Shown: one piece after another, positions 1 to 64,000 of the stretch
How positions within the stretch are numbered: position 1 is the stretch's first letter
Layout of the letters: each line of letters starts with the position of its first letter
Translations under genes and position numbers: made by a program
The notes under the pieces: generated by a model
What the model was told of the DNA's origin: nothing
Seen by the model: only the letters and a program-made list of their open reading frames with translations
Database searches by the model: none
NCBI GenBank assembly: GCA_030430495.1
Contig: JAUIKM010000014.1
Location: 62,001-126,000 of the forward strand
Length of the DNA stretch: 64,000 nucleotides
Origin: a bacterium
Lineage (GTDB): Bacteria > Bacteroidota > Ignavibacteria > Kapaibacteriales > UBA7675
Reading direction: 5' to 3'

Positions 1-1
1 G

Positions 2-371
2 TTTAAAGTGGAGAAATCGCCGATGCGCCTCTCCCCGCCCGTCACGACCATGATAGAAGTAAGCGACGAAGGCGACATCCACATCGGCGACGGCGAAACG
101 GATATCGCGGCCATTTCCTTTTTCCGCGCCCGGGGAGGGTTTTGTCTACCTGGAAAACCAGGGTGACTTCAACTTCACGGCCGCAACGTTTGAAGGCGTC
201 GCCGAACTCGGCCGCTGGATTGTTATGGACAAGGGCGACATCGACCACGACGGCGACATGGACCTCGTCCTCGGTTCGCTGGCATTTGAGGTCGTTGCCG
301 AAGGAAATTGGGTGCAGAACCGGGTTGAGGGCGGCGTGCCGTTTGTGGTGCTGCGCAATACGCGCAAATAA
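2..371 (+). pseudogene. C-terminal remnant of an FG-GAP/VCBS repeat protein, frameshifted
   Basis: Two reading frames together give the end of a calcium-binding-type FG-GAP/VCBS repeat protein. The frame from base 2 reads through a repeat ending in GDGETDIAAISFF. Near bases 116-132 the homology moves to another frame, which begins PGEGFVYLENQGDF, continues through WIVMDKGDIDHDGDMDLVLG and stops at 371. In this family those two pieces are normally contiguous, and the upstream part of the second frame contains stops (51-56), so a frameshift is the simplest reading. It lies near a run of five T (119-123). Such proteins are usually exported beta-propellers in Bacteroidota. The 5' end is outside the window. 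Whether this is a true pseudogene or a sequencing or assembly error cannot be told from one sequence. Confidence 0.7.
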
Positions 372-476
372 CACAGCCCGTCGCAGTTTGCTGGTCGTTG
401 GTTTTGAGCGCGAAGACCCTGTTGTTTCAATCCTCAGGCCGCTTCCAGCGCGGTTGCCGGCGGTTTCTCCCGCTGT

Positions 477-532
477 GACAAACAAAAGAGTCATAAGAGC
501 CTGAGATGCGAACGCAGCTCAAAGCGATCATG
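477..532 (+). repeat. REP-like hairpin element, copy 1
   Basis: Starts with the tail GACAAACAAAAG, followed by AAGAGCCTGAG and a hairpin at 502-521 (TGAG-A-TGCG, loop AA, CGCA-G-CTCA), then AAAGCGATCATG. The same unit recurs at 21839, 34176, 48584 and 52709. It sits between the end of the FG-GAP remnant and the end of the convergent outer-membrane gene. Confidence 0.75.
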
Positions 533-555
533 GAATAAGTCGTAGGCGGCGGCGC

Positions 556-1155
556 TTAGCGAAAAGCGTAGCGCAGGGCCAGGCGCGCGGAAAAGGCGTT
601 GAGGTCCAGATCCGCAGTTGCGAGCTCCGCGTCCTCCGCTGCGGCTGTGTTGAAGCTGTAGGCGACAGGTGTCTCGATGCTGAAATTGTCGTCGAAACGA
701 AAAATCGGGCCGACCTCCAGGCCGAAGTGCGGCCCCGTAAAATCGATGTCGCTCAGGTTCGGTCCCGGCGTCAATGTCAACCAACGGAAACCGCCGAAGC
801 CGCCGACGACAAATCCGACGTTGTGCTCGAACCAAAGCCAACCGAGACCGAAGATATCAGATTCGAGATACCAGCGTCCCGAAACCCGCGCGTTCATTTC
901 CACGAACTGCACCTCCGCGTCGCCGTCGCGGCTGGAGTAAAAACCGCCGTCGATCGAGCAGCTCCAGTCGTCATCCTCGGCCATGAAGCCGGCTTCCATG
1001 TCAAACACGAGACCATCTTTAATATCCTTCGGGAACAAGAGTTGCAGTTGCGGGCGAATGAAAAGTCCGGCGTCCTCGGCGGCCAAACGATCGGACGGAA
1101 AAACCAGAAGAGCGCCGGTGCAGAGCAGGAGGGTACAGAGCATCAAGTTCTTCAT
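556..1155 (-). CDS. Small outer-membrane beta-barrel protein
   Basis: A protein of about 199 residues with a typical signal peptide (MKNLMLCTLLLCTGALLVF, then a polar segment). The mature part alternates hydrophobic and polar residues, has many aromatics and glycines, and ends in RLALRYAFR. A final aromatic or Arg strand of this kind is usual for outer-membrane barrels, so it probably sits in the outer membrane as a small 8-strand-type barrel. The ATG at 1155 was chosen because an in-frame GTG four codons upstream (1167) adds residues ahead of a normal signal peptide. It is divergent from the barrel gene starting at 1522. The specific function is unknown and no paralogue is seen in the window. 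Confidence 0.7.
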   Translation of the reverse strand: MKNLMLCTLLLCTGALLVFPSDRLAAEDAGLFIRPQLQLLFPKDIKDGLVFDMEAGFMAEDDDWSCSIDGGFYSSRDGDAEVQFVEMNARVSGRWYLESDIFGLGWLWFEHNVGFVVGGFGGFRWLTLTPGPNLSDIDFTGPHFGLEVGPIFRFDDNFSIETPVAYSFNTAAAEDAELATADLDLNAFSARLALRYAFR

Positions 1156-1339
1156 TTTACAGCTCACAGGGTGTGTTAAAGAGACGATTCCATCGTATTG
1201 GATGAAACTTCAGGTGTAAAATTTTCAGACACTTAATATAACAAAAATGAAATAATGAGTTGCAATTCCTGTTCTGCGTCTCCGCACCCGGGCAGTGCCG
1301 GGAGGCTCCGCCGTGCGCGCGACATCAACCTGCCGCGGG

Positions 1340-1434
1340 CCAGAAACCTGATTTTTGGCGAATTTTGGCGCAACCTCCGCGATCCCGCATGAACACTGCC
1401 TTGGCAGCAGCCCCAAAACCAGAAACCTGATTTT
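1340..1434. repeat. 16-bp direct repeat in a divergent promoter region
   Basis: CCAGAAACCTGATTTT occurs at 1340-1355 and again at 1419-1434, 79 bases apart, in the 366-bp gap between the divergent genes starting at 1155 and 1522. The spacing is close to a whole number of helical turns (7.5). Could be paired operator sites or a leftover duplication. Confidence 0.5.
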
Positions 1435-1521
1435 AGCGCAAAACCTGGATTGAATTGCCGCGGCGCAGCGGACAAATTGACCGGCGAAACTGACACAAAC
1501 CATGAAAATGGAAGGTTCGCC

Positions 1522-3195
1522 GTGAAGGGCTGCCGCAGCTGTATACTGTACTTTTTGATTGTTTGCCTTGTGGCGGGCGGTGCGCGGGCATCGCTGCGGG
1601 CGCAGGACCTGGGCGCCATCGGCGACGGCAATCCGTTTACCATCGACGGTTCGGTGAGCGCCCAATCGACGGCTTACGATGCGAGCGACATCGCGGCGCG
1701 GCGTCAGTCGCTGACCTGGCTGCTGAGCGGCAACCTGAACATCGGCGTCTACGACGTCGCCATTCCCTTGAGCTTCAGCCTCAGCGACCGCGGGTCCGAC
1801 TTCAGCCAGCCGTTCAACCAGTTTGGCCTGAGTCCGCACTACGAGTGGATCACGGCGCACTTCGGGCACCGCAACCTGCGCTTTTCGCGCTACACGCTGG
1901 CGGGGCATCAGATACTCGGGGCGGGGCTGGAGCTGACGCCGGGCATCCTGCGTTTTGCGGTGATCGGCGGGCAGTTCCGCGCGGCGGTGGAGGAAGACAC
2001 AACGACGCGCCTGCTGCAGATTCCGAGCTACGAACGCACGGGCTACAGCGTCAAACTCGGCGTGGGCAGCGGACAGAACTTCTTTGACCTGGTTTACCTG
2101 AAGGCGTCGGACGACACGAATTCGATCGCCCCGCTGAGTTCGCGTTCGCAGATCCAGCCGGGCGAAAACGCCGTCTTCGGAATCAACTCGCGCTTTCAGC
2201 CGCTGCAACAGTTGAGCGTCTGGGCCGACGTGGGCGTCAGCGCCTACACGCGCAACGTGCGCTCGCTCGACGTGCTGGACCAGAGCGCGGAGGTCGAGGC
2301 CGCAAGCTCCGTCATCGACCCGAAGATATCGACGCAGGTTTACACCGCGCTGCACAGCGGCCTGCGTTTCAGCCAGGCGGCCTACGGCATGAGTCTGGAA
2401 TACACGCGCGTCGACCCCGACTACCAGTCGATGGGCGCGTACTTTCTGGCGAGCGACGTGCACCGCATCGCCTTCTCGCCGAACTTCTCGCTCATGAACC
2501 ACCAGCTGCGCTTCAACGGCACGCTGGCCTGGCAGCAGGACAACCTGCAGGACAAAAAGATGGCGACGACGACGCGCATCACGCCGATTCTGAACATCTC
2601 GTACAACCCGCTGCCGGAATTCGGCGTGGACCTGCAGTACAGCGACATGTTTACGAGCCAGGAAGACGGGACGGTGCAGCTGACGGACACGACGCGCATG
2701 GACCAGAGCATGCCGAGCATCAGCCTGACGCCGCGCCTGATACTGCGCGACAGCACCAAGGTGCACACGGTGGTGGCCACGGCCATGCACAGCCAACTGC
2801 AGGACAACAACGAATTCTCACGGCGTTATACGCGCTTTGAATCGAGCAACGTGAGCCTGAACTACAACCTGGCGCTGGTGCGCGAGGCGCTGTCGTTTTC
2901 CGCCAGCGTCTCCGGCAACCGCCTGGACAACCTGGCCGGGCGCATCACGAGTTTCTCGTACAGCCTGGGCGCGGAAAAAAGTTTTGCGAACCCGCAGCTT
3001 TCCTTGAGCCTGAGTTTTGCCGGCTCGACGCGTCAGCAGGGTTCGGCGACGAACATCGTACTTGGCGTCGGATATCGACCGGCGGAACAGCACTCGTTTA
3101 ACATGTCCACTTCGCTCAGCTCGGCGTCATTTGACGTTGATAACTCTTCATTCACGGAATTTACGACCACGGCACGTTATGTATTCAGCTTCTAA
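1522..3195 (+). CDS. Outer-membrane beta-barrel protein at the head of the giant-protein operon
   Basis: About 557 residues. A GTG at 1522 gives a clean signal peptide (VKGCRSCILYFLIVCLVAGG...LRAQ); the frame is open back to 1450, but that would put more than 20 polar residues ahead of the signal. The mature protein is a series of amphipathic strands with frequent aromatics (HYEWITAHFGHRNLRFSRY, GYSVKLGVG) and ends in TTARYVFSF, a strong terminal barrel signature. The family appears in Bacteroidota as an uncharacterised outer-membrane protein. The gene overlaps the next, 2016-codon gene by 17 bp. That suggests the two are translated together and that this barrel anchors, exports or interacts with the giant protein; this role is inference. 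The two upstream direct repeats may control the operon. Confidence 0.75.
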   Translation: MKGCRSCILYFLIVCLVAGGARASLRAQDLGAIGDGNPFTIDGSVSAQSTAYDASDIAARRQSLTWLLSGNLNIGVYDVAIPLSFSLSDRGSDFSQPFNQFGLSPHYEWITAHFGHRNLRFSRYTLAGHQILGAGLELTPGILRFAVIGGQFRAAVEEDTTTRLLQIPSYERTGYSVKLGVGSGQNFFDLVYLKASDDTNSIAPLSSRSQIQPGENAVFGINSRFQPLQQLSVWADVGVSAYTRNVRSLDVLDQSAEVEAASSVIDPKISTQVYTALHSGLRFSQAAYGMSLEYTRVDPDYQSMGAYFLASDVHRIAFSPNFSLMNHQLRFNGTLAWQQDNLQDKKMATTTRITPILNISYNPLPEFGVDLQYSDMFTSQEDGTVQLTDTTRMDQSMPSISLTPRLILRDSTKVHTVVATAMHSQLQDNNEFSRRYTRFESSNVSLNYNLALVREALSFSASVSGNRLDNLAGRITSFSYSLGAEKSFANPQLSLSLSFAGSTRQQGSATNIVLGVGYRPAEQHSFNMSTSLSSASFDVDNSSFTEFTTTARYVFSF

Positions 3196-6100
3196 AACCC
3201 GGCTGATGTTTATCGCTCTGCTGCTGCCGCTTTGTGCGGTATTGAAGTTGCAGGCGCAAAACGACGTCATCGTCTCGACCACGGTTTCGCCGCCGTATTC
3301 CCCCTATTTGTCCGACTACGTCGACTTTGAAAACAAACTGGTGGTGACGCTGATCAACACGACGAACCAGCCGCTGGAGCTTCGTCTGGTCGGCTCGTTC
3401 GAGGGCCTGGACAACAACGTCCTGGTCGCGATACCCGAAAACTTCCAGCCGGCGCAGCCGATCGTGTTAAACGCGTTTCAGACGCGTTCGCTGATGGGCT
3501 CGCAGCTGCAGGAATACTTCAACCCCGACGTGCTGAGTTTTTCCGGCATTTCCAAGGCGGAGGTGGTGCAGGGCAACGGCCTGCCGGAGGGCAACTACCA
3601 GCTCTGCATGCGCGCCTTCGACTACGCCGCGCCGAATCCGCGTTCGCCGGCCGCGCCCTCGGGCTGCACGCAGTTCCTGATAACGCACTACGATCCGCCG
3701 GTGATAACGCAGCCGCTGTGCGACAGCGAGGTCGACGCCCAGAAGCCGCAGAACCTGCTGCTGACCTGGACCATTCCGGCCGGTGCGCCCGTGCAGAAGC
3801 TGGAGTACGTGCTGCAGATGGTGGAAGTGCTGCCCGCGAACACCGATCCGAATCAGGCGATGCTGGCCGCCCCGAACCCGCCCTTTTTCGAAAAAGTGGT
3901 GCAGACCAACTCCTATCTCTACACCGGCTTCGACCCGCTGCTGGAAGAGGGCATGCGCTACGCCATGCGCGTGCAGGCGCGCAGCAACAACCAGAATGAA
4001 CCGCTCAGCTTCAAGAACAACGGCTACAGCGAAGTCTGCGCCTTTGTGTGGGGAGCCCAGAACGACAATCAGGACGACGAGCAGGACGACAACAACGACG
4101 AGGAGCAACAAGACGACGAGGAAGAGCAGCAGCAACAGGTCGACCTGGAAGAGGAGTACGCCAACCCGTGCGAAACGCTGAACTGCGCACCGCAGCCGAT
4201 CGCACAGGGGCCGGCGGCCAACAAGAACTACGAAATCGGCGATGAAGTCCAGATCGGCTATTTTATCATGACGCTGACCGACCTGGACAATCCCTCGGCA
4301 TCCAATCTGACGGGTGAAGGTTATATCGATGCGCCGGTGTTCCACACGCGCCTGAAAACGACCTTTAACGGACTGAAAGTCAACGCCGACCACAAAGTCT
4401 ACCAGGGTGCGGCCCTCGGCGCGTACGATCCCGGCGCGCAGGTGGACCAGCAGTTGCAGGCTTTTAACAACAACCTCAACAACATCGCCGCGAACAAGGT
4501 TAAACAGGTCAGCGATTTTGTTAAGAACAATCAGAAATACGTCGAACAATTTGCCGACGTCGACATCCAGGGTCTGCCATTCGCCTGGAGCAAAATGGTC
4601 GACAGCAAACTGCAATTGATCAATATCGCCGCGGTGGAGTTTAAACCCGACGGCGCGCGCTTTAACGCCTTTCTCAACTTTGAAATCCCCGAAGCGCAGA
4701 ACGACATCGTTGCATTCGGCCAGAAAAATGTCTGCTTTCACCCGACCGGCCTGAGTGTGGACGGCCTGCAGGAACTGACGATGCTGGGCGAAGACAAGAC
4801 CATGCAGTGGGGACCGAACATCGATCTGACCTTGAAAGCGGTCGGCGGCCAGAACGGCGGCTGCTACGTCAAGTGGGACTGCGACGGCTACCACGAAATG
4901 CAGCTGGACGGCTTTTTCACCTTTTCCGAGGACATCCTGCAGCACGCTGAAAACGACGGCGAAGTGAAGGCGGAGTTCACCTTTACCGTCGGCTCCTGGG
5001 GCAACATGCTCGGCAAGATCGACATGGATCCTTTTATCATCAAAGGGTTTAAAGGCCTGGAGATGGAGTTCGACGAGGTCTGGCTTGATTTCTCGGACAC
5101 GCAGAACCCGGCCAACATGAGTTTTCCGGCCAACTACAACGGCGGCATCGGCCCCGACTGGCGCGGATTCTACTTCAAGAGCATCAGCGTGACGTTGCCG
5201 GACTACCTGAAGAAAGGGCAGCAGCCGGTGACGATCAGCCTGCAGGACGCCCTGATAAACAAGCTTGGTTTTACGGGCAAGGTATCCGTGCAGCCGGTCT
5301 TTTCGCTCGACCAGGGCAATCTGGGCGGCTGGTCTTTTTCGATGAGCAAGTTCGAGCTGGCCTTCTTAAACAACTCGCTGACGCAGGGTAAATTCCAGGG
5401 CGAACTCAAACTGCCGGTGGCGCAGACGGGACTGGCCTATTCCTGCCTGCTCAGCAACGTCGGGCAAAACCTGCACACGGCTTTTGAGGTGCAGACGCTC
5501 AACGACCTGAACGTGCCGATGTGGGGCGCCGAGTTAAACATCTACGAGGGATCGAGTATCTCCGTCGTGTCCCAGGGCAACGACGTCACAGTCGAAGCGG
5601 TGCTCAGCGGCGATCTGACGGTCGATCAGCAGTTCGCCAGCCTCAAGAACGTCGCCGTCAAGATTCCCGACGTCGAGTTCCAGAACTTCAAGATCCGCAA
5701 TAAAAAGCCCTATCTCTCCGCCGACCTGTTTAAGTTCGCCAGCCCGCAGAAGAGTTTTGCCGGTTTCCCGGTGTCGATCAAACCGGAAGACGGCATCGCC
5801 ATCAAGTTCAAGGACAACGGGACCAAAGCCGGCATTCAGCTCGGTTTTCACGTCGGCCTCGACGGCAACGGCCAGAGCGCCCTCACCGGCGGCACCAGCT
5901 TCACGATCTGGGGCAAAATGAATGAAATCAACGGCAAACAGAGCTGGAGTCTGGACAAACCCGAACTCAACAGCATCTATCTGAAAGCCAGTATCGCCGC
6001 CTGCGAGATTGAAGGTGAAGTCAATCTCTACAACGGCGATCAAAAATTCGGCGACGGTTTCCGCGGCGCGTTAACCGTCAAATTCCGACCGCTGATAGAG

Positions 6101-9100
6101 GTCTCCGCCACGGTGCAGTTCGGCAGCACGAACTACCAGAACGGCAATACGCGCTACCGCTACTGGTACTTTGACGCCATGGCCAAAATGAACGTCGGGA
6201 TAATGGTCTATCCCGGCTTCGGAATTTACGGTTTCGGCGGCGGTGCATACTACCACATGAAGCCGGTCGGCAGCATGCCCTCGGCGGCATCGCTGGCGGG
6301 CGATCCCGAAAATGTCAACGGCTTTAATCAGGATCAGCCCGGACTGACGTCCACGGGCATCACATACGACCCCGCGCCGAACATCGCCTTCGGGTTTAAA
6401 GCCTCGATCATTATGGGCACGATGCCCAGTCCCAAGGCCTTCAACGGCGATATAACGTTTGAGATGTCCTTTTTTGAAGGCGGCGGCATCAACGAAATCG
6501 CCTTCTACGGCGCGGGGTATTTTGTCTCCGTGCCCGACCCGCAGAACCGCCCGGGTGACGACGCCGTTCTGGTGGCGACGGCGGACTTCCGCTACTCCGG
6601 CGCGAACAAAACATTTGACGGCAAAGTCAGCGTGCATTTTAACATCAAAGCCGGCAACAAAAACATCATCTCCGGCGGCGGCGATGCCTTTATGCACTTC
6701 AGTGCGAACAAGTGGTTTATCAAGGTCGGCCAGCCGGAAGACCCGATGGGACTTAACGTGCTCGGCCTGCTGCAAATCGATTCCTACTTTATGATCGGCA
6801 AAAACAGCCTGGGCGACATGCCGGACCTGCCGACGAGTCCGATCAATTTCAAGGCCAAGTTCCCCGGCTTCAACGAACAGTTTCCACGGCTGGGGGCGGT
6901 TAACAGCGGCAGCGGTTTTGCCTTCGGGCAGAAATTCGGCATCGACACCGGCAAGCTGACCTTCCTGGTGTTTTATGCGCGCATAGCGATCGATTTCGGC
7001 TACGATATATCCGTGTTGAATTACGATGCCGAGTGCGACAAAGTCGACGGCAAAATGGGGCTGAACGGCTGGTACGCCACCGGTCAGGTCTACGCCGGGC
7101 TGGAGGCCGAGGTCGGGCTCAAACTCGACTTCTGGTTCGCCAAAGCCGACGTGGAACTGTTCTCCGTGGGCCTCTACACGGCACTGGCGGCGGGACTGCC
7201 GAATCCAACCTGGCTGGCCGGCGAATTCGTGGGGCAGTACAGCGTGATGAACGGCCTGCTCTCCGGTTCCTGCCACTTCAAGTTCCGCTGGGGCGACTAC
7301 TGCAATCCGGCGGCCGGTAACCCCTTCGGCGGCGTTCAGGTTATTTCCGACCTCAAACCGCTCGGCAGCGACGTCGACGTCTACGCCTTCCCGCAGGCCA
7401 CGTTCAGCCTGCCGGTGGGGCTGAACAAAGTTATTCAGGTGCAGATTTTAAACGAGGACCAGGAAACGGAGGTGTTAACATTCCGCTTCGACGTCCGCAA
7501 ATTTGAAGTGCGCCGCAAGTCCAACAACGCCAAAGTGGCCGGTTCCTGGTCGATGGTCGAACAGAACATGTCCGCGCTGTTTGAGCCGAATGCGATGCTC
7601 GACGAGCTGACATTGTACAAAGCGCGCATCGAAATCCACGGCGACCGCAAGATCAACGGACAGTGGCAGCGCGTCAAAGCCTGCAAAAACTGTCAGAACG
7701 ACTACGTGGAATCGAAGGACATCGAATTCAAAACCGGCAAGGCGCCCGAGAACTTCCGCCATCAGGACGTCATCTCCACGGCTCCCGGCCGCTGGCAGCG
7801 CTACTTCCACTGGAGCGATTTCTACGACGGCAACGTGCGGCTTAAACAATTCCCGACGCATATCGCCAACCTGCAGCCGGAAGACAACGATTACAAATAC
7901 GTCTATGAGGCGCGTTTCCACGAAGTCGAAGGCGGCAGCGAGAAAATCGGAGCCGGCGGCCTGACATGGAAAAACACCGGCGATTTTAAAGGCGTTGAAT
8001 TCGATATTCCCGACCTGAGCCCGCAAAAGATCTACATCATGCAGATCGTGCGCAAAAAGGTGAAAAAAGGTCAGGGCCAGGGTATGCAGGCCAACATGAA
8101 CATGAACTTTAACGCCAACAAGGGCGGCGGCGGCGGTAACGTCGGCAACTGGACGCAGAACCGCTACGTCGGCCAGGGCAATAAAGTCAAAGTTAAACGC
8201 ACCAGAGTCAATTCGCTGAAACTGGGCGACAACGAGTTCATGGTCTACCAGCTGGCCTTCCGCACCAGCAAGTACTCGATGTTTAAAAACAAACTCGACA
8301 AGTACATTAACAATCGCGTCTCACTGGAAACCGGCAACGGATTCTACAGCCGCACGCTCTACGCCAAATACAAAGGCGATGAAGCGCTCGACTGGTACGA
8401 CCTCAACCAGACCTGGTACAAAAAAGGCAGCGTGACCTACTACAATGAGCCGCTCGTGTACTGCGTGGCCGACGACCGCTCCGGTCCGGCGACGAGCGAT
8501 ACCTGGTGGTCGCACCTGTACAATCGCTATTTCCGCTACAGCACGCGCGATCAGTACATCAACTCCGTGTACATCGCCACGCCGCCGCTGGAGAATAAGT
8601 TAAACCCGCTGACTTTCCGCAGTTATCCGTCCAAAAACGCCTATCTGCCCGGCAGCCGTTTAACAAACCACACGCATCTCTCGCAGGACGACTTCCCCGA
8701 ACGCGCGGTGGATATTAACTACAGCGGCACGGGTACGGCCAAGAAGTTAACCAATGCGGAGGTGAACGCGGCCTACTGGAAAGGCTTCAACCCGCCCAAA
8801 CCGAAGGCGCCGGCCAACAAGGGTTTTCAGGCCAATCTGAAGGAGAAAAACGGTCCCAAGAAAATGGTGATCGGCAAAATCAACCTGAACGGCTTAAACA
8901 ACCCGAACATGAACGGCCCGAACCAGATTCAGAATCTGGAACACAACTTCATGACGATTCGCTTTGACGTGATGACCGTGCTGCACAAGGACCGCCTGCT
9001 GGTCTACGACGAGCTGATGCGGCGCTACGGCAACGTCCTGGGCCAGACGCCGACATTCTGGCACTTCATGCGCTACAACTGTCCCTCGGAATCAACCGCC

Positions 9101-9229
9101 GACGCCCTGGGCGTCAACGGCTGGAACTACTGGTCCATGAATCCGCTGAACAGCGCCAAATACACGCTGCGGATCCAGTACCCGCGCGCCACGCTCGGCA
9201 AAGAAGTCTGGCTTCAACTCGGAAACTAA
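3179..9229 (+). CDS. Giant exported protein with N-terminal TANFOR-like domain
   Basis: About 2016 residues. The ATG at 3179 overlaps the upstream stop by 17 bp and begins a signal peptide (MFIALLLPLCAVLKLQAQ after a short n-region; ATG 3206 is an alternative start). Residues about 30-300 (PPYSPYLSDYVDFENKL..., LPEGNYQLCMRAFDY) resemble the TANFOR domain known from Tannerella and other Bacteroidota, followed by a fibronectin-like segment. A 30-residue Asp/Glu/Gln stretch (nt 4060-4155, residues ~294-325) links to a very long beta-rich region. Near nt 8070-8145 there is a Met/Asn/Gly-rich flexible stretch. No T9SS sorting domain or transmembrane anchor is visible at the C-terminus. It overlaps the fibronectin-III gene at TAATG (9227-9231). 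Likely a periplasmic or surface structural protein working with its two operon neighbours; the function is unknown. Confidence 0.8.
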   Translation: MYSASKTRLMFIALLLPLCAVLKLQAQNDVIVSTTVSPPYSPYLSDYVDFENKLVVTLINTTNQPLELRLVGSFEGLDNNVLVAIPENFQPAQPIVLNAFQTRSLMGSQLQEYFNPDVLSFSGISKAEVVQGNGLPEGNYQLCMRAFDYAAPNPRSPAAPSGCTQFLITHYDPPVITQPLCDSEVDAQKPQNLLLTWTIPAGAPVQKLEYVLQMVEVLPANTDPNQAMLAAPNPPFFEKVVQTNSYLYTGFDPLLEEGMRYAMRVQARSNNQNEPLSFKNNGYSEVCAFVWGAQNDNQDDEQDDNNDEEQQDDEEEQQQQVDLEEEYANPCETLNCAPQPIAQGPAANKNYEIGDEVQIGYFIMTLTDLDNPSASNLTGEGYIDAPVFHTRLKTTFNGLKVNADHKVYQGAALGAYDPGAQVDQQLQAFNNNLNNIAANKVKQVSDFVKNNQKYVEQFADVDIQGLPFAWSKMVDSKLQLINIAAVEFKPDGARFNAFLNFEIPEAQNDIVAFGQKNVCFHPTGLSVDGLQELTMLGEDKTMQWGPNIDLTLKAVGGQNGGCYVKWDCDGYHEMQLDGFFTFSEDILQHAENDGEVKAEFTFTVGSWGNMLGKIDMDPFIIKGFKGLEMEFDEVWLDFSDTQNPANMSFPANYNGGIGPDWRGFYFKSISVTLPDYLKKGQQPVTISLQDALINKLGFTGKVSVQPVFSLDQGNLGGWSFSMSKFELAFLNNSLTQGKFQGELKLPVAQTGLAYSCLLSNVGQNLHTAFEVQTLNDLNVPMWGAELNIYEGSSISVVSQGNDVTVEAVLSGDLTVDQQFASLKNVAVKIPDVEFQNFKIRNKKPYLSADLFKFASPQKSFAGFPVSIKPEDGIAIKFKDNGTKAGIQLGFHVGLDGNGQSALTGGTSFTIWGKMNEINGKQSWSLDKPELNSIYLKASIAACEIEGEVNLYNGDQKFGDGFRGALTVKFRPLIEVSATVQFGSTNYQNGNTRYRYWYFDAMAKMNVGIMVYPGFGIYGFGGGAYYHMKPVGSMPSAASLAGDPENVNGFNQDQPGLTSTGITYDPAPNIAFGFKASIIMGTMPSPKAFNGDITFEMSFFEGGGINEIAFYGAGYFVSVPDPQNRPGDDAVLVATADFRYSGANKTFDGKVSVHFNIKAGNKNIISGGGDAFMHFSANKWFIKVGQPEDPMGLNVLGLLQIDSYFMIGKNSLGDMPDLPTSPINFKAKFPGFNEQFPRLGAVNSGSGFAFGQKFGIDTGKLTFLVFYARIAIDFGYDISVLNYDAECDKVDGKMGLNGWYATGQVYAGLEAEVGLKLDFWFAKADVELFSVGLYTALAAGLPNPTWLAGEFVGQYSVMNGLLSGSCHFKFRWGDYCNPAAGNPFGGVQVISDLKPLGSDVDVYAFPQATFSLPVGLNKVIQVQILNEDQETEVLTFRFDVRKFEVRRKSNNAKVAGSWSMVEQNMSALFEPNAMLDELTLYKARIEIHGDRKINGQWQRVKACKNCQNDYVESKDIEFKTGKAPENFRHQDVISTAPGRWQRYFHWSDFYDGNVRLKQFPTHIANLQPEDNDYKYVYEARFHEVEGGSEKIGAGGLTWKNTGDFKGVEFDIPDLSPQKIYIMQIVRKKVKKGQGQGMQANMNMNFNANKGGGGGNVGNWTQNRYVGQGNKVKVKRTRVNSLKLGDNEFMVYQLAFRTSKYSMFKNKLDKYINNRVSLETGNGFYSRTLYAKYKGDEALDWYDLNQTWYKKGSVTYYNEPLVYCVADDRSGPATSDTWWSHLYNRYFRYSTRDQYINSVYIATPPLENKLNPLTFRSYPSKNAYLPGSRLTNHTHLSQDDFPERAVDINYSGTGTAKKLTNAEVNAAYWKGFNPPKPKAPANKGFQANLKEKNGPKKMVIGKINLNGLNNPNMNGPNQIQNLEHNFMTIRFDVMTVLHKDRLLVYDELMRRYGNVLGQTPTFWHFMRYNCPSESTADALGVNGWNYWSMNPLNSAKYTLRIQYPRATLGKEVWLQLGN

Positions 9230-17055: not shown

Positions 17056-18759
17056 ATGACTGCGAACAACAGAACGACAGACTCAGCAGATTCGGCGTCC
17101 GCTGCATCGACGGCGGCGCTGCGCGAAGAGCCGCAGGAGCGCGTGGACGCACTATTGAGGCGGGCGCGGCGCGACATCCGCGCGGCGCGCTACGAGCAGG
17201 CCGCGGTTTCCCTGACGACGGCGATCGATCTGGACGCGCCGGACCACGCCGCCGCCGGCCGCGCGGAGCTGTACTTCAACCTGGGAATAGCGCACTACCG
17301 TCTGGGCAACTACGACGCAGCGCTGGCGGCCTACCTCAACGCCCTGGCGATTCACCGCACGCTTGACGACCGCAAGCTGATCTCCCGCTCGCTCAACGGC
17401 ATCGGCAACGTCTACTACGCGCGCAGCGACTTTGCCAACGCCCTGCAATACTACAGGGAGGGCATGGAGCTGGACGAAGCGCTGCGGGATCGGCCTTCGA
17501 TGGCCGTGGCCTACAACAATGTGGGCCTCGTCCACGGCGGGCTGGGAGACATGCCGCGCGCGCGCGAATTCCTGCAGCGCAGCCTGACGATTCGCGAGGA
17601 ACTGAAGGATTACGACGGCGTGGCCTACTGCTTGCACAACCTGGGCTACAGCTGGTTCCTCGACGCGGAGCACGCCCGTGCGCGCGACCTGGTCATCCGC
17701 GCTTTTGAGCTGCGCACGCAGCAGGGCGACCGCTACGGCATCGTCAACTCCCTGACGCTGCTGGGGCGCGTTCACCTGGCGCTGGAAGACTACGCCGCGG
17801 CGGCGGAAGCGCTGGAACGCGCGCTGCCGGTGGCGCGCGATATCAAATTGCAGCGCGAGCTGCTGGACGTGTACGAAGTGCTGTCGGAAGCATACGCGCG
17901 GCAGCACGAGCACAAACGCGCGTTGGAGTACCACAAACTCTACCACGCCGGCAGCCGCGAGCTGTTTAACAGCCAGTCCGAAGAGCGCATGCAGCAGCTG
18001 GTCGTACAGCACAAGCTGGAGCGCGCGCAGTACGAGAAAGAGATGTACCGCATGCGCAGCGAGCACCTGGAAATGGCGCTGCACCGCAAGAACGACGAAC
18101 TGGCGACGATGGCGCTGCTGCTGGTGCAGAAAGCCGAGCTGATCAACAACTTCAGGCGTCAGCTGCCGCGCCTGATCGGCAGCGACGCCACGAACCGGCT
18201 GGACGCGGCGATGCAGGAGCTGGACCGCAACCTGGGGCTGAGCAGCGAATGGGAGTCATTTGAGCGCGGTCTGCAGGAAACGCAGCATGACTTTGTTAAA
18301 CACCTGGCGGCGCGGTTTCCGGATCTGAGCCCGACGGAGCTGCGCCTCTGCACGCTGATAAAACTCGGACTGGGCAACAAGGACATCGCCGAGCTGATGA
18401 ACGTGGGGCTGCGCGACATCGAAAATCACCGCTACCGCATGCGCCGCAAATTCGGCCTGCCGCGGCGCGACAAACTGGACCTCTACCTGCTGGAATTTGA
18501 AAAGCAGGTGCGCCAGAACGAAGAACGCCCGACGGAGGCGACGCCGAAGGTACAGACGCTGAGCGCGCGCCTGCCGGAGCTCTCGCAGATGGAACTGAAA
18601 GTCTGCTCGCTGCTGCTGCTCTCGATGAGCAGCAAGGAGATCGCCGACTCACTGGCGCTGTCGGTGCGCACGATTGAGCGTCACCGACTGCGCATCCGCC
18701 GCAAGCTGGGCCTGGCGCGCAACGCCAACCTGACCACGTATCTGGCATCACTTACCTGA
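17056..18759 (+). CDS. TPR regulator with two tandem LuxR-type HTH domains
   Basis: About 567 residues starting at ATG 17056; longer in-frame starts add a Cys/Arg-rich stretch that does not look coding. Residues ~35-310 are tetratricopeptide repeats (YFNLGIAHYRLGNYDAALAA, AVAYNNVGLVHGGLGDMPRA). A coiled coil follows (~310-400). Two helix-turn-helix domains close the protein: FPDLSPTELRLCTLIKLGLG...IENHRYRMRRKFGL (~415-480) and LPELSQMELKVCSLLLLSMS...IERHRLRIRRKLGL (~505-565). Single-HTH members of this type are frequent cytoplasmic regulators in Bacteroidota (another is at 29927); two copies in one chain are unusual. It is divergent from the RebB-like gene, so it might control it, but this is only positional. 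Confidence 0.8.
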   Translation: MTANNRTTDSADSASAASTAALREEPQERVDALLRRARRDIRAARYEQAAVSLTTAIDLDAPDHAAAGRAELYFNLGIAHYRLGNYDAALAAYLNALAIHRTLDDRKLISRSLNGIGNVYYARSDFANALQYYREGMELDEALRDRPSMAVAYNNVGLVHGGLGDMPRAREFLQRSLTIREELKDYDGVAYCLHNLGYSWFLDAEHARARDLVIRAFELRTQQGDRYGIVNSLTLLGRVHLALEDYAAAAEALERALPVARDIKLQRELLDVYEVLSEAYARQHEHKRALEYHKLYHAGSRELFNSQSEERMQQLVVQHKLERAQYEKEMYRMRSEHLEMALHRKNDELATMALLLVQKAELINNFRRQLPRLIGSDATNRLDAAMQELDRNLGLSSEWESFERGLQETQHDFVKHLAARFPDLSPTELRLCTLIKLGLGNKDIAELMNVGLRDIENHRYRMRRKFGLPRRDKLDLYLLEFEKQVRQNEERPTEATPKVQTLSARLPELSQMELKVCSLLLLSMSSKEIADSLALSVRTIERHRLRIRRKLGLARNANLTTYLASLT

Positions 18760-19120
18760 CTTCCGGCTGTATGGCCCACTCAACTCACTGTGGGACTGTT
18801 TGCGCGGCGACGCGGGACGGACTGCGGGAATTGGGACTGATCACTCCATGACGAACAAAAAGGGTTTTCGGATTGCGTAGTTATTGAGTAAGAATTGCGT
18901 AGCGCACCTGCAGAAGCGCGGGGGTAGATTGCAGATGTCGAAAGGGTGGAACGCCCGCGACGCGAAAATTTGCAGTGCTACCTTCAAACGCTCGAGTGGT
19001 TCCGTGTGAGGCCGACGAGCGTTTGATGTTTTAAAAGGTAACCAGAGTTTTCTTCGGTGTGTTAACAATCCGTGCAGGAACAAAAACACAGGATGGGTTA
19101 AACACGAACCGGGGGCGACA
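18760..19120. other. Intergenic region, no gene seen
   Basis: 361 bp upstream of the vWA protein. It is somewhat AT-richer than its surroundings and contains GTTAAC and GTTAAA words near 19060-19102, close to the gene start. A minus-strand frame (18841-19089) has no family resemblance and is not called. Confidence 0.4.
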
Positions 19121-21019
19121 ATGTGCGGACTTAAACAATGGGCATTGCGAACGAGCGCACTTCTGGCAACAATAACTTTGATGTCGACTCTGCCCTGCCT
19201 TGCGGGGATCTACGGCATCGTGGAAGGGACGGTGACGGACGAGTGGGGTGATCCGCTGCCGGGCGCCACGATCAGGCTGGCAGGAACTTCACAAGGCGCA
19301 GTGGCCGGCGCCGATGGTCGTTTCCGGATCATCAAGGTTCTCTCTGGAACGTATGACCTGAATGTGACATCTATCGCATTTGAACCGAAAGATGTTTACT
19401 CACTGCAAGTTGCGCCCGACGACACAACCCGGATTGCCGTCGAGCTGTTTGAATGGGGGCGTCAGTCGAGTAAACCTTACCTTTCAGGCCGTCCCGCGCC
19501 GATTCAATTCCACGCCTGGTTAAACGAAATGCACCCGGGCCCTGTTAAACTCAGCGCAGGTGAAGTCGGCGCGCCGCAGCACGGGTCCGCGGCAGGTTTA
19601 ACAGGCATGCAGTTCCGCCGCAGTCCGGAAACGCCGGTCACCCGTGCGGCGCCGCTCTGTGAGCGGCATGGCGCTGCAATTCTGCGGCATCTGTTGGAAC
19701 ACGGAGTGGAAAAGACCGGCGTACCGCCGCGCATCGAAGAACTCGTCAATACGCCGCGCTACAGTTATGCAGCGCCGACTGATGCAGATGCGGCGCTGTA
19801 CAGCGAAATGACGCCCTGTCCCTGGAATCCCGCCAACTACCTTTTAAACATCGCCGTGTGCACGCGCGAGCCGACGGCAGCGGAGCGACGACACGACGAC
19901 CGCGTCGTGCACCTGATTGTCGACGTGTCGGGATCGATGCAAAGCGAGGGCAAATTCGAAAAGTTAAAGCAGGATCTTGAGGATTACCTGCGCCGCGCCG
20001 ATGTCACAACAGCGATAAATCTGCACGTCGTGCTGGACGGTAACATGCAGACGGTGCGCTCGCCACGGCCGCCGCTGCGGCGCGATGAGCTGCGCGCCGC
20101 GCTGGACGGCCTGAAGTTCGACGGGGCGAAAGAAACGTTCAGCATCTACGATTTGCCGCAGTGCCTGGCCGACGCCGGCAATACAAAACTCAGCAAACGG
20201 ATTGTTGTGTTGAGCGACGGAGCCAGTCTGTTTAAGTCCGGAAAGAATGCGCGCTTCCAGCGAATGTTAACAGCACTCAAGGAGCTTGACGCAACTTTGG
20301 ACATTGTCAGCGTCGGCACGCTGGTGACGGACAACTGTCACCTGTCCGATTTCGCACGGCGCTGCGGGGGACAACACCGGATAGCAGGTACGGCAGGTGA
20401 ACTCAGTGCGGCGCTTGATGACGCATTCAAGGCCGACCGCGCAGCGGTGTTGTTTAACCCGCTGGTGGACTTTGACTTCAACCCGCGCCTGGTGGAATCG
20501 TACCGGCTGCTGGGCTGTGACCCGCGCGGCCGCGCGGTCTGGTACTACGCGCCGGCCGACACATCCGCGCTGTACATGCCTGGCGGCGCACAGCACATTT
20601 TTCAGTTTGAGATTGTTCCGGCGGCGGATCGGGACGGGTCTTTGAGTGTTTACACCGAGCCGATGTTAACAGAGCGGGCGCTTGCCGCGGACGAGCTGGC
20701 GTCGATCAGATTGAGTTTTACACCTGCAGCGACGGCGCGGAGGGAGACTGTTGAGCTGGTCGTTGCAAACAGCGTGACGGCACTGGATGACGCTTCGGCA
20801 GACTTTAAACTCAGCGCCGCGCTGGCCTGTCTTGGGCTACATATTGTCAATGCGCCGAATGCACACAAGGCGACGCTACGTCTGGCGCGGGAACTGGCGG
20901 CGGGCGAGCCGCGCGGGGACAAGAGCCGCGTCCGCACGCTGCGCGAGGAAGCGGTCGCGCTGCTGTTCGACAGAATCGGGCGCAGCTACATCAGACCCAA
21001 GCGGCAGTTCAACCGTTAA
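19121..21019 (+). CDS. Exported CarboxypepD_reg-like / von Willebrand factor A protein
   Basis: About 632 residues beginning with a signal peptide (LLATITLMSTLPCLAG). Residues ~30-105 form a carboxypeptidase-regulatory-like beta-sandwich (GIVEGTVTDEWGDPLPGATI, DGRFRI). After a linker, residues ~260-430 form a vWA domain with an intact MIDAS motif DVSGS at 268-272 and a later VVLSDGAS strand, so it can bind a divalent metal and probably a partner protein. A C-terminal beta domain follows. The layout recalls Bacteroidota YfbK-like vWA proteins, though the N-terminal half differs. It is a single gene with a hairpin after its stop. Likely surface or periplasmic; the partner is unknown. Confidence 0.75.
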   Translation: MCGLKQWALRTSALLATITLMSTLPCLAGIYGIVEGTVTDEWGDPLPGATIRLAGTSQGAVAGADGRFRIIKVLSGTYDLNVTSIAFEPKDVYSLQVAPDDTTRIAVELFEWGRQSSKPYLSGRPAPIQFHAWLNEMHPGPVKLSAGEVGAPQHGSAAGLTGMQFRRSPETPVTRAAPLCERHGAAILRHLLEHGVEKTGVPPRIEELVNTPRYSYAAPTDADAALYSEMTPCPWNPANYLLNIAVCTREPTAAERRHDDRVVHLIVDVSGSMQSEGKFEKLKQDLEDYLRRADVTTAINLHVVLDGNMQTVRSPRPPLRRDELRAALDGLKFDGAKETFSIYDLPQCLADAGNTKLSKRIVVLSDGASLFKSGKNARFQRMLTALKELDATLDIVSVGTLVTDNCHLSDFARRCGGQHRIAGTAGELSAALDDAFKADRAAVLFNPLVDFDFNPRLVESYRLLGCDPRGRAVWYYAPADTSALYMPGGAQHIFQFEIVPAADRDGSLSVYTEPMLTERALAADELASIRLSFTPAATARRETVELVVANSVTALDDASADFKLSAALACLGLHIVNAPNAHKATLRLARELAAGEPRGDKSRVRTLREEAVALLFDRIGRSYIRPKRQFNR

Positions 21020-21047
21020 CAGTTGCCGTTGGTCAGTTTTCCATTGC

Positions 21048-21068
21048 CGCCGGGTATTTCACCCGGCG
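21048..21068 (+). terminator. Hairpin after the vWA gene
   Basis: CGCCGGGT / ACCCGGCG, 8-bp stem with 5-base loop ATTTC, 28 bp after the stop at 21019. It is followed by CATTGTTGTG rather than a clean T-run, so termination is probable but weaker than at other sites here. Confidence 0.55.
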
Positions 21069-21838
21069 CATTGTTGTGTTGTGTGAGCGGGAATCAAGCA
21101 CTCAATGGTTGTGGCGAGAGTTATTGCGGGAGCTCTGGAAACAGCAACGAGGTCTCCGTTCAGTATGGTTGTGGCGGTCATGCGGCGTTCGGATCAATCT
21201 CTGTTCTGAGTTTCTGTGTTGAGTGATTGCGACCGTTTTCCGCGGGTCGGGCGATCAATTTAAGGTGATGGTGCAGGTGCGGAGTGGTTCGGGGGGCACG
21301 ATGTTTTTCAGGTGCGGCGAGGACGGGGGGGATTCTGCGCGAGGGGCGGCGTTTTTGGAGTGCGGGTCAATGCCCGGCAAAGCTGTGCAAGCGGAAGTGA
21401 TGTCCGTTCGCCACCGAATTGCGACCGGTTGGCTACGACAGGCGCTACGTTCAATTTTTTACCGTATGGGCAAAGCGAAGAAATGTTTATGATTGGGGGA
21501 ACAGCGCGCAGCATGCGGCGCGTGATTCCGCGACGGCCTTCACTCAAGAAAAATCTGCACACAAAGCAGGGTGGGAGGAGTGTGTACGGAGCGCGGAGGG
21601 ACTGACCGTGGCGGCGGCGGGGTGGCCCCCTGATCTAGCGAGGAGTCCGCTCTTTCTAAAACGGCACAACGCCTCCGCCGCCCCAAGTCCTTGAAATTCA
21701 ATGCCTTAGCGCCTTGCCTGTTCGCGGCTGCCCGCTTCAGGCTCATCGCCCGGCTCAAAAACTTTTCCACATGCGCACCGGTTTGAACCTGGCGACTCAT
21801 CGGCAGACTCCGGACCCGGAGCCTTCTGTCCCGATGCT

Positions 21839-21897
21839 TAACAAAACGCTCATAAGAGCCTGAGGGCGAAGTCTCAAACGAGCCCTCAAAGCGGTCA
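21839..21897 (+). repeat. REP-like hairpin element, copy 2
   Basis: AACAAAACGCTCATAAGAGCC followed at 21861-21888 by TGAGGGC...GCCCTCA, then AAAGCGGTCAG. It has the same outer blocks as the copy at 477 but the stem variant shared with 34176. Confidence 0.75.
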
Positions 21898-22028
21898 GTC
21901 GCACCCTGGTGTTGAGCGAGGTGGCTGCGCGCGTGTGTGCCGACGGGTAAAATCTGTGCGCGCCGTTCTTGATGTGAAGCAAAATGCGTACATTCCGCAC
22001 AAGTGAAAAACCATGAGCAGTTAAAACA

Positions 22029-22976
22029 ATGTTAAACCAGAGAGACGCCGGAGTTGCCGCAATGCAGAATGCCTTCCCACCCATCCCCTACGAAGACTGG
22101 AAAGAGTCCAAAAATACGCTGCACCTGTTTTGTCAGATCATCGGCAAGACGCGCATGGCGCTCATGCCCAAACAGAATCACTGGTGGCATGTGACCCTCT
22201 ACGTGTCCAGCCGCGGTTTAACAACGCGGCCCATTCCCGTGGGCGACCGCGTGTTTGAAATAGAACTGAATCTGCGCGATCACAGGTTGCACATTTCTGT
22301 GAGCGACGGAGCTGAAACCGGCTTTTCGCTGTCCGGACTTTCCGTGGCTGCCTTTTTCCGTTTGTTTAATGCAGAGTTAAAACGCCTGGGAATTGTAGCG
22401 CCGATTCAGGCGCGGCCCTACGATACAATGAGCACAATCCCCTTTGACAGCGATAACGTGCACGCCGGATGCGACCACGAATATGCGGCGCGCTACTGGC
22501 AGGCGCTGTTAAACATCAATTCTGTTTTTGAAGAATTCCGCGGCCGTTTTATCGGCAAAAGCACACCGGTGCAGCTGTTCTGGCACAGCTTTGATCTGGC
22601 GTTGACGCGATTTTCCGGTCGCGAAGCGCGGCGTGAAAGCGGGACAAATGCGGACCGCGAAGCCTATTCACATGAAGTGATCAGTTTTGGATTCTGGCCC
22701 GGCGACGAAAACGTGCCTTTCCCCGCATTTTATTCCTACGTGTATCCCGAGCCGGAAGGGCTGGCGCAGGAGCCGCTTAAACCCGACGCCGCCATGTGGA
22801 ATGTAAGCGAGGGCGGCTCGATGGCCATTCTGGCCTACGACGAAGTCCGCTCCGCCGCGAATCCGCGCCAGGCGATTCTGGACTTTCTGGACAGCGCGTA
22901 CCATGCCGGCGCAGGACGCGCAAATTGGGACACAGCCAAATATGACCTGGCCAATTTTGAAGCGAACACACAATAA
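22029..22976 (+). CDS. DUF5996 family protein
   Basis: About 315 residues; ATG 22062 (MQNAFPPIPYEDWKES) would match the usual family start, while ATG 22029 adds eleven residues. The sequence follows the family closely: LPY-x-W near the start, TLHLFCQIIGKTRMAL, NHWWHVTLYVSSRGLTT, and a second half with a long HSFDLALTRFSGR segment and FGFWPGDE. DUF5996 members are cytosolic proteins of unknown activity, widespread in bacteria; conserved His, Trp and Asp residues suggest an enzyme. It stands alone between intergenic regions, so the context does not help. Confidence 0.85.
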   Translation: MLNQRDAGVAAMQNAFPPIPYEDWKESKNTLHLFCQIIGKTRMALMPKQNHWWHVTLYVSSRGLTTRPIPVGDRVFEIELNLRDHRLHISVSDGAETGFSLSGLSVAAFFRLFNAELKRLGIVAPIQARPYDTMSTIPFDSDNVHAGCDHEYAARYWQALLNINSVFEEFRGRFIGKSTPVQLFWHSFDLALTRFSGREARRESGTNADREAYSHEVISFGFWPGDENVPFPAFYSYVYPEPEGLAQEPLKPDAAMWNVSEGGSMAILAYDEVRSAANPRQAILDFLDSAYHAGAGRANWDTAKYDLANFEANTQ

Positions 22977-23209
22977 ACGCCTGAACCCTTGTTTAATGCG
23001 TCGGCCGCGTCGGCGCATCACTATCCCGCCTCCACGTGCGTCAATGGCGGCGCATTTGTTAAGCGGCGGATCAAAAGGGGTAAAAATAGTGCCCCGATCC
23101 ACGCCGCCGTTCGGCTGATTCGTTTGTACTGCCGTTAATGTGACAACTCTTGCGGTCCGGGAATTATAGGTAAAACGACTGGCGCAATTCGGCGGAAAGG
23201 AAGCGGAGA

Positions 23210-24238
23210 ATGGAAATTGAACAGAGTGTGCGGCGCGCGGCGGGAGTAATCGGCGGCATTGTGTGCATGCTTGTGCTGGCGACGGCCTGCGGCGAGGAGC
23301 CCGTCGACGCCGCGCCCACCCCGGCCGATTTGCGCACGCTCGACAGCCTGCAAACTATCGCGGCAAAGCAGGCCGACGCGGTCCAGGCGCGCCGCGATGC
23401 CGAAGACAGCATTCGGATCAGCTATACGCCCTATGCCATCAGTTCGGCGGCCGACCTCAAGACCTTCCGCGAACAGTATTCGGCCGAGCAGCGCCGCGTC
23501 ATTCTGTCACTGAACCGCCTCGACAGCCGGCACCTGCACTACGGCGACACGCTGGTTGTGCCGGATCCGCTCCACGAAAGCCTGATGCCTTACTCGCCCT
23601 TTCCGCAGCGACTTCCGGAGCTGACCTTTGTACCGAAATTTACGCTGGTGTCGTACCGCGTGCAGGCCTTCGGCGCGTATGAATACGGCCGGCTGGTGCG
23701 CTGGGGCCCGACGAGCATGGGCAAACGCTCGACGCCGACGCCGACGGGTCTGTTCTCCGTCAACTGGAAATCCAAACGCGCCATCAGCACGATCGACCGC
23801 AGCTGGATTCTGCCGTGGAACGTGAACGTCATGAATTTTGAGGGCGTCTCCATGCACCAGTACGACATGCCGGGTTATCCCGCCAGCCACGCCTGCATGC
23901 GCCTGTTGGAAGAGGACGCGCACTGGAACTACGGCTGGGCGGAGTCCTGGATTCTGGGTGCAAACGGCAAACTGCGTGCGCGCGGCACGCCGGTGCTGAT
24001 TTTCGGCCGCTACGACTACAAATCGCCTTCGCCGTGGAGCCGCCTGACGACCAAGCCCGCTATTCACCGCATTGACGCCATTGACTTGCGCGTTTTTCGC
24101 GAGTCGCTCGGCAGCATCCTGGAGTGGACCTCGACGCGCGATTCCGTGCTGCGCGCAGGCCGCGCGGAGGCGAGCATGCCGGTGGACAGCAGCCAGGCGC
24201 GCTCGGCCCGGGCGGCAAATGAGCAATCGGCGGGCTGA
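23210..24238 (+). CDS. L,D-transpeptidase (YkuD) lipoprotein
   Basis: About 342 residues. The lipobox LATAC places the lipidated Cys at 27. After a linker rich in Ala/Asp, residues ~140-250 form a YkuD domain, with the catalytic block containing His216 (SMHQYDMPGYP) and SHACMRL with Cys229. The usual SxGC is SHAC here. Such enzymes make 3-3 cross-links in peptidoglycan or attach proteins to it, working in the periplasm; a lipid anchor tethers this one to a membrane. A GGAAGCGGAG stretch precedes the ATG. The hybrid histidine kinase starts 54 bp downstream and may be co-transcribed, suggesting an envelope-stress link (inference). Confidence 0.85.
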   Translation: MEIEQSVRRAAGVIGGIVCMLVLATACGEEPVDAAPTPADLRTLDSLQTIAAKQADAVQARRDAEDSIRISYTPYAISSAADLKTFREQYSAEQRRVILSLNRLDSRHLHYGDTLVVPDPLHESLMPYSPFPQRLPELTFVPKFTLVSYRVQAFGAYEYGRLVRWGPTSMGKRSTPTPTGLFSVNWKSKRAISTIDRSWILPWNVNVMNFEGVSMHQYDMPGYPASHACMRLLEEDAHWNYGWAESWILGANGKLRARGTPVLIFGRYDYKSPSPWSRLTTKPAIHRIDAIDLRVFRESLGSILEWTSTRDSVLRAGRAEASMPVDSSQARSARAANEQSAG

Positions 24239-24292
24239 TCGCTCGTCGGCTGGAGCTAACAGACCGTTCGGCTCCGCAACCAAGGCGCACGC

Positions 24293-27031
<2,739 letters not shown>

Positions 27032-27265
27032 GCGGAAACCGGCTGCGTGCCGTGAGATCGGCTGAGCGGGAGGTTTGGGGTTCCAGGTGGAGGTTCAGCG
27101 GCTGAAAATACGTAAAACTACGTGTGAGCTGTGAGCCCTAAGGACATACAGCTCAACAACTTAGCCTGCCAAAATTTCCGTGTTCCGCCTCAGCTCTCCA
27201 ACGGCCGGTCTCAAGCCCTGAACGGTCGAGCGAAGGCAAGGAGTGCGGCCCCGGAAGCCATCCGG

Positions 27266-27362
27266 AGAATCATTCAGAACGTCATTCAGGTAATCGTCAG
27301 AGAGTCAGTCAGAAAGCCAATCAGCGAGAAATCAAGCGAGTCAGTCGGGAAGTCGGTCAATC
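27266..27362. repeat. Degenerate 12-nt tandem repeat
   Basis: Within the 402-bp gap between the convergent kinase and LytTR genes, TCAG/TCAA words recur about every 12 bases over eight units (for example ATTCAG, ATTCAG, CGTCAG, AGTCAG, ATCAG, ATCAAG, AGTCAG, AGTCGG). Apart from this decayed minisatellite, nothing else is seen in 27032-27433. Confidence 0.5.
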
Positions 27363-27433
27363 ACACAACCAAGCCGCAAAACCACCGCCCGGCCGGCCGA
27401 AGACTCCCGGCGCGCAAACTGATAATCTCCGCA

Positions 27434-28126
27434 TCACTGCAGCAGGCGCAGACGCCGCAGCAACTCGTCGCGATACGAGGGGCTCAGCGGCAGTTGTTTG
27501 CCGCCGATGTGAACGTCCGCGCCGTCCACCTTGTCAATCCCGTTGATGTTCACGATGTACGAACGGTGTATCCGCACAAAATTTGACGGCAGTTCCTCCG
27601 CCAGTTTTTTCATGCTCAGCAGTGACATCGTCGAGCCCGTCGGGCTGACAAAACTGACGTAGTTGGAAGCTGCTTCGATGTAGAGCACGTTGGCCAGCTC
27701 CACCTTGCTCAGCCCGCGTCCGTCCTTGACGAAAATGTGGTCCGGCGCCTGACCGCTCTCCGCCGGCGCGCTCGAAGGCATCGCCTGGCGCGCCTTGCGC
27801 AGCGCCTGGAAAAAACGCTCGAATTCCACCGGTTTGAGCAGATAGTCGACCACGTTGTAATTGTACGATTGCACCGCAAAATCGCTGTCGGATGTCACCA
27901 CGACAATCGGGCAGTCGGGCCGCAGCGTCTCCAGCAATTTGTCCCCGCGCATCTCCGGCATGTCGATGTCGAGCACGATCATGTCGAAGTCGACTTCCTG
28001 CATCAGTTTGAGCGCTTCCAGCCCGTTGTCGGCCTGGGAAATCGTCGCGCTGGGCTGCGCTTTCCGTGTGTAGTGCGCCAGTTGTTCGCGGATGATGATG
28101 TCGTCGTCGATAATCAGGAGATGCAT
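27434..28126 (-). CDS. LytTR-family response regulator
   Basis: About 230 residues from ATG 28126 (MHLLIIDDDIIIREQL); the frame is open further upstream, but the receiver domain starts here. The receiver domain spans residues 1-120, with acidic pocket DDD at 7-9, phosphoacceptor Asp in VLDIDMPEM and Lys in LLKPVEF. A LytTR DNA-binding domain occupies ~135-228 (FVKDGRGLSKVELANVLYIE, VRIHRSYIVNI). Regulators of this type bind direct repeats upstream of envelope or stress genes. No dedicated LytS-type kinase is adjacent; the hybrid kinase converging from the other side is one candidate. The gene is transcribed divergently from the DoxX-like gene, with overlapping -7 elements between them. Confidence 0.9.
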   Translation of the reverse strand: MHLLIIDDDIIIREQLAHYTRKAQPSATISQADNGLEALKLMQEVDFDMIVLDIDMPEMRGDKLLETLRPDCPIVVVTSDSDFAVQSYNYNVVDYLLKPVEFERFFQALRKARQAMPSSAPAESGQAPDHIFVKDGRGLSKVELANVLYIEAASNYVSFVSPTGSTMSLLSMKKLAEELPSNFVRIHRSYIVNINGIDKVDGADVHIGGKQLPLSPSYRDELLRRLRLLQ

Positions 28127-28288
28127 GCTGTCGTATCGCTTCGGAGTGGAAAATGTGTCGCAAAAAATGGCGCTGCGCCGCGGGAAATTTCGAGTCTTCC
28201 GAATCGCCGTCGGATTTCGCATGACAAAATGGCGATTTCACGGACTCAAAACTGCTGTTTACATGAATTGCCGGCAGGCCATTGCGCG

Positions 28289-28318
28289 CAAACGTACATT
28301 TGTCATGCGATTAATCAA
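28289..28318 (-). promoter_or_regulatory. Bacteroidota-type promoter, overlapping divergent -7 elements
   Basis: On the minus strand TTG, 19 bases, then TACGTTTG matches the Bacteroidota housekeeping promoter (TTG / TAnnTTTG) and would serve the LytTR gene. The same 14 bases on the plus strand, CAAACGTACATTTG (28289-28302), also contain TACATTTG facing the DoxX-like gene, so both directions share one TA step. The plus-strand -33 element is less clear. Confidence 0.6.
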
Positions 28319-28446
28319 AAAAGATTCCTTTGGATATCCGGTTGATCGCCCGATTGACACGACGCCCGCAGGGACTTCCCAAAACGCCGCGCCGCAATCG
28401 GAAAAACAAAACAACACGACGAACAACGGATAGAAAGATTCACGTC

Positions 28447-29010
28447 ATGCCAGTCCAGGAAGCTATTTTGTCGCCCCTGCAAGTCGCCCGCACACGTAAT
28501 GTGCGTCGCGAGCCCGTCGCTCAGCCGATCACCCGCAGCAGCTCCGACGAGGCTCTTCCGGCCACGGTTCAACGCCTGCTCGAATTTGTCAGCAGCAACC
28601 GCGGCCTGATTCTGCGTCTGGCGCTTGCTGTCGTCTTTGTCTGGTTCGGCGGTCTCAAAATTTTTGGCAAAAGCCCGGCTTACGGCCTCGTCGAACAGAC
28701 CGTGTTCTGGTTTCCCGCCGAAACCTTCGTTCCCATCCTCGGTTGGGCCGAAGTCCTGATCGGTCTCGGTCTGGCTTTTGGTTTCAAACTGCGCTGGGTT
28801 CTGGTGGCGCTGGCGGCGCACATGGCCGCCACTTTCTCCCCCTTCGTGCTGATCCCGGAAGTCTGCTTTCAGGATTTCCCCTTTGAACTCACGATGGAAG
28901 GCCAGTACATCTGTAAAAACCTCGTGATCATCGCCGCCGGCATGGTCATCGCTTCCGACAGCCTGGTCCGTCGCGCCCGCATGCAAAGCGGCAGAAATAC
29001 TCCTCTTTGA
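28447..29010 (+). CDS. DoxX/DUF417-like membrane protein
   Basis: About 187 residues from ATG 28447; the upstream in-frame extension is Arg/Lys-rich and unlikely to be coding. After a polar N-terminus there are four hydrophobic helices: LILRLALAVVFVWFGGLKIF, the FVPILGWAEVLIGLGLAFGF region, LVALAAHMAATFSPFVLI, and NLVIIAAGMVIAS. This pattern (WFGGLKI, then a conserved Glu in GWAEVLIGLGL) is that of DoxX-type and YkgB/DUF417 inner-membrane proteins. Some are linked to redox or oxidative stress; the role here is unknown. It is divergent from LytTR with a shared promoter region and ends at a strong terminator. Confidence 0.8.
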   Translation: MPVQEAILSPLQVARTRNVRREPVAQPITRSSSDEALPATVQRLLEFVSSNRGLILRLALAVVFVWFGGLKIFGKSPAYGLVEQTVFWFPAETFVPILGWAEVLIGLGLAFGFKLRWVLVALAAHMAATFSPFVLIPEVCFQDFPFELTMEGQYICKNLVIIAAGMVIASDSLVRRARMQSGRNTPL

Positions 29011-29065
29011 ATTCGATAGAACCTATTAATACGACGCAGGGTTCAACATTCTCATCGGTTCGCAC

Positions 29066-29097
29066 GCCCCGAAGTACAGGCACAGGTACTTCGGGGC
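29066..29097 (+). terminator. Rho-independent terminator of the DoxX-like gene
   Basis: A perfect 12-bp stem GCCCCGAAGTAC / GTACTTCGGGGC with 8-base loop AGGCACAG, followed by ATTGTGTTTTT, 56 bp after the stop at 29010. Confidence 0.9.
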
Positions 29098-29926
29098 ATT
29101 GTGTTTTTAAAGGGCTCCGCCGCCTGCCGTTTCACCATTGCGATCTATTCTGAGCGCTTGTGCTCACGCACGCTTTTAAATCCTTTTTTGTTGGTCAGGC
29201 GGTTGGAAACGTCAATTTTTTGGGGCAGCGCCCCAATTGTTGTTTTGTTGCGCCGACAACAACGATTCTGCGCCTGGTTGAGAATACAGGGCTTTCAGCC
29301 TCGCGATACGGCCGTTCAAGCGCAAAAAATGCCCGCAACAAGAAAGGAGCCGTGAGCCTTCGGGGCACACAGCTCCTATGTAGTTATAGGTATTGTGGAA
29401 GTGAGTCTCACCGCTTACCTCCTGAAATCGGACGTCCAGATCCAAGAAACGCGGCACACGAGAACCGGCGGCCGGAGCAGCGCCGCCGGGATCGACAGTT
29501 GTGCGCCGCTGTGCACCTGGATTTTGCCGCCGCCGCACAAAAAAGACTTCAATCGGCGGGACCGCGCACCCGCCGCTGCACGACGAACAAAAAGAAAAAA
29601 GCAAGCCACGGAATGCAATGAGAGGGGCGAAGCGCTCAGACCTCGGGTCTCCGTGCCGCCACGCAGCGAGAAGTAAAAGGAATCACAGACGGGAAGTGAT
29701 TTGCGAGAAATGCGAGGTACCGTTGCACTTTTCTGGTGGAATGATGTAGATTCCCGATTCCACGACCGCGTTGTGCCGAGATCGACCTTAACGTGCTGAG
29801 AGCGGTCAAACTGAGATCATAGTCCGGGGTAGTTCTGTCGGCCGGAGGCGCCATCATCAGCGCCCGGCTCGGCGGCGCGGCCCTGCTGTCAAGGTACTAT
29901 CAGACACACCAAGGAACTGTCCGACA
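29098..29926. other. 0.8-kb intergenic region
   Basis: Between the DoxX terminator and the TPR-HTH gene. It holds a TTGGGGC-AGC-GCCCCAA hairpin (29220-29236) preceded by a T-run, and repeat B copy 3 (29581-29645). Several short frames overlap, but none has a recognisable product. The -7-like and -33-like elements near the downstream gene are not clear. Confidence 0.4.
29581..29645 (+). repeat. Dispersed repeat B, copy 3
   Basis: CGACGAACAAAAAG, an A-run, GCAAGCCACGGA, a spacer, then GGGGCGAAGCGCTCAGACC. It shares long blocks with the copy at 34446 (AGCCACGGA, GGGGCG-AGCGCTCAG). Confidence 0.7.
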
Positions 29927-31627
29927 ATGAACGTGCAAACATCCATCGACAAGCTGGAGGCGGCGCTGGCGGAGGCCGACACAACGGCCGGCCAAATCAC
30001 AACGCTGATCCAGCTTTCCACTCTTTACCGATTGACAAATACGGCCAAATCCATCCGGGCGGCCGAACAGGCCCTGAAACTGGCCGGCGATTGCAGCGAC
30101 GACAATCTCTATGCCAAAAGCCTGTTTTGCGCGGCCTATGCCGCCTACGAGTCGCGCGAGTACCAGCGCAGCCTTGAGTTGTACGAATGCACCGTCGATA
30201 TCTATCGGCGCAACAACGATCCGCTCAATGCCGCGCTGACGCTGAAAGGCAAGTCGTTTATCCTCTGCCAGCTGAGCCGCTACGAGGAAGCTCTGGCCGC
30301 CGCCCTGGAGGGCTGGCCGGTGATCGAAGAACTGGGCTCGCGCCTGATGAAAGGTGAACATCTGATCTGGATCAGCGCGGTGTACGTGCTGATTGACGAA
30401 CCCAACACGGCGATGGAGCACCTGCTGCGCGGCATCCGCATCTACGAGGGCGAAGGCTGCGAGGAAAAACTGTCCTGGGCCTACGCCATCGCGAGCCAGT
30501 GCCTGCGAATTCAGTATGAATTCGGCGCGTCGCTGTCGGCCGCCAACCAGTCGCTCAGGATAGCCAGGAACAATCGCGATATGGCGGCCGAGGCGTTCAC
30601 GCTCAGTGAAACGGCGATGACGCTGGCGCACTATTCCGTTGAAACGGGCCGCGCGGATTATCGCCGCCTGGCGATCGTCTGCTCCGAGCGGGCGCTGCGC
30701 CTGGCTTCACACTTCAGGCCGCAGGGGCCGGACATCGCCAAAATGTACGCATCCGCCGAGGTGCACCTGTTGCTCGGCAATGCTGCAAAGGCGGAAGCGC
30801 TGCTGCGCGCGGCCATCGCCGAAGCCGAGTCCTGCGACGCGCTGCACATGCTCGGCAGAGCCCGCAGCGCCCTCGGCCGATTGCTGTGCGATCGCGGCGA
30901 ATACCAGGCGGCCGAATCCATGCTGCTGCGGGGGCTCGAAGCAGCGCGCCTGGTGAATATCGCCAGGGATGAACAGGAAGCGCTCAAGGCGCTGTCCGCG
31001 CTGTACCAAAAGCTGGGCAAGGTCGACGAAGCGCTCAGATACAGCAATGCCCTGCTGGAGAACATGGAAACTCACAGCAGCGAGGTGCGCGTCAGAGAAA
31101 GCGTGCGGCTCAAACAGCGCTTCCGCTTTGAACACCTGCGCAGTCAGCGCAACCGCCACGCGCGCCGCAACCGCGAGTTGCAGGCCGAACTGGAACGTCA
31201 GAAACAGGACAATGCCGCCACGGCGCTCAAACTGGTCGAGAAAAACAGCGAGATGAACCGGCTGCACGGGCGCATCCAGGCCCTGCTGACCGACAGCGCG
31301 GACAGCGACCTTTGCAGCCGTCTGCGCCGCCTGGGCGCCGAACTGCAGGAACACATTTCAGGCAAACGGGACTGGGCCGTGTTTGAAAGCCGCTTTGAGT
31401 CGCTCAGCAAAGACTACGTCAGGGTCCTGTCCGGCAGGTATCCGGGACTGTCCGCCACCGACCTGAGAGTCTGCACCCTGCTGCGCATGCAGATGAGCAC
31501 CAAGGACATCGCCCAGCTGCTCTGCGTGGAGCCGCGCAGCGTGGAAGTCTACCGCTCGCGCATACGCCGCAAACTCTCGCTGCCGCGGCGCACCAACCTG
31601 TCCGTGTTTCTGAGCGCCATCTCCTGA
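29927..31627 (+). CDS. TPR regulator with one C-terminal LuxR-type HTH
   Basis: About 566 residues, no signal peptide. Residues ~1-380 are helical repeats of TPR type (SLFCAAYAAYESREYQRSLE, ALSALYQKLGKVDEALRYSN). A coiled coil follows (~385-470, RFRFEHLRSQRNRHARRNRE), and then one HTH: YPGLSATDLRVCTLLRMQMS, IAQLLCVEPRSVEVYRSRIRRKL at ~500-560. The order TPR, coiled coil, HTH is the same as in the double-HTH protein starting at 17056, so the two are paralogues. Such regulators sense a ligand or partner with the TPR part and bind DNA with the HTH; targets are unknown. It ends at a UUCG-loop terminator. The T9SS surface protein downstream is the nearest possible target. Confidence 0.85.
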   Translation: MNVQTSIDKLEAALAEADTTAGQITTLIQLSTLYRLTNTAKSIRAAEQALKLAGDCSDDNLYAKSLFCAAYAAYESREYQRSLELYECTVDIYRRNNDPLNAALTLKGKSFILCQLSRYEEALAAALEGWPVIEELGSRLMKGEHLIWISAVYVLIDEPNTAMEHLLRGIRIYEGEGCEEKLSWAYAIASQCLRIQYEFGASLSAANQSLRIARNNRDMAAEAFTLSETAMTLAHYSVETGRADYRRLAIVCSERALRLASHFRPQGPDIAKMYASAEVHLLLGNAAKAEALLRAAIAEAESCDALHMLGRARSALGRLLCDRGEYQAAESMLLRGLEAARLVNIARDEQEALKALSALYQKLGKVDEALRYSNALLENMETHSSEVRVRESVRLKQRFRFEHLRSQRNRHARRNRELQAELERQKQDNAATALKLVEKNSEMNRLHGRIQALLTDSADSDLCSRLRRLGAELQEHISGKRDWAVFESRFESLSKDYVRVLSGRYPGLSATDLRVCTLLRMQMSTKDIAQLLCVEPRSVEVYRSRIRRKLSLPRRTNLSVFLSAIS

Positions 31628-31665
31628 TCGTTGCGACCACAACACCTCTTTTTCTCAATCAGTGC

Positions 31666-31687
31666 GCTGCCGCCTTCGGGCGGCAGC
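31666..31687 (+). terminator. Terminator with UUCG tetraloop
   Basis: GCTGCCGCC-TTCG-GGCGGCAGC, a perfect 9-bp stem 39 bp after the TPR-HTH stop, followed by TGTCGTTTGTTGTGTTTTT. Confidence 0.8.
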
Positions 31688-31844
31688 TGTCGTTTGTTGT
31701 GTTTTTGTAGCGTTTGAAGCTTGTCGCGGCGCACTACCTTTCTCACCAACCATGCAGCGAAGCGCTTCACTTGGCAGCCATGACGTCGGGCCGAATTCGG
31801 CCCGACCGGTCGTTCTCATTCGAGATTACAAGGAGTTACTAACG

Positions 31845-34043
31845 ATGACAAATCATCAATGGCATTCTGGTTTTTCCGCGGGCCTGCGTTACGGCCTGCT
31901 GTTGTTCATCGCCCTCTTTTCGGCGTCTGCCGCACTGCAGGCGCAGCCGGAGAATTGCACCTCATGCGGTCCGGAGGACATGACGCCCTACACGGAGGGC
32001 ACGATACGGCGTTTGGCCTGTATTAACGACTGCGTTTTTGAGATCAATTATCGCTATCGCGCCTGTTCGAACGGCTACTACGAATTCCTGCTTGACGGTT
32101 TCACGCCGCTGACGCCGGCCAACTGCACCAGCGTCAACATCAGCGAGCTGATCCGCACCAGCGGCGTGGGCTCGCTGCTTGACTTTGGCCACACGCTCTT
32201 CGGCATTCCCAACCCCGACCTGGGGTACTCCATCTGCGTTGCGATTCCCGCCTGTATGGAGCAGAACCCCATTACCGGCGTCATCACCGGCTGCACGACG
32301 GTCTGTTGTAAAAACTGTTACTTCCTGCACACCGATTCGGGCACGGGCCAGGTCATGATCGACGCCTCTTTTACGGCGACCTCCAGCGGACCGATAACAT
32401 GCACGCCGCCCTGTATGGACGTGTGCACCAGCCTCGAGATCGACTTGCCGGGCCCGGTATACACGCCCTGCGACTTCGGCTGTTCGCCCTGCGGCTGGGA
32501 CGACCCGACGCCCTACCAGGTGGAAGTGGTTGAAGGCTGCGTCAACGACTGCCGTCTGACGGTCACCTTTGAGTGGCGCGAGTGCGGCGGCGGCTACCGC
32601 GAGATGAACCTGACCGGATTCTGCGTCGACAACGCATCGTGGTGCAGCTCCAACGAATACGACCTGATTCAGGCCGCCATCGGCCTCGTGTTGCAGCAGG
32701 CGCACACGCTGTTCGCCGTTGCCAACCCGTCGACGAACACCTACCGCGTCTGGTTCTCGCAGCCGACCTGCATGGCGTTCGACCAGACGGACGGCTGTTT
32801 CAAGGCCTGTTCCGAGGCCTGCTGCTCGAACCGCTACGACCTGCTGCTCGACGGCAACGGCAAGGTGACGACGGTCAGCTACGACGCGACCAACGGCAGC
32901 TGGGGCGACCAGAACTGCACGGGCACGATCAACGGCGCGCCCTGCACCAACCGCTGCAACACGCTGAACGAACTGAACACGCAGGAAGCGCTGACATTCG
33001 ACTGCATCCCGCCGGGCGGCTACGACAACTGCGACGACCAGTGTTTCTGGAAACTGCGCGGCAACCTGTACACGGATCCGGCCGTCAACTTCCTCGGCAC
33101 GATCGACAACGTGGATCTGGTGTTCCGCACGAACAACACCGAGCGCATGCGCATTCTTTCGAGCGGCCGGGTCGGCATCGCCAACAACAATCCGGACGCC
33201 GGCTCCCTGCTGCACGTTGGCACCGTGGATGGTTCGCGCATTCGCTTTGGTTCGCAGGAATACATTGAGGACGGCTTCGCCGAGATTCTGCTTTCGGCCA
33301 GTCCCGGCGCCAACGGAGTTGTGTCGCCGGCCGACGATTGCCAGACGGACCTGGGCTCGTCGACCAACCGCTGGGAAGACTTCTACCTCTGCGGCCAGAC
33401 CTTTACAACGTCCGACATTCGCGACAAATCGGACATACAGAGTCTGTCGTACGGTCTGGATCACATTATGGCGCTCAATCCGGTGCAGTACAATCTGCTG
33501 GACGGCAATAATACGCCGCGCCTGGGCCTGATTGCACAGGAAGTGCTGCCGTTGATTCCGGAAGTTGTGTACGATCCGATGACCGAGGTGCGCACCGACG
33601 AAGAGGGCAATGTGCGCACGGACTGGCAGGCGGACGCTCGCATGGGCGTGGCTTATCAGGACCTGATTCCGGTACTCGTCAAGGCCATTCAGGAACAACA
33701 ACAGCGCATTCAGACGCTGGAAGCCGCCACGGGCGGAACGTCGACGAGCATCGACAATCAGGTCGGCGCTTTCAGCGAGATCCTGCTCGAGCAGAATCAG
33801 CCGAATCCCTTTGGGGACGAAACGACGGTGGCCTACTACGTGCCGGATGTGCTGGCCGGCCGCGTTGAACTGGTCGTCAGGGATACGCAGGGACGGGAAG
33901 TTCTGCCGCGTTTTGCGATCCGGACCGGATCGCCGCATTCACAACGCATTGACGCGGCGCAACTGCCCTCGGGCGTCTACGTGTACGGCATTACCGTTGA
34001 CGGCCAGCTTGTCGTGAGCAAAAAACTGATGCTCATCCGCTGA
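31845..34043 (+). CDS. Cys-rich surface protein with S74 chaperone and T9SS sorting domains
   Basis: About 732 residues. ATG 31845 follows AGGAG at good spacing and starts a signal peptide (YGLLLFIALFSASAALQAQ). Two similar Cys-rich modules come first (~35-190 and ~200-345), each beginning C-G-x-(E/D)D-x-TPY and containing CxNDC and TLF(G/A). A fibre-like segment follows (NVDLVFRTNNTERMRI). Residues ~521-625 are a peptidase-S74 intramolecular chaperone (TSDIRDKSDIQSL, RLGLIAQEVLPLIPEVV), and residues ~641-732 a type A T9SS sorting domain (LEQNQPNPFGDETTVAYYVP ... LPSGVYVYGI). It should be exported by T9SS to the cell surface, probably as a trimer, given how S74 works in phage fibres. A strong terminator follows. 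Confidence 0.9.
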   Translation: MTNHQWHSGFSAGLRYGLLLFIALFSASAALQAQPENCTSCGPEDMTPYTEGTIRRLACINDCVFEINYRYRACSNGYYEFLLDGFTPLTPANCTSVNISELIRTSGVGSLLDFGHTLFGIPNPDLGYSICVAIPACMEQNPITGVITGCTTVCCKNCYFLHTDSGTGQVMIDASFTATSSGPITCTPPCMDVCTSLEIDLPGPVYTPCDFGCSPCGWDDPTPYQVEVVEGCVNDCRLTVTFEWRECGGGYREMNLTGFCVDNASWCSSNEYDLIQAAIGLVLQQAHTLFAVANPSTNTYRVWFSQPTCMAFDQTDGCFKACSEACCSNRYDLLLDGNGKVTTVSYDATNGSWGDQNCTGTINGAPCTNRCNTLNELNTQEALTFDCIPPGGYDNCDDQCFWKLRGNLYTDPAVNFLGTIDNVDLVFRTNNTERMRILSSGRVGIANNNPDAGSLLHVGTVDGSRIRFGSQEYIEDGFAEILLSASPGANGVVSPADDCQTDLGSSTNRWEDFYLCGQTFTTSDIRDKSDIQSLSYGLDHIMALNPVQYNLLDGNNTPRLGLIAQEVLPLIPEVVYDPMTEVRTDEEGNVRTDWQADARMGVAYQDLIPVLVKAIQEQQQRIQTLEAATGGTSTSIDNQVGAFSEILLEQNQPNPFGDETTVAYYVPDVLAGRVELVVRDTQGREVLPRFAIRTGSPHSQRIDAAQLPSGVYVYGITVDGQLVVSKKLMLIR

Positions 34044-34071
34044 CCGACGACTGACTGAATGAGCCTGAAAG

Positions 34072-34116
34072 GCCGTCGCTTCCTCAGCCTGACTGAGGGG
34101 CGGCGGCTTTTTTTTT
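34072..34116 (+). terminator. Rho-independent terminator after the T9SS surface gene
   Basis: GCCGTCGC...GGCGGCGGC outer stem with an inner CTCAG/CTGAG stem, followed by a run of nine or ten T, 28 bp after the stop at 34043. Confidence 0.85.
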
Positions 34117-34175
34117 GGCGCACTTTGTCCGATTGCTCGCCTGGCCGCGCGCTTGCCTGATCGCCCCGGGTTGCC

Positions 34176-34235
34176 TGATCGCTTTGAGGGCTCGTTTCTC
34201 CTTCGCCCTCAGGCTCTTATGATTTTTTTGTTTGC
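34176..34235 (-). repeat. REP-like hairpin element, copy 3
   Basis: On the minus strand: GGCAAACAAAAAAATCATAAG, GAGCC, hairpin TGAGGGC...GCCCTCA (34185-34211), AAAGCGATCAGG. It has the same stem variant as the copy at 21839. It lies in the 471-bp gap 34117-34587, whose remaining sequence shows only repeat B copy 4. Confidence 0.75.
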
Positions 34236-34445
34236 CGTCGAGCTGGAATGTTTCCGCCTTTGAACTGGTTCGCGGCTGTGGACCGTCGCGTTTGGGGCTG
34301 GTCGGTGGAAGAATTGGGATTGTGAATCGCCGCGTTGGGTCGCGACCGTGAAACGCTGCGGATATTCAACTGAACGGCTGGTTTTGCGGCTTGAACGATT
34401 GTAAAACTGTCAGAAGCGTTTGAAAGCTTGAAGTGCCGCGCGCGC

Positions 34446-34505
34446 TGACAAACAGGAGAAAAAAGCCAGCCACGGAGCTTGCGATCGGGGCGCAGCGCTC
34501 AGGTC
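34446..34505 (+). repeat. Dispersed repeat B, copy 4
   Basis: TGACAAACAGGAGAAAAAAG, CCAGCCACGGA, a spacer, GGGGCGCAGCGCTCAGG. Closest to the copy at 29581. Confidence 0.7.
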
Positions 34506-34587
34506 GGAACAGGATTGGACAACTTCGACAAAACAAGAAAGGGAACCGGCACGGCCGATTCCCTTTTGACAAACGAACATCGTTGCG

Positions 34588-34941
34588 TCAGAAGAAAACA
34601 AAGGTGTTGGGTGGACCGCCGGCGCGGCACACATCCGTCGGGCAGTTGAGACCGGTGGAAACGCAGGCGCCGACAGCGGGAGGATTGAGACCCTGGTTGC
34701 TGTTGTTGAGGTAGAGCGCCGAAACCGTGCCGCTGAGGTTCATGCAAACCGTCGCCCCGGCGGCAACCGTGCCCGCATCGTAGATTTTGTTCTGCCCTTG
34801 CAGGGTAAAACGCACGCTGACGGCACAGTTGGAATTATTGGTAAAACAAATCGGGCCCTGAGCCTGAGCCTCGGGTGCGACGGCGAACATAAAGATTGCC
34901 GTCAGGGCGGCAACAAGGCCGCCCAGGAACATTCTGCGCAT
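34588..34941 (-). CDS. Small secreted protein, unknown function
   Basis: 117 residues from ATG 34941, preceded by TGGAGC. It has a clear signal peptide (MRRMFLGGLVAALTAIFMF...AEAQAQ by eye) and a mature domain of about 90 residues with six cysteines (ICFTNNSNCAVSV, ATVCMNL, GACVSTGLNCPTDVC). The even number of cysteines and the beta-strand-like pattern suggest a disulphide-bonded extracellular beta-sandwich. No family recognised. The C-terminus is short and not a T9SS sorting domain. It is flanked by repeats and separated from both neighbours by more than 300 bp, so it seems to be a single transcription unit. Confidence 0.6.
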   Translation of the reverse strand: MRRMFLGGLVAALTAIFMFAVAPEAQAQGPICFTNNSNCAVSVRFTLQGQNKIYDAGTVAAGATVCMNLSGTVSALYLNNSNQGLNPPAVGACVSTGLNCPTDVCRAGGPPNTFVFF

Positions 34942-35280
34942 AAAAGCTCCAGAAATAAAGGTGTGGAAAACAGTGAATAATTGCCGTGTCTCCGTCGGCA
35001 AACAGAGCAAAGCGAGTTGAGATCGAACGAGAAGCAGTGTATCGGTGGCAGTGGATACCGTTAATGACCCCAAAAGCTAGGCATTTTTCGAACTTCCGCA
35101 AATGAAAATCCTCGCTGTCCGCGAAGCCTCTTCACAGAGAAAAAGAGCGCGGATTTATCGAAATATTGACCGTTCAGTCGGCAGCAGCGCCCGCTGAAGT
35201 TTTTGTGTTTTGACCCGCCTGCGCGATGCCCCATTTTGACCAACGTCAACAACAGTCATCCACGCGGAGCGGAGGAAACG
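34942..35280. other. Divergent intergenic region
   Basis: 339 bp between the small secreted protein (-) and the TPR histidine kinase (+). It must contain both promoters, but no convincing TTG/TAnnTTTG pair was recognised. GGAGGAAACG directly before ATG 35281 is a strong Shine-Dalgarno site, unusual among the genes here. Confidence 0.4.
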
Positions 35281-37200
35281 ATGAACTGCATTTTGTGGCT
35301 GCAACAGTCGCGGGGAGCGCCGCCGATTCCGCTGCGTTCGCCGACGCCCGGATACCGGGCGAAAAGCGGCGGCGTCGGAGCCGATCCCGCCCGCATCGGC
35401 GTGGCGCTGTGCAATGCCGCCGCGTGCGATCTGCTGCGCGGCAGGACCAACATTGCGGCGGCCCGGCTGGCCCTGAATATTGCCGGGCGAACGCGCAAGT
35501 ATTTCAGGCCGCTGATACTACTGGTTCTGGCGCTGCAATGTCTGTCAGCCGGAGATGTTCGGCGCGCATTTTTGTGCGGGCGGGCGGCCCTGGCAGCGTC
35601 GGACGCGTCGCCGCAGCCGACGCTGAAAATCTTTGCACTCAACAACCTGGCGATGATTTCAGTCCGCTTGGGATTGCTCGACGAGGCAGCGCACATGCTG
35701 CGCAGCGCGCTGCGTCTGGCGCCCGCGCGCGCTGCGCCTCTGCGTGCGCATCTGCTGCTGCAACAGGGCAAACTCTCGGCGCGCCGCGCCGAGTATGGGC
35801 CGGCGATGACAGCCTGTTCTGCCGCCGTTCGCATGTTCGCGGCATTGTCCGAAGCGTCCGGCGCCTGCGACGCCATGACGGTTCTGGGCGCGGTCCGGAT
35901 GGCGGAGTCGCGGCCGCGCAGGGCGCACAGCCTGCTGCGGCGTGCGTTGCGGCGCGCCGCCGGAATTGCCGATGCGGGCGTTCGCCGTCTGATGCGGGCG
36001 CGCATTCTGTTGCTTCTGGCTCGGCTTGCCGCCGGCGCGGGGCACGAGAGGTCGGCGCGCAATTGCGTGCGGCGCGCGCTGTGGGCCGCCGGCGCAATCG
36101 GGGCGCATGTGCTGGAGGCGTCGGCTCTTGTGTTCCGGGCGGAGAGAATGGCTCCGGCCGTTGCGGCGGCGGGCAGGATCCATCGGCGACTGCAATCGCT
36201 TGAAGCGGGGGAGTTGCCGGCGGGCCTGCGCTGCAGGATCCGGCAGTTGTTCGTCGGAGCGGCCGCCGCGGCCGGCGACTACAAAGGCGCATATGCGCAG
36301 GCGGAGCGCGCGCGGCGTTTTTGGCGCGCCGAGAGGGACAATCGGCTGCGCAGCGAGGAAGCGCTGCTGTCCGCCACGACCGAACTGCAAAAACTGCGGC
36401 GGCGCGGGGCGGGATTGCAGCAGGCCAACATTGCTGCCGCGGCCGGAAATCGCACGCTGGAAGCGATGAATATCCACATCCTGGCGCTGGAACGCGAGCG
36501 CAGTCAGCTGCTGGACCTGGCGAGTCACGATCTGAAAAACCCGCTGGCCGCGCTCGTGCTGGACGTATCGATTCTGCAGCACTACGGCGACAGAATTCCG
36601 GCTGCGGAGCGCAGCGCGCGCATAGATAAGATGCTGGCCGCCGTGCGGCGCCTGCGCGACATTGTCGACGGCGTGCTGCAGTCGCAGTCGCTCGACGACT
36701 TTGTGCGGGACGGTGCGCCGGAATGTTTTGAACCCGCCGCTTTGCTCCACGAAATCGCGGCGGAGTTCGCCGCGAAAGCGGCCGTGAAGAACCAGAATAT
36801 TCACTGCGAGATTGAGGCGGGAATCCGCATCCGTGCGGCGCGGCGGGGGCTGCGGCACGCGCTGGAAAACCTGCTGTCAAATGCGCTGAAATTCTCGCCG
36901 CCCGGCAAGACCGTATTGCTGGGATTGCGGCGCTGTTCGGGAGCGGTTCACATGACGGTTCAGGATCAGGGGCCGGGAATTCGGGCGGACGAGCGCGCGA
37001 AGTTGTTCACCCGCGGCGCGCAGCTCAGCGCCCGTCCGACCGGCGGCGAACACAGCAGCGGGCTCGGGCTGGCGTTGGTCTCCGCCCTGATGCGCTCAAT
37101 GGGCGGCGGCGTGCGCCACGAAGATGCACCCGGCGGCGGCTCCCGTTTTGTGCTGGAAGTGCCTGCGGGCGCTACAGATGCGGAGGAAACAGTGACATGA
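35281..37200 (+). CDS. Cytoplasmic TPR histidine kinase
   Basis: About 639 residues. ATG 35281 follows GGAGG at ideal spacing. Residues ~30-370 are Ala/Arg-rich helical repeats (TPR-like), then a coiled coil (~375-405). The HisKA domain has His416 (LLDLASHDLKNPLAALVLD). The HATPase domain has its N box in LENLLSNALKFSPPG, G1 in DQGPGI and G2 in SSGLGLALV. No transmembrane helix or signal peptide is seen, so it is a soluble kinase sensing through the TPR part. It overlaps the next gene by ATGA, and that partner has the same layout but lacks the catalytic residues. No receiver domain is encoded nearby. Codon use is very GC-rich, with Arg and Ala dominating. Confidence 0.88.
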   Translation: MNCILWLQQSRGAPPIPLRSPTPGYRAKSGGVGADPARIGVALCNAAACDLLRGRTNIAAARLALNIAGRTRKYFRPLILLVLALQCLSAGDVRRAFLCGRAALAASDASPQPTLKIFALNNLAMISVRLGLLDEAAHMLRSALRLAPARAAPLRAHLLLQQGKLSARRAEYGPAMTACSAAVRMFAALSEASGACDAMTVLGAVRMAESRPRRAHSLLRRALRRAAGIADAGVRRLMRARILLLLARLAAGAGHERSARNCVRRALWAAGAIGAHVLEASALVFRAERMAPAVAAAGRIHRRLQSLEAGELPAGLRCRIRQLFVGAAAAAGDYKGAYAQAERARRFWRAERDNRLRSEEALLSATTELQKLRRRGAGLQQANIAAAAGNRTLEAMNIHILALERERSQLLDLASHDLKNPLAALVLDVSILQHYGDRIPAAERSARIDKMLAAVRRLRDIVDGVLQSQSLDDFVRDGAPECFEPAALLHEIAAEFAAKAAVKNQNIHCEIEAGIRIRAARRGLRHALENLLSNALKFSPPGKTVLLGLRRCSGAVHMTVQDQGPGIRADERAKLFTRGAQLSARPTGGEHSSGLGLALVSALMRSMGGGVRHEDAPGGGSRFVLEVPAGATDAEETVT

Positions 37201-38975
37201 AAGACGGGTCGGCGGTCGCCGCCGCCGCGGAACTGGAATGTGAAGAGCTTTTGGCCAGGGCGGAATCGCTGGTCCGCCGGAGTGAAGCGGCGCGGGCCCT
37301 CGGGCTGCTGCTGCCGCGGCGGGATGAGTTTCGTCGCAGGGCCCCGCGCGAAGTGCATATTCGCGGCAGCAAACTCATTGGCGTATGCCTGCAACTGGAC
37401 GGAGATATGGCCGGCGCGTACGCGCAGTATCGCTCCATCCTCGACCTGGAACCAGGGACCGCGCCGCCGTCGCTGACGGCCGACGTACACAACAACCTCG
37501 GCATGCTGCTGGCGCACCTGGGCCGCCACGACGAAGCGTTGTTGCACTACCAGGCGAGCATGCGTCTCGATCCGGCGCCGCCCGGCGACCCCGGGCGGGC
37601 GATGACGCACAACAACATCGGTCTGCTGCTGAGCGACATGGGGCTGCCTCTGGAGGCGCTGCGCCAGTTCAGGGCGAGTCTGGCGATCAAAACAGCCTCC
37701 GGCGATCGGCGCGGCGAAGCCAACACGCTGGACAACATCGGGGCTCTGTTACTTGAAGCGCAGCGATTGCGCCCGGCGGCGCTTTGTTTCAGGCGCGCGC
37801 TGGAACTGCGTCGCGACGTCGGCGACCTTCGCGCGCAGGCGTCAAGCCATTTTCATCTCGGTCTGTTGGCGCGTCGCGGCGGCGACGAACACGGGGCAAT
37901 GGATCACTTTGTACGCGCGCTCCGCACACACGGCGGCGGCGACGCATACGAATATCTGGCGCTGCAGGCCGCGGCCGCCGCGGCCGCCGTCGGAGTTGCG
38001 GGCATAGACCGGGCGGCAAGACTGTTGCACGGCGTGATCCGCCGGGCCGACACATCAGGCGCGCTTACCATTGCAATCGAGAGTCTCGCGGTGCTGGAGC
38101 GCGCGCAGGCGGAGGCGGGCAACTACCGCGCCGCATTGCAGGCTGCCGACCACGGTCGCCGGCGCGAAGAACGACAGGAGAGGCTGTCGCACAACGGCGC
38201 GGCGCGCAAGCGGCATTTCAATGCGGCAATTGCCGAGCAGCGTGCCGCGGCGATGCATTCAAGACAACACCTGCGCGCTTTGCAGCGGCGGGAGCGCAGG
38301 CTGGCGGCGCACAAAAAGCGCCTTGGGTGCGCGCTGGAGCAGCGCGAAACGCTGCTCCGACTGTTCCGGCTGGATTTGAAACAGCCGATTGAAAAGCTGG
38401 GAAATCTGATTGAAGAACTGCGCGGGCTCAACCCGGGGGCCGGGGCGCAGGGGTTGCAGGTGGTGGAAGACATCTGCCGCAGGATTCAGGAACGGATACA
38501 CAGTCTGTTGAGCGAGCGGAGCGCCGCCGAAACGCAAGCGGAGACAAGGGAGGTCGGCCTCGACCTGCTGCTGGATGAAGTCGCCGAACGGGCGGCCGAA
38601 CACTACGGCGTGCATCTGGAGTTGATCGGCCGGCGACGCCAATTCGCGGAACTGGCTCTGTATGGCGGGAATTCACGGGAATTGCGACAGCTGTTTGACG
38701 AGCTGCTGGCGGCGGCGGCGCAGGGCGAAGAACAGAACCTGCGGGTAGCGGTTGCGGACGGCTTTCTGTATGTGATGGGCGGTCCGGAACTGCCGCGGAT
38801 GTCCGCTGGAAACACAAGCGTCGAAATGGCTCAATCCGCCGTGCAAGCGCTTGTGGAGCGCCTGGGCGGACGCGTTGTTCACAGCCGCCGCGCGGGCGGC
38901 GGCGGGACCGCACTGGCGGTGCCGCTCCGAATCGCGGCATCCGGAATGGCGGGGAAAACACGTGCCGAAGACTGA
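37197..38975 (+). CDS. TPR protein with degenerate histidine-kinase core (pseudo-kinase)
   Basis: About 592 residues, starting at the ATGA overlap with the kinase gene. Residues ~20-310 contain recognisable TPRs (HNNLGMLLAHLGRHDEALLH, TLDNIGALLLEAQRLRPAAL). A coiled coil follows (~320-385), then a segment resembling HisKA: LLRLFRLDLKQPIEKLGNL. Leu392 stands where the kinase has its phosphoacceptor His. The last 170 residues resemble a HATPase fold ending in GGGGTALAVPLR, but the Asn of the N box and the DxGxG motif are missing. It should therefore be unable to phosphorylate itself. It probably modulates the neighbouring kinase as a heterodimer partner or scaffold (inference). Confidence 0.75.
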   Translation: MKDGSAVAAAAELECEELLARAESLVRRSEAARALGLLLPRRDEFRRRAPREVHIRGSKLIGVCLQLDGDMAGAYAQYRSILDLEPGTAPPSLTADVHNNLGMLLAHLGRHDEALLHYQASMRLDPAPPGDPGRAMTHNNIGLLLSDMGLPLEALRQFRASLAIKTASGDRRGEANTLDNIGALLLEAQRLRPAALCFRRALELRRDVGDLRAQASSHFHLGLLARRGGDEHGAMDHFVRALRTHGGGDAYEYLALQAAAAAAAVGVAGIDRAARLLHGVIRRADTSGALTIAIESLAVLERAQAEAGNYRAALQAADHGRRREERQERLSHNGAARKRHFNAAIAEQRAAAMHSRQHLRALQRRERRLAAHKKRLGCALEQRETLLRLFRLDLKQPIEKLGNLIEELRGLNPGAGAQGLQVVEDICRRIQERIHSLLSERSAAETQAETREVGLDLLLDEVAERAAEHYGVHLELIGRRRQFAELALYGGNSRELRQLFDELLAAAAQGEEQNLRVAVADGFLYVMGGPELPRMSAGNTSVEMAQSAVQALVERLGGRVVHSRRAGGGGTALAVPLRIAASGMAGKTRAED

Positions 38976-39024
38976 CGTCGCCGGGTCAGATCCGACGCGG
39001 AGCGCGCTTCGGATTTGACGCCGC

Positions 39025-39043
39025 GCCGGACGTAGGGTCCGGC
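39025..39043. terminator. Hairpin between convergent genes
   Basis: GCCGGAC / GTCCGGC around a 5-base loop, in the 96-bp space between the genes ending at 38975 (+) and 39072 (-). A second imperfect stem (GTCAGATCCG / CGGATTTGAC) lies just to its left. No T-run, so termination is only probable. Confidence 0.4.
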
Positions 39044-39071
39044 ACGGCGCTGATCTCTTGCGGAAAAGGCG

Positions 39072-40781
39072 TCAGTGTTTACCGCCGGTTTTGGCCCAGG
39101 TATCGCGCAGCGTAACCGTGCGATTGAAGAGGGGTTTCGCGGCATTCGTGTCCTTGTCGGCGCAGAAATAGCCGATGCGTTCGAACTGGAACAGCTCGCC
39201 CGGCGCAGCCTGCGTCAGCGAGGGTTCCAACAGGGCGGCATCGTTGACGACCACTGACTCGGGATTCAGGTCTTCCTTGAAGTCGCGTCCGCCGCGGCCC
39301 GGAATCGGCTCTGTAAACAGGCGATCATAGAGCAGCACCGTGCCGCGTTCGGCGTGTTGCGCCGAGACCCAGTGGATGGTGCCTTTGACGCGCCGTCCAT
39401 CTTCGGACCAGCCGCCGCGCGTGGCCGGATCGTAGGTGCAGCGCAGTTCCACGACATTGCCGTCGGCGTCTTTGACAACTTCATTGCAGGTAATGTAGTA
39501 GGCGAACTTGAAGCGCACTTCGCGTCCCGGCGCGAGGCGGAAGTACTTTTTGGGCGCGTCTTCCATGAAGTCGTTGCGTTCGATGTACAGCTCACGCGAA
39601 AACGGGACTGTGCGGCTGCCGGCGTTTTCGTCTTCGGGATTGTTGACGGCTTCAAGTTCTTCGACCTGGCCTTCGGGGTAGTTCGTGATCACGACCTTGA
39701 GCGGATCGAGCACGGCCATGCGCCGCTGCGCCACTTTGTTGAGGTCTTCACGCACGGCGTGTTCGAGCATGCCCATGTCGACGGTACTGTTGGCTTTGGC
39801 CACGCCGATGCGCTCGCAGAAGTTGCGAATTGCCGCGGGCGTATATCCGCGGCGGCGCATGCCGGAGATCGTCGGCATGCGCGGGTCGTCCCAGCCGGAC
39901 ACACGGCCGGTTTCAACGAGTTCGCGCAGGCGGCGTTTGCTGAGGACGGTGTAGTTGAGTCCCAGCGGGGCAAATTCGATCTGACGGGGTTTGTGTTCAA
40001 ATCCGATCTGTTCGACAAACCAGTTGTAGAGCGGCCGGTGATCCTCAAACTCCACCGTGCACAAGGAGTGCGTAATCTTTTCGATCGCATCGCTTTGACC
40101 GTGCGTCCAGTCGTAACTGGGGTAGATCTTCCATGTGTCGCCGACGCGGTGGTGATGCACGTGCATGATGCGGTACATCACCGGGTCGCGCATGTTGATG
40201 TTGGGCGACGCCATGTCGATTTTGGCGCGCAGGACGTAAGCGCCGTCGGGGAATTCTCCCGCGCGCATGCGTGCAAACAGGTCGAGGTTTTCTTCCACGC
40301 TGCGGTCGCGATCTGGGCTGTTGCGTCCCGGTTCCGTCAGGGTGCCGCGGTATTCGCGCATTTCAGCCGCGCTGAGACTGTCGACGTAGGCCAGGCCGCG
40401 TTTGATCAGCTCGACGGCCATCTCATACAGTTGTTCAAAGTAATCCGAGGCAAAATACAGTCGATCTTCCCAGTCAAATCCGAGCCAGCGAATGTCTTGC
40501 TGCATCGACTCGACGAATTCAACGCTTTCCCTGGTCGGGTTGGTGTCGTCAAAACGCAGGTTGTACACGCCCTTGTAGTCTTCGGCCAGACCAAAGTTGA
40601 GGCAAACGGATTTGGCATGCCCGATGTGCATGTATCCATTCGGCTCGGGGGGGAAGCGCGTGTGAACTTTACCCTGGTTTTTCCCCTGGCGCAGATCTTC
40701 CTCCACAATCTGGCGAATGAAATTGCTGCCTGGAGCGGCGTCCTTTTCCCTGCCTTTTTCAGGCGCATTTGGCGAAGACAT
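39072..40781 (-). CDS. glnS: Glutaminyl-tRNA synthetase
   Basis: About 569 residues, normal for the family. It attaches glutamine to tRNA-Gln in the cytoplasm. The class I signature HIGH is at 52-55 ([17 protein letters not shown]), and the KMSKS equivalent is in [13 protein letters not shown]. The catalytic core is followed by the two anticodon-binding beta-barrels, ending in [14 protein letters not shown] 40781 is preferred to an in-frame TTG at 40793. Having glnS means direct glutaminylation of tRNA-Gln, as in many Bacteroidota. It is divergent from the transporter-ATPase operon across an 0.85-kb gap. Confidence 0.97.
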
Positions 40782-41635
40782 TTTCGGCCTCAAACTATTC
40801 GAATTGAATGACAGGCGCTGCGACTTTGTGCCGCGGCGCGGTACAAATTTGCGATTATTTGTTCAGTTGCGGAAACGGCGGCGGCGATGGCGTCTGTACG
40901 GGGCATTTCCGGTTCGATTGCGGCGAATCGCAGATAAAGGCCGGAATGTATCCGCGCGATTGGATTTGTTTTCCGGTCAACTGAACGATCACCTGCGTTC
41001 TGCCGCCCGTTCAGCGGTGAAAGCAGGACGTTCAGTCTTTTGCGCTTGTGCGGCTGCCGGCATGGGGACATTTTGCTTTTGTCGAACCATCCGGAGGTTT
41101 GGCCGCGCCGCGCCGAAGCGTCCCGCAGAAGGGACGTACCGGACTCAAAAAAACACCGCAAATGTGGGGTAGTGCGTGTGTGGGCAGACGTCCGGAACAT
41201 GAGGGAAACTGGACTGGCGGCGGCGGAAAATAGTTGCCCAGGCAACTATTTTTGAGTTGATTGTTCCCGATGTCATTCTCCGGTACAGTTTTTCCGCTGT
41301 GGGCGGCGTGATTTACCGCCGTCGCGCCGCTTTCCGGCATCTCGCGCTCTTGCCGCGGGCCTGCGGCGGCCGCGAACGCGGCGTCCGCAGACTCATCAAT
41401 CAAAAACAGCCGCTTTTTGGCTGCAAACCCGGCGACGAGCAAAAGGGCCTTTCTCAGCCTGGAGAAAAGCCGACGGCGACCGGGAGGAAGCCGGACTGTC
41501 AAGCCGGCGCTCGACGTGGCCCGGCAGACGGTTCACGCGGTGATGATGCCGCCTGAAGCGATCCGAATTCGCCACGAGCGGCATTTGGCGTATATTCCCG
41601 CCGAATCAGCTCTGGGACCAGACGAAACGGGGACT
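40782..41635. other. 0.85-kb divergent intergenic region
   Basis: Between glnS (-) and the transporter gene (+). Several short frames overlap on both strands without any recognisable product. The one clear structure is the terminator-like palindrome at 41227-41253. An in-frame stretch before the transporter (from 41417) is open but lacks hydrophobic or conserved character. A small RNA ending at the palindrome is possible. Confidence 0.4.
41227..41253 (+). terminator. Perfect AT-ended palindrome, terminator-like
   Basis: AAAATAGTTGCC, then CA, then GGCAACTATTTT with a further T: 12-bp arms with A-rich left and T-rich right flanks. This is the shape of a bidirectional Rho-independent terminator, but no annotated gene ends here on either strand. 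Confidence 0.6.
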
Positions 41636-44600
41636 ATGGCGTCAAGCAGTTCGAAGTTGGGAACCTTCGGCGGGGTGTTTACTCCGTCGATTCTGACGAT
41701 CCTCGGCGTCATCATGTACCTGCGCCTGCCGATGATCGTGGGGACGGCCGGCATTGCCACGACGATCATTATCATCATCGTGGCGCACGTGATTTCGTTC
41801 ACCACCGGCCTGAGCGTGGCGTCGATTGCGACGGATAAAAAAGTACGCGTCGGCGGCAACTACTACATTATCTCGCGCAGCATGGGCCTGCCGATCGGCG
41901 GGACGCTGGGGCTGGCGCTGTTCGTGGGGTTCTCCTGCAGCATCAGCCTGTATCTGGTCGGTTTTTCCGAGAGTTTCCTCGAATATTTCGGCTGGGAAAC
42001 CAGCCTGGACAACATCCGGATCTGCGGGACGATTGCGCTGGCGGCGCTGGCGGTCATCACCTGGATCAGCACCTCGCTGGCGATCAAGGCGCAGTACGTC
42101 ATCATGGCGGCTATCGCCCTTTCGCTGGTGTCGGTCTTTTTCGGCACGCACGAACTTGGCCCGGCGGCGGCGGCGGTGCGGCCCGAATCCGTCCCGGAAT
42201 TCAACAGCAACCTGATGATGCTTTTCGGCATCTTTTTCCCGGCCGTGACGGGGTTTACCACCGGCGTGCAGATGTCGGGCGACCTGCGCGACCCACAGCG
42301 CTCGATTCCCATCGGCACGATTTCCGCGATCGTCTTTGGTCTGGTGGTCTACATCGGCCTGACAATTTTCCTGGGCCTGACGGTCGACGCGGAGCAGCTG
42401 CGCACGAACTCAACGATCTTCAACGAAATTTCGCTCTCCGCGCCGCTGGTGGTGGCGGGAATCTGGGGCGCGACGCTTTCTTCGGCTATCGGCAGTATTC
42501 TGGGCGCGCCTCGCATTCTGCAGGCGACGTCGATGGACGGCATCACGTTTCGCTTTTTCGCCAAGGGTCACGGGCCGGCCAACGAGCCGCGCAATGCGAT
42601 GATCCTGGTTATTGCGATTGCCGAGGCGGGCATTATCTACGGGGATCTGAATGCCATCGCGGGCATCATCTCCATGTTTTTCATCACGACCTACGGTTTC
42701 CTGAATCTCAGCTACGCCATTGAGAGTTTCGGCAGCGCGGACTTCCGACCGACGTTCCGCATTCCTTCCTGGATCGCCTGGCTGGGATTTGCGACCTGTA
42801 TCGCGGTCATGACGCAGTTGAATCCGCTGGCGTCCTTCCTGGCTTTTGCGGTGCTGGCGCTGGTGTTTGTTTACTACAAACGGCGCGAGCTGACGCTGGA
42901 AAGCGGCGACACCTGGGAGGGCGTCTGGTCTTCCGTGGTGCGCTCGGGTCTGTACCGCCTGAGCCGGAGCCGGACGCACCAGCGCAACTGGCGGCCGAAC
43001 GTCATGCTGTTCAGCGGCAATCCGACCACGCGGCCGCACCTGATGCAGTTTGCCGAGCAACTGGTCTACCGCCGCGGTATCCTGACGTCGTTCGAACTGG
43101 TCGAAAACCCGGAGGCGGAGGACCTCTTTCCGCAGCCGCGCGGCCACGAACACGAGGTCGACCCGACCATTCCCGGCAAATTCCTGCGTCGGCTGGAGGC
43201 GCGCAACGTCTACGACGCCATTGAGACGATCACGCGCATCTACGGCTTCTCCGGCATCGAGCCGAACACCGTGATTCTCGGCTGGGCGCGCAACAGTAAA
43301 AATCCGCGGCGTTTTGCCGAGCTGCTGCGCCGCATGCGCGAGCTGGACCAGAACATCCTCGTGATGGACTACGACCAGGAGCGCGGCTTCGGCAAACGCG
43401 AACGCATCGACATCTGGTGGCGCGCCGGCGGTAACAACGTCACGCTCGTGCTGATCCTGCTCAAATTCCTGCAGGCGACGGAGGTGTGGCGCGGCAGCCG
43501 GGCGCGCATCATCGTGGTGGTGGACGACAGCGCCGCGGTTAATCCCGTGCAGAAAATGCTGGACCACGTGCTGGACGAACAGCGCGTGCAGGCGGCCATC
43601 AAAGTCATCAACAACGGCATCGAACGGCGTCCTTTTCACGACCTGCTGCGCGCCGAATCCATGGAAGCCGACTTAACCCTTTTTGGTTTGCCAACGCTCG
43701 ACAAGGACAACGTCACCGATTTTGTCGAACGGACCGACGGCGTTTTGCGGCAAATCGGTACGGTGATTCTGGTCTCGGCGTCTTCGTTCTTCAAGCCGCT
43801 GGCCGGCTCGCTGGGCCCGGATTCAGGTGAGCTGGCTGTGCTGGCGCGGCGCCGGGCGGAAGAAAACATGGACTTTGCGCCGGTGCTGCCGCTGCAGAGC
43901 GGCCCGGCGACCATCCTGGAAAACGTGCACGCCGCCGCCGGCGACGCGCTGCAGGAGTTTGTCGCCTCCGCCGTTGTCGGCATCGAGCAGGCATTTCTGA
44001 GTCTGAGCGCCGAGGCGCAGGAGCTGGTGGAAAACGTGGATGAGTCGCGCCGCAAAGCCGGCGACGACCAGAGCGAGCGCCGGCGTCGTGAAGCCGCCAT
44101 CCGCGCGCGCAGCACCCTGCTCTTCCAGAGCCGCCGCCTGGTGGATCGTTTTGTGGATGAGCGCATCGACGCCATGCGCCGCCGCCTGGAGCTGGGGCTG
44201 GACGGCCTGCTGAAAGGCGTGGACGCCGCGGCGGTGCACGCTCCGGCCACCAGCGCCATCCGCTTTGACCGCGCCGAGCTGCAACCGGCGCCCGGCGACG
44301 GCGCGGGGCTGGCTTTCCTGAAGTATCGCGCGCGGCTGCGTGCGCGCCTCAGCCGCGGTGAGCCGAGCATCGTGATGAATATCGGCGCGCTCGTGCGCCA
44401 CGAGCTGCACGTGCACTTCCCCGAATTGCTCTACAAGCGCCTGGAAAGTTTCGGCGTGGCGGCGTATAAAACGGCGTCCGAACTGAGGCAGGTGCTGGGC
44501 ATGGCGCACGACCGCCTGGACCGCGCGATCGACGGCGGCGCGGAGGCGGACGAACAGGGCGGCGGCGATCCGGCGCAGCATTTTGACCAGTTGCGCGAGG

Positions 44601-46777
44601 GCATCCATGCCGCCTGCAATCAGCTGCGCAAGGGGCTGCAGGCCGACCTGCGCCGGCTGGTGGAAACCATCACCGGCGACATCCTGGCCGTCGACGGCAA
44701 CCGACGCATTCGACGGCGGCTGCGCCGCCGCGCCGAGGCGCGTGAACGCATCGGCAGTGTGGCCGAGCGCTGGTCCCGCAACGAGGCGCTGACGTTCAGC
44801 TACGCGACGCTGAGCTTGCGGCTGACGGCCTTGCACAGCCGCCTGGGCGCGGTTATCGACAAGTTTGAAGCCGAAATCGAGCGCAATGTGCGCGAGCTGC
44901 TGCTCGACAAACTGGTTGAACTCGAGCGTCGCCTTCAGGCTATGGCCGGCGGCGCGGAGGACGTCAACCTGATGCCGATCATGCCCGCCTATCGCACCGG
45001 TCTTGGCAGCGAGTCCTGGTACGGCGCGGTGGTGGAACAACTGCGCAGCGACGTCAAAAGCGCGCTGGCGGAACTGCCGGAGCAAAGCACCGTCATCTCC
45101 GATCAGGGATATTCCGACCTGGCCGAACACCCCTTTACAGAAGTGGAAACGGTGGACCTGCCGCTGCGCCGCCTGCTGGAGATGCAGGTCGAGAGCCGTC
45201 TGATCGGTCCCGTGCAGGACAACAGCGGCGAGCTGCCGATGCGACTGGAGCGTTCCACCGCCGTCGCGCGCGACGTCGTGCGCTCCTTCAACCCGCCGGT
45301 CGTCGAGCCCGAAATCGCCGTCGCGCTGCAGGAAGTGGGCGTCAACGACCCCGAGACGCCGGTGGAGCTGGCGCGCCGCAACATTGAGCGCATCGAAGGC
45401 GAACTGCGCAAGATCCGCACGGCACTGGAAGAACTGCGCAACGACATCGCAGCGCGCCGCGCCGCGCTGATGGAAAATCTGACGCCCTACATGGTCATGC
45501 GCACCGCCGAGCGCCTCGGCGCTGGCTGGCGCGGCGTCGACGGGCGTTCGCGCCTCGAAATTGGCGTGGGGTCCAAAACGCGTCTGCTGCGCCGCCGCCT
45601 GTCGGACTGGCTCGTCGGGCTGATGTATCGCCGCAGCGAAGGCGTGCTGCTGGCGCGTCGTTTTCAGCGCCTGGAAACGGACGAGTCGTTTGGAATTGAA
45701 CATCTGATCAGCTTCGTCGAGCAGGTAACGCCCGACGCCGAACTGATCAGGACGCTGCCGTCCTACTACCGCCAGCAATTTCTGGGCCGCCAGATGGCGG
45801 TGCGCGAACTCTGGGTGGGCCGCACGGCCGAACTGCAGCAGGCCGAGCGCGCGGTTAAACGCCACCGCCGCGGCATCGACGGCGCGCTGCTCATTCTGGG
45901 CGAGGCGGCCTGCGGCAAGAGCGACCTTTCGCGCAGCGTGGCGGCGCGTCACTTCGTGCGCGGATCGGTCTTTAATCTCTACGCGCCGGACGACATGGCC
46001 GGTCAGCGCGCGGACGTGGACCGCGCCTTCGCCGCCGGGCTGGACGGTCGCGGTGACTGTGAAGACATGCTGCGCACGCTGCCGCGTCAGTCGGCCATCA
46101 TCATTCACGACCTCGAGCGCTGGTGGGAGCGCCGACCGGGCGGGGAAGAAGCGCTGCAGCGCCTGCTGGCCCTGATCGCCGAATTCGGTTCGCGCCACTT
46201 TTTTATCGTCAATGCGGACACGACGGCCTTCCGTTTTATCAACGCCATCGTGCCGATGGACCGCATTTATCTGGGCGTGATAGAATGTGAGCCGATGCGC
46301 GCGCTCGACCTGCAGCAGGCCATTCTGCTGCGTCACCGCTCGACGGGCATGATGTTTGAGATTGAGGGCAAAACCGAAGACAAACTGAGCAGCCTGACGC
46401 TGGCGCGCTTTTTCAACAGGATTTTCGACTACTCGGGCGGCAACATCGGCGTGGCGCTGCGCACCTGGGTGGGCCTGATTCAGCGCATCGATGCGGACAG
46501 AATCGTGCTGCGCGCCCCGCGCAAGCCGAACCTCGGCGCGCTGGAGGCGCTGCGCCCCGAGTGGCTGGTGCTGCTGATGAACATTACAATTCACAAGCGC
46601 CTCCGGCCGGAGCAGCTGGCGCGCATTTTCGGCACGCCGCTCGCGCGGATTGAAGAGGACCTGAATGTCCTGCGGCACAGCGGTTTGTTGACCGAAAACG
46701 ACCAAAACCTGCTTGAGGTGGCTCCGGATATTCAGCCCTGGCTGCGCCAGTCCCTGCACGACATGGAGGTGATATGA
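41636..46777 (+). CDS. Cation-chloride cotransporter homologue fused to a P-loop ATPase
   Basis: About 1713 residues from ATG 41636 (MASSSSKLGTFGGVFTPSIL). Residues ~10-430 form an APC/SLC12-type transporter of about 12 helices (TILGVIMYLRLPMIVGTAGI; FFPAVTGFTTGVQMSGDLRD). Next comes the SLC12-specific C-terminal domain (NWRPNVMLFSGNPTTRPHL), which sets it apart from amino-acid permeases. A long Arg/Glu-rich helical region (~700-1370) leads to a P-loop NTPase: Walker A GEAACGKS at 1422-1429, Walker B-like AIIIHDLERWWE, and a C-terminal winged-helix-like segment. Known bacterial SLC12 relatives end after the first C-terminal domain. It overlaps the MscS-like gene by ATGA. Likely an inner-membrane ion transporter gated or regulated by its own ATPase, for osmotic or ionic balance; substrate inferred from family only. 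Confidence 0.85.
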   Translation: MASSSSKLGTFGGVFTPSILTILGVIMYLRLPMIVGTAGIATTIIIIIVAHVISFTTGLSVASIATDKKVRVGGNYYIISRSMGLPIGGTLGLALFVGFSCSISLYLVGFSESFLEYFGWETSLDNIRICGTIALAALAVITWISTSLAIKAQYVIMAAIALSLVSVFFGTHELGPAAAAVRPESVPEFNSNLMMLFGIFFPAVTGFTTGVQMSGDLRDPQRSIPIGTISAIVFGLVVYIGLTIFLGLTVDAEQLRTNSTIFNEISLSAPLVVAGIWGATLSSAIGSILGAPRILQATSMDGITFRFFAKGHGPANEPRNAMILVIAIAEAGIIYGDLNAIAGIISMFFITTYGFLNLSYAIESFGSADFRPTFRIPSWIAWLGFATCIAVMTQLNPLASFLAFAVLALVFVYYKRRELTLESGDTWEGVWSSVVRSGLYRLSRSRTHQRNWRPNVMLFSGNPTTRPHLMQFAEQLVYRRGILTSFELVENPEAEDLFPQPRGHEHEVDPTIPGKFLRRLEARNVYDAIETITRIYGFSGIEPNTVILGWARNSKNPRRFAELLRRMRELDQNILVMDYDQERGFGKRERIDIWWRAGGNNVTLVLILLKFLQATEVWRGSRARIIVVVDDSAAVNPVQKMLDHVLDEQRVQAAIKVINNGIERRPFHDLLRAESMEADLTLFGLPTLDKDNVTDFVERTDGVLRQIGTVILVSASSFFKPLAGSLGPDSGELAVLARRRAEENMDFAPVLPLQSGPATILENVHAAAGDALQEFVASAVVGIEQAFLSLSAEAQELVENVDESRRKAGDDQSERRRREAAIRARSTLLFQSRRLVDRFVDERIDAMRRRLELGLDGLLKGVDAAAVHAPATSAIRFDRAELQPAPGDGAGLAFLKYRARLRARLSRGEPSIVMNIGALVRHELHVHFPELLYKRLESFGVAAYKTASELRQVLGMAHDRLDRAIDGGAEADEQGGGDPAQHFDQLREGIHAACNQLRKGLQADLRRLVETITGDILAVDGNRRIRRRLRRRAEARERIGSVAERWSRNEALTFSYATLSLRLTALHSRLGAVIDKFEAEIERNVRELLLDKLVELERRLQAMAGGAEDVNLMPIMPAYRTGLGSESWYGAVVEQLRSDVKSALAELPEQSTVISDQGYSDLAEHPFTEVETVDLPLRRLLEMQVESRLIGPVQDNSGELPMRLERSTAVARDVVRSFNPPVVEPEIAVALQEVGVNDPETPVELARRNIERIEGELRKIRTALEELRNDIAARRAALMENLTPYMVMRTAERLGAGWRGVDGRSRLEIGVGSKTRLLRRRLSDWLVGLMYRRSEGVLLARRFQRLETDESFGIEHLISFVEQVTPDAELIRTLPSYYRQQFLGRQMAVRELWVGRTAELQQAERAVKRHRRGIDGALLILGEAACGKSDLSRSVAARHFVRGSVFNLYAPDDMAGQRADVDRAFAAGLDGRGDCEDMLRTLPRQSAIIIHDLERWWERRPGGEEALQRLLALIAEFGSRHFFIVNADTTAFRFINAIVPMDRIYLGVIECEPMRALDLQQAILLRHRSTGMMFEIEGKTEDKLSSLTLARFFNRIFDYSGGNIGVALRTWVGLIQRIDADRIVLRAPRKPNLGALEALRPEWLVLLMNITIHKRLRPEQLARIFGTPLARIEEDLNVLRHSGLLTENDQNLLEVAPDIQPWLRQSLHDMEVI

Positions 46778-47577
46778 ACGGCGAGGGCATTTTTGATCTG
46801 GCGGACATCGCCTTTGACGTGCACACGCTGGACCTGCTGCGCGTCCTGGCGGTCGGCGGACTGGCCGTCGTGCTGCTCTGGTTGCTGCGGCGCGGCCTGT
46901 GGGTGCTGCTGAAGCGGCGCGCGCATCGCGACATTTTACAGCGCAGTTTTCCGATTGCGGCGACGCTGTTCTGGACGCTGTTTGCGCTCTGGAGTTTTGA
47001 CCAGGTTTTTGTGCACGATTCCATGCGCATCCTGGCCACCATTTCGCTGCTGGTCGTGCTTACCGCGGGTTTTGCCTGGTACGGTGCGCGCGACTACATG
47101 GCGGGCATCGTGCTCAAATCGCAGTCCAGTTACGAAGTCGGCCGCACGATCAGCGTCGGTGATCAGCGCGGCGCCATCCGGCGCCGCGGTACGCTGGCGA
47201 TCGAACTGGAGAGCGCCGACGGACGCCGCTGGCGCATGCCCTGGAGCAAGCTCAGCTCTACCGTGCACGCACGCGAAAATCCGGCGGCGATGGTGCATCG
47301 GCACTCCTTCCGCGTCGCCCTTGCGGCCAATGAGGACGAGGCGGCGTTGCAGCAAACCCTCGGCGGCATTCTGCGCCAGATGCCCTGGACCGTGCTGCGC
47401 CAGGAGCCGCGCATTGAGCTGGAGTCCGAAACGCCCGACAGCTTTGTTTTTCTCGTCACGGTATTTATCATTGAATCGTCATACGGCGCCGGCGTCGAAC
47501 GCGCATTGCGCCGCGTCCTAAAAAGCGAAAACCTGCTGAACGAGCTTAACGCCGGCCGCAGCGATTCGGCCGATTAA
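46774..47577 (+). CDS. MscS-like membrane protein
   Basis: 267 residues, starting inside the stop of the transporter gene (ATGA). There are three hydrophobic helices: LLRVLAVGGLAVVLLWLLR, SFPIAATLFWTLFALWSF, and ILATISLLVVLTAGFAWYGA. They are followed by DYMAGIVLKSQSSYEVGRTI and a short beta domain with RRWRMPWSKL. This is the order of MscS channels (pore helix, then beta domain with the VGD-x-I turn as SVGDQRG), but the pore helix lacks the usual Gly/Ala pattern seen in the next gene. It may be a non-conducting subunit or a regulator. Coupled translation to the transporter points to a shared osmotic role. Confidence 0.7.
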   Translation: MNGEGIFDLADIAFDVHTLDLLRVLAVGGLAVVLLWLLRRGLWVLLKRRAHRDILQRSFPIAATLFWTLFALWSFDQVFVHDSMRILATISLLVVLTAGFAWYGARDYMAGIVLKSQSSYEVGRTISVGDQRGAIRRRGTLAIELESADGRRWRMPWSKLSSTVHARENPAAMVHRHSFRVALAANEDEAALQQTLGGILRQMPWTVLRQEPRIELESETPDSFVFLVTVFIIESSYGAGVERALRRVLKSENLLNELNAGRSDSAD

Positions 47578-47654
47578 ACCGATAGAATTGCCTGTTTCGC
47601 GCAGCGAAACAACACCAAATACTGTTGTGATTTTCTCCGGAGGAACGGAATTAC

Positions 47655-48470
47655 ATGGAAGATTTTGACTTTATCCAGTACGTCAGCGGTCTGGCGATGG
47701 ACATCCTGCCCAAGCTGGCGTTGGCCATTCTGGCGCTGATAGTCGGTTGGTGGATGATCAAAGGCATCATGGCCGCGGTCGGCAAAGCATTGGATCGCTC
47801 CAAGGTGGAAGCGTCGCTCAAACCCTTTCTGACCAGCATCATCGGCGTTATGCTGAAGGTCGCACTGATCATCAGTATCGCTTCCATGCTCGGTGTCGAA
47901 ACGACGTCCTTCGTGGCCATCATCGGCGCGGCCGGCCTGGCGATCGGTCTGGCGCTGCAGGGCAGCCTCTCCAATTTCGCCGGCGGTGTGCTCATCCTCA
48001 TGTTCAAGCCGTTCAAGGTGGGTGACTTTATCGACGCGCAGGGGCACAGCGGCACCGTTAGCTCTATCCAGATTTTCAACACCGTCCTCAAAACGCCGGA
48101 TAATAAAACAATTATCCTGGCCAACGGACCGGTTGCCGGCGGCAGCATTGTTAACTATTCAACCGAGCCGACGCGCCGTCTGGACATGACATTCGGCATC
48201 GGTTACAGCGACGACATCAACAAGGCGCGCGAGGTGATCTGGAGTCTGATTAATGCGGAGGAGCGCATCTTTAAGGATCCGGCCGCACAGGTGCTGGTGT
48301 CGGAGCTGGCCGACAGCTCGGTTAACTTCTCCGTGCGCATGTGGGTTAAAGGCGGCGACTACTGGCCGCTGCACTTTGAACTGACGGAAAAGGTCAAAAT
48401 CGCATTTGACAAAGAGGGCATTTCGATTCCCTTCCCGCAGATGGATCTGCACGTGGACAAACAGAGTTAA
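47655..48470 (+). CDS. Small-conductance mechanosensitive channel (MscS family)
   Basis: 271 residues preceded by GGAGGA. Three N-terminal helices end in the classic TM3 pore helix (FVAIIGAAGLAIGLALQGSLSN, with regular Gly/Ala packing). The beta domain follows (FKPFKVGDFIDAQGHSGTV, TVLKTPDNKTIILANG), with the C-terminal alpha/beta domain after it and IPFPQMDLHV at the end, a common MscS closing motif. Length and order match E. coli MscS (286 residues). It releases solutes on hypo-osmotic shock in the inner membrane. It lies 77 bp after the MscS-like gene and is likely in the same operon as the ion transporter. A terminator follows. Confidence 0.93.
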   Translation: MEDFDFIQYVSGLAMDILPKLALAILALIVGWWMIKGIMAAVGKALDRSKVEASLKPFLTSIIGVMLKVALIISIASMLGVETTSFVAIIGAAGLAIGLALQGSLSNFAGGVLILMFKPFKVGDFIDAQGHSGTVSSIQIFNTVLKTPDNKTIILANGPVAGGSIVNYSTEPTRRLDMTFGIGYSDDINKAREVIWSLINAEERIFKDPAAQVLVSELADSSVNFSVRMWVKGGDYWPLHFELTEKVKIAFDKEGISIPFPQMDLHVDKQS

Positions 48471-48516
48471 ACGCTCTGTGCAACACTGCTTTGCAGATTC
48501 TTGATTGGAATGTTGG

Positions 48517-48545
48517 CAGCCGCCGGACTTCGGGTTCGGCGGCTG
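48517..48545 (+). terminator. Terminator of the transporter-MscS operon
   Basis: CAGCCGCCG / CGGCGGCTG, 9-bp stem with 11-base loop, followed by TTGTGTTTAAG, 46 bp after the MscS stop. Confidence 0.8.
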
Positions 48546-48583
48546 TTGTGTTTAAGGGTGTTTACTCGCGCTGTTGTTGAAGG

Positions 48584-48659
48584 ACGGCCGCATGATCGCT
48601 TTGAGCTGCTGTCGCATCTCAGGCTCTTTTGAGCTTTTGTTTGTCGGCGGGTGAGGAGT
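48584..48659 (-). repeat. REP-like hairpin element, copy 4 (long form)
   Basis: A 76-bp unit identical to 52709-52784 except at two positions. On the minus strand it begins with ACTCCTCACC, CCGCCGACAAACAAAAG, then GAGCC, a hairpin (48602-48621: TGAG-A-TGC, loop, GCA-G-CTCA), AAAGCGATCATG and CGGCCGT. The core matches copy 1 at 477. Confidence 0.85.
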
Positions 48660-48719
48660 GTGAAGCCGAAGGACCAGGTAATTCAGAGATCCAGCTTTTC
48701 AGGTTTCAACGGGCGAAGA

Positions 48720-49030
48720 TGTGCCCCGAGTGGGCGGTTGGACTGCATGACCGGTCAAAAGAACTGTTGGTGGCTTCGATTTTGGACGCAGCTCCGCGTG
48801 ATCAAAGGGGCCCACCCCGCCTCCACCTCCGGCTTGCGCCAATTTTCTCCACACAGCTCTCCCTGCCCGGCAAAAACCGGGCGGTTCACATCTTCTCGTC
48901 GCTCGGCGGAGCCGGGCGCGCTTTCCCGCCTCCGCACAGCAAGTCTACAACCGCGGCCTTGTTTTCCCATGGCTAAAAAACTGAACGGGCATCCTGCTGC
49001 TGCAAGCGGTCAATATTTCGTATAAATCGC
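48720..49030 (+). repeat. 0.3-kb repeat C, copy 1
   Basis: Bases 48720-49020 match 53446-53746 without a visible difference. Then two mismatches (TA versus CG) are followed by TAAATCGC, so the repeat runs 311 bp. It includes an internal CCGGG-rich hairpin and an open frame on each strand that is simply copied. No transposase, terminal inverted repeat or clear target duplication was found. It is followed 23 bp later by the remnant of the gene intact at 52912. Confidence 0.9.
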
Positions 49031-49052
49031 ACCTGAAAAACGGCGCTCACCC

Positions 49053-49151
49053 GGTAAGTTTAATCTCAACCCTGTTGACAAATACTATCACCAGACGTCG
49101 TGGCCGGAGTTCGTCAAAGCGTTGGATCGTTTTCTTGCCGATGAGGATTGA
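49053..49151 (+). pseudogene. 3' remnant of a paralogue of the gene at 52912-53298
   Basis: The last 32 codons read GKFNLNPVDKYYHQTSWP, then EFVKALDRFLADED and stop. They align with the last 32 codons of the intact gene (GQFSFNPEDKYWHQTLWP, EFVKALDRLFADED). The rest of the gene is absent; repeat C copy 1 lies directly upstream. This looks like a truncated duplicate, with synonymous and conservative differences suggesting that it is old. Confidence 0.8.
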
Positions 49152-49317
49152 GTTGAAACCGACCAGAGCATGCCGTGGGAACAGACGGGAATTTAATTGC
49201 AAAGCGTCGGCGGCGGCCGGGAAACAGTGCTGCAGATCATCGGGCGGGCGTCGGTCGCAAAACAACTGCTGGCAAGTCCGTTGAACAAGTGGATGAACGA
49301 ATCTCTCGGTTTTACGC

Positions 49318-49923
49318 TTAAAACCCCAGCGCTTCACGCAGCAGTTGTTTGCCGCGCCAGGACAAATGGCCCAGCGAGTCTCCTGCATTTTCCCCGGTGA
49401 CGAACAAGTCATTGTAGCGGAAGTGCAGCGGCGCGCCCTTGGTTGTTTTGTTAAAAATCACGACTTCCGGCGTGTAGCGGACGTCGAGTCGTCCGTGCCA
49501 ACCTCCCTGAACTTCGCGCGGCGGGTGGCCGTCGCGTCGACCGCTCTGTGCGTCGAAAATAACTCTCGTAAAGCGCGGCATCGTGTTTTCAACAAATTGC
49601 ATGGCTGCGCGCCTGTCCAGCGACTTGCCGCCGAAGCGGGCCAGCGCGATCAGTCCAACCTGAGTGCTGTCTGCTTGCAAAGAATCCAGCACATACGATT
49701 CAATTTTGTTAAAGCAGGTTTTGCAGTTGTAGCGATTGACCAGCGTGACCAAAAGTGTAGCTTGCGTGAAGTTGTCCAGGTAGATCGTGTCGCGATTCAG
49801 TTCCACGCCCAGCGGCAGAGCGTGTGCGGAATTCACGCTGCCGTCCGATTGGCCGGAAACACAGCCGCAGCAGCAGGCCATGGCCAGGCAAGTCAGCGCT
49901 GAGAGAACCCTGGAGCGAATCAT
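49318..49923 (-). CDS. Thioredoxin-like exported lipoprotein with CxxC
   Basis: 201 residues. A signal peptide ends in a Cys-rich stretch (AMACCCGCVSG) in which a lipidation Cys is likely. The mature part contains LLVTLVNRYNCKTCFNKIE, a CxxC preceded by a hydrophobic strand, as in thioredoxin-fold oxidoreductases. SLDRRAAMQFVENTMPRF follows, then VIFNKTTKG, a strand typical of TlpA-like ends. It is the last gene of a minus-strand group and 40 bp downstream of a paralogue with the same layout. Probably a periplasmic or outer-membrane thiol-disulphide protein. Its surroundings are clearly AT-richer than the rest of the window. Confidence 0.65.
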   Translation of the reverse strand: MIRSRVLSALTCLAMACCCGCVSGQSDGSVNSAHALPLGVELNRDTIYLDNFTQATLLVTLVNRYNCKTCFNKIESYVLDSLQADSTQVGLIALARFGGKSLDRRAAMQFVENTMPRFTRVIFDAQSGRRDGHPPREVQGGWHGRLDVRYTPEVVIFNKTTKGAPLHFRYNDLFVTGENAGDSLGHLSWRGKQLLREALGF

Positions 49924-49963
49924 GTTTCACCTGTTTAATCTGCCGACAACGGCCGCAATTTGA

Positions 49964-50593
49964 CTATTCTCCGCGATATGCCAAATGACGGACAATCGAT
50001 TCTTTGGCCGCCGGGTTAAGAGAGCCTTCGTCATCAAACAGGTTGGCGGCCTTCAACACGGCCGATTGTTCGGGGAATTCACAGTTCCAGATAATTAATG
50101 CCGGTCCGCTGTCTATTCCAAGGCGGCCGTGGATGTCGGCAGCTTCGCCGGCCTGAGTGCGAATAAACTCCGGGGAGTCAATGTCAAACACAAGGGGCCA
50201 GTGCTGCAAGGACGTATCCGCCTGAATCTCCTGGATGAGCTTGCGTCTGTCGAGCGATGATTCAAAGCCGTGAACGAGCAAACATGCGCTCACGCCTGTG
50301 TCCGCCTCCAGATGCCGTTGAATAAATGCGCCAAGTTCCTGAACGCATGACATGCACGAGTTGCGGTTGACCAGCAGGGCGCAGGACGCGCGTGCCGAGT
50401 CGCAGTCGTCAAACAACTGTACGGTATCCCTGGCCAGATTGACGGCGAACAATGAACGGCGGAAAACTTCCATGTCGACTCCAGACATAGCTGTGCCAAA
50501 CCCCCTGGTTAAACAGAAAAATCCGGCAAAAACAAGCAGTATCGAGGCACGCAGGAAAGTTCTCACGGCAGCGTCAGATTGTGAAGGGTTCAT
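49964..50593 (-). CDS. Thioredoxin-like exported protein with CxxC, paralogue of the next gene
   Basis: 209 residues with an N-terminal hydrophobic signal (ILLVFAGFFCLTRGF). CALLVNRNSCMSCVQELG holds the CxxC in the same position as the neighbour's NCKTC motif, and SLDRRKLIQEI and ALIIWNCEF match its SLDRR and VVIFN blocks, so the two arose by duplication. The start ATG overlaps the stop of the beta-propeller gene by ATGA (50590-50593), so they are translated together. Likely periplasmic redox function; substrate unknown. A dedicated role for the propeller or the small secreted protein upstream is possible. Confidence 0.65.
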   Translation of the reverse strand: MNPSQSDAAVRTFLRASILLVFAGFFCLTRGFGTAMSGVDMEVFRRSLFAVNLARDTVQLFDDCDSARASCALLVNRNSCMSCVQELGAFIQRHLEADTGVSACLLVHGFESSLDRRKLIQEIQADTSLQHWPLVFDIDSPEFIRTQAGEAADIHGRLGIDSGPALIIWNCEFPEQSAVLKAANLFDDEGSLNPAAKESIVRHLAYRGE

Positions 50594-51816
50594 TCATTGT
50601 TAACATCCCACTGCCATGCAAAAATATCCACAGCCAGTAGCGGAGGATTAGTCGCAATAAAATCGTCCTCCTTGCCGCTGAAGTCATTAAAAGTCTGGCC
50701 AAGCGGGCTGTCGCCGGAAGCAAAACGAAGTACAACGAAATATTCGGCGTTCATGTATTGCATGTTGTACGCCGGCTGCATCGGGTAGAACGTGGAGTCG
50801 ATAACAACGTCCGGCTGCTGATGGACATAGTCCTGTTCGACGTCGGACTTCCACAGTTGCCAGGCGCCGTTCTGCCGCTTCCAGAAGTCCCAGATGTAAC
50901 GTTGAAAACCGTCGTCATGTTCGCCATGTGAAATCCGAACGGCCAGCAGTGAGTCACCCAGAAACTGGATGAAGTTTAACTTGGATCCCGCGTAGTACAA
51001 TTTCGAAATGGCGTTTATCTTGTCGCGTGGTTTTTCCGGCGGAATGTGTTCGGTCAGTTTAACAATCTGGTTTGTGTCGATCTGTTTCCACCAGGACGGT
51101 TGCTCTCTGGTGAGTGTTTGCCGGTAGTTGAGCTCCAGGTCGTACAATGCGATTTCGTATGTTGCCGCATTTGCCGCGGCTACAAGTTTGTCGTTCACCG
51201 ACACCCATTGACTCGGGAGAAAGTAGGTCAGTTCAATCGGATGAAATCTTGGTCTTGCGGTAAACGCGGCCGCGAGCGTCTGCGGTTCCAGTATTTGAAT
51301 CAGTCGCTTTTCGGGACTGGACTTTGGGTGGGCGTCGTAAATCTTGGATGCAACAATTGTATTGCTGTTGTTTAACTCGACAGCCGTAAAACTCTCGTTT
51401 AACTCGTGGATGCTGTTGAATGTGAGTTTGTTGTCGGCGGACCTGTCAAACAGAATCAGTTCGCGGTATTTTGACAACATGACCAATTTGTCCGGCCCCA
51501 CCGCAATTCCCGCTACCTGCTCGATGTCGTAATGCTCAACTTCGGCGGGAATTATTGCGTACTGCTCCTCGGTCGAGTAGTTCGAGAGGTTAACAACAAC
51601 AAACCTGAGCGAGTCGTTTGTTGCCTGGTTGAGATAAATAAACAAGTCGTCGTTGTGGAGTGCTCCGGCGAATTTATCGGGGCTGTTAAACGCAAAGGGC
51701 GTTGTAATAGTTTTGTCATACTTGACGATGCTGCGCAAAGGATACCCGGCGAAAGCCGAAAACTGTGGGGTCAGCATCAGGCAGAAAATGAGTATTCCAG
51801 GGATGTGTTTCATCAT
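50590..51816 (-). CDS. Exported six-bladed beta-propeller-like protein
   Basis: About 408 residues from ATG 51816 (or 51813) with a signal peptide (MMKHIPGILIFCLMLTPQFS). The mature part is strand-rich, with repeated hydrophobic-D-x-x-x blocks such as VVVNLSNYST, AGIAVGPDKLVMLSK, ELILFDRSADNKL and YEIALYDLELNYR. This is like the 6-bladed propeller proteins of Bacteroidota that often sit near NVEALA-type peptides. No catalytic motif. It is preceded, across a 118-bp gap with a 12-bp hairpin, by a small secreted-protein gene, and followed by the thioredoxin-like genes. Codon use is AT-richer than elsewhere (for example TTTAAC and AAC-rich stretches). Confidence 0.6.
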   Translation of the reverse strand: MMKHIPGILIFCLMLTPQFSAFAGYPLRSIVKYDKTITTPFAFNSPDKFAGALHNDDLFIYLNQATNDSLRFVVVNLSNYSTEEQYAIIPAEVEHYDIEQVAGIAVGPDKLVMLSKYRELILFDRSADNKLTFNSIHELNESFTAVELNNSNTIVASKIYDAHPKSSPEKRLIQILEPQTLAAAFTARPRFHPIELTYFLPSQWVSVNDKLVAAANAATYEIALYDLELNYRQTLTREQPSWWKQIDTNQIVKLTEHIPPEKPRDKINAISKLYYAGSKLNFIQFLGDSLLAVRISHGEHDDGFQRYIWDFWKRQNGAWQLWKSDVEQDYVHQQPDVVIDSTFYPMQPAYNMQYMNAEYFVVLRFASGDSPLGQTFNDFSGKEDDFIATNPPLLAVDIFAWQWDVNNE

Positions 51817-51843
51817 CTGCGGTGTACGTTATTTAGAACAAGG

Positions 51844-51877
51844 CAGGTCCGCCGCGACATTGCAAGCGGCGGACCTG
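51844..51877. promoter_or_regulatory. 12-bp inverted repeat between the secreted-protein and propeller genes
   Basis: CAGGTCCGCCGC / GCGGCGGACCTG around a 10-base loop, with TTTTATT on the plus side and only CCTTGTT on the minus side where the genes run. It could act as a partial terminator or processing site lowering propeller expression relative to the small protein. A weaker hairpin (51898-51928) lies just after the small gene's stop. Confidence 0.6.
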
Positions 51878-51934
51878 TTTTATTAGCGATAATTCGAACC
51901 GCCGGGCCGTGCGGCTTCAGCGGTTTAATCTACG

Positions 51935-52285
51935 TCATTCAACGGTAATTTCAGAGTTGTTCATTATCGGCGTGTCGGAGCTCCAGTCCACGCCGATACC
52001 GCTCGTGGGATCTGAATACGATCCTACGAGGTTGCCGCTTTGAATCTGTGCAATGGCGTAGTCCATCAGCGACTGCTCGGATGTAAAGATTGTCGCTTTG
52101 GGACAGTCGGTGTATCCGGCGCCTTCACAGATAATCAGTTTGTCGTTTCCATGTGTTTCCTCGTACGTTGTGTCGAATCCATGCGGTCCGCCGCCTTTGG
52201 TTTTGCGCACGGTTTTAGCGTCGACGTTGACCGTTGCAAACGCGAGGGCTACAACAGTAAATGCAATGAAAATCTTGCGTGTCAT
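51935..52285 (-). CDS. Small secreted protein, NVEALA-like position
   Basis: 116 residues, AAGGA upstream. A short signal peptide (MTRKIFIAFTVVALAFATVN, ending VDA) is followed by a Lys/Gly-rich stretch (KTVRKTKGGGP) and a polar domain with one Cys pair (IICEGAGYTDCPKA). In Bacteroidota, small exported peptides of the NVEALA type are encoded beside six-bladed propeller genes. This gene has the same position and a similar leader (VNVDA) but is longer and lacks the exact motif, so membership is only suggested. The poly-G tract at 52427-52436 lies about 140 bp upstream of its start. Confidence 0.5.
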   Translation of the reverse strand: MTRKIFIAFTVVALAFATVNVDAKTVRKTKGGGPHGFDTTYEETHGNDKLIICEGAGYTDCPKATIFTSEQSLMDYAIAQIQSGNLVGSYSDPTSGIGVDWSSDTPIMNNSEITVE

Positions 52286-52426
52286 TTTAAGTATCCTTGT
52301 TTAATACAAGTGTAAAGAGAATGTAGGGTAATTGGAGAAGTGGCACAGTTGATCAGGCTATGCCGCTTCCGATGTTCAAAGAAGTCTCAATTCTCAATGA
52401 TAGTTATTCCGGCTGTTGACCGGGGC

Positions 52427-52436
52427 GGGGGGGGGG
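52427..52436 (+). repeat. Poly-G tract (10 G)
   Basis: A run of ten G preceded by GGGGC. It is upstream of the minus-strand small secreted-protein gene, so length changes could in principle alter its promoter spacing. Confidence 0.7.
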
Positions 52437-52708
52437 TGTGAACGCTGTCGGGCTGCCTGAGTCCGCTGGATTGCGTTCATGGCCAAGATAAGTACGGCGA
52501 ATGTGGAATGCAAGTCGCTATTTTTTGCATTGGTTATTCTCGCAGGACATACGGCAGTCATGTGCCGGACCACTCATTGCACTTTTCTGCTTGTCAGGAC
52601 ATGTTATCAGCACGGCAATTGCGCGTCTGTTTTCAGAGTTTCCGGCTTGTCCGTTCCTCTGCGATGCGGCTTTCTCTTTCTGTCAGGTGCTTCGCCTTTT
52701 TCCTCGCA

Positions 52709-52784
52709 ACGGCCGCATGATCGCTTTGAGCTGCTGCCGCATCTCAGGCTCTTTTAAGCTTTTGTTTGTCGGCGGGTGAGGAGT
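52709..52784 (-). repeat. REP-like hairpin element, copy 5 (long form)
   Basis: 76 bp, two differences from 48584-48659. One of the two changes lies in the hairpin loop, so the stem is kept. It ends 127 bp before the intact unknown gene at 52912. Confidence 0.85.
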
Positions 52785-52911
52785 TGCGGGTCGTGGCGAC
52801 CCGATTCACACGCCGAAATTTTGTTACTTTATCGCGACCGGGGCTGCGCTCACTGACAAGACCAAAACGCAGCTCCGCCACTGCCGCTATACTTAAACAA
52901 GCTGGTAGATA

Positions 52912-53298
52912 ATGGCCACACGCAAATCCAACACGATCTTTGAACAGTCGGTCCCTTTCACGGCCGATGACTATCTGGCGGCGCTGCAACAGATAGAGAT
53001 GGACGATACGGAACTGACTTTGCTGACGCATCACTATTACGCGCCGGAGCACACCGTGTGTTTTACGGAGATGGCGCAGCAGATGGGCTGGAGCAGTTAC
53101 CGCGTTGTCAATGCGCGCTACGGCAAGCTGGCGTCGAGAGTCGCCGATAAACTCTGCGCCGGGATGACGGAATGGCCGAGCACGCGTCTGCGCATCTTCG
53201 GGCAGTTTTCGTTCAATCCTGAGGACAAGTACTGGCACCAGACTTTGTGGCCCGAGTTTGTCAAAGCGCTGGACCGTTTATTTGCAGATGAGGACTGA
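52912..53298 (+). CDS. Small uncharacterised protein (duplicated, other copy broken)
   Basis: 128 residues, no signal peptide. It follows a pattern I associate with small uncharacterised proteins and the N-terminal regions of some nuclease-like proteins: FTADDYLAALQQIEMDDTEL, LLTHHYYAPEHTVCFTEMAQ, SSYRVVNARYGKLA. This YAP-x-x-TV then Y-x-x-V-N-x-xYG-x-L pattern looks like a helix-turn-helix-like fold. A C-terminal part, RIFGQFSFNPEDKYWHQTLW, ends in ADED. A truncated paralogue is at 49053-49151. The REP element upstream and repeat C downstream (53446) also occur near the broken copy, but in a different order. Function unknown; a defence or nuclease-associated role is conceivable but unsupported. 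Confidence 0.65.
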   Translation: MATRKSNTIFEQSVPFTADDYLAALQQIEMDDTELTLLTHHYYAPEHTVCFTEMAQQMGWSSYRVVNARYGKLASRVADKLCAGMTEWPSTRLRIFGQFSFNPEDKYWHQTLWPEFVKALDRLFADED

Positions 53299-53445
53299 TC
53301 TGAATGTCGGATCCCGGCGGCCCGCGCGACTTCCGATGATGGTCCCGCGCACCCCGGACCGGCCGGCAGCTTTTTGAGCGGTCAAGATCAGGGCTAGGCC
53401 GCCTGTGATGATGCTCCATGCGAAACAAGCCTGAACGGCCTGATT

Positions 53446-53756
53446 TGTGCCCCGAGTGGGCGGTTGGACTGCATGACCGGTCAAAAGAACTGTTGGTGGC
53501 TTCGATTTTGGACGCAGCTCCGCGTGATCAAAGGGGCCCACCCCGCCTCCACCTCCGGCTTGCGCCAATTTTCTCCACACAGCTCTCCCTGCCCGGCAAA
53601 AACCGGGCGGTTCACATCTTCTCGTCGCTCGGCGGAGCCGGGCGCGCTTTCCCGCCTCCGCACAGCAAGTCTACAACCGCGGCCTTGTTTTCCCATGGCT
53701 AAAAAACTGAACGGGCATCCTGCTGCTGCAAGCGGTCAATATTTCGCGTAAATCGC
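53446..53756 (+). repeat. 0.3-kb repeat C, copy 2
   Basis: Matches 48720-49030 with two mismatches near the end. It starts 148 bp after the unknown gene at 52912-53298 and runs into the tandem repeat at 53752. Confidence 0.9.
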
Positions 53757-53890
53757 TTTGAACTCAGAGCGCGTTGGAGTCCAATGGCATGATTTGTTCG
53801 ATCGCGCTGCAAACTGTGCGCGCTGAAGTCAAATCTCAGAATCGGTTCTATCGCGCTGTAAACCGCGCGCGGACTGACGGCATTCGTTTG
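53752..53890 (+). repeat. Three imperfect tandem units (49, 49 and 41 bp)
   Basis: Units start at 53752, 53801 and 53850 with ATCGC-CTG-AAAC-like openings and GCGCG blocks (for example ATCGCGCTGCAAACTGTGCG and ATCGCGCTGTAAACCGCGCG). A fourth start, ATCCCGCT, is at 53891. The rest of 53299-54129 shows only repeat C and no gene. Confidence 0.6.
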
Positions 53891-54129
53891 ATCCCGCTCC
53901 GCCGCCCCAAAAATCTGCGTTCGCCCTGAAGCCAAAGCGCACATCCCGTTTTACTGTCCCCTACCGCTCCATTTCACGTCGTCCGCTCCCGGACGTGCAC
54001 GGCTGCAACACGCCCTTAACGTTTTTTAAGATCGATTTAACATTTACCGCTGCGCCCGCGCTTGTGCGCCTCCGGCGCCGCGGCCATATTGTGCGTCAAT
54101 TCTATACAAGCCAGGATCAGGAGAGTTTT

Positions 54130-55020
54130 ATGTTCGTTCAGAGACTTCGTGTTGTATGTATTTGTCTGTGTGGCGTTGTGTTTTCAAGCACCGCGGCGCT
54201 CGGCCAGACAGTCATCCCCTATTCCGCCAATCTCACCGCCGACGGAATGCAGAGCGCCGGCGAACTCGACGGCACAATGGAAGTACAGGTCACCGGCGGG
54301 CACGGCAGCGTGACCGTGAACGTGGCGCACGACGGCGATGGGCTGTTCTGCGCCTTCAGCGGCGCGCTGCAAACGCAGTTCCAGCTGCCGGAAGTGCTGA
54401 TCGATCCCGCGCTGCATCGCTCCGAGGAATGGCTGGAAGACGACGTCTGGATCCACGTGTCCGGCTCCGATTGTTTCAGCATCGGCGAGCACTCCAACTA
54501 CGACGACTGTGAACAGGAGCAACCCGACTGGATCGGTGTGCCGAACCTCGGGCAGAGCGGCAATGTGACCTATATCGAAATCTATCTGCCCTTTGACTTT
54601 CTCGGCGTCATCACCGGTGACTTTGCCGGCTTTGGCCTCGCCTTCGACGTCACCAATACGGCCGGTTCTTACTCTTTCTGGCCGCAAACAGCCGATATCG
54701 ACCGACCGTCCACCTGGTCCACCGTGATTCTGGAGACGACGCCGACCGACGTGGAGGACAACACGCGCGGCGCGTCGGGTCCGGCGGCGCGAATTCTGCC
54801 GGACGGCACGCTGGAACTGCGCGGGGTCGCCGTCGACCGCGGCGCGGTCCAGCTGACGCTCACCGATATGCGGGGGCGCACGCTGCTGCGGCGGGAGCTC
54901 ACAGAAGCTGCGGGCTCCGTGGACCTGACGGATCAGGGACTCGCGGCCGGGGCTTACGTGCTGGCGCTGCGGCGACAAACCGAGGTTCTGCTGGTGCGGA
55001 AACTCCTGTACACGCCCTGA
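54130..55020 (+). CDS. T9SS-exported protein with DOMON/CBM9-like domain
   Basis: 296 residues. ATG 54130 follows AGGAG and starts a signal peptide (VVCICLCGVVFSSTAALGQ). Residues ~30-200 form a beta-sandwich with EWLEDDVWIHVSGSDCFSI, GEHSNYDDCEQEQPDWIGVP and FGLAFDVTNTAGSYSFWPQ, resembling CBM9/DOMON-type sugar- or haem-binding domains. The last ~80 residues form a type A T9SS sorting domain (GTLELRGVAVDRG, VQLTLTDMRGRTLL, GLAAGAYVLALR, ending LVRKLLYTP). It should be exported by T9SS and anchored at the surface; the ligand is unknown. No partner gene is adjacent on the same operon. Confidence 0.8.
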   Translation: MFVQRLRVVCICLCGVVFSSTAALGQTVIPYSANLTADGMQSAGELDGTMEVQVTGGHGSVTVNVAHDGDGLFCAFSGALQTQFQLPEVLIDPALHRSEEWLEDDVWIHVSGSDCFSIGEHSNYDDCEQEQPDWIGVPNLGQSGNVTYIEIYLPFDFLGVITGDFAGFGLAFDVTNTAGSYSFWPQTADIDRPSTWSTVILETTPTDVEDNTRGASGPAARILPDGTLELRGVAVDRGAVQLTLTDMRGRTLLRRELTEAAGSVDLTDQGLAAGAYVLALRRQTEVLLVRKLLYTP

Positions 55021-55309
55021 GCCTGGCAGCTTCCGGCGCGCTGACAAACAAAAGCGGCCTTTTAAAAGGATTGGAAAAGACAAGGTCGGCGCGTCGGAAT
55101 GCCATTGGCCATGCGTTGCGGGAGCAATATCCGCAGCTTTTTGCGCGCCATTTTGTGCACGGGTGAAACTTCAGCGGTGCGGCTACGTTAGCGCGGGGTT
55201 TGCAGGGGGACGGTTTCCGCTCACACCACGCCATCCTTGCCGAGCTGCGGCGCCCGCCTCAAGGCGCCGACGGCAGTTGCGCACAACAACAAAGCGAAAT
55301 GGAACCGTC

Positions 55310-57709
55310 ATGCTGAAGAACTACGTCATGATTGCCCTGCGCAATCTCGTTAAACACAAGTTGTATTCCGCGATTAACATTCTGGGGCTGGCGATCGGCC
55401 TGGCCAGTTGTCTGCTGATTGTGTTTTACGTGCAGGACGAGCTGGCCTACGATGCGTACCACAGCAAAGCCGACCGCATCTACCGCGTGCTGGAAGATAT
55501 TAACCTGAACGGCGTGACGGAGAACTCCGCCAGTATGCCCTTCCCCGTCGGGCCCCAACTGATGCTCGACTACCCGCAAATTGAGGCGATGACGCGCCTG
55601 TCAAAACCAATCGGACCGCTGAGCGTTAAAGTCGGCGAAAAATCCTTCCGTGAAAACAACTTGTTTTTTGCGGATTCAACCGTGTTTGACGTGTTCGACT
55701 ACCAGGCGATTGAAGGCGACTTAAACACAGCGCTGGACAATCCTTTTACGATTGTCGTGACGCGCGAAACGGCGATGCGCTACTTTGGTCGCACACACAT
55801 AGCCGGCGAAGTGTTAAATTTCAATCCATCCGGCCAGCCGCTTCCGTTTACCGTTACCGCGGTGATTGAGGATCCGCCGTCGAACTCACACTTTGCGTTT
55901 GACGGGTTCTGTGCGTTTTCAACGTTGGCGAACTTTGTCGGTCCGCAGACGCTCACACAACAGTGGTGGTGGAATCCGGCCTGGACCTACATCGTGCTGC
56001 CGGAGGGCGTGACGCCGCAGGAAATCGAACGCGGATTCCCGGACTTTGTTAAAACACATTTTCCCGCCAATATCGGCGCCGGCATCAGCATGTCGCTGCA
56101 GCCGCTGCTGGACATACACCTGCATTCACATCGCGATCTGGAAATACGGCCGAACAGCGACATCAACTACGTCTACATTTTTTCGATTGTGGCGCTGTTT
56201 ATTCTCATGATCGCCTGCATTAACTTCATGAACCTGGCGACGGCGCGTTCGGCCGGCCGCGCGCGTGAAGTTGCAATTCGCAAAGTGGTCGGCGCGCAGC
56301 GCGAACACCTCGTGCACCAGTTTCTGGGCGAGTCGATTCTCGTGTCGATGATCGCCGTGCTGCTGGGCGCGGCGCTGTGTGAGTTGTTGCTGCCGGCGTT
56401 TAACTCTTTTACGGGCAAGGAACTTTCGCCGCTGTGGCACGATCACTGGTGGGCCGTGCCGGGGCTTGTATTGCTCGGTCTGCTCGTCGGCATTGTCTCC
56501 GGCAGTTACCCGGCTCTCTACCTTTCGGCTTTTCAGCCGGTGGTGGTGCTCAAAGGCGAACGCGGTACGGGTACGCGCGGCGGCCTGCTCAGAAAAACTT
56601 TGGTTGTCGCGCAGTTTACGGCGTCGATTGTCTTGTTAATCGCCGCGGGCGTGGTGATGCGCCAGCTGGATTTTATTGCCGAAAAAGACCTTGGGTTCAA
56701 CAAAGATCACATCGTCCTGTTAAACACTGCGCCGCCGGTGATGGCACAGCGCAATACATTTAAACAGGAGCTCGTTAAACACGCCTCGATCCACAACGTG
56801 ACGACGATGACGGAAGTGATCGGCACAGGAGTTCAGATTCGCCAGTACTTCCTGGAGGGTTTCAATGACGAACCGATGGCGTTGGCGGGCCTGGGCACGG
56901 ACATGGACTTTTTTGAGACGATGAATATCAAGGCCATCCGCGGCCGCACCTTTTCATATGACCACCTTTCCGATACGCTGCGCGGTTATGTGCTGAACGA
57001 AACAGCCGTGCGGCAGCTGGGCTGGGAGGACGATCCGATCGGCAAAAAAGTCAACATGTGGCTGGGCGACAATTTCACGCGCGAAGGCGAGGTGATCGGC
57101 GTGGTGCCGGACTTCAACTACGCCTCGCTGCACCAGCCGGTGGAAGCGCTGATCATGTTTGTGTTTCCGATGGTCAGCACCATTGCCGTCAGGGTGGACG
57201 GCAGCCAGGTGCCGACGGCGCTCAGCACGATCGAAACGGCGTGGAAACAATTCAGCCCGAACGAACCCTACAACTATCGATTCCTGGACAACACCATCGG
57301 CGAGATGTACCAGAGCGAGCGCCGCCTGGCGGACGTGATTCTCTACTTTGCCGGCTTTGCAATTCTGGTCGCCTGCCTGGGCCTCTTTGGTCTGGCCTCG
57401 TTTACGGTTGAACAGCGGACCAAGGAAATCGGCATCCGGAAGGTATTGGGCGCGGGAGTATTCGACATCGTAAAACTGCTGGCGGGCGAATTCAGCCGCC
57501 TGGTTTTTGTTGCCGCCGTGATAGCCGTACCGCCGGCCTGGTACGCCATGGGCGCCTGGCTGGAGGGATTTGAATACCACGTCTCGCTCGGGTGGCAGGC
57601 TTTTGTGCTGGCGACCCTGGCGGCGCTGCTGATCGCCAACCTGGCGGTGAGTTATAAAACGATCAGCGCCGCCATTGCGGATCCGGCGCGGGCGCTGGGA
57701 CGCGTCTAG
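55310..57709 (+). CDS. FtsX/MacB-type ABC transporter permease
   Basis: About 799 residues from ATG 55310 (MLKNYVMIALRNLVKHKLYS). A first transmembrane helix (INILGLAIGLASCLLIVFYV) precedes a large periplasmic MacB-core domain. Three helices with the FtsX signature follow (IACINFMNLATARSAGRARE, IRKVVGAQ). A second copy of the same layout comes after (helix near 440, periplasmic domain, final helices with TKEIGIRKVLGAG). No ATPase is encoded nearby, so it must use one from elsewhere. Such duplicated permeases are multiplied in Bacteroidota and act in mechanotransmission, drug or lipoprotein export; the specific role is unknown. Confidence 0.9.
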   Translation: MLKNYVMIALRNLVKHKLYSAINILGLAIGLASCLLIVFYVQDELAYDAYHSKADRIYRVLEDINLNGVTENSASMPFPVGPQLMLDYPQIEAMTRLSKPIGPLSVKVGEKSFRENNLFFADSTVFDVFDYQAIEGDLNTALDNPFTIVVTRETAMRYFGRTHIAGEVLNFNPSGQPLPFTVTAVIEDPPSNSHFAFDGFCAFSTLANFVGPQTLTQQWWWNPAWTYIVLPEGVTPQEIERGFPDFVKTHFPANIGAGISMSLQPLLDIHLHSHRDLEIRPNSDINYVYIFSIVALFILMIACINFMNLATARSAGRAREVAIRKVVGAQREHLVHQFLGESILVSMIAVLLGAALCELLLPAFNSFTGKELSPLWHDHWWAVPGLVLLGLLVGIVSGSYPALYLSAFQPVVVLKGERGTGTRGGLLRKTLVVAQFTASIVLLIAAGVVMRQLDFIAEKDLGFNKDHIVLLNTAPPVMAQRNTFKQELVKHASIHNVTTMTEVIGTGVQIRQYFLEGFNDEPMALAGLGTDMDFFETMNIKAIRGRTFSYDHLSDTLRGYVLNETAVRQLGWEDDPIGKKVNMWLGDNFTREGEVIGVVPDFNYASLHQPVEALIMFVFPMVSTIAVRVDGSQVPTALSTIETAWKQFSPNEPYNYRFLDNTIGEMYQSERRLADVILYFAGFAILVACLGLFGLASFTVEQRTKEIGIRKVLGAGVFDIVKLLAGEFSRLVFVAAVIAVPPAWYAMGAWLEGFEYHVSLGWQAFVLATLAALLIANLAVSYKTISAAIADPARALGRV

Positions 57710-57908
57710 TTCTGCGCGCCGCAGCTTGTGGAATTAACAGCGATTTGATCACTTCTTTACGCGGCATATATTTGCAACATATTCTGCGGACGTCGGGAGG
57801 CGTTTTCGGGGCGATGCGGATGAGAGGGAGTTACCATTTTCATCCGGACATTGATCCGGCTCCCGGAATGGTACACCAGTTCTCATTTTCACATTACAGG
57901 TGCTGCGT

Positions 57909-58385
57909 ATGCAACGTTTTAAACTCTTTCAGATGCTGTTTCTCTCTTTGTTTGTCATCGGGTTTACCGCCGGCTGTGACGATGATGACGACGACAACAA
58001 CGACAGCGGCGGCATGGTCGCGACGGTCAACGGCGAATCCTATACATTCGATATGACGGGATCCAGGCTTGATGGAGCTACCATGGTCCTGTTTGGAACC
58101 AATATCAATGTTTCCGAGAGCACGACGCGTACGATAAGCATAACAATTCCCAATGCCGCCGCGGGCGACTACCAGGTCTCGGCGCTGGGAGCGGGTTCTG
58201 TCGTTATATTCTCTGAAGGCGCCACCGGCTCGATACCGGGCTCCTGGGTTGGAGGCAGCGGCACGATAACAATTAATGAAGTTTCCGCCTCCGGCGCTGA
58301 AGGTACGTTTTTCTTCACCGGTGAGAATCCGCAGACAGCCACGACAAAGGTGATTAGCAACGGTTCCTTTGACTTCGACTTTTAA
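57909..58385 (+). CDS. DUF6252-like lipoprotein
   Basis: About 158 residues from ATG 57909. The signal peptide ends in a lipobox (GFTAGC) followed by a run of aspartates and asparagines, typical of lipoproteins exported to the surface in Bacteroidota. The mature domain starts MVATVNGESYTFD and ends EGTFFFTGENPQTATTKVI then SNGSFDF. The fold pattern matches DUF6252-type proteins (small beta-sandwich, unknown function). It stands alone and ends at a strong terminator. Confidence 0.8.
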   Translation: MQRFKLFQMLFLSLFVIGFTAGCDDDDDDNNDSGGMVATVNGESYTFDMTGSRLDGATMVLFGTNINVSESTTRTISITIPNAAAGDYQVSALGAGSVVIFSEGATGSIPGSWVGGSGTITINEVSASGAEGTFFFTGENPQTATTKVISNGSFDFDF

Positions 58386-58436
58386 CAGTCGGGTTGGGGC
58401 AGCCGGGCGACTGCGCCCGGCGATACAATAATTGCA

Positions 58437-58480
58437 GCGGCGATACCGTACGAGTGCATCTACACCGGCGGTATCGCCGC
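58437..58480 (+). terminator. Terminator of the DUF6252-like gene
   Basis: GCGGCGATACCG / CGGTATCGCCGC, a perfect 12-bp stem around a 20-base loop, followed by AGTGCTTTTA, 51 bp after the stop. Confidence 0.8.
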
Positions 58481-58563
58481 AGTGCTTTTAAATGAGCGTC
58501 CCGGGGGCTGCTGTGCGGCGCGGGACCGGCAACACAACGACAAACAAAAAAGTCAGGCCAATA

Positions 58564-60180
58564 ATGAGTGCACATCCGCGCGAACAGGTCGAATCCGAAC
58601 ACCTTCTGAAGGTGCGCACGCTGCGGCGGGACGACTACAAGGATTTGCTTGCCGTCACGCAGGAAGTCTATGCCGCCATCGGCGACACCTGGACGCAACG
58701 GCAGTTCAACCGCCTGATCAGCCTGTTTCCCGAAGGGCAGATCTGCGTGGAAGACAAGGGCAAGGTGGTCGCCTTTGCGCTGTCCATCATGCTGAAGTAC
58801 GAGGACCTGGACGACAACCACACCTACAACGACATCATCGGCAATCACCAGTTCGACACGCACAATGCGGCGGGCGACATTCTGTACGGCATCGAGATCT
58901 GCGTCTCGCCGGAAGTGCAGAACCTGCGGCTGGGGCGGCGGCTTTACGACGCGCGCAAGGAGCTGTGTGAAAACCTCAACCTGCGCGGCATCATCGTCGG
59001 CGGGCGCATGCCGAACTACCACAAACACGCCGAGGAGCTGGACGCGCGCGGTTATCTGGAAAAAGTCAAAACCAAGTCGATCTACGATCCGGTGCTCTCG
59101 TTCCAGTTGAGCAACGACTTCCACATCCGCACGGTGGTGAAGGGCTACCTGCCCTACGACTCGGAGTCAAAGGCGTTTGCGGTGCTGCTGGAGTGGAACA
59201 ACATCTGGTTTGAGCCCAAATCGCCGTCGGTGGGCAAGCAGAAAAAGTTTGTGCGCCTGGGTTTGGTACAGTGGCAGATGCGCTCCGTGGCCGGCGTCGA
59301 GTCGCTGCTGGAAAACGTCGAGTTTTTTGTCGATTCGGTGGCCTCCTACAACGCGGACTTCCTGCTGCTGCCGGAGCTGTTCAACGCGCCGCTGATGGCG
59401 CGTTTCAACGAAGAGGGCATGGCGCAGGCCATCCGCTCGCTGGCGGGCTACACGGAACAAATCCGCGACCAGCTGCTGGACTGGGCGCTGTCGTACAACA
59501 TCAACATCATCGCCGGCAGCATGCCGCTGGTGGAGGACGACAAACTTTACAACGTTTCGTATATCTGCCGCCGTGACGGCAGTTACGACGCGCAGGCCAA
59601 GCTGCACATCACGCCGAGCGAGGTGGGGGACTGGGGCATGCAGGGCGGCGACTCGCTGCGGGTATTCGATACGGACTGCGGCCGCGTGGGCATTTTGATC
59701 TGCTACGACGTGGAGTTTCCCGAGCTGGCGCGCATTCTGGCGGCCAACGACATGCGCATTTTGTTCGTGCCTTTTTCGACCGATTCGCGCAACGGCTACC
59801 TGCGCGTGCGGCTCTGCAGCCAGGCGCGCGCCGTTGAAAACGAGTGTTATGTGGCGATCGCCGGCAGCGTCGGCAACCTGCCCAAAGTCAGCAATATGGA
59901 CGTGCAGTACGCGCAGTCGGCCGTCTTTTCGCCCTCGGATTTTGCCTTCCCCAACCAGGCGGTTGTGGCCGAAGCGACGCCGAACACGGAGACGGTGGTC
60001 ATCGCCGATGTGGACCTGACGCTGCTCGACGAGCTGCACACGCTCGGCAGCGTCCGCAACCTGATCGATCGTCGCGACGACCTCTACGACGTGGTCTGGA
60101 AAAGCGCCAGCGGCCCGGTGGACAAAGCCGAAATTGCGCGGCGCGACGGCCGCCGCGTCAAGCGCGCCAGATTCAGTTGA
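58564..60180 (+). CDS. Bifunctional GNAT acetyltransferase / carbon-nitrogen hydrolase
   Basis: About 538 residues from ATG 58564. Residues ~15-215 form a GNAT-fold domain (LRRDDYKDLLAVTQEVYAAI; ICVSPEVQNLRLGRRLYDAR is the acyl-CoA-binding segment). Residues ~235-500 form a nitrilase-superfamily domain with the triad Glu271 (LLLPELF), Lys346 (AKLHITP) and Cys380 (LICYDVEFPE). This fusion is widespread and conserved in several phyla, including Bacteroidota; its substrate is not settled. Cytoplasmic, single gene, closed by a terminator. Confidence 0.92.
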   Translation: MSAHPREQVESEHLLKVRTLRRDDYKDLLAVTQEVYAAIGDTWTQRQFNRLISLFPEGQICVEDKGKVVAFALSIMLKYEDLDDNHTYNDIIGNHQFDTHNAAGDILYGIEICVSPEVQNLRLGRRLYDARKELCENLNLRGIIVGGRMPNYHKHAEELDARGYLEKVKTKSIYDPVLSFQLSNDFHIRTVVKGYLPYDSESKAFAVLLEWNNIWFEPKSPSVGKQKKFVRLGLVQWQMRSVAGVESLLENVEFFVDSVASYNADFLLLPELFNAPLMARFNEEGMAQAIRSLAGYTEQIRDQLLDWALSYNINIIAGSMPLVEDDKLYNVSYICRRDGSYDAQAKLHITPSEVGDWGMQGGDSLRVFDTDCGRVGILICYDVEFPELARILAANDMRILFVPFSTDSRNGYLRVRLCSQARAVENECYVAIAGSVGNLPKVSNMDVQYAQSAVFSPSDFAFPNQAVVAEATPNTETVVIADVDLTLLDELHTLGSVRNLIDRRDDLYDVVWKSASGPVDKAEIARRDGRRVKRARFS

Positions 60181-60264
60181 GTTGTGTTGCGGAGCAGATC
60201 CAACGCTCAGGCGGGAAGCGCTGAAGTCCTCGGGTTTGGAGCGATGCCGCCCCGCCGAACAAAA

Positions 60265-60303
60265 AAACGCCTCGGTCCGAAGTTCGTTCGAAACGAGGCG
60301 TTT
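60265..60303. terminator. Bidirectional terminator
   Basis: AAACGCCTCG / CGAGGCGTTT, 10-bp stem around a 19-base loop, with an A-run on the left and TTTG on the right. It lies between the convergent genes ending at 60180 (+) and 60464 (-). Confidence 0.75.
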
Positions 60304-60463
60304 GCCCGGTAAAAGGCAATGGATTGGCTTGAAATTTTTTGCGGGGCGGCGCGCCGAATCACAGCGCTGAAAGTCCGTCCACGCACTTATACACGAGGCC
60401 GCCCGCCGCGCTAGTGTACGCGGAGGGCGGAATTTTAGCTCGCTGCGCAAAAAGCCGCGCGGC

Positions 60464-61432
60464 TCAGAGCGCGCCGACCTCGCGCAGCCACTTCACCATT
60501 GTGTCCGTCAGCTCCGCGGCTACGCGCGGCTCGCTCCCGGTCGTCAACATGTGGTTGAGATCGGGGAATCTGACGACTTTCACCTTGTCGTTTTTGACCT
60601 GCTCAAACATCGCGATATTCTCCGGCCCGACGTTGATGTCCTGCAGCCCGCACATAATCAGCGTCGGAACCTTTGTCTTCGCAACGGTCGGCACGGCATT
60701 CCCCGTCATTTCGATCCAGTCGCGCCAGAACTGTGGGAACGCGCCCATGAGCGGAGCCTGCGGGAACGTGCCGGCGTGCAGTTGTTCAAAAGCGCCGCGC
60801 ATCTGAGCGACGGTCTGGTCCGCGGCTTCGGCCGATGCGCAGCGGCGCAGGATCGTGTCGATCTGCGTCATGACCACCTCGTCGATGGGTTTTGCCGGGC
60901 CGGACAGCATAACAACGGCGGCTGCGCCGCCGAGCGAGTCGGATGCCGCGTGCACAAAATTGGCGCCCTGGCTGTGTCCGATCAGGACCAGTTTTGCGCC
61001 GTCGATATCCTCGCGTCCGCGCAGCATGGCGGCCGCGGCGACGGCATCGCGCAGGAAGTCCGTCGGCGTGACGGTGGTCTGATCGAGTGTTGCGGCGTGT
61101 TCGCGGCTGCGTTTTTCGTACTGGTACACCGCCATGCCGGCTTTTGTGAGCGCGTCGGCCAGATCGTCAAAGACGGCAATGGTATCGCCGAAGAGATCCG
61201 GGTAGAGGCACTTGGCGTTCGGGTCGTTCAGGATCACGGTCTGGTGGCGGTCGTTGGGCCCGGAGCCGTGGATGAGCACGGCCGCCGGGAAAGGCCCTTT
61301 GCCGGCGGGCAGGTTGAGCGTGCCCGAGATTGTGAGACCGTCGTTTTCAAACGAGACGTCCTGTTGTTCGGCGGCCTGCGCCGCGGCGATGCTGCAAACG
61401 AACATCGAGATCAAGAGTATGCGAAGTTTCAT
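60464..61432 (-). CDS. Exported alpha/beta-hydrolase
   Basis: 322 residues with a signal peptide (MKLRILLISMFVCSIAAAQA). The alpha/beta-hydrolase fold has the oxyanion block LIHGSGPNDR (~54-62), nucleophile Ser154 in GHSQG, Asp265 (GLQDINVG) and His294 (DLNHML), so all three catalytic residues are present. It acts outside the cytoplasm on esters or peptides; the family (DUF-type dienelactone hydrolase-like) does not fix a substrate. It is downstream of the sulfatase on the same strand, 188 bp away with an AT-rich 20-bp palindrome between them, so it may have its own regulated promoter. Confidence 0.85.
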   Translation of the reverse strand: MKLRILLISMFVCSIAAAQAAEQQDVSFENDGLTISGTLNLPAGKGPFPAAVLIHGSGPNDRHQTVILNDPNAKCLYPDLFGDTIAVFDDLADALTKAGMAVYQYEKRSREHAATLDQTTVTPTDFLRDAVAAAAMLRGREDIDGAKLVLIGHSQGANFVHAASDSLGGAAAVVMLSGPAKPIDEVVMTQIDTILRRCASAEAADQTVAQMRGAFEQLHAGTFPQAPLMGAFPQFWRDWIEMTGNAVPTVAKTKVPTLIMCGLQDINVGPENIAMFEQVKNDKVKVVRFPDLNHMLTTGSEPRVAAELTDTMVKWLREVGAL

Positions 61433-61548
61433 TGTTTTCCTGCCGCAATAATTGTGAACGGATTCAGAGCGAAGCGAATCGCCTTGCCGCCGGCGGCCGG
61501 CATTCGGCTTCAGGCAGCGTCAACGGAGGACGAATGCAATAGTTGCAT

Positions 61549-61568
61549 ATTTAGATAAATATCTAAAT
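61549..61568. promoter_or_regulatory. Perfect 20-bp AT-rich palindrome, possible operator
   Basis: ATTTAGATAAATATCTAAAT reads as 9-bp arms with an AA centre. It is 117 bp upstream of the hydrolase start and 53 bp after the sulfatase stop (minus strand). A small GCGCA/TGCGC hairpin and a poly-C tract lie beside it. An operator for a dimeric regulator is more likely than a terminator, as no T-run follows. Confidence 0.5.
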
Positions 61569-61620
61569 GTTTTTTCCTCGGGGGCTTTGGGGGGGCTTTT
61601 GGTCGCGCATTTTGCGCCGT

Positions 61621-63108
61621 TTATTCGCGACTTTCCGGGTTGTAGAGCGGGTTCGGCTCGTGCGGGATGGGAGCGTGGACCTTTTGCTGCCAGGCCTGCA
61701 GTTCGCGCAGCAGCTCCTGCGCCAGGTCCGGCTGTTTGAGCGCCAGGTTGCGCGTTTCGGCTTCGTCGTCCCGCAGGTCGTAGAGTTGCAGTTTGTTGTC
61801 CTCAAAAAACTCGATCAGTTTCCAGCGGCCGCGGCGGATCACCGAGCAGGGCGTGGCGCGGAAGGTTTTGCCCGAGTGCACATATCCCTCCAGGTAGACG
61901 GGAAAATGCCAGAAGAGGGCGCGGTCCGCGGGCGCTTCATGGCCGATCTGGTCCATGTTGAGCGCTACGCCGTCGAGCAGCAGACTGTCGGTATTTGCGC
62001 CGGCCAGCGCCGCAAAGGTCGGGAACAGGTCGATACCAATCACCGGCGCGTCGCTGCGGCCGCGCGCTATCTGTCCCGGCCGGCGCAGAATCAGCGGCGT
62101 GCGGATGCCGCCTTCGTAGACTTCGCCTTTGCCGCCGCGCAGCGGACCGAGCGTGCTGTAGGTGTGGTGCCCGCCGTTGTCCGAGTAAAACACAATCAGC
62201 GTTTTGCGGGTCAGGTTGTATTGATCCACCGCCGCGACGATGCGCCCGACGCTGATGTCCGTCGCTTCCACCATGGCGGCGTAGGCCAGCGTGGCGCGGT
62301 CCGCGTAGGGATAGCGATCGTGGTATTTTTTAAACAAATCCTTGCGCGCGGAAATGGGCGTGTGCACGGCAAAATGCGGCAGGTAGAGGAAAAAGGGCCG
62401 CTTGCGATTTTTGCGGATAAACTCGGTGGCCTCCGTCGTCAAACGGTCGGTTAAATACTCCTCTTTCGGGCCGTCCTTCAGATTGGGCAATTCGTAGGGC
62501 GGAAAATAGGACGCGGGTTCGCCGCGCCTGCTGCCTCCAATATTTATGTCGAATCCCTGGCTGGTCGGGTCGTCGCCCAGGTGCCACTTGCCGATGCTGG
62601 CGCAGATGTATCCGGCTTTGTTTAATACCTCCGCCACCGTGACGACCTCGTCGCCCAGTTCCGAATTGTTCTTGGGTGTTAACAGTTGCTGTTGTTCGCG
62701 CGGGCCGCGGGCGGAGCCGCCGACGGTATACACGCCGTGGCGCGGAGCGTACTGACCGGACATGACGGCGGCGCGGCTGGGAGCGCAGTTGGGCGCATTG
62801 GCATAGGCATTGGTAAACACGCGGCCTTCGGCGGCCAGTTTGTCGACGTGGCGCGTATCGATAAACTCATTGCCCATATACCCGACGTCCTGCCAGCCGA
62901 GGTCGTCGATGTAAATCAGGATGATATTCGGTTTTTCGACGGGTTTTTTCTGTGCCTGCAATTCCTGCTTAAACAACATGACGGCGGCAAACAGGATGCA
63001 GACGCCGCAGACGAGGCGCTTTAAACAACTGCGTGCATTGTCGCTTGCGGCTCGCTGACAAACAAGATGGCCTTTGGGGTTTTGCGGGGATTTAAAGGAA
63101 CCGTTCAT
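61621..63108 (-). CDS. Exported sulfatase
   Basis: About 495 residues. The formylglycine motif C-x-P-x-R is Cys108-Ala-Pro110-Ser-Arg112 (NCAPSRAAVMSGQYAPRHG), and the metal-binding start is IDDLGWQDVGY. KWHLGD and FYSDNGGH are further family landmarks. It removes sulfate esters from polysaccharides or similar compounds in the periplasm or outside. The N-terminal 53 residues hold a signal-like helix (RLVCGVCILFAAVMLF) after a long polar stretch, so the true start could be internal. The ATG overlaps the stop of the MscS gene by ATGA. It needs a separate formylglycine-generating enzyme, not seen here. Confidence 0.9.
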   Translation of the reverse strand: MNGSFKSPQNPKGHLVCQRAASDNARSCLKRLVCGVCILFAAVMLFKQELQAQKKPVEKPNIILIYIDDLGWQDVGYMGNEFIDTRHVDKLAAEGRVFTNAYANAPNCAPSRAAVMSGQYAPRHGVYTVGGSARGPREQQQLLTPKNNSELGDEVVTVAEVLNKAGYICASIGKWHLGDDPTSQGFDINIGGSRRGEPASYFPPYELPNLKDGPKEEYLTDRLTTEATEFIRKNRKRPFFLYLPHFAVHTPISARKDLFKKYHDRYPYADRATLAYAAMVEATDISVGRIVAAVDQYNLTRKTLIVFYSDNGGHHTYSTLGPLRGGKGEVYEGGIRTPLILRRPGQIARGRSDAPVIGIDLFPTFAALAGANTDSLLLDGVALNMDQIGHEAPADRALFWHFPVYLEGYVHSGKTFRATPCSVIRRGRWKLIEFFEDNKLQLYDLRDDEAETRNLALKQPDLAQELLRELQAWQQKVHAPIPHEPNPLYNPESRE

Positions 63109-63995
63109 GTTTTGTTTCCGCTTTGCCCGGCTTTGGAAGGCATTTCTTTGTTTGTCCCGCTTGTCATGTCGAGCGGCAGAGGCAGCGGTCCGCGGAAATT
63201 CAGGTCGCGCTGCGGGAAGGGAATTTCAATCTTGTTTTTGCGGAAGATGCGCACAATCGCGATGTTTAAGTCGGAATGCACAATGGGATGGCGCATCGGG
63301 TCGGCTATCCAGCAGCGCAGGCGCATGTTCCAGGATGAGTCGCCGAATTCATCGAGCAAAACATCGGGCTTCGGGTCTTTTAACACCTCGGGATGTTCCG
63401 CGGCCGCCCGCAGCATGCTCTCGATCACCTTGTCGACATCCGAGCCGTAGCTGACGCCGACCTTGACGTTAAGTCGGATTTTGGGGTCGCCGTAGGACCA
63501 GTTAACAACGTGTTTTTCAACAAAGTCCAGGTTTGGGACAATGATCGAAATGTTGTCGAGCGAGCGGATGGTCGTCGAGCGCATGCGGATACTCGTTACG
63601 TCGCCTTCCAGCTCGTTAACAGTCACGCGGTCGCCGACCTGAATGGGTCGTTCAAATAGAATTATCAGCCCGGAGATAAAGTTGGAGGTGATGTTCTGCA
63701 GACCAAAACCGATACCGACGGAGAGCGCACCGAAGATGACGACGAGGCTGCTGAGGTCGATGCCGACGAACTGGAAGGCGATCACCGCGCCCAGAATCAT
63801 GAAGACATAGGAAAAAATGCGGAGATAGGTGTAGCGGCGGCCCTCGTCGACGCCCATGCGCATCAGGATCTGGCGCAGAATGGTGCGTCGCAGAATGCGA
63901 TTGAGCAGAATAAAACCGGCGATGACCAACATATACGTCAGAATGGTCATGGCGGAGATGGGAGTCTTGCCCAGCTCAAAAAAGGGCGTCGACAT
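63105..63995 (-). CDS. MscS-family mechanosensitive channel (may be 5'-truncated by the window)
   Basis: 296 residues from ATG 63995; no in-frame stop is seen before the window edge, so the start may be further out. Helices at ~15-35 and ~60-75 precede the pore helix and beta domain (FGALSVGIGFGLQNITSNFI; FERPIQVGDRVTVNELEGDV), with a C-terminal alpha/beta domain closing in IEIPFPQRDLNF. It is a shorter type than KefA/MscK-like proteins and resembles the bigger family of Bacteroidota channels. Its stop overlaps the sulfatase ATG by ATGA. It is the third MscS-like gene in the window (others at 46774 and 47655), not closely similar to them. Confidence 0.9.
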   Translation of the reverse strand: MSTPFFELGKTPISAMTILTYMLVIAGFILLNRILRRTILRQILMRMGVDEGRRYTYLRIFSYVFMILGAVIAFQFVGIDLSSLVVIFGALSVGIGFGLQNITSNFISGLIILFERPIQVGDRVTVNELEGDVTSIRMRSTTIRSLDNISIIVPNLDFVEKHVVNWSYGDPKIRLNVKVGVSYGSDVDKVIESMLRAAAEHPEVLKDPKPDVLLDEFGDSSWNMRLRCWIADPMRHPIVHSDLNIAIVRIFRKNKIEIPFPQRDLNFRGPLPLPLDMTSGTNKEMPSKAGQSGNKT

Positions 63996-64000
63996 GTAGT

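Follow-up and report, generated by a model that had tools for sequence, protein, structure and literature searches.

It has long been an open question how bacteria sense turgor and tune their ion uptake, and the physiology of bacterial SLC12 transporters is little known. The locus described here, which lies in a window of 64,000 nucleotides (the whole stretch of DNA that was analysed, from a bacterium of the Kapaibacteriales), puts the question in a specific form: what does an ATPase do in the same chain as a secondary ion cotransporter, and what does the MscS-like gene overlapping its end contribute? A preliminary description of this DNA had read a single transporter-helical-P-loop chain of 1713 residues, an MscS-like gene overlapping it by ATGA and a canonical MscS gene 77 bp further on. 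This layout is borne out, as the NWRP block was located at residues 451-454 and the Walker A motif at 1422-1429, the second gene starts at 46774 with an MscS beta-domain match over the cut-off, and the third (P0003, 47655-48470) has four Pfam MscS models over cut-off. The ATG at 41636 opens the 1713-residue product, P0001, inside a stop-free frame spanning 41417-46777 on the plus strand; an antisense frame at 43823-46759 (minus strand) was rejected as a gene and is read as a by-product of the high-GC frame. A scan for promoters and terminators yielded nothing informative. The features are as follows.

41636..46777, plus strand: fused gene P0001 (1713 residues), SLC12-type cotransporter, helical region, AAA+ ATPase and winged helix (domain searches, full-length relatives).
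41675..42880, plus strand: SLC12/APC-fold transmembrane domain, residues 14-415 (Pfam AA_permease, NKCC1 alignment, conservation).
Within this domain: NKCC1-type ion-site residues T21, I22, Y106, P202, T205, A279, S282, S283 and Y353 (NKCC1 alignment, PMC7889885).
42953..43795, plus strand: cation-chloride-cotransporter C-terminal domain, about residues 440-720, with NWRP at 451-454.
43838..45685, plus strand: long helical region of the module, about residues 735-1350 (model; homology to stand-alone and exchanger-fused proteins).
45755..46555, plus strand: predicted AAA+ (ORC/Cdc6-STAND-type) ATPase domain, about residues 1374-1640 (fold comparison, motifs).
45899..45922, plus strand: Walker A GEAACGKS, residues 1422-1429, the sole such motif in P0001 (motif scan, conservation in 69 sequences).
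46553..46774, plus strand: predicted C-terminal winged-helix domain, about residues 1640-1713 (weak HTH_PafC match, helix-strand pattern, ORC2 alignment).
46774..46777, plus strand: ATGA, overlap of the stop of the first gene with the start of the second.
46774..47577, plus strand: MscS-like partner gene P0002 (267 residues), three transmembrane helices, beta domain, C-terminal alpha/beta domain, degenerate TM3.
47578..47654: intergenic gap of 77 bp between P0002 and P0003.
47655..48470, plus strand: canonical MscS channel gene P0003 (271 residues), which adjoins the unit here and is not conserved with it.

The fusion is real and widespread. When about 85,000 species genomes were scanned with an alignment of five fused proteins as the query, 552 relatives were found, and among the best 80, which were analysed, the full-length fused gene is present in 68 of the 80 named loci, so that the ATPase in one chain with a cotransporter, which had been singled out earlier as unusual, recurs at full length. 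By their record titles the carriers belong to Bacteroidota, Chlorobiota/Ignavibacteriae, Calditrichota, Marinimicrobia, Myxococcota, SAR324 and Gemmatimonadota, and cultured organisms such as Fulvivirga marina, Flexithrix dorotheae, Mangrovivirga halotolerans and Paraliomyxa miuraensis are among them. For the 67 fused loci with at least 700 bp following the gene, an MscS-like gene lies directly downstream on the same strand in 59, and in 60 when the partner at L195, seen with a better profile, is included; the commonest spacing among relatives is -4, the same four-base overlap as in the window. Other genomes thus do keep the transporter-ATPase and MscS together. Because the whole 1713-residue architecture and its downstream MscS-like gene recur in dozens of independent genomes, chance and an assembly error, the latter a possibility raised earlier for the P-loop domain, are excluded as sources of the fusion. 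A recognisable partner is missing at 7 of the 67 fused genes, and it is therefore not indispensable. A search for P0001 relatives in 60 genomes of the same order returned mostly ordinary APC permeases. A search of the open-access literature, subscription journals being outside its scope, found neither the fusion nor the module-MscS pair nor the exchanger fusions described.

By alignment, the N-terminal part of P0001 is an SLC12 transporter, with an APC-fold transmembrane domain followed by the C-terminal NWRP domain. Pfam AA_permease matches residues 14-415 (E=2.5e-42, 145.6 bits), and a sequence search of the PDB returned KCC4 (3.8e-81) and NKCC1 (about 1e-71), the alignment with KCC4 extending through residue 668, NWRP included. 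Two further family models, the Pfam SLC12 C-terminal family (E=0.0024) and NCBIfam TIGR00930, the K-Cl cotransporter (E=7e-114), match P0001 below their own cut-offs, and the former is over its cut-off in L061. In human NKCC1, Na+ is liganded by A610, S613 and S614, K+ by Y383, P496 and T499, and Cl- by Y686 (PMC7889885); N298 acts via its backbone carbonyl. The aligned equivalents in P0001 are A279, S282 and S283 for Na+, Y106, P202 and T205 for K+, and Y353 for Cl-, and the position of N298 in TM1 is occupied by Thr. Among the full-length fused proteins S282, S283, Y106, P202 and Y353 are kept in 69/69 and T205 in 67/69, and all seven residues, A279 included, are retained in 67-69 of 69. Since these NKCC1 ion-site residues are kept, and since the S282/S283 serine pair was not found in the KCCs in the KCC4 alignment, we predict that P0001 performs Na+-dependent, NKCC-like uptake of K+ and Cl- rather than KCC-type transport.

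The part behind the transporter is a module in its own right. Its profile covers stand-alone proteins of about 1000 residues almost from their start to their end, and it also matches the C-terminal two thirds of proteins of about 1500 residues; because these matches to stand-alone and otherwise fused proteins are full-length, helices and ATPase belong together as a single module. We distinguish the module alone (class A), behind another membrane domain (class B) and behind SLC12 (class C). The class B membrane domain is a Na+/H+ exchanger (PF00999, Na_H_Exchanger) in L055 and in seven Myxococcota proteins (L230, L235, L240, L241, L242, L250 and L253), and in five further class B proteins (L066, L062, L228, L246 and L251) it has many transmembrane segments and gave no Pfam match. 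A class A copy is also present in the genome of the window (contig C58) and in the relative G002, in each case with an MscS gene of its own behind it, and three versions coexist in a Gemmatimonadota genome (G564), their open frames being 1096, 1551 and 1717 residues long.

According to structure prediction, the ATPase domain is an AAA+ domain of the ORC/Cdc6-STAND type with a winged helix. The search of structural databases that had been proposed earlier placed the AAA+ core and winged helix of the predicted module (mean pLDDT 84.2) closest to ORC/Cdc6: Foldseek gave 1e-6, and the comparison with Aeropyrum pernix ORC2 gave a Z of 16.2 over 321 aligned residues at an rmsd of 5.3, running to residue 978 of the module model, winged helix included. 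NSF D2 and clamp-loader AAA+ domains follow as fold neighbours, and none of the listed matches covers the long helical region, whose stalk contains helices of 40-60 residues. Pfam AAA_16 matches residues 1393-1481 of P0001 below the curated cut-off (E=1.2e-5), and the stand-alone paralogue passes it (34.1 against 32.6). In 69 full-length sequences the Walker A residues are nearly invariant (G 69/69, G 69/69, K 68/69, S/T 68/69), Walker B has D in 60/69 and E in 64/69, and an Arg-His pair is kept in 67 and 68 of 69; from the conserved Walker A and B residues the ATPase looks active.

The MscS-like gene is linked to the module in all three classes. In the Bacteroidota sample it directly adjoins 62/65 class A genes, lying downstream of 50 and upstream of 12, and 7/7 class B genes. 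Two of the three class A exceptions are cut by the contig at the 5' end, where an upstream partner is not visible, and the third (L065) overlaps an MscS frame because its start was called too long. Among Myxococcota the module occurs in 85/237 genomes and an MscS-like gene is adjacent at 19/20 fetched loci; at one Gemmatimonadota locus (L228) an adjacent MscS-like gene was not detected. Because MscS beta-domain genes number only 7 in the 5.6-Mb genome of the window, the adjacency at 60/67, 62/65, 7/7 and 19/20 loci is not chance, the loci being related and their counts hence not independent. At 11 control loci with unfused SLC12 genes (about 720-760 residues) neither the module nor the class C partner was found, one of them (L215) having a different MscS-like frame upstream, and the small partner is present at all 4 fused genes of the same set; therefore, MscS tracks the module and not the transporter. 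The ATPase and partner trees split the three classes in a nearly identical manner, with best-clade members of 64/64, 7/7 and 29/30 for classes A, B and C in the former and 61/61, 6/6 and 23/24 in the latter. Within class C, the partial correlation of partner with ATPase given SLC12 is 0.44 and that of partner with SLC12 given ATPase 0.19, which is only suggestive of closer co-evolution with the ATPase, as the correlation is modest and could reflect evolutionary rates. The canonical MscS had earlier been counted into one system with the small MscS-like gene; it was rejected as part of the conserved unit, since only the overlapping small gene recurs in relatives. Judged from these comparisons, the constant part is the helical-ATPase module with its MscS-like gene and the transporter is the variable part, so that the unit is wider than SLC12; at least seven named bacterial groups carry the pair, its regulator joined to other ion transporters or alone.

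What, then, has the partner become? P0002 is recognisably of MscS descent, as its MS_channel_2nd match (MscS beta domain) reaches 27.9 bits against a cut-off of 20.2 and its family profile aligns with E. coli MscS 29-241 (1.7e-18). Its model (pLDDT 87.8) combines three long helices with a beta domain and an alpha/beta domain, and Foldseek relates it to MscS at 2.7e-12, with a TM-score that is low (0.33), perhaps from differently posed domains. The Gly/Ala-rich pore helix TM3 of MscS was not found in P0002 by TM3 composition. Taken as a proxy for conduction only, the mean Gly/Ala/Ser fraction of TM3 is 0.17 in class C, 0.18 in class B, 0.36 in class A and 0.52 for P0003. TM3 of P0002 itself, TISLLVVLTAGFAWYGARDYMAG, has a Gly/Ala fraction of 0.30, on the upper side of class C, and P0003, with TM3 IIGAAGLAIGLALQGSLSNFAGG, has the full MscS domain set and the pore helix. 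Each of classes B and C forms a clade, so the pore signature may have been lost in few events. At four Fulvivirga-type loci (L142, L147, L164 and L195) the gene in the partner position has only 111-116 codons, lacks any hydrophobic helix and matches only 161-242 of the 245 profile positions, the last third, while the ATPase motifs of the fused gene are intact; since its ATG shares bases with the stop codon of the fused gene, these are not truncated gene calls. Therefore, the cytoplasmic domain is what the partner keeps, four lineages being reduced to the soluble C-terminal domain. Judged by TM3 composition and the soluble-only partners, the MscS relatives of classes B and C probably no longer conduct. 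A non-channel role of the MscS cytoplasmic domain was earlier proposed in E. coli (PMC4440785).

These data bear directly on the first alternative, namely that the locus is a combined uptake and release device in which SLC12 imports, the MscS-like proteins vent and the ATPase chooses between both. The near-constant adjacency of the MscS-like gene to the module, the canonical-looking MscS beside stand-alone modules and the true MscS gene next in the window would agree with it. However, the partner TM3 is degenerate in the fused classes, four partners are soluble domains only and the conserved unit does not include the canonical MscS, and we consider such a device unlikely. Hence the preliminary suggestion of joint uptake and release for osmotic control stands in part: the MscS-like pairing is conserved and a role in osmotic or ion homeostasis is its natural reading, but release is less likely, and the small MscS-like protein, with its class mean of 0.17 and its soluble-only forms, is a poor candidate for a release channel. 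As class A keeps a canonical-looking pore, channel release may still belong to the older function.

Based on these findings, all from sequence and predicted structure, we propose instead a two-component regulated ion cotransporter, with SLC12 as the effector, the AAA+/STAND-type ATPase as the switch and the MscS-derived partner as the sensor, a proposal that could equally prove right or wrong. The loss of the pore helix and the soluble-only partners in four lineages point to the partner as sensor or scaffold, the ATPase as switch and the transporter as effector. First, the SLC12 domain would perform NKCC-type secondary transport, moving Na+, K+ and Cl- together, powered by the Na+ gradient. 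The helical-stalk ATPase on its cytoplasmic C-terminus would serve as a nucleotide-dependent switch and not as a pump motor, and the partner would dock on the module via its cytoplasmic domain and report membrane tension or cytoplasmic crowding. Upon a change in turgor or volume, the partner would shift the state of the ATPase, and the stalk would open or close the transporter. In this scheme we infer that partner and module touch, which way the signal runs, what is sensed and which ions are moved. In class A the module could control the adjacent MscS channel, itself the effector, and in class B the fused Na+/H+ exchanger would be the controlled effector; in classes B and C the fused transporter would have taken over as effector, leaving the MscS protein free to give up its pore.

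STAND ATPases with adjacent membrane effectors occur in known defence systems, and weak nSTAND/NACHT-like Pfam matches could likewise point to a defence or cell-death system in which a STAND-type sensor opens a membrane channel or transporter upon infection. PADLOC gave nothing for P0002, P0003 or L055, only a weak transporter-side match for P0001 (0.0069) and HTH-only matches for the paralogue, thus nothing convincing; moreover, the presence of the unit is largely genus-consistent (in all listed g104 genomes and no listed g166 genomes, with some genera mixed) and several phyla conserve the class C pair on the chromosome, which makes a defence role very unlikely. Direct driving of salt uptake by ATP hydrolysis, a primary active SLC12, would fit the ATP site kept in 68/69 and the covalent link to the transporter, but the Na+ site is intact, as are the other secondary-transport sites, the module also occurs transporter-free beside MscS or on Na+/H+ exchangers, another secondary family, and to our knowledge ORC/STAND-type ATPases are switches or loaders and not transport motors, so that we regard this as highly improbable. 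Least probable of all is a membrane-tethered, ion-sensing transcription regulator whose winged helix binds DNA, for which weak HTH matches (PafC, TrmB, DeoR, MarR_2) could be cited, as a winged helix is integral to ORC/Cdc6 and many STAND ATPases, the ORC2 alignment spans ATPase and winged helix, and the constant partner is MscS-like and not a target gene.

Returning to the regulated cotransporter, the occurrence of the regulator-plus-partner pair in many groups suggests that bacteria may have a so far undescribed control of ion uptake and cell volume. One genetic unit joins a candidate tension or crowding sensor, a putative ATP switch and an ion transporter across several phyla, and the three module versions with their different effectors offer natural controls. 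It is conceivable, at somewhat less than an even chance, that they represent a general volume and ion machinery in which a non-conducting MscS-derived osmotic sensor and an AAA+ switch work upon interchangeable effectors, namely NKCC-type transporters, Na+/H+ exchangers and MscS. If so, channel proteins would have been reused as sensors, and the locus would offer a compact model for regulated Na-K-Cl cotransport.

Each part of the unit resembles a known system and departs from it. The P0002 family shares with E. coli MscS the order of helices and beta domain over the aligned region, but its TM3 is without the Gly/Ala pattern, it is translationally coupled to a transporter and in some lineages it is soluble only. 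The ATPase shares Walker A, Walker B, the AAA+ core and the predicted winged helix with ORC/Cdc6 and STAND ATPases, whereas long helices, and a membrane transporter in the fused classes, take the place of a DNA-loading or repeat sensor arm. Ion transporters under nucleotide-binding cytoplasmic regulators are familiar in turgor control from Ktr/Trk and Kef; there, however, the regulator is an RCK/KTN Rossmann domain instead of an AAA+ ATPase, and an MscS-like partner is lacking. The prokaryotic cation-chloride cotransporter whose C-terminal domain structure was described by Warmuth et al. (2009), as cited in PMC4301019, is of the same family. Unfused relatives of about 720-760 residues are common, and they differ in being without the ATPase module, which, like the class C partner, is also absent beside the 11 examined. 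The animal NKCC/KCC proteins share the transmembrane fold, the C-terminal domain with NWRP and, in NKCC1, the Na+, K+ and Cl- site residues, while the protein of this locus has Thr for N298, a fused helical AAA+ module of about 970 residues and a linked MscS-like gene; unlike for the animal proteins, we know of no phosphorylation-type regulation of the fused bacterial one. If the general volume and ion machinery considered above exists, it would be the bacterial equivalent of regulated NKCC/KCC volume control in animal cells, with a sensor made from a retired channel.

In Myxococcota, the module of helical region and ATPase is joined to a Na+/H+ exchanger in one protein, with an MscS-like gene adjoining, at the comparison loci L235, L240, L241, L242, L250 and L253, and an extra 400-600 residues stand N-terminal to the exchanger in L241-L243. 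At L231, L245, L247, L248 and L249 of the same phylum, MscS likewise adjoins module-like ATPases that are ~1100-1250 residues long and have several hydrophobic helices midway along the chain, an unusual membrane-embedded version. Among distant ATPases (L126-L129, ~750-810 residues), a small MscS-like gene (~235 residues) was detected beside two of the four, its product giving a weak Pfam match or none. Two relatives carry broken copies, namely L225 (genome G425), where in-frame stops split the fused gene, and L135, where the partner gene is divided between two frames; both are pseudogenes or assembly errors.

Within the window, three further features were recorded:

35203-38975, + strand: two neighbouring, overlapping genes of TPR plus histidine-kinase type, upstream of the transporter unit
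47590-47612: short inverted repeat GTTTCG...CGAAAC, inside the 77-bp gap 5′ of the canonical MscS gene
63108-63995, - strand: additional MscS gene of the canonical type, above cut-off for each of the three MscS Pfam domains

The TPR plus histidine-kinase genes have no evident tie to the transporter unit, the inverted repeat is without a T run, and the additional MscS gene is without linkage to the ATPase module.

Bacteroidota commonly have SLC12 proteins without the fusion, ~720-760 residues long (L213-L223), and the ion-site serines and tyrosine of the NKCC1 type are kept in all those examined (11/11).
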